This document shows positions 1-32,642 of a stretch of DNA of 32,642 nucleotides, in pieces; positions within the stretch are counted from its first letter, which is position 1; the number at the start of each line of letters is the position of its first letter. A model generated the notes under the pieces. The model saw nothing but the letters and a program-made list of their open reading frames with translations, ran no database searches and was not told where the DNA came from. Origin of the DNA: Nitrosomonadaceae bacterium (lineage in GTDB: Bacteria > Pseudomonadota > Gammaproteobacteria > Burkholderiales > Nitrosomonadaceae); contig BJGV01000016.1 in assembly GCA_014190895.1 (NCBI GenBank), positions 1 to 32,642 on the forward strand. Reading direction: 5' to 3'. A program made the position numbers and the translations under genes.

Positions 1-233
1 CGGAGTGGACGCACCTCTGGTGTACCGGTTATGACGCCAGTCGTATCGCCGGGTAGCTAAGTGCGGAAGAGATAACCGCTGAAAGCATCTAAGCGGGAAA
101 CTCGCCTCAAGATGAGACTTCCCGGGGGCTTACCCCCCTAAAGGTTCGTCGAAGACTACGACGTTGATAGGTCGGGTGTGGAAGCGCAGCAATGCGTTAA
201 GCTAACCGATACTAATTGACCGTGTGGCTTGAT
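1..233 (+). rRNA. rrl: 23S ribosomal RNA, 3' end (partial)
   Basis: This is the last part of 23S rRNA; the 5' part lies outside the window. The conserved 3'-terminal stretch (GCTAACCGATACTAATTGAC, then CGTGTGGCTTGAT) is visible at about 201-233 and has the form usual in Betaproteobacteria. The exact mature end is estimated from the family and could be a few bases off. The 5S gene follows after about 130 bases of spacer with no tRNA in it. Confidence 0.95.
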
Positions 234-365
234 TCTATAACTTTAAGAAAAAATGTTGAAAATAGAGACCCCAAGATTGTAAATAAGTTTTGAGGTTTAC
301 TAAAAACATGAGACAAATTCTTTGCAGTAATACAATTTAACCTATTTGCTTCTTCTAAAAGTTTC

Positions 366-480
366 GCTTGGCGGCTATAGCGCTTTGGACCCACCCCTTC
401 CCATCTCGAACAGGGCCGTGAAACGAAGTTGCGCCGATGATAGTGTGCATTACGCATGTAAAAGTAGGTCACTGCCAAGC
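366..480 (+). rRNA. rrf: 5S ribosomal RNA
   Basis: This is a complete 5S rRNA of about 115 nt. The terminal stem is formed by GCTTGGC at 366-372 and GCCAAGC at 474-480. Internal conserved stretches such as CCCATCTCGAACAGG and GCGCCGATGATAGTG are present. It lies downstream of 23S in the same orientation and is followed at once by a strong intrinsic terminator, so it closes the rRNA operon. Ends are set by the terminal helix. Confidence 0.95.
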
Positions 481-490
481 ACCTTATAAT

Positions 491-526
491 AAAAAATCCC
501 CGGCTCATTGAGCTGGGGATTTTTTT
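491..526 (+). terminator. Intrinsic terminator of the rRNA operon
   Basis: An 11-bp stem (ATCCCCGGCTC at 496-506 paired with GAGCTGGGGAT at 510-520, one G-T pair) with a 3-nt loop is followed by seven Ts. It lies 15 bases after the end of 5S and is a textbook rho-independent terminator. Confidence 0.93.
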
Positions 527-557
527 GAAATATAACATTGTTGATACAGGCTGATTT

Positions 558-593
558 TACCAATAAAAATTAATCTTTTAGTTTTTATTGGTA
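558..593. repeat. 12-bp inverted repeat, likely hairpin after ureD
   Basis: TACCAATAAAAA at 558-569 and TTTTTATTGGTA at 582-593 are perfect inverted copies with a 12-nt loop. The hairpin sits between the rRNA terminator and the 3' end of the minus-strand ureD-like gene. It may end or protect the ureD transcript, but on the minus strand it is not followed by a T run, so a terminator role is uncertain. Confidence 0.5.
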
Positions 594-621
594 GCTTAAT
601 TTTTAGTGAGAAACCAGAGAT

Positions 622-1437
622 CTACTCTTGATCCCAAAGAAGATCCTGAATTTTTTGAAAACAATTAAATAATTGTTCACCACCGTTCCCTAGGACTCTC
701 AATACCAAACCATTGGCATCTGTTTCTGAAATTCCAAACGACACATCTTTCTCTTTTTCTAGTAGAAGAAAAATTTTTTCTATAAAATCGCAAGCAAGAC
801 TAAGTCCTGTATTGATATATACAAGAGTGGCCTGGTGCGTATATTGCTCTAGTTGAGTCACTGTATTTACTGGAATCAATTGAGGCTCTAATATTATTTG
901 ATCTTTTAAAATCAGTTTATCTCTAAAATAAATCTCGGTCATATTTTGAAAATAAGTAAATTTAAATATTTCGCCAAACATTTTTCTACCATAAGTAAAG
1001 AGTTCGGAATTCTTCCTTCCGCAGGTAATGATTTCGCTAAAAATTAATTTACAGTTTTCCCCTAAGTTAAAAATATTATAATTTTTAAAGATAGAGTTTT
1101 CTTGTGGAACAACTGGACGTGGTACGTAACAAAAGGCACTGTTATCTGCAAGCGTGACCCTAGTGATTTGTGATGATCCTTCATTCATGTTGTACAGTCT
1201 CTGGTAAGATTGTGTTTGTAACTGGAACTTCCCATGTTCTTCTATATCTATAATTATCTCGTGATGATCGGTATCTAGTAAACCTGGTGAAGAACTTCCT
1301 AGCATCATGTATAGGCAATTATCATCTTTTGTTTGTCCAATATTGGTAATGCGAAAAGGAACGCTGACATAGCTGTCCATTAGATACGATCTGCCATTTT
1401 TAGAGGCTACTTTTATTTTTAGATTAGATGTTGTCAT
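622..1437 (-). CDS. ureD: UreD-family urease accessory protein (orphan)
   Basis: A 271-residue protein resembling UreD (UreH), the urease accessory protein that joins UreF and UreG to load nickel into urease. Family traits visible are SSSPGLLDTD near residue 50, the TQSYQRLYNMNEG stretch near residue 75, the PRPVVPQENSIF segment near residue 107, and SEIITCGRK near residue 134. The length is normal for the family. The wording of these motifs (TQSYQR, SEIxTCGRK) is closer to the forms I recall from Bacteroidetes and Helicobacter than to typical proteobacterial UreD, which suggests transfer; this is from memory. It is an orphan: no urease subunit or other accessory gene is in the window. It lies downstream of prfB on the same strand after a 116-base gap. 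Whether it acts in nickel loading here is not shown. Confidence 0.75.
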   Translation of the reverse strand: MTTSNLKIKVASKNGRSYLMDSYVSVPFRITNIGQTKDDNCLYMMLGSSSPGLLDTDHHEIIIDIEEHGKFQLQTQSYQRLYNMNEGSSQITRVTLADNSAFCYVPRPVVPQENSIFKNYNIFNLGENCKLIFSEIITCGRKNSELFTYGRKMFGEIFKFTYFQNMTEIYFRDKLILKDQIILEPQLIPVNTVTQLEQYTHQATLVYINTGLSLACDFIEKIFLLLEKEKDVSFGISETDANGLVLRVLGNGGEQLFNCFQKIQDLLWDQE

Positions 1438-1553
1438 TTTGGTGAGACAGCTTTAATAGCGTTAATGTTTATTTTTTTAAGTGCCCCGAAAATTCTGGCG
1501 TATTTATTTGGAAGTCATTTGGATCTACTCAACCAAGATGAGTAATGCGGGAA

Positions 1554-2658
1554 TTAAATATTCTTCTTTAAACTGGCTTCAATAAAATCATCTAATCCAC
1601 CATCAAGCACCCCCTGAGTATTGCCGATTTCAATGCCGGTTCGTAGATCTTTAATGCGAGATTGATCTAGTACATAGGAACGTATTTGGTGTCCCCAGCC
1701 AATATCTGTTTTAGAGTCTTCCATCGCTTGTTTTTCATCATTGCGTTTGCGTAACTCTGCTTCGTATAGACGTGACTTAAGCATTGTCATTGCTTCTGCG
1801 CGATTGCGATGCTGTGATCGGTCATTCTGACATTGCACCACAATCCCGGTGGGGTTGTGAGTAATACGAATAGCTGAATCAGTCTTGTTAATATGTTGAC
1901 CGCCAGCTCCAGAAGCTCGATAGGTATCGACACGTAAATCTGCGGGATTGATTTCTATCTCGATAGTGTCGTCTATCTCCGGGTAGATAAACACACTAGC
2001 AAAGGAGGTATGGCGACGATTACCGGAGTCAAATGGTGATTTACGAACTAATCGGTGAACTCCGCTTTCTGTACGTAAATAGCCATAGGCATAGTCTCCG
2101 GATACCTTTAAACTCGCACTTTTAATACCTGCAACCTCACCAGATGATTCTTCTAATACTTCTACCTTGTAACCATGACGCTCGCAATAGCGTAAATACA
2201 TACGTTCTAGCATAGCAGCCCAGTCTTGAGCTTCAGTACCACCAGAACCAGATTGAATATCTACGAAGCAGTTATTAGGATCCATGGGATTAGAGAACAT
2301 ACGACAGAATTCCATGTTTTTTACGGTTCTTTCTAGTTCCAGTACATCAGCACCAATGCTTCCTAATGCCATCCCGTCTCTTTCCAATTTTGCTAACTGA
2401 AAAATATCCTGAGCGTCGCGTAATTGCTGTTCAACTTCTTTTAAATTAGTTATGACGCTCTCGAGCATCTTTTTCTCACGGTTTAATTCTTGAGCGCGTT
2501 TGTTATCACTCCAAATAATTGGGTCTCCAGTTAGATGAGAAAGTTCATTTAAGCGTGTTTGTTTAGCATCAAGGTCAAAGATGCCCCCGTAATTCTGCTA
2601 ATCTATTATTGAGATCGACGATTTGATTAGCAATGGTGTTGATTTCTTCTGGTTCCAT
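1554..2658 (-). CDS. prfB: Peptide chain release factor 2, with programmed +1 frameshift
   Basis: RF2 recognises UGA and UAA stop codons and releases the finished protein from the ribosome. The gene is in two frames. Translation starts at ATG 2658 (MEPEEINTI...), runs 27 codons to CTT 2580-2578 and meets an in-frame TGA at 2577-2575. Skipping one base at 2577 continues as L-D-L-D-A-K-Q to a stop at 1554, giving 367 residues (E. coli RF2 has 365). The slippery site CTT-TGA-C and the upstream GGGGG Shine-Dalgarno-like run, three bases before CTT, match the known autoregulatory frameshift. The stop-recognition tripeptide SPF (about 207-209) and the catalytic GGQ (about 252-254) are intact. The Met at 2468 is internal, not the start. 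Low RF2 should favour frameshifting, so synthesis is self-regulated. Confidence 0.96.
2574..2590 (-). promoter_or_regulatory. prfB programmed +1 frameshift site
   Basis: On the minus strand the sequence is CGGGGGCATCTTTGAC. It holds an internal Shine-Dalgarno-like purine run, the slippery CTT codon and an in-frame TGA followed by C. The zero frame ends here and the +1 frame continues into the rest of RF2. The arrangement equals the classical prfB recoding signal. Confidence 0.95.
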
Positions 2659-2691
2659 AAGAGATTAATCCAAAAATAAAAAAGATATAAA

Positions 2692-2697
2692 ATTATA
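2692..2697 (-). promoter_or_regulatory. Candidate -10 element of prfB
   Basis: A perfect TATAAT preceded directly by TG lies about 34 bases upstream of the prfB start codon on the minus strand. The -35 region is poor (GGTTTG at 17-bp spacing), so this is a plausible promoter and no more. Confidence 0.45.
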
Positions 2698-2813
2698 CAG
2701 GAAATAAATTAGAGCAAACCGTTTGTTAAAATCTTAGATCTTGAGATAGGTGAGTTAGCCCGCTCTTTTCAATTTGTCAGGAAAAAAGCCTCTTTCTTCG
2801 TTACAATTACATA

Positions 2814-3524
2814 ATGTCAAAACTTTTTGCACTAATTCCGGCAGCTGGTTCTGGTTTACGCATGGGTGGTAATTTACCTAAACAGTATCTATCGCTCGCT
2901 GGTAAACCAATGATCTATCATGCCCTGCAGACATTGTGCAATTCTTCTCAAATTGCCAATGTGTTTGTGGTGCTTGCCCCAGATGATAGTGAGTGGTCAA
3001 GATATGATTGGTCTGCGTTTTCTCAAAAAATAATTGTACTTTATTGCGGTGGGCTAGCGCGGGGAGAAAGTATACTGAATGGACTTAAAGCGGCATCAAA
3101 AGTGTTATCAATAAGTGATAATGATTGGATATTGGTACATGATGCAGCGAGACCTTGTTTAAGCAAGGCGCAACTTAGGAAATTAATAGATGAGCTCATT
3201 GATGATATGGTTGGCGGCCTATTGGCGATTCCAGTTGCTGATACACTAAAACGGAGCGACATTAGCGGTCGAGTAAAGCATACCGAATCCAGGGAAAATT
3301 TGTGGCAAGCACAAACACCGCAGATGTTTCGTTATAGATTGTTGATAAACTCTTTGAATAGAGCCGGTAGTGTAGTTATGACTGATGATGCTGGCGCAAT
3401 TGAGGCCATGGGTTTATACCCTAAATTAGTGTCAAGTGATATACGTAATTTAAAAGTAACTTACCCGCAAGACTTTATTTTAGCAGAATTAATATTACGA
3501 GAATTACAAGAGGAAAAGAAGTGA
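2814..3524 (+). CDS. ispD: 2-C-methyl-D-erythritol 4-phosphate cytidylyltransferase
   Basis: IspD joins CTP and methylerythritol 4-phosphate to give CDP-methylerythritol in the MEP isoprenoid pathway. The 236-residue protein has the usual length. The nucleotide-binding N-terminus is visible ([10 protein letters not shown] at about 9-18, then PKQYL), as are VHDAARPCL near residue 105 and the QTPQMFR segment near residue 167. The start is ATG with no clear Shine-Dalgarno sequence in front; a TACAAT hexamer ends only 6 bases before the ATG. The stop overlaps the GTG of ispF by 4 bases, so the two genes are translationally coupled. Confidence 0.96.
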
Positions 3525-4012
3525 ATAAAATTAGGATTGGACAGGGTTTTGATGTGCATCGTTTGGTTGTGGATCGTAAACTTATTATTGGTGGTGTAAC
3601 TATACCCTATGAAAAAGGTTTGCTTGGACATTCAGATGCCGATGTATTGTTACATGCAATTTGCGATGCGTTATTAGGCGCGGCTGCGTTAGGGGATATC
3701 GGTAGGCATTTTCCAGATACCGATCCACGTTATAAAAATATAGACAGCCGATCACTCTTACGTGAAGTCTCTCGTCTCCTAAAAGAGAGAGACTATAAAG
3801 TGATCAATATTGATGCAACTATTATTGCTCAAGCGCCTAAAATGTCGCCGTATATCTCTTCGATGATCGCTAATATTTCTCACGATCTTAAGATTCTAGT
3901 GGGGGACATAAACGTCAAAGCTAAAACTGCTGAATTTCTTGGATCTGTTGGCCAAGGAGATAGTATAGAGGCGGAAGTTGTGTGCTTGATTATTAAGACA
4001 GACATCTGCTGA
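3521..4012 (+). CDS. ispF: 2-C-methyl-D-erythritol 2,4-cyclodiphosphate synthase
   Basis: IspF forms the cyclic diphosphate later in the MEP pathway, as a trimer with a divalent metal at the active site. The 163-residue protein shows the metal ligands in GFDVHRL (Asp11, His13), the conserved [18 protein letters not shown] segment near residue 37, [10 protein letters not shown], and the C-terminal [11 protein letters not shown] stretch. It starts with GTG inside the end of ispD, preceded by AGAGGAAAAG as ribosome binding site. The ispDF pairing is common in Proteobacteria. Confidence 0.96.
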
Positions 4013-4115
4013 TGTTGCCTGGTAATTATGCCTATTCGCGTATGCGTATTGTTTTTTATAGGTGAACTGTGTAGCAATAAAATTTAAGTATTTTTATTGA
4101 CGCAGATATAAAGAG

Positions 4116-4150
4116 ACATCATAGTCAATTAAACATAAGATTTATGATGT
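4116..4150. repeat. 8-bp inverted repeat between ispF and tsaB
   Basis: ACATCATA at 4116-4123 and TATGATGT at 4143-4150 form a perfect inverted repeat with a 19-base AT-rich spacer, about 70 bases before tsaB. It could be an operator or a weak hairpin. I cannot assign a regulator. Confidence 0.3.
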
Positions 4151-4220
4151 AGCATTCACCAAAAAGAGAGATAAGTATAACTCCCTTACCGTATTTTAAC
4201 ATTCTACCCCGTGGATTGCT

Positions 4221-4892
4221 TTGAGAATTCTTGCTTTTGATACATCTACACAATATTGTTCTGCTGCATTATGGGTAGATGGGAGGGTCCTTTATCGGGA
4301 GATGTTGGCCGGAAAGCGGCACACAGAATTTTTACTACCAATGATACAAGAAATGCTGGCTGATGCCGGAGCCGTCTTAACACAATTAGATGGCATAGCT
4401 TTTGGTTCCGGACCAGGATCTTTTACGGGTTTGCGTATTGCTTGTGGCGTAGCGCAGGGAATAGCTTTGGGGGCAGATCTGCCAGTGTTAGGCATCTCTA
4501 CATTAGAAGCACTAGCGCAGCAAGTTGGAGATGGTAATGTGGTAACAGCGCTTGATGCTCGTATGGGTGAAATTTATTATGCTACCTACATAAAATTTGC
4601 AGATAATTGGCAATCTGTAAACCCACCAATTCTTTGTTCACCAAGAAATGCACCTCCAATACTTGGAAATAATTGGATTGCTTGTGGTAGTGGTTTTGAT
4701 GTTTATAATGAAGTACTGTTGGATTGTTATAATGGTTGCATCTCTCGTGTTCATGGTGAATTTAATCCCCATGCTAGAGAAATAACGCAATTAGCTGCAC
4801 CTAGATTTTTAGAAGGACTCGGCGTTGATCCCGCCACCATAAGCCCGCTGTATATTCGTAATAAAGTAGCTTTAAAAGAAAACGAGAGATGA
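4221..4892 (+). CDS. tsaB: tRNA threonylcarbamoyladenosine biosynthesis protein TsaB
   Basis: TsaB is the inactive ASKHA-fold partner of TsaD; with TsaE they place the threonylcarbamoyl group on A37 of ANN-decoding tRNAs. The 223-residue protein begins with the family's ILAFDTST motif and has FGSGPGSFTGLRIACG at about 62-77 and the ALDARMGEIYYA stretch near residue 110. The start is TTG at 4221; the protein would lack the conserved N-terminus with any later start. The stop overlaps the ATG of rimI (ATGA), an arrangement common in Betaproteobacteria. Confidence 0.94.
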   Translation: MRILAFDTSTQYCSAALWVDGRVLYREMLAGKRHTEFLLPMIQEMLADAGAVLTQLDGIAFGSGPGSFTGLRIACGVAQGIALGADLPVLGISTLEALAQQVGDGNVVTALDARMGEIYYATYIKFADNWQSVNPPILCSPRNAPPILGNNWIACGSGFDVYNEVLLDCYNGCISRVHGEFNPHAREITQLAAPRFLEGLGVDPATISPLYIRNKVALKENER

Positions 4893-5353
4893 GTGCGCAG
4901 TTCCAAGAAGCGCCCAGAATTAGACAGATGCTTCTGACAGATCTAGATGCAGTAATTGCCATTGAACGAGAGGTTTTTTTGTGTCCTTGGACGCCAGGTA
5001 ATTTTTGCGATTCAATTAATTCTGGGTACTACTGTTATGTACTAGAAGATTCAGTTAATTACATTTCTGGTTATGGCGTAATGACCATTGCATTGGACGA
5101 AGCTCACATTCTTACACTGAGTATTGCAGTGGGGTCGCAACGAAAAGGATGCGGAAAAATATTATTGCAACACTTTATTCATGTGGCCAGTAAACACCAT
5201 ATGCGCTCAATATTTCTTGAGGTACGCACATCTAATCTTGATGCGGCTAGACTGTATGAGCGACTAGGATTTAGACGAATTGGCGTGCGTAAAGAATATT
5301 ATCCAGCGATGAGCAGGCGGGAAGATGCGGTTGTTATGGAATTAATACTGTGA
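4889..5353 (+). CDS. rimI: Ribosomal protein S18 alanine N-acetyltransferase
   Basis: A GNAT-fold N-acetyltransferase of 154 residues matching RimI, which acetylates the N-terminal alanine of ribosomal protein S18. The acetyl-CoA pyrophosphate loop is QRKGCG near residue 88. Family segments include FLCPWTPGNF near residue 30, EVRTSNLDAARLYERLGF near residue 113 and the C-terminal YYP...REDAVVMEL. It overlaps tsaB by 4 bases in front and the next gene by 4 bases behind, so the three are one transcription unit. Confidence 0.92.
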   Translation: MSAQFQEAPRIRQMLLTDLDAVIAIEREVFLCPWTPGNFCDSINSGYYCYVLEDSVNYISGYGVMTIALDEAHILTLSIAVGSQRKGCGKILLQHFIHVASKHHMRSIFLEVRTSNLDAARLYERLGFRRIGVRKEYYPAMSRREDAVVMELIL

Positions 5354-6054
5354 GCACTAGGCGCAGAGAAATTCTTAATGAATGCGGTCTCATGCCTTTA
5401 TGGCGCACTAAAGTAAATGATCAAAATACCTCCACCATTACACCGTTTTCTATTCCCCATATCAATACAGAAAATGATAGACGCTCACAGATTCTATGTA
5501 TGGATTGGTTGCAACTCAGAAAAAGTATAATAGATTGTGACGCTTGTTCATTGTGTCATAATCGTGTTCGAATACTATCTGGAGTAGGTGATGAAAATGC
5601 CGATTGGCTGTATGTAAGTGAAGAGCCAAACTTAGAGGAATGGGTCTTAACAGAATCTTACATTGATTCGTCAGATAGATTGTTAGATAACATGCTGGCG
5701 GCAATCAATCTGACTCGCGACAGGAATGTTTATATTACAAATATCGTGAAGTGTCGTCCATTAGGTAATAGGATTATTGAATCTAATGAGGCGCATCAGT
5801 GTGAACCTTATCTTGTGCGACAAATTGAGCTCGTCAAACCAAAACTTATTGTCGTATTGGGACAAGTAGCAGCACAAAATATTCTAATGACGAGTGCTAA
5901 TTTTAAGAGTCTGCGTGGGAAACTACATGAATATGCCGGCATTCCTTTAATCGTTACCTATCACCCGGCTTATTTATTGCACACATTAGCTGACAAGGAA
6001 AAAGCCTGGGAGGATTTATATTTTGCTAAGAGTACTATGGAGACACTATCGTAA
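5350..6054 (+). CDS. Family 4-type uracil-DNA glycosylase homologue, active-site motif degraded
   Basis: A 234-residue protein of the iron-sulfur uracil-DNA glycosylase family, which removes uracil from DNA. The presumed 4Fe-4S ligands are kept: CxxC in CDACSLC (Cys66, Cys69) and Cys135 and Cys151 (KCRPLGNR, QCEPYL). The third motif THPAY-type is kept as TYHPAYLL (His205). The first motif, normally GEAPG...E...G.PFVG.AG.LL, reads SEEPN...YIDSSDRLL at about 90-112, so the glycines and the PFVG loop that form the uracil pocket are lost. The fold and cluster are probably intact but normal activity is doubtful. It starts with GTG overlapping the rimI stop. An N-terminal extension of about 45 residues shows no recognised motif. 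Confidence 0.8.
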   Translation: MSTRRREILNECGLMPLWRTKVNDQNTSTITPFSIPHINTENDRRSQILCMDWLQLRKSIIDCDACSLCHNRVRILSGVGDENADWLYVSEEPNLEEWVLTESYIDSSDRLLDNMLAAINLTRDRNVYITNIVKCRPLGNRIIESNEAHQCEPYLVRQIELVKPKLIVVLGQVAAQNILMTSANFKSLRGKLHEYAGIPLIVTYHPAYLLHTLADKEKAWEDLYFAKSTMETLS

Positions 6055-6283
6055 TATTGTGTTCAATAGCTACCTTCTTAGAACGTTATTTTATCTGTAT
6101 TGCCCTGTTATTAATTTAACTCTTTCTGCATATCAGAAATAAAGAATGTCAGATTACTCGCGGTGCCAGTGTACTAATGCACTACTTCTTACCCATTCCT
6201 GTTCACAGAATTTTCTTTTTTTTGATGGGTTACTAATTACTTTTTATTGGGTGAATAAAATTTTAAAATTAATTGAAGTAGCT

Positions 6284-6289
6284 TATAAT
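6284..6289 (+). promoter_or_regulatory. Candidate -10 element for the lipoprotein gene
   Basis: A perfect TATAAT ends 31 bases before the ATG at 6321 in a very AT-rich stretch. No good -35 element stands at 16-18 bases. This is a plausible promoter because the gene is isolated from the udg operon by about 260 bases. Confidence 0.35.
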
Positions 6290-6320
6290 ATTTAATTAAA
6301 TTTACTCATTGGAATTAATA

Positions 6321-6659
6321 ATGGAATTTTCTAGAAAATTATTAGCTGCAACTATTTTATTGTCATTTATTTTAAGTCTAGGAGCGTGTGCCAGTCATTT
6401 TATCGATGTGCGACCGGGGTCTGAGCAGGTTTCCGTGGCACAGCCCAATCAGGTTGTTAATTGCGCAACTAAGGGAAAATTAACGGTTAGCGTTCTAAAT
6501 AGAATTGGATTTTTTACTCGTAGTGTTGAAGCTGTTGAAGCTAATCTGTTGCAATTAGCGCGTAATGGAGCAACAGATGCCGGTGTAGATACAGTGGTTA
6601 AACAGGATTCGGCTAAGTACGGAGAACGTACATTTGCTATTTACAAGTGCAGACCCTAA
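6321..6659 (+). CDS. Small lipoprotein, DUF4156-like
   Basis: A 112-residue protein with a lipoprotein signal: basic start MEFSRK, hydrophobic stretch, and lipobox LGAC with the acylated Cys at about 24. The mature part resembles the DUF4156 family of small proteobacterial outer-membrane lipoproteins (VRPGSEQV, then CATKGKLTVSV, then the NGATDAGVDTV stretch and a final FAIYKC). Two more cysteines (in NCATKG and YKC) may form a disulfide. An upstream TTG at 6309 is in frame, but ATG 6321 gives the better signal peptide. The role is unknown. It faces the msr gene, whose end is only 8 bases away. Confidence 0.75.
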   Translation: MEFSRKLLAATILLSFILSLGACASHFIDVRPGSEQVSVAQPNQVVNCATKGKLTVSVLNRIGFFTRSVEAVEANLLQLARNGATDAGVDTVVKQDSAKYGERTFAIYKCRP

Positions 6660-6667
6660 TTTAATTT

Positions 6668-8035
6668 TTAGAGTTCCGAGTCTAAGGAAATTTGTTGCCG
6701 ATCTGCAATAAATTTTAGAACGTTACCATTGATACAGTAGCGCTTAAAATTGGGAGCGGGACCGTCATTAAATACGTGACCAAGATGGATGCCTGAGCTT
6801 GCACTACGTACCTCGGTTCGTTTCATGTTATGGGAGTTATCTTCATGAAAAGTCACGGACCCTTCTACAGGGTTGAAAAAACTAGGCCATCCAGTTCCGC
6901 TTTCAAATTTTGCATTACTAAGAAAGAGCGTAGCACCGGTGATGGGATCAACAAATTTACCTGAGCGATTCTCATCTAAATTGGACGCTGTGAAGGGGAG
7001 TTCAGTTCCTTGTTTGAAGGCAACTGTTTGTTGTTCAGGTGAAAGCAAGTAAAAACCTAACCATTTCCAGAAGTTAATTTTTTCGCCATTGTAACCACTG
7101 TAGCGTGCGATTTCTTTGCCATTCTGGAATAGCACAATCGTGGGTGCCACAAATAAAGATTTCTGGAGTATCCAACCGGTTGGTGGCTTAGTATCAGTTG
7201 TCGCGACCACAGAAACATCAGTCCTCCAATGATTGAGCACATCTTTCTTAAATAGACTGCAGAATTCGCAATTCTCAGCTTCAAAAACAATTAATTGCTG
7301 CGCTAAACTTAAATTTTTAACTTTGAGCAGTTGAGTTTTCGTGTCGGATGTGACAGAGATTAGGGGAGTGAGTTTTGTTTGTGTCAGATCTTTAGTTGAT
7401 CTGGGGTATTTCACTCCTGTACCGCCAAGACCGCAGTACCCATTCGGATTTTTTTCTAGATAATTTTGGTGATACTCCTCAGCAGTTATATAATTTTTAA
7501 GTGGTAAGATTTCGGTAGTAATTTTTCCAAATCCAGCGGCACTGAGGGATCTTTGGTATTGTGACTGAGTGTCTAGAGCTGTAATTTTTTGATTTGTATT
7601 GTGATAATAAATAGCGCTACGGTAATTACTACCGAGATCATTGCCCTGACGATCCCCTTGAGTGGGATTGTGATTTTCCCAGAATCCGTTGAACAGAGTT
7701 TCTAATGTGACCTTCCGCGGATCAAAAGTGATCTTGATCACTTCCGCATGATTACGTGTCTTAACTCGTCCTGCGCGGAACGCTTTCTCGTGATTAAGGA
7801 TGTCCTGATACCCTATGTTAGGAAGATCTCCTCCCGCATAACCGCTTTCTATATCAATGACTCCAGGAATCTCTCCCATGCGTTTCTCTGCGCCCCAGAA
7901 ACAGCCCATTCCTAGGACAATAAAGTCCATTGTTTGTTTTTGAATCATAGTTCTCTCGGCTGCATGTGTCACCATTGTAATATTTAAACCCAATAGGATA
8001 ACCACGGTAAATTTTATTTTTAGCAGTTTATTCAT
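6668..8035 (-). CDS. msrAB: Periplasmic methionine sulfoxide reductase, MsrA-thioredoxin-like-MsrB fusion
   Basis: A 455-residue secreted repair enzyme that reduces both S- and R-methionine sulfoxide in proteins. A signal peptide spans residues 1 to about 25 (KLLKIKFTVVILLGLNITMV, cut after THA). MsrA follows, with catalytic Cys45 in GMGCFWGAE and a likely resolving Cys201 in NGYCGLGG. A thioredoxin-like domain at about 235-330 has CEFC (Cys256, Cys259) and a cis-Pro in VAPTIV. MsrB occupies about 340-455 with SGTGWPSFF, HLGHVFNDGP and catalytic Cys434 in RYCING; the zinc-binding CxxC pairs are absent. The start is ATG 8035; the in-frame TTG at 8053 adds six residues before a better signal peptide. 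The thioredoxin-like part presumably feeds electrons to both Msr domains. In the well-known neisserial PilB the thioredoxin domain comes first, so the order here is unusual. Confidence 0.92.
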   Translation of the reverse strand: MNKLLKIKFTVVILLGLNITMVTHAAERTMIQKQTMDFIVLGMGCFWGAEKRMGEIPGVIDIESGYAGGDLPNIGYQDILNHEKAFRAGRVKTRNHAEVIKITFDPRKVTLETLFNGFWENHNPTQGDRQGNDLGSNYRSAIYYHNTNQKITALDTQSQYQRSLSAAGFGKITTEILPLKNYITAEEYHQNYLEKNPNGYCGLGGTGVKYPRSTKDLTQTKLTPLISVTSDTKTQLLKVKNLSLAQQLIVFEAENCEFCSLFKKDVLNHWRTDVSVVATTDTKPPTGWILQKSLFVAPTIVLFQNGKEIARYSGYNGEKINFWKWLGFYLLSPEQQTVAFKQGTELPFTASNLDENRSGKFVDPITGATLFLSNAKFESGTGWPSFFNPVEGSVTFHEDNSHNMKRTEVRSASSGIHLGHVFNDGPAPNFKRYCINGNVLKFIADRQQISLDSEL

Positions 8036-8345
8036 TCTATTAAGAATTAACAAATATTTGGATAAGGTCTGTTAACGATCGTGTATCCTTCTAGTTAGAC
8101 TCCACATGCAAGCATTAGTTCGATTCTTTAATTTACAAGGGTCAATATATGTTAAAAATTGGTATGGTTACATCGGTGGTCATAATGTGCAAGATTTTGT
8201 TTCCGTAGATCAGTGAGCGCATGGAAAGTCTTATCCTGTTATTTCTCATCAAATGGTATTCTTATACCCCATCAAAAATTTATTATCTTTCTTCAACTGT
8301 ATACAAAATAGTATCATCTTGTGAATAATCCTTAGAATCTCGAAC
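8036..8345. other. Intergenic stretch, nothing firm
   Basis: These 310 AT-rich bases separate the divergent msr gene and the SemiSWEET gene, so both promoters should be here. I see one short plus-strand ORF (8106-8216, 36 codons, MQALVRFFNL...) without a clear ribosome binding site and with no recognised family. No convincing promoter, hairpin or RNA gene stands out. Confidence 0.4.
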
Positions 8346-8624
8346 ATGCCTATCATTCCCCATGCATTACCTGATCTTTGTAATCTTGTCGGCCATGTGG
8401 CAGCCATTTTAACGACTGTGGCATTTGTTCCTCAGGCCTTTAAATCTTGGCAGACCCGCGATCTTTCTGGCGTATCGCTTCCAATGTATAGTTTTTTTAC
8501 GGTAGGGGTAGTCATGTGGTTAATTTATGGCGTGATGTTAGACAGTTGGCCAATTATTATTGCTAATGCAATCACGATAGTACTTGCAGGCGTGGTATTA
8601 GTTTTGAAGGTCATACATCGATGA
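8346..8624 (+). CDS. SemiSWEET sugar transporter
   Basis: A 92-residue membrane protein of the SemiSWEET (MtN3/saliva, PQ-loop) family, three-helix half-transporters that dimerise to carry sugars by facilitated diffusion. Three hydrophobic helices are visible at about 12-30, 44-63 and 67-88. The family motif VAFVPQAFKSWQTRD at about 26-40 carries the conserved Pro-Gln, followed by the typical LSGVSLPMY. Length is normal for the family. The substrate is unknown. The stop overlaps the ATG of the LRR gene by 4 bases, so the pair is translationally coupled, which is an unexpected partner for a sugar transporter. Confidence 0.9.
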   Translation: MPIIPHALPDLCNLVGHVAAILTTVAFVPQAFKSWQTRDLSGVSLPMYSFFTVGVVMWLIYGVMLDSWPIIIANAITIVLAGVVLVLKVIHR

Positions 8625-10315
8625 TTTTTAACGAACAACATTTCCGGTTGGGTGCGTACGTATTGCGGGAACCCGATTACCAGCAAATTAAACTCTGGGC
8701 ACAAATCCTAAATTTATCAGCTGAAGAGACTTTGTTGAGATTAGAGAAAGCTCAGGGATTAAACTGGCTGGGACGTCCTATCGTTTTTGAAGTGAAAGAT
8801 GGCGCAATTATCAGTCTTGTCTGGGATTTTTTGAGGTTACCCATCCAGCATTTTGAGTGTGTGGCAGGATTAAAAATAAAAACGTTGCAATTCGTCCATA
8901 GACATCCAGGAGAAAAGCGATTCTTATTTATTCAATTACCATTACTTGAGACACTGCTTTGTATTAATACGGGCCTGAGAGCCTTAAATTTAAAAGGTGT
9001 GCCAAGACTTGTGGCATTAAGATGTCATGGCAATCAACTCACTGAATTAGATCTCTCTTGTATACCGAGATTGAACAAGCTCCTATGCTACGATAATCAA
9101 CTCAATGAGCTTGATCTCTCCCATGTACCAAAACTTATTAAACTTGGGTGTTCTAATAACCAACTTACTAAACTTAATCTAACTAATGTACCAGCACTGA
9201 TCAGTCTTAGGTGTTCCAAAAACCAACTAACCGAGCTTAATCTCTCCGTCGTATCAGAATTGACAGAGCTCTGGTGTGACGATAACCAACTTGTTGCGCT
9301 GTCTCTCTCCAGCGTCCCGAAATTGATCGGACTCTGGTGTGGTAGCAATCAGCTCACTGAATTGGATCTCTCTTTTGTGCCAGGGCTCACAGAATTAAGG
9401 TGTTATGGCAATCAGCTCACTGAGCTTAATCTTTCCAACGTGCCTAATTTGACAAAGCTTGGATGCTGGCATAACCAACTTACTAAACTTAATCTAACTA
9501 ATGTACCTAGATTGACCAAGCTTGGATGCTGGCATAACCAACTGATCGAACTTAATTTACTTAATGTGCCACGGTTGACAGAGCTTGGTTGTGCTATTAA
9601 TCAGCTGACTCAGTTAGATCTTTCTAATGTACCGATATTGACTGAGCTCTGGTGCGAGAACAATCAACTTACCGAGCTTAACCTAACTAATATACCTGAA
9701 TTGATAGAGCTCTGGTGTGGTGTCAATCAACTCGCCGAGCTCAATCTTTTATGCGTACCCAAGCTGACTAGGTTTGGTTGTGAGAGCAATCAATTGACCA
9801 AGCTTGATCTCTCGCATATACCGAGACTAAGAACGCTTGGATGCGATGACAATCAACTGAATACACTAGATCTCTCTAATGTACCAGTACTGATAACGCT
9901 TGAATGTTATAAAAATCAACTTACCAAATTGACTCTCTCCAATGTGCCCGTATTGACTGAACTTTGGTGCGGCAGCAATCAATTGACCAAGCTCCATTTC
10001 TCTAGCGTACCTGAGTTAGTAATGCTTGAATGCTACAATAACCAACTCACCGAGCTTGATCTTTCCAATGCATCCGGACTGTTAGAACTCTGGTGTGACA
10101 TCAACCAACTCACTGAACTTAATCTTTCCAATGTACCAGAATTGGTAAAACTCTGGTGTGGCAATAACCAACTTACCGAGCTCAATCTCTCCAATGTACC
10201 AGCATTGAACACACTTGAGTGTCATAACAATCAACTCACCGAGCTAGACATTCGATTAACCCCGTTACTTAATAATCATTTGCGTGTTGATGATAACATC
10301 AAGATCATACGATGA
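8621..10315 (+). CDS. Leucine-rich-repeat protein with 21 identical-length repeats
   Basis: A 564-residue protein without signal peptide or membrane segment, so probably cytoplasmic. Residues 1-107 form a non-repeat domain I do not recognise. Residues 108-548 are 21 tandem repeats of exactly 21 residues with core LTxLxCxxNQL followed by TxLxLSNVP. Cysteine at position 7 is present in all 21 repeats; NQL is present in all but the first. A 16-residue tail (...VDDNIKIIR) closes it. This LxC-x2-N-x-L type is known from bacterial LRR solenoids, notably in Bacteroidetes; repeats should stack into a curved beta solenoid used for protein binding. The gene is coupled to the SemiSWEET gene by a 4-base overlap. 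No partner or function can be assigned from sequence. Confidence 0.88.
   Translation: MIFNEQHFRLGAYVLREPDYQQIKLWAQILNLSAEETLLRLEKAQGLNWLGRPIVFEVKDGAIISLVWDFLRLPIQHFECVAGLKIKTLQFVHRHPGEKRFLFIQLPLLETLLCINTGLRALNLKGVPRLVALRCHGNQLTELDLSCIPRLNKLLCYDNQLNELDLSHVPKLIKLGCSNNQLTKLNLTNVPALISLRCSKNQLTELNLSVVSELTELWCDDNQLVALSLSSVPKLIGLWCGSNQLTELDLSFVPGLTELRCYGNQLTELNLSNVPNLTKLGCWHNQLTKLNLTNVPRLTKLGCWHNQLIELNLLNVPRLTELGCAINQLTQLDLSNVPILTELWCENNQLTELNLTNIPELIELWCGVNQLAELNLLCVPKLTRFGCESNQLTKLDLSHIPRLRTLGCDDNQLNTLDLSNVPVLITLECYKNQLTKLTLSNVPVLTELWCGSNQLTKLHFSSVPELVMLECYNNQLTELDLSNASGLLELWCDINQLTELNLSNVPELVKLWCGNNQLTELNLSNVPALNTLECHNNQLTELDIRLTPLLNNHLRVDDNIKIIR
8942..10264 (+). repeat. 21 tandem 63-bp LRR-coding units
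   Basis: The repeat block of the LRR gene is 1323 bases, exactly 21 units of 63 bases, with no unit longer or shorter. Most units have diverged in DNA, but some share long identical stretches: 37 bases at 9156-9192 and 9471-9507 (five units apart) and 26 bases at 9455-9480 and 9518-9543 (neighbouring units). This points to recent duplication or conversion inside the gene. Confidence 0.9.
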
Positions 10316-10417
10316 ATTCAATTGTAATAGATTTTCTCTAGAAGCAGTATCTAAACGATCATGAATAAATTATTAAATTTTGCGGCATAGTTATTATTAA
10401 AATCAAGGAGAATTACA

Positions 10418-10801
10418 ATGGCAATTTTTACTCATGTTACTCTCGGTACAAATAATTTTGATGTAGCAATTAATTTTTACGACGCTGTATTGGGTGCGCT
10501 GAGTATTAATAATCTCGGAAAACTTCATGATACAGCCATGATGTACGGTAAAGAATCTTTTGAATTTGTAATTCTCACACCCTCAAATGGTGAGCCTGCC
10601 TGTAGTGCAAATGGCGGAACTATAGGGTTCGCAGCGGCCAATCGGAGTGCGGTAATCAAATTTCATGAAATCGGTTTGGCTAATGGCGGTATCGATGAAG
10701 GTAAGCCTGGCCCACGTAGTTTTGCTCCAAATGCTTATGCAGCTTATCTGCGGGATCCTGATGGCAATAAGATTGTTGCTCTTTGCTTTGCCCCGGAGTG
10801 A
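10418..10801 (+). CDS. VOC-family (glyoxalase/bleomycin resistance-like) protein
   Basis: A 127-residue protein of the vicinal oxygen chelate superfamily. It has the typical start IFTHVTLGTNNFDVAINFYDAVLG, the middle GGTIGFAA strand and the closing YLRDPDGNKIVALCF motif, where PDG-N-K-I marks the family. Possible metal ligands are His6 and acidic or polar residues of the closing strands, but the family members bind different metals and substrates and some are non-enzymatic. A good ribosome binding site (AAGGAG) precedes the ATG. Function is open. Confidence 0.85.
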   Translation: MAIFTHVTLGTNNFDVAINFYDAVLGALSINNLGKLHDTAMMYGKESFEFVILTPSNGEPACSANGGTIGFAAANRSAVIKFHEIGLANGGIDEGKPGPRSFAPNAYAAYLRDPDGNKIVALCFAPE

Positions 10802-11117
10802 ATTTAATGACTAAGTAATTGCTGATTACAATCTAAAATAGACCAACTAAAGGTGTTTCCGACTATTTTGGAGGAGAGTTATGGTGGGGTGATGAAATCA
10901 AATTCTTCGACCCCCACATTGCGAGCGCAACATCCCCTTAGTTAAATTACATTTTTTTGCATTATTGCACCCCATAATAAAAAATTGACAAGGTGAAGTT
11001 GATAGCAAAAAAGACCACAGATAATTCTTTTGAGAAATTCTTTACTGAGCAGTATGATTGAAAGATACCTCATTGAAATTCTATAGAAATTTGTTAATTT
11101 CAAATCACGAGATAGGC
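10802..11117. other. Intergenic stretch before livK with hairpin and possible leader peptide
   Basis: These 316 bases hold the probable liv promoter region. A GTGGGG/CCCCAC inverted repeat (10884-10917) encloses a second one (TGAT/ATCA at 10890-10900). A very good ribosome binding site, GGAGGAG at about 10870, precedes ATG 10882, which opens a three-codon ORF that overlaps (TGATG) a 17-codon ORF at 10892-10945. This looks like it might be a leader peptide region but has no run of Leu, Ile or Val codons. No convincing promoter seen. Confidence 0.3.
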
Positions 11118-12329
11118 ATGCAATTCTCTAAGCAATTAACCCTAAGTTTTTTAACTGTAATCATCTTTTTATTTGGTTGTGGGCGAGATATGCCCACTGA
11201 CTTAAAATCTGAATCAGAATTAAAAGTGAAGATTGGTCATGCTGCCCCCCTGACAGGCACACAGGCTAATCTTGGCCAAGATAATGAGGGTGGTGCGATT
11301 CTCGCAATTGAGGAGGCAAATGCATCCGGTATTGTCATCGGCGGCAAAAAGATTCAATTCCAACTTCTAAGTGAAGATGATCAGGCTGACCCAAGAATCG
11401 GTACTATTGTTGCACACAGATTAGTGGATGCCGAGATTAGTGGCATGATCGGCCATTTAAATTCGGGTACTACTATTCCCGCATCTAGGATTTATCATGA
11501 CGCGGGCATTCCTCAGATATCGCCTTCCGCTACTAGTCCAAAATATACTCAACAAGGTTTTAAATCAGCTTTTCGGATTATGGCTAATGACGAACAACAG
11601 GGTAAGGTATTAGGTAAATTTGCGACTCAACAACTTGCAGCAAAGAGCGTGGCTATTATTGATGATCGAACTGCTTATGGCCAAGGGATTGCCGATGAAT
11701 TTGAGAAGTCAGTCTCAGTTAGCGGTGGAAATATCGTAGCGCGTGAGTTTACCACCGATAAATCAACTGATTTTCTGGCAATTCTTACCGCGATTAAAGG
11801 AAGAAAACCAGACCTCTTGTTTTTTGGAGGCATGGTGTCGCAAGGGGGTCCTATGATGAAACAAATAAAATCTTTGGGTATCGATGCTAAATTTCTAAGT
11901 GGCGATGGAATTTATAATCCAGAATTTATAAAATTGGCCGGTGATGCAGCAGAAGGCGCTTACGCCTCTCTACCGGGCCTGCCTCTTGATAGAATGCCGA
12001 ATGGCATATCTTTTCGTAATGAATATAGAGCTAAGTATCGTAGAGAAATTCAATTGTATGCTCCATTTTGTTACGATGCAGTAAATATAATGATTGAAGC
12101 AATGAAGCGAGCTGATTCAGTGAAGCCGGAGAAATATCTGCCAGAACTGGCAAAAACTAATTATAACGGGGTGACCTCCAGAATTGTATTTGATGGTAAG
12201 GGCGATTTAGAAGGCGGCGCCATTACCTTGTATAAAGTCAAGAATGGTCAATGGGAAGTTGTGGAAATTTTTTTAGAGTCTCAACCGCCGAAAGCAGTGA
12301 CAACCTCTTTCATAGATAAACGTGGATAA
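11118..12329 (+). CDS. livK: Branched-chain amino acid ABC transporter, substrate-binding lipoprotein
   Basis: A 403-residue periplasmic binding protein of the Leu/Ile/Val type (Peripla_BP_6). ATG 11118 gives a lipoprotein signal ending in the lipobox LFGC (Cys21); the longer in-frame TTG at 11058 would bury this signal and is not preferred. Family traits are VKIGHAAPLTGTQANLGQD near residue 35, GMIGHLNSGTTIPAS near residue 115, and QISPSATSP near residue 135. It heads a livKHMGF set, where it would deliver ligand to the LivH/LivM channel. The true ligand (branched-chain amino acids, urea, short amides) cannot be told from sequence; such systems are often mis-assigned. Confidence 0.9.
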   Translation: MQFSKQLTLSFLTVIIFLFGCGRDMPTDLKSESELKVKIGHAAPLTGTQANLGQDNEGGAILAIEEANASGIVIGGKKIQFQLLSEDDQADPRIGTIVAHRLVDAEISGMIGHLNSGTTIPASRIYHDAGIPQISPSATSPKYTQQGFKSAFRIMANDEQQGKVLGKFATQQLAAKSVAIIDDRTAYGQGIADEFEKSVSVSGGNIVAREFTTDKSTDFLAILTAIKGRKPDLLFFGGMVSQGGPMMKQIKSLGIDAKFLSGDGIYNPEFIKLAGDAAEGAYASLPGLPLDRMPNGISFRNEYRAKYRREIQLYAPFCYDAVNIMIEAMKRADSVKPEKYLPELAKTNYNGVTSRIVFDGKGDLEGGAITLYKVKNGQWEVVEIFLESQPPKAVTTSFIDKRG

Positions 12330-12423
12330 ATTTCTTCAAACTATAGTTTCTAAATGCTATGGATGCACTACTAAGTCAGCGATAGATTTCCTGTTAACCA
12401 AGTACTTTAATTGATTTAATCCC

Positions 12424-13347
12424 TTGGATATCTTTCTTCAACAACTCATTAATGGTTTAATTTTAGGCAGTATTTATGCTCTAGTTGCACTAGGTTACAC
12501 TATGGTCTACGGCGTATTGGGACTTATTAATTTTGCTCATGGTGAGATTGTAATGATAGGCGCGATGGTAGCATTAGCAGTGATCCATGCTCTAATTGGC
12601 AGCGCTCTACCCGTCCCCATTATTTTATTAATGGGAATCTTAATTGCTATCTTGGTTTGTATGTTACTAGGTTATGGAATCGAGCGTTTTGCCTATCGTC
12701 CATTACGTAAGGCCCCTCGTCTGGCGCCTCTCATCACAGCTGTTGGCGTATCAATTATATTGCAAAATGTTGCAATGATTATATGGGGGCGACAATATGT
12801 TGCTTTTCCATCGATATTGCCCACTGATATTCACACCATCGCTGGTGCAAATATCACAGTCTTGCAAATACTTATTTTTTTACTAGCTATGAGCATCATG
12901 ACAGGACTTATATTTTTAGTAAAAAAGACTCGCTTGGGTCGGGCTATGAGGGCGACTGCACAAAATCCAGAGATTGCGACACTGATGGGGGTGAATGTGA
13001 ATACGGTTATTTCCATTACTTTTATCATTGGGTCAGCACTGGCTGCAGTAGCCGGCGTGATGATTAGTGCTTATTACGGTCTGGCACATTATTACATGGG
13101 TTTTCTATTAGGATTAAAAGCCTTTTCTGCAGCCGTTTTGGGGGGCATTGGCAATCTAGGTGGTGCAATGTTGGGGGGGTTGCTGTTGGGCATGATCGAG
13201 AGCTTTGGCGCAGGTTATATCGGACCGCTGACTGGCGGTTTTCTTGGTAGTCATTATCAAGACATATTTGCTTTTTTGGTACTGATTATTGTGTTGATAC
13301 TGCGTCCCTCTGGATTATTGGGTAAGCCATTGGCAGAACGCACATAA
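12424..13347 (+). CDS. livH: Branched-chain amino acid ABC transporter permease LivH
   Basis: An inner-membrane permease of 307 residues with about eight hydrophobic helices. The N-terminus (QQLINGLILGSIYALVALGY) and the LINFAHGEIVMIGA segment are hallmarks of LivH, as are the FSAAVLGGIGNLGGAMLGG loop and the closing LRPSGLLGK. The start is TTG at 12424; the family N-terminus begins exactly there. It forms the channel with LivM and is driven by LivG and LivF. The 94-base gap from livK is larger than usual within an operon. Confidence 0.93.
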   Translation: MDIFLQQLINGLILGSIYALVALGYTMVYGVLGLINFAHGEIVMIGAMVALAVIHALIGSALPVPIILLMGILIAILVCMLLGYGIERFAYRPLRKAPRLAPLITAVGVSIILQNVAMIIWGRQYVAFPSILPTDIHTIAGANITVLQILIFLLAMSIMTGLIFLVKKTRLGRAMRATAQNPEIATLMGVNVNTVISITFIIGSALAAVAGVMISAYYGLAHYYMGFLLGLKAFSAAVLGGIGNLGGAMLGGLLLGMIESFGAGYIGPLTGGFLGSHYQDIFAFLVLIIVLILRPSGLLGKPLAERT

Positions 13348-13457
13348 CTTTATTGTTGGTAACTGCATTCCGGATCAATGATTAGCGATTACCTGCGTAA
13401 GTAAAGTAGGCGCATGTTGTCAAAGATATTACGGCGAATTTTTTACGTATTCCTTAC

Positions 13458-14543
13458 ATGATTACTCACCTATTGACTAATTTTCAGCACTTAAAACGTC
13501 ATCCTTACGCCGTATGGATAGGTTTTATTTTTATTGGCATTGCGTTGCTGCTATTGCCTTTCATAACTGAAGTGACGTTGGGTAGATCATGGGTGCGTAT
13601 TCTCGATTTTACCTTGCTATATATTATGTTGGCACTAGGTTTAAATATCGTAGTGGGGTTCACTGGCCTATTAGATTTAGGTTACGTTGCATTTTTTGCT
13701 GTGGGCGCATACCTCTATGCATTATTTGCTTCGCCCCACTTTGATTTGCACCTACCATTTTGGGCGTTGTTGCCGTTGGGTGCATTAGTAACCTGTATCT
13801 TTGGGATATTGTTAGGTTCACCGACATTGCGTTTACGTGGGGATTATCTTGCAATTGTGACACTTGGTTTTGGCGAGATCATTCGTATTTTTCTAAACAA
13901 TCTCAATACACCAATTAACATTACCAATGGTCCACAGGGTCTGAACATGATAGACCCCATTAAAATAGCAGATTTTTCTCTTAATCAGACTCATAAGATA
14001 TCTAGCATCGTTTTAGTCTCTGTACATAACTACTATTATCTATTTCTAATATTAGCATTATTAATTATTTTTATCTCTATTCGACTTGAGAATTCACGTA
14101 TTGGTCGAGCTTGGATGGCTATTAGAGAGGACGAGGTAGCAGCAGAATGTATGGGCATTAATACCCGAAATATGAAACTACTCGCATTTGCTATGGGAGC
14201 AAGCTTTGGTGGCATATCTGGCGGGTTATTTGCAAGTTTTCAAGGATTTGTTAGCCCAGAGAGTTTTAATCTAATGGAGTCAATCATGATTTTATGCATG
14301 GTTGTTTTGGGCGGCATTGGACATATTCCAGGCGTCATATTAGGTGCAGTGCTATTGTCAGTTTTACCGGAAATGCTGCGTTATATTGGACCGTTAGAGC
14401 AGGCTTTATTTGGACGAGTGATCGTTGATCCTGCTGATTTGCGAATGCTTCTATTTGGTCTGATTATGGTGTTAATTATGTTACTGCGTCCTGCCGGATT
14501 ATGGCCTTCGTCATCGCGTCGACAAGATCTTAACAATGATTAA
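13458..14543 (+). CDS. livM: Branched-chain amino acid ABC transporter permease LivM
   Basis: The second inner-membrane permease, 361 residues, with many hydrophobic segments. LivM signs are YIMLALGLNIVVGFTGLLDLG at about 55-75, the TLGFGEIIRIFLNN segment near residue 135, GRAWMAIREDEVAAECMGI near residue 217, and VVLGGIGHIPGVILGA near residue 281. It pairs with LivH. A 110-base gap precedes it and 36 bases separate it from livG. Confidence 0.93.
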   Translation: MITHLLTNFQHLKRHPYAVWIGFIFIGIALLLLPFITEVTLGRSWVRILDFTLLYIMLALGLNIVVGFTGLLDLGYVAFFAVGAYLYALFASPHFDLHLPFWALLPLGALVTCIFGILLGSPTLRLRGDYLAIVTLGFGEIIRIFLNNLNTPINITNGPQGLNMIDPIKIADFSLNQTHKISSIVLVSVHNYYYLFLILALLIIFISIRLENSRIGRAWMAIREDEVAAECMGINTRNMKLLAFAMGASFGGISGGLFASFQGFVSPESFNLMESIMILCMVVLGGIGHIPGVILGAVLLSVLPEMLRYIGPLEQALFGRVIVDPADLRMLLFGLIMVLIMLLRPAGLWPSSSRRQDLNND

Positions 14544-14579
14544 TTATACGGATACCAACTTTAGTTTCTGACTGCAATT

Positions 14580-15365
14580 ATGATCCAGCCTACTAAAATC
14601 GATGTGCTGTTACAAGCCTGCAATCTCAGTAAACATTTTGGGGGATTAGCGGCATTAACGGATGTATCGTTGACTATCCACCGCCATGAAATCTATGGTT
14701 TGATTGGTCCTAATGGAGCAGGAAAAACTACCCTATTTAATGTACTTACTGGACTTTATTCCGCCAGCAACGGGTCTATTATTTTTGATGGTGTTAATCT
14801 CGTTGGCAAGAGTCCACATGATGTTGCCAAAGCTGGGATAGTCAGAACTTTTCAGAATATTCGTTTGTTTAATAATATGACTGTACTGGAGAATGTTATG
14901 GTTGGCCGGCATCTACACACTCATATTGGGATATTTGGTGCAATTTTGCGTAATCAAAAAACACGTGCCGAGGAAGTCGCCATTAGACGACGGGCTAGAG
15001 AATTATTGGATTACACTGGAATTATTCATCATTCCAAAATGTTGGCAAAGAATTTATCTTATGGCGATCAGCGTCGACTTGAGATCGCTCGTGCCTTGGC
15101 GACTGAACCAAGGTTGTTAGCTTTAGATGAACCTGCCGCAGGAATGAATGAAATTGAAACAATTGGACTTAGACGATTATTGGAAGGTATACGTAGTGAT
15201 GGCGGTACGATTTTGCTAATTGAGCACGATGTTAAATTAGTAATGGGGTTGTGTGATCGTTTAACGGTGCTTGATTATGGTCGAAAAATAGCAGAGGGCT
15301 TTCCTGCGGATATACAGCGTGACTCTGCGGTTATCTCGGCATACCTTGGCGGAGCAGAGTCTTGA
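14580..15365 (+). CDS. livG: Branched-chain amino acid ABC transporter ATPase LivG
   Basis: A 261-residue ABC ATPase. Walker A is GPNGAGKTT near residue 43, the signature is LSYGDQRRLEIARAL near residue 160, and Walker B is LLALDEPAAGMN near residue 180, followed by the H-loop IEHDVKLVM. The NIRLFNNMTVLENVMVGRH stretch is typical of LivG. It would hydrolyse ATP with LivF to drive uptake. The stop overlaps the livF TTG start. Confidence 0.94.
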   Translation: MIQPTKIDVLLQACNLSKHFGGLAALTDVSLTIHRHEIYGLIGPNGAGKTTLFNVLTGLYSASNGSIIFDGVNLVGKSPHDVAKAGIVRTFQNIRLFNNMTVLENVMVGRHLHTHIGIFGAILRNQKTRAEEVAIRRRARELLDYTGIIHHSKMLAKNLSYGDQRRLEIARALATEPRLLALDEPAAGMNEIETIGLRRLLEGIRSDGGTILLIEHDVKLVMGLCDRLTVLDYGRKIAEGFPADIQRDSAVISAYLGGAES

Positions 15366-16072
15366 ATCTATTGACAGTTTATGACCTGAAAGTTTCTTAC
15401 GGTGGCATTAGGGCAGTGAGGGGTATTAATCTTGAAATTTATCAGGGTGAAATCGTAGCGTTAATTGGTGCGAATGGTGCGGGAAAATCTACCACATTAC
15501 GTGCACTGGCTGGATTGGAACGCCCCGTAGGAGGGGTTATTAATTACCAGGGACACACCATCGAGCACTATAAAACCCATGAATTAGTGAGAAAAGGATT
15601 GGCGCTTACTCCAGAGGGGCGTGGAATTTTTGAGCTACTCACGGTGCAAGAAAATCTTTTGATGGGGGCTTACTGTAGAAATGATACAGAAGAAATTCAA
15701 TTGGATATAGATAAAATTTTTAAACAATTTCCACGTTTGCAAGAGCGCAATGATCAAGTCGCTGGGACTATGTCAGGTGGTGAGCAGCAAATGTTAGCTA
15801 TTGGGCGTGCGTTAATGTCACGCCCCAAACTTTTATTGCTGGATGAACCCAGTATGGGGTTAGCACCACTGATGGTGAAGAAAATTTTTGAATCTATCCG
15901 CACCATTTCCGCGGCAGGTGTTACTATTTTATTAGTCGAGCAGAATGCTAAACTTGCGTTAACAGTGAGTCATCGTGGTTATGTTATGGAAAATGGTCTA
16001 ATTACTTTGGATGGAGAGGCGCAGACATTATTAAATAATGAGAAGGTGCGACACGCCTATTTAGGTGAATAG
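15362..16072 (+). CDS. livF: Branched-chain amino acid ABC transporter ATPase LivF
   Basis: The second ATPase, 236 residues. Walker A is GANGAGKST near residue 36, the signature MSGGEQQMLAIGRAL near residue 136, and Walker B LLLLDEPSMGLAP near residue 157. The TPEGRGIFELLTVQENL segment is a LivF hallmark. It starts with TTG sharing bases with the livG stop (TTGA), so the two ATPases are made together. It ends the liv operon; no clear terminator follows before the convergent gene at 16251. Confidence 0.94.
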   Translation: MNLLTVYDLKVSYGGIRAVRGINLEIYQGEIVALIGANGAGKSTTLRALAGLERPVGGVINYQGHTIEHYKTHELVRKGLALTPEGRGIFELLTVQENLLMGAYCRNDTEEIQLDIDKIFKQFPRLQERNDQVAGTMSGGEQQMLAIGRALMSRPKLLLLDEPSMGLAPLMVKKIFESIRTISAAGVTILLVEQNAKLALTVSHRGYVMENGLITLDGEAQTLLNNEKVRHAYLGE

Positions 16073-16250
16073 AATTAAGATAGGTAAATAGATGAAAGCA
16101 AGAAAAGACAAGAGAAAGTCAAAATAAGGTAAGTTTAATCTCTAGAAAGTGTCTTTTTGTTACGATGTATCCTTAATCGATATGACAACTAGGCCATCAG
16201 CTGTTTCCAGTGATAGGAATACAGATTATGATGAATAACAGTAAGAGGGA

Positions 16251-16811
16251 TTAGAGAATTGTAAGATTATCTCGCCAGTCTATGCCAACCTTAATAGGCA
16301 ATTTAATTGAAAGACTTGCGTGATCAGAATTTCTGCCGTCTAAATACAAAATATACTCACCTAATTCCCTTAATACAAGTGATTGGGCGATAACGCCATA
16401 CGGATATCTTTGTGCAGGTACTGAAAGTACCTCGCGTTCGGTGTGGTTTTTTTCTATTTTGATTAGACGCAGAACCAGTGGAATATCACGAATCAATCTT
16501 GGATATAACAAATCGATAGTGACATCAAGTTTACCTGAACTGGGTACTTGGTCACAGAGAATGGGCACGGAAAGAGCGCTCATCGGATCTTCAGGGACTG
16601 TATAATCTTTCGGAATGAAGTACGCTGAGTAGCCGATAGTAAATGAACCTGTCTCGATAGTGCAGGTACCACCACGAAACCCTTTCGGGTAAGTCTCAGA
16701 TGGATCACCCTGTGAACTTACATTAAATTGGGCGCTAATGATCACCAACAATGCTACAGAGCCAACGCTAAATAAGACGCCAAGTGTGTTTAGTATCTTT
16801 TTCCTATCCAT
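16251..16811 (-). CDS. Unrecognised membrane-anchored protein
   Basis: A 186-residue protein I do not recognise. It starts MDRKKI and has one hydrophobic helix at about 8-26, so it is anchored in the inner membrane or secreted, with the rest outside. The outer part is rich in beta-type sequence and has only two cysteines (GGTCTIE and ILCDQV), which could pair. It lies 31 bases after the previous gene on the same strand, which also encodes an envelope protein, suggesting the two work together. It would be the last gene of the rimP-truB unit if transcription continues that far. Confidence 0.65.
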   Translation of the reverse strand: MDRKKILNTLGVLFSVGSVALLVIISAQFNVSSQGDPSETYPKGFRGGTCTIETGSFTIGYSAYFIPKDYTVPEDPMSALSVPILCDQVPSSGKLDVTIDLLYPRLIRDIPLVLRLIKIEKNHTEREVLSVPAQRYPYGVIAQSLVLRELGEYILYLDGRNSDHASLSIKLPIKVGIDWRDNLTIL

Positions 16812-16842
16812 GGCTGAATCAATAAGATCAAAAATTTGATGA

Positions 16843-17589
16843 TTAAGGTATAGGTAGAAAAATCATCACAGCTAAATTGACCACAGCAAAACGAATAGAA
16901 CGAATACTTTTATTTTCGACAGACCTGGCAAGCACGTCTTGGATACCTATAATTTTCCCAAATTCACGCTCAAAACTGAGATTATTGACATCTTGAGGAT
17001 CTGCGCTATTTGATATGAGTATTAGTTCCCCATTTTTTTTCCTGGCATTAGATAATTTCCATACAACGGCTTCAATATTGCGCGCGCTATTGTAAAGTTT
17101 TTGAGCATCGACGCTTGAGAGTATGTAAAATTCAGTCTTATGATTATAGGAAGCCATATTCATGACTAATAAACCAAACATCAAAGCCTGAACCCTATCA
17201 TCTGCATAGTCTTCTCGCCAAGAGTTATGTAGACTGGCTTGCCAATCTGTTGATGAATAGAGATGCCATTGTAGTAGAGTTTTATATAGAGCTTCTGTGG
17301 CCGATTCTGCATTTTCAAAATGACTTTTTCTCCATTCCTGCGGGTTGCGTCGATACAGTTTGAGCGTGAGCGTTTTAAGGCTTGCAATAACCTCTTGTTG
17401 ATGTATCTCGGTAATGTTATTTATCTCGTTCTTTATAATTTCTTTAGGGGTAAATGGACGCAAAGAGATGGAACCATCCTTGCGTTGTATCGGCTGAGTG
17501 CATGCGGTTACGATGATGAAAATCGGTAAGCAGCAAATAATTTTCAGTGTATACACAGAAAGCAATCTATCTCGATTTGTTGAATCCAT
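16843..17589 (-). CDS. Unrecognised lipoprotein
   Basis: A 248-residue protein of unknown family. A basic N-terminus is followed by a hydrophobic stretch (LKIICCLPIFII) and a lipobox VTAC at about residue 30, so it is probably a lipoprotein. The middle is charged and mostly helical in character, with several tryptophans. The C-terminus ends in a second hydrophobic stretch (IRFAVVNLAVMIFLPIP), which could be a membrane anchor. It lies 82 bases after truB and 31 bases before the next membrane protein, so the pair probably forms an envelope module carried behind truB. Confidence 0.65.
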   Translation of the reverse strand: MDSTNRDRLLSVYTLKIICCLPIFIIVTACTQPIQRKDGSISLRPFTPKEIIKNEINNITEIHQQEVIASLKTLTLKLYRRNPQEWRKSHFENAESATEALYKTLLQWHLYSSTDWQASLHNSWREDYADDRVQALMFGLLVMNMASYNHKTEFYILSSVDAQKLYNSARNIEAVVWKLSNARKKNGELILISNSADPQDVNNLSFEREFGKIIGIQDVLARSVENKSIRSIRFAVVNLAVMIFLPIP

Positions 17590-17671
17590 TCATAAAGCAT
17601 TTTTGATCCCTATGTGAGTGACAGCACTTGATAGCGTACCAGAGTCATTAAAAATAACAATTAAACGTTCG

Positions 17672-18622
17672 TTAGAATATTTTTTTGACTGCTTGTGCGA
17701 TCAATCGCTTTGGAATAATTGTTCTTTGTGCCGTCATTTCTCCTACGCCTAGGAAGTGTTCTTCTGAATCATACAAGCGTATTTTTTCTTGTACGATTAG
17801 GTTATTTGAAGATACTGGACTAACTATCATTTGTCCGCGTAATAGACACAATACGGCCATATTATCCAGAATAATGGCCGGAAAATTATGTAGCAGACTG
17901 TCTGTAGGACGTAAGCAGGCGTCACGTTGTAACGGTGACATTGCATCCAGTGCATCTAATGTGTGGGCTTGTAATAACATCAAATTATCTATGGCACTGC
18001 GGCGTAAAGCGGTCAGGTAGGCACCACCGCATCCAAGCATCTTGCCAATATCCTCTGCTAAGGTGCGAACATAAGTGCCAGTGCTACATTTGACTGTTAT
18101 ATGCATTATATTTTTTTCAAAAGAGACTACGCGTAGGCCATAAATATTAATTTCCCGCGGTCGTCGTTCAATGACTATACCCTTCCTGGCATAAGTATAG
18201 AGAGGTTTACCTTGATGCTTTAACGCACTATACATAGGTGGAATTTGAGTCATTTTCCCAATTAAACTTTGCAGTATTGATTCAATTTGTACAAGCGTTA
18301 GTTCTACATTACCCGCAACAGAAATACTTCCATTAGCATCGCCTGTGGTACTGATGTAACCCAATTTCAGTGTGGCCTCGTAAGTTTTGTCAGCGCCCAA
18401 TAATGCGGATGAGAATTTAGTGGCTTCACCGAAACAGATTGGCAACAATCCAGTTGCCATTGGATCTAGGGTACCTGTATGCCCAGCTTTTTCCGCAACA
18501 TAAATTTTTTTAGCAATTTGTAGTGCACGGTTAGATGAGATCTCTGGTGGTTTATCCAACAGCAACACACCATTGAGGGAACGTTTAGTTTTTTGAGATT
18601 TTAAAATAGGCAAGGTTAGCAT
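17672..18622 (-). CDS. truB: tRNA pseudouridine(55) synthase
   Basis: TruB converts U55 in the T-loop of most tRNAs to pseudouridine. The 316-residue protein has the N-terminal GVLLLDKPPEISSNRAL motif, the catalytic Asp in GHTGTLDPMATGLLP at about 49-63, the YEATLKLG strand and the RxCSTGTYVRTLAEDIG stretch (here KCSTGTYVRTLAEDIG near residue 178). A C-terminal PUA-like segment follows. It lies about 50 bases after rbfA in the rimP-nusA-infB-rbfA-truB order common in Proteobacteria. Confidence 0.95.
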   Translation of the reverse strand: MLTLPILKSQKTKRSLNGVLLLDKPPEISSNRALQIAKKIYVAEKAGHTGTLDPMATGLLPICFGEATKFSSALLGADKTYEATLKLGYISTTGDANGSISVAGNVELTLVQIESILQSLIGKMTQIPPMYSALKHQGKPLYTYARKGIVIERRPREINIYGLRVVSFEKNIMHITVKCSTGTYVRTLAEDIGKMLGCGGAYLTALRRSAIDNLMLLQAHTLDALDAMSPLQRDACLRPTDSLLHNFPAIILDNMAVLCLLRGQMIVSPVSSNNLIVQEKIRLYDSEEHFLGVGEMTAQRTIIPKRLIAQAVKKIF

Positions 18623-18672
18623 ACTAAGCCAATTCAGAAGAGGGGGAGCAAGAGATTCGAATTAAATAGTAC

Positions 18673-19044
18673 CTAAATGTCTTCTGTTAATTTTTCTTGT
18701 GCTATTGCCTCATCTATTAATTGAGATAGACGTGTCCCACGCTCAACCGATTTATCGTAAATAAAATGCAGTTGTGGTACTACTCGAAGTCTCAGGCTAT
18801 GTGCTAAGTGACTACGTAGGAATCCAGCTGAGCACTCTAATCCCTGGCTAGTTAGAAAGTTATCGCTTTCATTGCCAAGTGTTGTATAGAAAATGTTAGC
18901 ATGAGTGTAATCTTGAGTTACTTCGACCCCCGTTAACGTAAGCATACTCACACGTGGATCTTTAAGTTCGGTACGTATTAGATCAGCTAGTTCGCGTTGG
19001 ATTTGATCAGCAATACGCAAGGCGCGAGAATAATCTTTTGGCAT
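18673..19044 (-). CDS. rbfA: 30S ribosome-binding factor A
   Basis: RbfA is a KH-fold factor that binds the 30S subunit near the 5' end of 16S rRNA during maturation and cold growth. The 123-residue protein shows RALRIADQIQRELADLI at the start, KDPRVSMLTLTGVEVTQDY in the middle and the LRVVPQLHFIYDKS strand near the end. The start is either GTG 19047, which shares a base with the infB stop TAG, or ATG 19044 one codon later; ATG is chosen here. Confidence 0.93.
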   Translation of the reverse strand: MPKDYSRALRIADQIQRELADLIRTELKDPRVSMLTLTGVEVTQDYTHANIFYTTLGNESDNFLTSQGLECSAGFLRSHLAHSLRLRVVPQLHFIYDKSVERGTRLSQLIDEAIAQEKLTEDI

Positions 19045-19046
19045 CA

Positions 19047-21632
19047 CTAAAGGCTACGGGCAATTTCGATAATCTCGTAGGCTTCTAGTTGATCGCCGAC
19101 TTGAACATCATTAAAGTTCTTTAGAGACAAGCCGCATTCAAAACCCATCCGGACCTCTTTTACATCATCTTTAAAACGTTTTAAAGAATCCAGTTCGCCA
19201 GTATGGAGTAATTCACCATTGCGCATCAAGCGTATCAAGGAGTTGCGCTTGACAACATCATTAAGCACATAACAACCTGCTACGACACCAATTTTTGAGA
19301 TACGGAATACTTCACGAATTTCTATTAATCCCAGAATATTTTCTTTTCGCTCAGGTGGCATCATGCCAGATAATGATATCTTGATTTCATCTATTGCTTC
19401 ATAAATAATACTGTAGTAGCGAACATCCGCTCCAGTTGAGCCAATGAGTTTGCGCGCAACTGTATCCGCACGACTATTAAAACCTATGACCATAGCTTTG
19501 GAGGCCAGTGCTAAGTTAATGTCAGATTCAGTGATAGCGCCAACGCCACTGTGGATGATATTGACTCTCACCTCATCAGTAGAGAGTTTCTCTAGTGCGT
19601 GAGTTAATGCTTCATAAGAGCCCTGTACATCAGCTTTGATAATAAGTGAGAGTCTTTTGATCTCATCTTTTTGCTCAAATACATTCTCTAAATTAACGAT
19701 CTGTTGTTTGGCAAGTTTGGAATCCCGAAATTTACCTTGACGAAATAATGCAATTTCGCGGGCTTTGCGTTCATCAGTCATTGTGATGAGGACTTCTCCA
19801 GCTCTCGGCACTTCCGATAGACCTTGAATTTCCACAGGGATAGAAGGACCAGCCCATTCCATTGGCTGACCATTTTCATCCAACATCGACCTGACTCGAC
19901 CAAATACGGCCCCTGCCAGCAAAATATCCCCCCGCCGCAAGATTCCAGACTGCACCAGTATCGTCGCTACCGGGCCACGTCCTCTATCCAAACGTGATTC
20001 GATCACGATCCCTTTGGCCGGTCCATCTTGGGCAGCCTTGAGTTCAAGGATTTCTGCCTGAAGCAAAATACTTTCTAAAAGCGTATCTATACCATGACCA
20101 GTTTTGGCTGACACCTCGACAAATATAGTATCGCCCCCCCAATCCTCCGGAATCACCTCCTGTACAACTAATTCTTGTCGAATCCGCTCTGTACTAGCTT
20201 CTGGTTTATCAATCTTATTGACGGCAACTATAATAGGTACTCTGGCGGCCTTGGCATGATGTATTGCCTCAATAGTCTGAGGCATCACACCGTCATCTGC
20301 CGCTACTACCAATACTACTAGATCTGTGACTTTGGTACCACGAGCACGCATGGCAGTGAAGGCTTCGTGACCAGGTGTATCAAGGAAGGTAATTAGACCC
20401 TTCTCGGTCTTGACGTGATAAGCGCCAATGTGTTGCGTGATACCGCCGGCTTCACCACTGGCAATACGTGTACGACGTATGTAATCTAATAAGGAGGTCT
20501 TTCCATGATCAACATGGCCCATAACGGTTACCACCGGGGGACGTGACCCATTTTTTATTTCTACTGCCGGCAATTCGATATCTGATAGGAAGGCTTCTGG
20601 ACTATCTAATGCTGCATATTTAGCAATGTGGCCCATTTCGGTTACTATAATCATAGCAGTCTCTTGATCTAGCATCTGATTGATGGTTACCATGCTTCCC
20701 ATTTGCATTAGGGTTTTAATGACCTCAGCCGCCTTAACTGTCATCTTTTGCGCAAGCGCTCCAACAGAAATAGTCTCAGGTATCATCACTTCATGTACGA
20801 TAGGCTCGGTTGGGGCGGAGAAAGCATGATTGCTTTCTGGGTCTTCAGGATGATTTTTAACATGTCTGTCTCTGCGTGTGCGCCATCCTTTTGAGCCAGA
20901 TATATCTCCGCGATTTTTTAGTCCATGTTTTTCAGTGCTCTCGTCTTTCCAAATAACTTGTTTTATTTGTTTCTTTTTCTTTTCTGCCTTAGCAGCCTCC
21001 TCTTCCGGTTTTACTATTGGTTTATGTAGAGTACCTACTGTTAGAGTGGATCGATCTTTTACCTCGGTCGTAACTGACATCAACGTTTTTGCAGAGCTAG
21101 TTACAGTCAATTCCTCCAACTTAATCTCTTTAATAGAGGTTGTTTGAATTTTTTGACGTTGTTTTTTTTCTTGCGCTTCTGCAGTTTGTCGCGCGATTAA
21201 TTCAGCTTGTTTCTCGGCTTCTGCTTGGCGTAATATTTGTTGCTCCACCTTAATTAAAGAAGCGGGAGCAGATGTGAGTGAAGGTGATAACTCGGGTTGG
21301 GTAATTATCTTTTCAACTACCGTATCTTTAGCTATATCAACTTTAACAACAGTACGTTTCTTACGTACTTCTATCTGAATGGTACGAGGTTTTCCAGTGC
21401 CGTCGGGTTTCCTAATTTCAGAAGTTTGTCGACGGATGAGGGTAATTCCCCCTGCGCCCTCTTTAAAACCACGAACTTGACGCAGATGATCGAGTAGCTG
21501 GGTTTTATCTTGCTCGGTTAAGTTATCTGTGATGAGTTGTTTCTCGACACCAGCAGCTTTTAATTGCGCGAGCAATACGGTTGGTAGTAATCCCAATTCA
21601 TCTGCAAATTTTGTTACATTCGTTTGAGTCAT
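19047..21632 (-). CDS. infB: Translation initiation factor IF-2
   Basis: IF-2 is the GTPase that brings initiator tRNA to the 30S subunit and promotes subunit joining. The 861-residue protein has the N-terminal IF2N domain ([17 protein letters not shown]), a charged linker rich in Lys, Glu and Ala at about 75-280, a second IF2N-like part, the G domain at about 365 onward with [10 protein letters not shown] (G1), [10 protein letters not shown] (G3) and NKIDKPEA (G4), and the C-terminal domains ending in [12 protein letters not shown] 21632 is preferred to the in-frame TTG at 21641 because it starts the conserved N-terminus and has AAAGG upstream. Confidence 0.97.
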
Positions 21633-21669
21633 TAATAGCAACCTTTAACTTCTGTATTACATGGTGAAA

Positions 21670-23142
21670 TTAGATAAACCACGGTGCGCGCGCCGTCATA
21701 ATCAGTTGTGTAGCACGTTCAGTATCGATATTTATCATTTCTATTAGTTCATCCACAGCCAAATCTGCTAGATCTTCTCGAGTTTTGATGCCATGGGTTG
21801 TTAGCGCAGTTACTGTAGCATCGTCCATACCCTCTAGTGTCAACAAATCTTCTGCCATGCCCCCCACATTTTCTTCGCTGACGATGTCTTCGGTCAAGAG
21901 TATATTGCGGGCTCGATTACGTAATTCATTGACAGTCTGTTCATCAAGGGATTCGATTTCTAGCATTTCATTTAATGGCACATAAGCCACCTCTTCCAAT
22001 GAGGAAAAACCTTCTCGTGCTAAGATATCTGCAATTTCTTCATCGACATCTAGCTTCTCCATAAAGAGTTTGTGCGCTACAGAGAATTCCCCTTTGTTTT
22101 TCTCTTCAGACTCCTTGATTGATAAAATATTAAGCTCCCAACCTGTTAATTCCGATGCTAATCGGACGTTTTGACCGTTACGGCCGATTGCCTGGGCTAA
22201 ATTTTCTTCATCTACTACGATATCCATGGTATGTCCTTCCTCGTCTAGTACAATGCTACTAATTTCTGCGGGAGCAAGTGCATTAATAACGAAAGTTGCT
22301 GGATCTTCAGCCCATAAAATAATATCAATTCGCTCACCTGCTAATTCGCTAGTGACCGCCTGCACTCTAGAGCCCCTCATACCAACACAAGTACCAATTG
22401 GGTCAACTCGCGGATCATTGGATTTGACCGCAATCTTTGCACGCGAACCAGGATCTCTTGCTGCAATTTTTATTTCTAGTAGTTTTTCTTCGATTTCTGG
22501 TACTTCTAATTCAAATAATTTAATCAAGAATTCTGGCGAGATTCTTGACAGTATTAACTGAGGACCTCTAGAGGTACGCTCCACTTTAAGTAGATGAGCA
22601 CGTACACGATCACCCACACGTAAATTTTCTTTTGGAATCATCTGGTCTCGTGGTAACGCAGCTTCAACTTTGCCAGACTCAACAATGGCATTTCCACGTT
22701 CCATGCGTTTAATGGTGCCGGTAACCATATATTCTTTACGTTCCAGAAAATCATTCAGAATTTGTTCTCGCTCGGCATCACGTATTTTTTGAAATATGAC
22801 TTGTTTAGCTGCTTGGGCTCCAATTCGACCAAACTCAATAGGCTCCAGTATCTCTTCAATAAATCCCTCGAGCTGGATTTCTGGATCCCGTTGTAACGCT
22901 TCACTTAAAGTAATTTGACGAACAAGATCCTCAACAGCGTCATCAGCCACGGCTTGCCAGCGTCGAAAAGATTGATGATCTCCAGTTTCTGGGTTAATTG
23001 ATACACGCACATCAATGTTTTCACGAAGACGTTTTTTTGTAGCAGATTCTAATGCTTGTTCAAGCGCAGCCAGTACAATAGCTTTCTCAACATTTTTTTC
23101 ACGTGCTAGTGCATCAATGTATAGTAAAATTTCGCGACTCAT
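21670..23142 (-). CDS. nusA: Transcription termination/antitermination factor NusA
   Basis: NusA binds RNA polymerase and RNA and tunes pausing, termination and rRNA antitermination. The 490-residue protein shows the N-terminal domain ([14 protein letters not shown]), the S1 domain around 135-200, KH domains with [16 protein letters not shown] and the second [19 protein letters not shown] near residue 320, and two C-terminal acidic helix-hairpin repeats ([27 protein letters not shown]), the longer proteobacterial form. The gap to infB is 37 bases. It is in the classical operon position behind rimP. Confidence 0.97.
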
Positions 23143-23169
23143 GTTATCTCCGATCGATCTTTCAGATAA

Positions 23170-23598
23170 TTATAATTTTGGGACTAAACGAGCTTTATCA
23201 ATGTTACCCAGTTCCAGATTAAAAATCTTCCCGTCAATTTCTAGTTTGAGAATTTCATTATTCACTTCACGTAAAATACCAACAAAATTTCTTTGTCCCT
23301 GCAGTGCTAGGCGTAATTTAAGTTTCACTGATTCTCCTATAAAACGAAGAAAATCAGAATGTTTTCTTAGCAACCTATCCATGCCAGGCGATGATACCTC
23401 TAGTCGATCGTACGGAACGTTCTCAACTACTAGTAGTCGACTTAAATGATCGCTAACAGTGACACAGTCATCTACGCTAATCCCGCTTGGTTGGTCAATG
23501 AATACTCGTAATAACTTACCATGCGCAGATCGCTCCAATTCAACTAATTCGTAACCCATGCCAGTCAGAGTTAATTCCAGCAACTTTAGTAGTTCCAT
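23170..23598 (-). CDS. rimP: Ribosome maturation factor RimP
   Basis: RimP assists 30S subunit assembly. The 142-residue protein has [21 protein letters not shown] at about 15-36, the [16 protein letters not shown] stretch, [16 protein letters not shown] near residue 74 and a C-terminal Sm-like part. ATG 23598 is chosen because it starts at the family N-terminus (MELLKLLE). The open frame extends upstream to 23676, but that extension would cross a terminator-like hairpin and has no family similarity. It heads the operon down to truB. Confidence 0.94.
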
Positions 23599-23606
23599 AG
23601 TCTCAT

Positions 23607-23636
23607 TAAAAACAAAAAATGGGCTTAAAAGCCCAT
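23607..23636 (-). terminator. Terminator-like hairpin in the rimP leader (possible attenuator)
   Basis: On the minus strand an 8-bp stem around TGGGCTTTTAAGCCCA (23619-23636) is followed by TTTTTTGTTTTT. The shape is that of an intrinsic terminator. It lies between the rimP promoter and the rimP start codon, and no minus-strand gene lies upstream for it to end, so it is more likely an attenuator or a T-rich leader structure. The predicted transcript would start only about 10 bases before the stem. Confidence 0.65.
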
Positions 23637-23652
23637 ATAAATTATGGCAATC

Positions 23653-23681
23653 ATTATAACAATAATTCATATGCAATGAAA
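23653..23681 (-). promoter_or_regulatory. Sigma70-type promoter of the rimP-nusA-infB operon
   Basis: A perfect -10 TATAAT (23658-23653) stands 17 bases after TTTCAT (23681-23676). The start of transcription would be near 23646, about 48 bases before the rimP ATG. It is the best promoter match in the region and is placed as expected for the operon. Confidence 0.65.
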
Positions 23682-23870
23682 TAGATACTTCTTAGATAAA
23701 GTGTCGATAAATGACAATTTAAGTCATAGACGGCTCTTTATTCGGGACTCATATATGTATCTTTAAATTCCAATTTGAAAAGGAGGGGGGTAAATTTGAT
23801 TTAGTGAGTATGAATGATACAATTTTTTGAAATTAAGTATACTTTAAGAATAATTTATTGGAGATTTGTC

Positions 23871-25826
23871 ATGTCTAAGATGCAACCAGTCCTGCATGAG
23901 ACCCGTACTTTTAAACCAAGCGAGGCATTCGTTAATCAAGCAAATTTATCAAGTGCAGATATTTATCGTGCGCTTTGTAGTGAGGCAGCGGAAGATTATT
24001 TAGGTTTTTGGCAAAAGCTTGCGCGTAAGTATATTTACTGGTGGAAACCATTTACTCGAGTTCTAGATGAGAGTAACCCCCCTTTTTTTAAGTGGTTTGA
24101 CGATGGTGAATTAAATGTTTCTTTCAATTGCTTGGATCGGCATCTTATTAGTCACCCTGATAAAGTTGCTATTATTTTTGAAGCAGATGATGGCAAGATT
24201 ACCCAATCCACATATCAGGATTTGTATGTACGTGTGTGCCAATTTGCTAATGGGTTAAGGTCTCTTAATGTTAAGAAAGGTGATCTTGTCATTATTTATA
24301 TGCCAATGAGTATTGAAGCGGTAATCGCGATGCAGGCCTGCGCGCGTATTGGTGCCATTCATTCGGTGGTGTTTGGTGGTTTCTCATCAAAAAGTTTATT
24401 AGAGCGAATTATTGATACAAATGCTGTGATTATAATTACTGCCGATGAACAAATACGTGGCGGTAGGGTCGTACCCTTAAAGCGAGTGGTAGATGAAGCA
24501 CTGGCTATGGGCGGGGATGAGTCGATTAAATTTGTGGTGGTATATCAACGTACAGGCGGAGCAGTGCAGTGGCATATTTCACGCGATATCTGGTGGGGAG
24601 ATCTCATTGCTGAAAAATCTAATTTCTGTGAACCCGAATGGGTGAATGCTGAGCACCCATTATTTATTCTTTACACATCAGGTTCGACCGGTAAGCCCAA
24701 GGGTGTGCAACATGCGTCTGGCGGTTATTTATTGGGAGCGATGGTTAGTATGCAATGGATTTTTGATTATAAATCCACGGATATTTTTTGGTGTACTGCA
24801 GATGTTGGTTGGATTACTGGCCATACTTATGTTGCCTATGGTCCACTGGCGATGGGAGCCACTCAGATTATTTTCGAAGGCATTCCTACTTATCCTAATG
24901 CGGGTCGTTTTTGGAATATAATACAGAATCACAAGGTAACTATTTTTTATACTGCACCCACGGCGATCCGTTCTTTGATCAAGTTAGGCCCAGATTTGCC
25001 TAATCAATATGATCTCTCCTCATTACGTTTACTGGGTTCTGTTGGCGAGCCAATCAATTCAGAAGCTTGGATGTGGTATTACACCACTGTGGGTCAATCC
25101 CGCTGCCCTATTGTGGATACTTGGTGGCAAACTGAGACTGGCTGTCATATGATTGCCCCGTTACCTGGTGTTACACCGTTGAAACCTGGTTCTTGTGCTT
25201 TTCCATTACCCGGCATTATGGCGGCTATTGTGGATGAGATGGGGCAGGATACAGTAAATGGACAAGGAGGATTATTGGTGATCAAACGCCCATTCCCATC
25301 CTTGGCAAGGACTATTTGGGGTGATGCAGAGCGCTTTAAAGGAACCTATTTTCCTAAAAATTTAGGGGGTCAGTATTATCTGGCCGGTGATTCTGCTGTC
25401 CTTGATTTGGATGGATATTTTTGGATTATGGGGCGCATTGATGACGTATTAAATGTTTCTGGTCATCGTTTAGGCACTATGGAGATTGAGTCAGTATTAG
25501 CTGCTCATCCACTGGTATCAGAGGCTGCGGTGGTAGGAAAATATCACGATATCAAGGGCGAGGCCGTGGTAGCGTTTGTGGTACTTAAAGGAGTCTGTCC
25601 GCAGGCAGAGGACGCACAAAGAATTACAGTCGATCTAAGAAATTGGGTATCCAAAGAGATTGGTCCGTTTGCCAAACCCGATGAAATACGTTTTGGCGAC
25701 AATTTACCAAAAACGCGCTCTGGTAAAGTTATGCGTCGTTTATTACGAGCTTTGGCTAGAGGAGAAGAAATTACTCAGGATATTTCTACTTTGGAGAATT
25801 CATTAATACTAGAGCAATTGAAGTGA
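23871..25826 (+). CDS. acs: Acetyl-CoA synthetase
   Basis: This enzyme activates acetate with ATP and CoA to acetyl-CoA through acetyl-AMP. The 651-residue protein has the family length. It carries the P-loop [14 protein letters not shown] at about 268-281, [10 protein letters not shown] with the Trp pair that shapes the small acetate pocket, the hinge region [13 protein letters not shown], and the C-terminal lysine Lys619 in [11 protein letters not shown], which is the residue acetylated for control in this family. ATG 23871, with GGAG eight bases upstream, is preferred to ATG 23814, which adds 19 residues without similarity. It is divergent from the rimP operon and single. Propionyl-CoA synthetase is less likely given the length and the Trp motif. 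Confidence 0.92.
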
Positions 25827-25892
25827 TAAATACAATGAATTTATACGTTTAATCTACATCTTAGCAATACAATATATTTTACAAAAGTACTT

Positions 25893-26846
25893 ATGAACCT
25901 ACCCTGTATTACCGACTATGATAACGGCATTAGTGCTATTGACGCAGAACATTGTCGTACAGGACTTGCGGCAATTCATCTCATTATTGAGGGTGACAAA
26001 GTCGCGCTGGTAGATACAGGCACCTCTTTTTCTATTCTTGGGGTTATGACAATTCTACGGCAGAGAAATCTTGCACTTGAGAATGTGGTTTATGTGTTTC
26101 TTACTCATGTGCATCTCGATCATGCGGGTGGAGCAGGGATATTTATGTACCATTTCCCTAATGCAAAATTGGTTGTACATCCTCGTGGCGCGATCCACAT
26201 GGCAGACCCTACTAGATTAATTGCCGGAACTGTGGCCGTTTATGGTGAGACAGAATTTAGACGTATGTACGGTGAAGTTCGCCCAGTAGATATTAAACGC
26301 ATCATTGAAGCCCCTGACGGATTTAGTATTAAATTGAACGGCAGATCTTTTTTATTCCTCGATACGCCGGGCCATGCCCGTCATCATTGCTGCATATTTG
26401 ATGAAAGAAGTCGATCATTTTTTACGGGCGATACTTTTGGTATTTCTTATCGGGAATTTGATGTAGATGGCATGGAATTTGTATTTCCAACAACGACGCC
26501 AGTTCAGTTCGATCCCATCGCGGCCCATACCTCTCTAGATCGACTAATGAGTTACAATCCTGATTACGCTTTTCTAACTCATTATGGGCGTATTGGCAAT
26601 CTGTCGCGCCATGCTCACGAGATGCATGATTTGATTGATGCCCATGTAGCCATAGCTGAGAAATTCCGCCGTCAGAATCCTAATAGACACGCTCTATTAG
26701 TAGAAAATCTGACAAAACTTCTTTTGAATCGGTTAACCATACATGGTTGTAAATTATCTGAGAACAGAATCTATAATTTACTAAATATGGATGTTGAACT
26801 TAATGCTCAAGGTTTGGAAAATTGGCTTGGGTTATCCAAAGAGTAG
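25893..26846 (+). CDS. Metallo-beta-lactamase-fold hydrolase
   Basis: A 317-residue MBL-fold protein. The metal site is visible: THVHLDHAGG near residue 72 (HxHxDH), a later His in DTPGHARHH near residue 158, Asp in FTGDTFG near residue 178, and a last His in LTHYGRIG. This pattern is that of glyoxalase II-like zinc or iron hydrolases, but no sequence sign fixes the substrate. The C-terminal 80 residues are helical and family-specific. It follows acs by 66 bases on the same strand and may be co-transcribed; a thioester substrate would fit, but that is inference. Confidence 0.88.
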   Translation: MNLPCITDYDNGISAIDAEHCRTGLAAIHLIIEGDKVALVDTGTSFSILGVMTILRQRNLALENVVYVFLTHVHLDHAGGAGIFMYHFPNAKLVVHPRGAIHMADPTRLIAGTVAVYGETEFRRMYGEVRPVDIKRIIEAPDGFSIKLNGRSFLFLDTPGHARHHCCIFDERSRSFFTGDTFGISYREFDVDGMEFVFPTTTPVQFDPIAAHTSLDRLMSYNPDYAFLTHYGRIGNLSRHAHEMHDLIDAHVAIAEKFRRQNPNRHALLVENLTKLLLNRLTIHGCKLSENRIYNLLNMDVELNAQGLENWLGLSKE

Positions 26847-26908
26847 TGGTTAGGTGAACATAGCAGTTCCTCCTAACAGATGTAATTGACTCTAACGGCC
26901 CCTAATTA

Positions 26909-26966
26909 ACGTATTAAACAATACGTATATACTGAAGTATACTAGAGCGAAACAGTGTGATCACAC
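26909..26966. repeat. Cluster of three palindromes upstream of tRNA-Ser(GGA)
   Basis: Three short inverted repeats stand close together: ACGTATTaaacAATACGT (26909-26926), TATACTgaAGTATA (26928-26941) and the perfect 12-mer GTGTGATCACAC (26955-26966). They lie in the 193-base gap between the MBL gene and the tRNA gene. They may be operators or hairpins; no T run follows that would make a terminator. Confidence 0.45.
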
Positions 26967-27039
26967 ACATAGTAAGTTTGCGCAAGAAAGGTTTCTAGTC
27001 TATCCTTTTTTAATTTTGTGGGTTGTTGGATTTATTCGA

Positions 27040-27131
27040 GGAGAGGTGGCCGAGTGGTTTAAGGCACACGCCTGGAAAGTGTGCGTACAGTTCTAACTGT
27101 ACCGCGGGTTCGAATCCCGCCTTCTCCGCCA
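27040..27131 (+). tRNA. serT: tRNA-Ser (anticodon GGA)
   Basis: A complete 92-nt class II tRNA with encoded CCA. The acceptor stem is GGAGAGG with CTTCTCC, then G and CCA (27129-27131). The anticodon stem CACGC/GTGTG encloses the loop CTGGAAA, anticodon GGA, which reads UCC and UCU. The long variable arm (GTACAGTTCTAACTGTAC) is typical of serine tRNAs, and the T-loop is GTTCGAATC. The symbol is a conventional guess. Confidence 0.96.
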
Positions 27132-27293
27132 AAATAAAATCTAATAAGTACCGGAGTGAATTTTGAATCTCAATCATTGCTTGATGACCTGTAAACCATT
27201 TTCAAAACCAGTAGATTGTTTGAGATTTTGAAGATCTTTGATAAGAAGGGGAAAGGTTTCTACTGAGCGTTATTGTAGAGATCCAAGCATATT

Positions 27294-27854
27294 GTGAAAC
27301 GAGTGCTCGATATTGTTGTTGTTCTTTTATTAGGGCTAATTTTAATAGCACCTTTGCTATTACTTGCTTTGCTGGTGTGTTTAACTTCTAAAGGGCCAGC
27401 ATTATACTGGTCCGATCGGGTGGGTAAAGATAATCAAGGGTTTAAAATGCCTAAATTTAGAACGATGCAGGTTGGAACCCCTCAAGTCGCCACCCACTTG
27501 TTAACTGACCCTGCTGTCTATTTAACGCCTGTTGGATGCTATCTTCGCAGTAAGAGTCTGGATGAATTACCCCAGTTTTGGAGTATCTTAAAAGGTGATA
27601 TGAGTTTTGTGGGGCCCAGACCTGCATTGTTTAATCAGTTTGATTTGATTGATTTACGACAAAAAAATGGAGTACATGAATTGGTGCCAGGATTAACTGG
27701 CTGGGCACAAGTCAATGGACGAGATGAGCTCTCTATTTGCGATAAAGTAGCGCTAGACATTGATTACATGAAACGTCGTTCTCTCTATTTTGATTTGAAG
27801 ATTATCTGGATGACCTGTATTAAAGTATGGCGTAGCGATAACATTTTACATTAA
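27294..27854 (+). CDS. Phosphoglycosyl transferase (PglC/WcaJ-like sugar transferase)
   Basis: A 186-residue protein of the bacterial sugar transferase family. It moves a sugar-1-phosphate from a UDP sugar to undecaprenyl phosphate, the first membrane step in making O-antigen, capsule or protein glycans. One N-terminal membrane segment (VLDIVVVLLLGLILIAPLL) is followed by KFRTM, the catalytic Asp-Glu dyad in SLDELPQFWSIL near residue 91, KGDMSFVGPRPAL and GLTGWAQVNGRD. It is the short, single-domain PglC-like form. The start is GTG 27294. The dehydratase gene follows 7 bases later, probably supplying the modified sugar it uses. Confidence 0.9.
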   Translation: MKRVLDIVVVLLLGLILIAPLLLLALLVCLTSKGPALYWSDRVGKDNQGFKMPKFRTMQVGTPQVATHLLTDPAVYLTPVGCYLRSKSLDELPQFWSILKGDMSFVGPRPALFNQFDLIDLRQKNGVHELVPGLTGWAQVNGRDELSICDKVALDIDYMKRRSLYFDLKIIWMTCIKVWRSDNILH

Positions 27855-27861
27855 CAATCAA

Positions 27862-29826
27862 ATGACTAATATCTTCGCTGAATGCTCTCAATTTCTACTC
27901 AGTTTTTCCAGAAGAGCCAAGCAATCGCTAGTATTATTGATAGATTTAAGTGCTTGTATAATAACGGTTTATATAGCATTCTATTTGCGCCTAGGCGAGT
28001 GGGGCTTAATAAGAAATGACATAAATTCTGGATTATTTCTAGCTACAGTTATTTCATTAGGACTCGCTTTGCCCATTTTTTTTGTGTTTGGTTTCTATCG
28101 GGCAATTTTTCGTTACTCTGGCATCGCTTCATTCTTAGCAATCGTTAAAGCCATAGTAATTTATAGTTTTTTATACGCTACGTTTTTTACTGTCATTGGT
28201 ATATCAGGCATACCGCGGACAGTAGGTATAATACAGCCAATTCTGTTACTCATAACGATACTTGCAATTAGAATGTTGGCTCGTTATTGGTTGGGTGATT
28301 TGTATCAGCAGCACTCCAATTCCCCGGTTTTGCAACAAGCCCTTATTTATGGGGCTGGTTCAGTGGGACGGCAGTTAGCACAAGCAATGATGAATAATAA
28401 GAGAGTACGTGTTGTCGGTTTTTTGGATGATAATGTTGCTCTCCAAGGTCAATTGATTAATCAGCTTCCGATTTATGCCCTAAGTCAACTATCAGAGCTA
28501 ATTATTCCTTTAAAGATTAGTGAGTTATTTTTGGCGTTGCCCGAGGAAAATCGTAAACATCGGAATGAAATTTTACGGAAGATACAGGATATAAAAATAT
28601 CGATCCGTACTTTACCCAGCATGACTGAACTTGCGCAAGGAAAAGTGACTGCAAATGATCTACAGGAATTGGATATAGAAGACCTGTTTGGTCGCGAATC
28701 TACAGTCTTTGACTCTATTTCATCTAACAAAAATATCTTAGGCAAGGTTGTTCTGGTGACTGGCGCAGGTGGTTCAATTGGAAGTGAGTTGTGTCGTCAG
28801 ATATTTATCCTTGGTCCTGCGGTTTTATTATTGTATGAGCAGAATGAGTTTTCCTTGTATGCACTTCATCAGGAATTGCAGAGAAGACAGACAATTACTG
28901 GCTCTAAGAATAATATATTTATTCCACTGCTTGGCTCAATTACCGATACAAGACGTATAAGTGAGGTAATGGCTAGCTGGTCTCCTCATACTGTTTATCA
29001 TGCCGCTGCCTATAAGCACGTACCTTTGGTGGAACATAATGTGTCTGATGGCATCAGAAATAATGTATTTGGCACATTGATTACAGCGCGTATGGCTGTT
29101 AAATATGGGGTTTCAGATTTTGTCTTAGTGAGCACCGATAAAGCAGTGCGACCGACTAATGTGATGGGTGCGAGTAAACGATTAGCGGAGATGATTTTAC
29201 AAGCACTGGCCAGAGAACGCATTATTTCAAATACAGTGACAAATTTTTCAATAGTGCGTTTTGGTAACGTACTTGAATCATCTGGCTCGGTGATACCAAA
29301 ATTCCGTCAACAGATTAGAAATGGGGGTCCTATTACATTGACCCATCCAGAAGTGATGCGGTATTTCATGACTATTCCCGAAGCGGCGCAACTTATAATT
29401 CAGGCTGGCACCATGTCGAAGGGTGGCGAAGTGTTTTTACTTGACATGGGAGAAGCAGTAAAAATTATTGATCTTATCCGCAGAATGATTCAGTTATCAG
29501 GATTGACACTATGCGATGAAGGGAATCCGAATGGTGATATTAAGATTGAGATAATAGGGCTGCGGCCAGGCGAAAAGTTATACGAGGAACTTCTGATTGG
29601 TGATAATCCGGAGCCTACCAGCCATCCACGGATCATGAAAGCAAATGAAGATTTTTTACCTTTAGAGGAATTGGAGGGGAAACTTCAACTGCTACAGGCG
29701 GCATTGGATATTAATGATTTAGATCAGATTTTTCAGATATTAGAGCGGTTAATTTCCGGATATCAGATGAGTGATAATATCGTGGATTGGGTCTATTTAG
29801 AAAAGAATAAAATAGAGTTGGGTTAG
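27862..29826 (+). CDS. Nucleotide-sugar 4,6-dehydratase, WbpM/PglF type
   Basis: A 654-residue membrane enzyme. Four hydrophobic helices span about 20-135. A first Rossmann-like domain (GAGSVGRQLAQAM near 164) is followed by the catalytic short-chain dehydrogenase domain with NAD site TGAGGSIGSELCRQ near 298, YKHVPLVEH near 384, STDKAVRPTN near 424 and MGASK, where Met435 replaces the usual Tyr before Lys439, as in WbpM. It should turn UDP-GlcNAc into the 4-keto-6-deoxy form for rare sugars in surface glycans. It is 7 bases behind the sugar transferase gene. No glycosyltransferase, flippase or polymerase gene accompanies the pair here. Confidence 0.92.
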   Translation: MTNIFAECSQFLLSFSRRAKQSLVLLIDLSACIITVYIAFYLRLGEWGLIRNDINSGLFLATVISLGLALPIFFVFGFYRAIFRYSGIASFLAIVKAIVIYSFLYATFFTVIGISGIPRTVGIIQPILLLITILAIRMLARYWLGDLYQQHSNSPVLQQALIYGAGSVGRQLAQAMMNNKRVRVVGFLDDNVALQGQLINQLPIYALSQLSELIIPLKISELFLALPEENRKHRNEILRKIQDIKISIRTLPSMTELAQGKVTANDLQELDIEDLFGRESTVFDSISSNKNILGKVVLVTGAGGSIGSELCRQIFILGPAVLLLYEQNEFSLYALHQELQRRQTITGSKNNIFIPLLGSITDTRRISEVMASWSPHTVYHAAAYKHVPLVEHNVSDGIRNNVFGTLITARMAVKYGVSDFVLVSTDKAVRPTNVMGASKRLAEMILQALARERIISNTVTNFSIVRFGNVLESSGSVIPKFRQQIRNGGPITLTHPEVMRYFMTIPEAAQLIIQAGTMSKGGEVFLLDMGEAVKIIDLIRRMIQLSGLTLCDEGNPNGDIKIEIIGLRPGEKLYEELLIGDNPEPTSHPRIMKANEDFLPLEELEGKLQLLQAALDINDLDQIFQILERLISGYQMSDNIVDWVYLEKNKIELG

Positions 29827-29966
29827 ACCTGATGTTTTAGATTGTATGGCAGCGTGGATAGGGTGCATTCAGCTAAAAAATTCGAGATTGACCTTCTAAT
29901 TATACCCGTGTCGATTCCTTGGATTGACCTGCCGTCAACTTAGTGCCATTTGTTCAATGAAATATA

Positions 29967-29997
29967 GCACCCTCCCTTCAATTAGGTGCACTTTTTT
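29967..29997 (+). terminator. Possible weak terminator after the dehydratase gene
   Basis: GCACC at 29967-29971 can pair with GGTGC at 29985-29989 over a 13-base loop, followed by ACTTTTTTG. The stem is short and the loop long, so it is a weak candidate for the end of the two-gene transcript. Confidence 0.3.
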
Positions 29998-30106
29998 GTA
30001 TTATTAAGACGATTAATGCAAATAATCTGCCCTGATATTTAGTGTCACCCTGAACTGCTGTCAGTTTACGAATATTATCCCAATGTTACAGGTTGAAACG
30101 GGTGCC

Positions 30107-30194
30107 TGGCGGAAGCTCAGGGATTCGAACCCTGGATACCTTGCGGTATGCTAGTTTTCAAGACTAGTGCAATCGACCACTCTGCCAAGCTTCC
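30107..30194 (-). tRNA. serX: tRNA-Ser (anticodon TGA)
   Basis: A complete 88-nt class II tRNA on the minus strand with encoded CCA (30109-30107). The acceptor stem starts GGAAGCT at 30194. The anticodon stem CTAGT/ACTAG encloses CTTGAAA, anticodon TGA, which reads UCA and other UCN codons. A long variable arm and the GTTCGAATC T-loop are present. A partial copy of its 5' half lies just upstream. The symbol is conventional only. Confidence 0.96.
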
Positions 30195-30214
30195 TTTTTA
30201 CTACCTACAACAAA

Positions 30215-30253
30215 TTTCAAGACTAGTGTAATCGACCATTTTGCTAAGTTTTT
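30215..30253 (-). pseudogene. Relic copy of the 5' half of tRNA-Ser(TGA)
   Basis: Thirty-nine bases on the minus strand align without gaps to the first 39 bases of the intact tRNA-Ser(TGA) at 30156-30194, from the acceptor 5' strand through the D arm to the end of the anticodon loop. Thirty-two bases agree, and all seven differences are G in the tRNA and A in the copy (positions 1, 2, 5, 9, 13, 15, 25). Similarity stops right after the anticodon loop. It cannot fold as a tRNA and lies 20 bases upstream of the intact gene. Confidence 0.85.
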
Positions 30254-30344
30254 TGCATATTGCGTAGCAAATTTCTGGATTGTCGATTAACGACGCTATT
30301 TTCACAACAAACTACTATTAGGGCTAAGCATGATAATACTTTTT

Positions 30345-30358
30345 TAGAACTAGTTCTA
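30345..30358. repeat. Perfect 14-bp palindrome
   Basis: TAGAACTAGTTCTA is self-complementary over 14 bases. It stands alone in AT-rich sequence between the tRNA relic and petA and could be an operator. No regulator is assigned. Confidence 0.35.
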
Positions 30359-30472
30359 GCATGTTTTTAGTAAACTTTTCTTTATATTACCCGTCTAAGA
30401 ATTAATATTCATTAATCAGAAGAGTATAAAATATTCTTATATATCTAGTGGGCATAGAGCTGGAGATCAGTT

Positions 30473-30520
30473 AGTTTAAATGAGCACTGACGTTCATTTA
30501 AACTGAAGAACTCATCAGTT
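30473..30520 (+). promoter_or_regulatory. Overlapping inverted repeats upstream of petA
   Basis: AGTTTAAATGA (30473-30483) and TCATTTAAACT (30494-30504) form a perfect 11-bp stem with a 10-base loop. The next bases offer competing stems, AACTGA with TCAGTT and CTCAT with ATGAG. The mutually exclusive pairing recalls a leader switch, but no T run follows and the predicted promoter lies downstream, so a DNA-level operator is equally possible. Confidence 0.4.
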
Positions 30521-30552
30521 AATGAGAGGAGAAGTTTATTTTTTAATACGTA

Positions 30553-30581
30553 TTGTGATAAACTGGTAAAGTTTTTATTGT
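30553..30581 (+). promoter_or_regulatory. Candidate petABC promoter
   Basis: TTGTGA (30553-30558) and TATTGT (30576-30581) are separated by 17 bases and stand about 44 bases before the petA ATG. Both hexamers match the sigma70 consensus partly. This is the best pair found in the region. Confidence 0.4.
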
Positions 30582-30624
30582 ATTTTTTATGCAGACTGTT
30601 CGCTAAAGGAAAAATTTCACAAAT

Positions 30625-31230
30625 ATGGACTCTTTTGATAAGTCAGACAAAATGAGTAACAGGAGACGTTTTTTGGTCACTGCAACTTCGGTAGCTGGCG
30701 GCATTGCAGCCACTGCCTGGGCGGCGCCTTTTATGATGAGTATGATGCCGAGTGAGCGCGCTAAAGCTGCCGGGGCACCGGTAGAGGTTGACATTAGCAG
30801 ACTAGAGTCTGGTATGTTACTGATGGTAGAGTGGCGTGGCAAGGTAGTCTGGGTGCTTAAGCGCACGCCTGAGATGCTAGACTCACTTGCTAAACTCAAC
30901 GATCAATTGACTGATCCTAAATCAGAAAGAGAGCAGCAACCAAAATATGCGCAAAACTTAGCACGTTCCATTAAGCCAGAAATTTTAGTTACAGAGGGTG
31001 TTTGTACCCACCTAGGGTGCTCTCCAGTTTTTCGCAAAGAAATTGCTCCAGCAGATCTTGGTTCTGATTGGTTGGGCGGGTTCTTCTGTCCTTGTCATGG
31101 CTCTAAGTTTGATCTAGCCGGTCGAGTGTATAAAAGTGTTCCCGCACCAACTAATCTACTGATTCCGCCTCACACATACTTAAGTGAAACTCTTTTATTA
31201 ATTGGAGCTGATGGACAGGAGACCGCATAA
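30625..31230 (+). CDS. petA: Ubiquinol-cytochrome c reductase, Rieske iron-sulfur subunit
   Basis: The Rieske subunit of the cytochrome bc1 complex takes the first electron from ubiquinol and passes it to cytochrome c1. The 201-residue protein starts with a twin-arginine signal-anchor (SNRRRFLVTATSVAGG, helix to about 40) that carries the folded protein across the membrane. The 2Fe-2S ligands are Cys127 and His129 in CTHLGC and Cys155 and His158 in CPCHGS; Cys132 and Cys157 form the disulfide. The stop is one base before the petB ATG. It opens the petABC operon, so the organism has a quinol-oxidising respiratory chain. Confidence 0.96.
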   Translation: MDSFDKSDKMSNRRRFLVTATSVAGGIAATAWAAPFMMSMMPSERAKAAGAPVEVDISRLESGMLLMVEWRGKVVWVLKRTPEMLDSLAKLNDQLTDPKSEREQQPKYAQNLARSIKPEILVTEGVCTHLGCSPVFRKEIAPADLGSDWLGGFFCPCHGSKFDLAGRVYKSVPAPTNLLIPPHTYLSETLLLIGADGQETA

Positions 31231-31231
31231 A

Positions 31232-32479
31232 ATGAGCAAGAGACTGACCGCAGTGATTGGATGGATAGATGATCGTTTCCCCTTAACCTCTAATTGGAAG
31301 GCTCATCTTACCGAGTATTATGCACCTAAAAACTTTAATTTTTGGTATTACTTCGGTTCTTTAGCCATGTTGGTATTAGTGAATCAATTACTCACTGGTA
31401 TTTTTCTGACTATGAACTACAAGCCAGATGTCAATATGGCATTTGCCTCAGTAGAATATATTATGCGTGATGTAAATTTTGGCTGGTTAATTCGTTACAT
31501 GCATTCTACCGGCGCATCTATGTTCTTCGTGGTGGTTTATCTACACATGTTCCGCGGAATGATGTACGGTCCTTATCGTAAACCAAGAGAACTCTTGTGG
31601 CTCATTGGCATGGGGCTTTTTCTTGTTCTAATGATGCTTGCATTCACGGGTTATATTCTACCGTGGGGGCAAATGTCTTATTGGGGTGCACAAGTTATTG
31701 TGAGCATGATTGGCGCAATTCCATTAATAGGGCAACCACTATCAAACATGCTCTTAGGCGATTTTATGCTTTCTGATGCTGCGCTTAATCGTTTCTTTGC
31801 ATATCATGTGGTGACATTACCGGTTTTACTGGTAACGCTTGTGGTTGTGCATGTGCTAGCGTTACACGAAGTAGGTTCAAATAATCCCGATGGTATCGAT
31901 ATTAAAAAGAATCGCAATTCAAAAACTGATATTCCCAAAGACGGTATACCATTTCATCCTTATTACACTGTCAAGGACATATTTGGAGTGGTAGTATTTT
32001 TAATTGTATTTTGTGCGATTTTATTTTTTGCGCCAGAAATGGGTGGTTATTTTCTTGAATATAACAACTTCGTACCCGCCAATACATTACAAACACCGGA
32101 TCATATCGCACCAGTCTGGTATTTCACCCCTTATTATTCAATGTTAAGGGCAGTTACTATAAATTTTTTGTGGATAGATGCGAAGCTCTGGGGGATATTA
32201 TTGATGGGGGGATCTGTTGTTATTTTCTGCTTTTTACCTTGGTTAGATCGTAGTCCGGTCAATTCAATACGCTATAAAGGACCATATTTCAAGACCGCAC
32301 TTGTTCTATTTGTTATCAGTGTTTTTGTACTGGGTTGGCTTGGCACTAAAACACCCACGCCACTCTATACGTTATTGGCACAAATATTCACAGTGATCTA
32401 CTTTGCATTTTTTATTCTAATGCCGTGGTACAGCAAAATAGATAAAACTAAACCAGAGCCAGAAAGAGTGACAGGATGA
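31232..32479 (+). CDS. petB: Ubiquinol-cytochrome c reductase, cytochrome b subunit
   Basis: Cytochrome b of the bc1 complex carries both quinone sites and two b hemes. The 415-residue protein has about eight or nine membrane helices. The heme ligands are His91, His105, His192 and His207 (spacings 14 and 15). The quinol-site motif is PVWY (residues 294-297) where mitochondria and many bacteria have PEWY. ATG 31232, with AGGAG upstream, is preferred to the in-frame TTG at 31202, which lies inside petA. The last bases ATGA overlap the petC start. The C-terminus extends past helix H as in fused bacterial cytochrome b. Confidence 0.96.
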   Translation: MSKRLTAVIGWIDDRFPLTSNWKAHLTEYYAPKNFNFWYYFGSLAMLVLVNQLLTGIFLTMNYKPDVNMAFASVEYIMRDVNFGWLIRYMHSTGASMFFVVVYLHMFRGMMYGPYRKPRELLWLIGMGLFLVLMMLAFTGYILPWGQMSYWGAQVIVSMIGAIPLIGQPLSNMLLGDFMLSDAALNRFFAYHVVTLPVLLVTLVVVHVLALHEVGSNNPDGIDIKKNRNSKTDIPKDGIPFHPYYTVKDIFGVVVFLIVFCAILFFAPEMGGYFLEYNNFVPANTLQTPDHIAPVWYFTPYYSMLRAVTINFLWIDAKLWGILLMGGSVVIFCFLPWLDRSPVNSIRYKGPYFKTALVLFVISVFVLGWLGTKTPTPLYTLLAQIFTVIYFAFFILMPWYSKIDKTKPEPERVTG

Positions 32480-32642
32480 AAGCGATAAGAGTTATTTTAT
32501 TTTCTTTCTGCTTTGTTCCATTTGTTGCATTAGCGGGTGGTACAGAGGCAACATTGGATTCGGCGCCAATTCAACCCAAGGATGCCCTTTCCTTGCAGCG
32601 CGGAGCGCATACTTTTGTTAATTACTGTCTATCTTGTCATAG
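32476..32642 (+). CDS. petC: Ubiquinol-cytochrome c reductase, cytochrome c1 subunit (5' part)
   Basis: Only the first 55 codons lie in the window. A signal peptide is visible (MKAIRVILFSFCFVPFVALA, cut after ALA), followed by a short linker and the c-type heme motif CLSCH at residues 51-55, exactly at the window edge. The start ATG overlaps the petB stop (ATGA) and has ACAGG just in front. Position behind petA-petB and the early CxxCH identify cytochrome c1, which accepts electrons from the Rieske protein. Confidence 0.93.
   Translation, partial: MKAIRVILFSFCFVPFVALAGGTEATLDSAPIQPKDALSLQRGAHTFVNYCLSCH

Follow-up and report, generated by a model that had tools for sequence, protein, structure and literature searches.

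The IRREKO@LRR class of leucine-rich repeat (LRR) proteins rests on 134 proteins from 54 bacterial species, and its second (Cys) subtype has a 21-residue unit with the consensus LxxLxCxxNxLxxLDLxxxxx (Matsushima et al., 2010; PMC2946307). The form LxxLxCxxNxLxxLDLxxVxx is on record for Pnap_3264 of Polaromonas naphthalenivorans and for MldDRAFT_4836. In the main text of that study the Cys column is treated as part of the hydrophobic core, its place being taken by Leu, Val or Ile in the first subtype. The authors predict a beta-beta unit whose strands line both sides of the solenoid, and members with neither a signal peptide nor a transmembrane helix are termed intracellular (PMC2946307).

The title of the internalin J (InlJ) study of Bublitz et al. 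(2008) mentions a cysteine ladder, and the PDB title of the Listeria structure 3bz5 reads "includes a cysteine ladder". InlJ is described as having a 21-residue repeat (worded loosely as '21 leucine residues') and 14 cysteines in all (PMC5915736), and as a sortase/LPXTG-anchored adhesin with a MucBP domain (PMC5915736, PMC7291126). As far as these accounts go, the described Cys-type relatives, InlJ of Listeria and of Porphyromonas, are surface proteins, and their function is therefore not transferable to the protein reported here. A literature search for Nitrosomonas together with leucine-rich repeat protein gave no match beyond a Pandoraea plasmid study.

The stretch of DNA analysed here (the window; 32,642 nucleotides of contig BJGV01000016.1 from a Nitrosomonadaceae bacterium) contains the gene of a 564-residue protein that is most likely a cytosolic binding solenoid of Cys-subtype IRREKO repeats, carried as an accessory gene. 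The gene, its parts and its immediate neighbours are as follows.

6668-8053, minus strand: trifunctional MsrA/thioredoxin-like/MsrB gene (Pfam)
8346..8624, plus strand: SemiSWEET transporter gene directly upstream of the LRR gene (NCBIfam SemiSWEET_2, 110.5 bits, cut-off 80)
8621..10315, plus strand: LRR protein gene, an open reading frame with an ATG start, 564 aa (Pfam LRR_4, 2.2e-35)
8621..8941, plus strand: N-terminal 107 residues with no recognised family (profile libraries, PDB, pLDDT)
8942..10264, plus strand: array of 21 x 21-residue (63-bp) Cys-type IRREKO LRRs, with Cys at position 7 of each (sequence, consensus, model strands)
10265..10312, plus strand: C-terminal 16 residues, a degenerate last repeat lacking the Cys (sequence; two short strands, pLDDT about 55)
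10418-10801, plus strand: glyoxalase-superfamily gene downstream of the LRR gene

The sequence-only reading had described 21 exact repeats with a cysteine in each, and this description holds: residues 108-548 split without insertions into 21 units, each exactly 21 residues long, and Cys occupies repeat position 7 in 21/21 (14 TGT and 7 TGC codons). Asn-Gln-Leu follows in 20/21, as had also been stated, the exception being Thr-Gly-Leu in repeat 1. Leu is found at positions 2, 12 and 15 in every repeat, and Asn at position 10 and Gln at position 11 in 20/21 each. Position 5 is Leu in 20/21 (F in one), position 17 is Leu in 19/21 (F and I in the other two) and position 16 is D or N in 18/21. The resulting consensus is (x)LxxLxCxxNQLTxL(N/D)LSxVP. 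When residues 108-548 were shuffled (n=2000), the fullest column never held more than 7 Cys (mean 3.35), and the observed column is thus not due to chance. The protein has 24 cysteines in total, the other three being C80, C147 and C378. By eye, both flanks of the array carry degenerate repeat-like sequence (549-564, and about 74-107, where C80 lies), and some low-confidence strands are modelled there by AlphaFold2. No export signal is evident by hydropathy, the highest 19-residue Kyte-Doolittle mean within the first 60 residues being 0.56. This agrees with the earlier claim that such a signal is lacking, and from it we infer a cytosolic location.

Judged by its repeat sequence, the array falls into the IRREKO class of 21-residue LRRs, Cys subtype, and is of a known kind rather than a new one. 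The unit length is 21 residues in 21/21 repeats, the consensus fits LxxLxCxxNxLxxL(D/N)Lxxxxx, and the units stand in tandem with no spacers; some IRREKO members are likewise reported as intracellular. For a nested 10/11-residue periodicity, the position pairs 2/12 (L/L), 5/15 (L/L) and 7/17 (C/L) agree with expectation, but the pair 10/20 (N/V) does not. The Val of LxxVxx is present in 16/21 repeats. Measured against the main-text description of the subtype, the protein is set apart by Pro at the last repeat position (19/21 repeats), by its long unbroken Cys run and by an N-terminal region that was matched to nothing. Novelty of the repeat has to be given up, the Cys repeat class having been in print since 2010 and the cysteine ladder since 2008. 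A well-described family, which had been named as an outcome that would count against the sequence-only reading, does exist for the repeat array, and it was reached through the repeats and not through any N-terminal match.

To compare ladder lengths, the window and 60 loci, 61 sequences in all, were scanned for LxxLxC-type Cys at exact 21-residue steps; five of the loci overlap the window, and those that show ladders had been retrieved with the 564-aa protein as the query and are not a random sample. The present protein has the longest ladder (21), followed by two Ignavibacteria proteins (L002) with 17 and 10, whose N-termini look signal-like by eye, and by Aureispira (L055; 11), Tannerellaceae (L003; 7, 5 and 5), Aureibacter (L058; 6), Flavobacterium (L057; 3) and L010/L014 (3). 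No chain that reached the listing limit came from the loci of Vibrio, Mesorhizobium and Subdoligranulum (L056, L059, L060). The run of 21 is therefore long, but lies on a continuum with other ladders. L010 (G497:C51), from a genome of the same taxonomic class, has an 806-aa frame in which 13 Cys-type LRR cysteines are chained at unequal steps, and the region after them resembles, by eye, a Roc/COR GTPase.

The LRR solenoid that had been proposed is also predicted by AlphaFold2, which was given the single sequence and no alignment (pTM 0.67; pLDDT averaging 77.1 over the whole protein and 81-94 in blocks of ten residues from 131 to 530). In the model, a strand of at least three residues runs from repeat position 4 in 21/21 repeats and contains the Cys in 19/21, and a second strand of at least three residues lies near position 14 in 16/21, which matches the beta-beta prediction made for IRREKO. 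The best PDB match by phmmer is InlJ 3bz5 (3.9e-44), with repeats and cysteines aligned one on another. This alignment and the position of the Cys within the LxxLxC strand argue for the internal Cys column of the sequence-only reading. The same structure is the best Foldseek match (E 4.6e-11, 32% identity over 343 columns, rmsd 4.1; TM 0.47 by query and 0.58 by target) and the third row of VIA-align (Z 25.4, rmsd 5.3, 310 aligned), where YopM (27.1), a Leptospira LRR protein (26.0), SHOC2 (24.8) and SspH2 rows also appear. Because the VIA-align scores fall in a narrow band (Z about 24-27), the fold search indicates an LRR solenoid and does not single out InlJ. Among profile libraries, the NCBIfam InlJ model matches at 1.3e-79 (268.6 bits, far below its cut-off of 1700), the Pfam scan (E 0.01) gives LRR_4 along with three sub-cut-off families, and the best match of the whole protein in PHROGs is phrog_7816, of unknown function (1.9e-85, best stretch 381-550), with weaker families behind it.

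In comparison with InlJ, the protein shares the cysteine ladder in 21-residue LRRs but has no MucBP domain (Pfam) and no LPXTG motif (by eye), and no signal is evident by hydropathy. Furthermore, within the stretch aligned by phmmer the InlJ ladder breaks, by eye, after 11 Cys, whereas here 21 are unbroken. With effectors of the YopM, SspH2 and SlrP type it has in common the LRR solenoid and similar structural scores. These effectors are built of 20-residue LPX repeats, another repeat type than that found here. Since injected effectors (YopM, SspH2) are found among the good structural matches alongside the adhesin InlJ, the protein could also be delivered by a signal-less route, as an injected LRR effector or an adhesin binding a eukaryotic or bacterial surface protein. 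The accessory nature of the gene would suit such a role, as would the match of the NCBIfam SlrP effector model to the LRR part (83.7 bits, against a cut-off of 1113). However, neither a NEL E3 ligase nor another effector domain was found in the Pfam scan at E 0.01, there is no obvious signal, and the family is presumed to consist of ammonia oxidisers, all of which makes delivery improbable. The sole secretion marker tried, DotI/IcmL (PF11393), was found in 0/61 genomes, but 14 controls were also empty and the result is uninformative.

The N-terminal 107 residues had been called unrecognised, and they stay so in Pfam (E up to 0.01), NCBIfam, PADLOC and PHROGs (E up to 1). Used alone as a query, they gave nothing usable in PDB sequences (best E 0.39), plasmids (2), phages (0.8) or viral contigs; prolyl 4-hydroxylase alpha-1 (PDB, E 0.39-0.72) was set aside as too weak. 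Five weak matches (L005-L009, E 0.01-0.09) were obtained among 398 other genomes of the order and were rejected as relatives, being short and low-scoring, with L007 lying inside an unrelated-looking 827-aa frame. Their E values of 0.0004-0.025 in a later search arise only from the tiny database of loci fetched with the same query. Several whole-protein alignments begin inside this region, at residue 10 in L002, at 56, 29 and 81 in the plasmid matches H10, H13 and H7, at 30 in the phage matches H27 and H28, and at 72 in G1185. With residues 1-107 alone, L002 and L058 (H10) gave no match at E 5, and L057 (H7) matched only at 3.5.

AlphaFold2 gives pLDDT below 50 over residues 1-85 (block means 24-43 over 1-80), and folding residues 1-198 alone brought no gain (26-46). 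With model confidence this low, residues 1-107 may still have a known fold. Two low-confidence helices are predicted (19-29 and 34-45), and these, with the sheer presence of 107 residues ahead of the array, would fit a functional domain, e.g., an enzyme or nucleic-acid binder, for which the LRR array acts as target sensor, as in defence and signalling proteins. This arrangement is rather unlikely given the empty searches of the four profile libraries and the five weak matches in the order; in addition, the last 30 or so of the 107 residues look by eye like a degenerate first repeat or N-cap, leaving perhaps about 75 over. In a related proposal, residues 1-107 would be a small undescribed domain, and the protein a cytosolic LRR receptor or scaffold particular to one lineage and tied to the SemiSWEET, e.g., sensing or gating sugar uptake; this is regarded as quite improbable.

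For the preferred cytosolic binding solenoid, each repeat would contribute one LxxLxC strand with its Cys and both Leu turned inwards. Stacked 21 times, these strands would give an elongated solenoid with a buried Cys column, presumably reduced in the cytosol, and an Asn column, both serving core packing rather than making the ladder a catalytic or redox device. The most variable repeat columns are 1, 3, 4, 6, 8, 9 and 19 (2.2-3.0 bits), with lower values of 1.1-1.7 bits at positions 13, 14, 16, 18 and 20. Positions 4, 6, 8 and 9 lie on the strand-side face in LRRs generally. Here they are variable (2.52, 2.17, 3.02 and 2.82 bits) and often occupied by Trp, Tyr, Gly or charged residues, which makes this the likely binding face for a protein or other polymeric partner. 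The earlier suggestion of selection for a smooth binding surface does not fit, as these four positions are among the seven most variable columns and it is the core that is constant.

Recent homogenisation of the repeats was rejected as the main process: protein identity at lag 1 (0.579) is no higher than at lag 11 (0.581). At the DNA level, identity is 0.617 at lag 1 and 0.592 at lag 11. Where two repeats share a residue at one of the eight core columns (1581 comparisons), their codons differ in 60.2% of cases; random codon draws from the gene's own usage would give 65.3%. Silent sites near saturation beside nearly invariant core residues point to purifying selection on the core. The mismatch is slightly lower between adjacent repeats (83/153, 54%) and three repeat pairs (19/20, 9/10 and 4/9) reach 81% DNA identity, so some later local duplication is possible; Tandem Repeats Finder (TRF) reports three partial 63-bp arrays. 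The array thus appears to be mostly old and under purifying selection, with at most modest recent local duplication.

Twenty-one aligned cysteines next to a methionine sulfoxide reductase gene also raise the idea of a redox or metal-binding column, perhaps tied to that MsrAB gene; the only hint of metal comes from Pfam, where residues 345-360, inside the array, score 19.7 bits against the ZPR1 zinc finger, below its cut-off of 23. Such a role is highly improbable. An equal column in InlJ and other IRREKO proteins is described in the main text on the class as hydrophobic core, with Leu, Val or Ile in its place in the first subtype; the MsrAB gene is transcribed away from the SemiSWEET-LRR pair; and none of 49 family genomes with MsrAB relatives has a convincing match to the LRR gene. 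The inheritance of MsrAB itself looks patchy from sequence matches: near-full-length relatives (64-71% identity) occur in those 49 family genomes, which all belong to two other genera, and 7 congeners have only separate MsrAB domain matches (about 39-51% identity). Were the solenoid purified, its 21 buried cysteines from a reducing compartment would give a clean test of the InlJ-type ladder as plain core packing.

The last 4 bases of the SemiSWEET gene overlap the start codon of the LRR gene (ATGA), and the two are therefore probably translated together. SemiSWEET matches were found in 19/124 other family genomes (78-82% identity in three) and in 0/7 congeners, and no LRR frame was seen by eye near SemiSWEET in the loci of six relatives (first 110 residues, frames of at least 80 aa). 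A promoter and terminator scan scored below the shuffled mean. On the other side, the glyoxalase-superfamily gene, which looks like a mobile accessory gene, is 83-91% identical in eight other family genomes, and a Liv-type ABC transporter lies beyond it. When 22 window queries were compared with eight glyoxalase regions (seven from the high-identity genomes and one from a more distant genome) in search of an empty site, only the glyoxalase gene matched, with weak ABC matches in one region.

The LRR gene is single-copy in its source genome (1.32 Mb, 25 contigs, listed as 99.97% complete). No match was found at E 1e-3 in 60 other relatives. The family search gave one weak match in 124 other genomes (E 0.007), by eye inside a trpE-like frame. 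Broader samples gave 4/368 others in the class (E 1e-5) and 5/397 others in the phylum (E 1e-8), none aligned ahead of residue 72. By tblastn, LRR relatives occur in 33/72,556 plasmid records and 20/50,697 phage records, all below 60% identity; the species-genome collection holds 2 loci, and the viral contigs no relative of the whole protein. On these matches, the gene is most likely an accessory gene of one lineage, near-absent from the sampled relatives. Its GC content (41.0%) differs little from the 40.3% of the window, and composition therefore gives no sign of recent import.

In keeping with Nitrosomonadaceae, the family probably consists of ammonia oxidisers: ammonia monooxygenase (PF02461) is present in 14/24 of its other members, four of which carry three copies, and in 0/16 other genomes of the order and 0/14 control genomes. 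PF02461 had no match in the source genome, despite its listed completeness, though 3/7 congeners have it; this may reflect a real loss or an absent, repeat-collapsed contig. The protein has mainly catalogue value, as a long, perfectly regular Cys-ladder LRR that is apparently cytosolic and comes from a small genome related to presumed ammonia oxidisers.

Much of the remaining window is chromosomal housekeeping (prfB, ispDF, tsaB, truB, infB, nusA). The motif CTTTGAC with an in-frame TGA lies at 2574-2580 on the minus strand, just upstream of the prfB frame at 1554-2468, and we take this motif to be that of the prfB programmed frameshift. The release factor 2 gene appears to carry the classical frameshift and to continue in another frame, which is ordinary for it.
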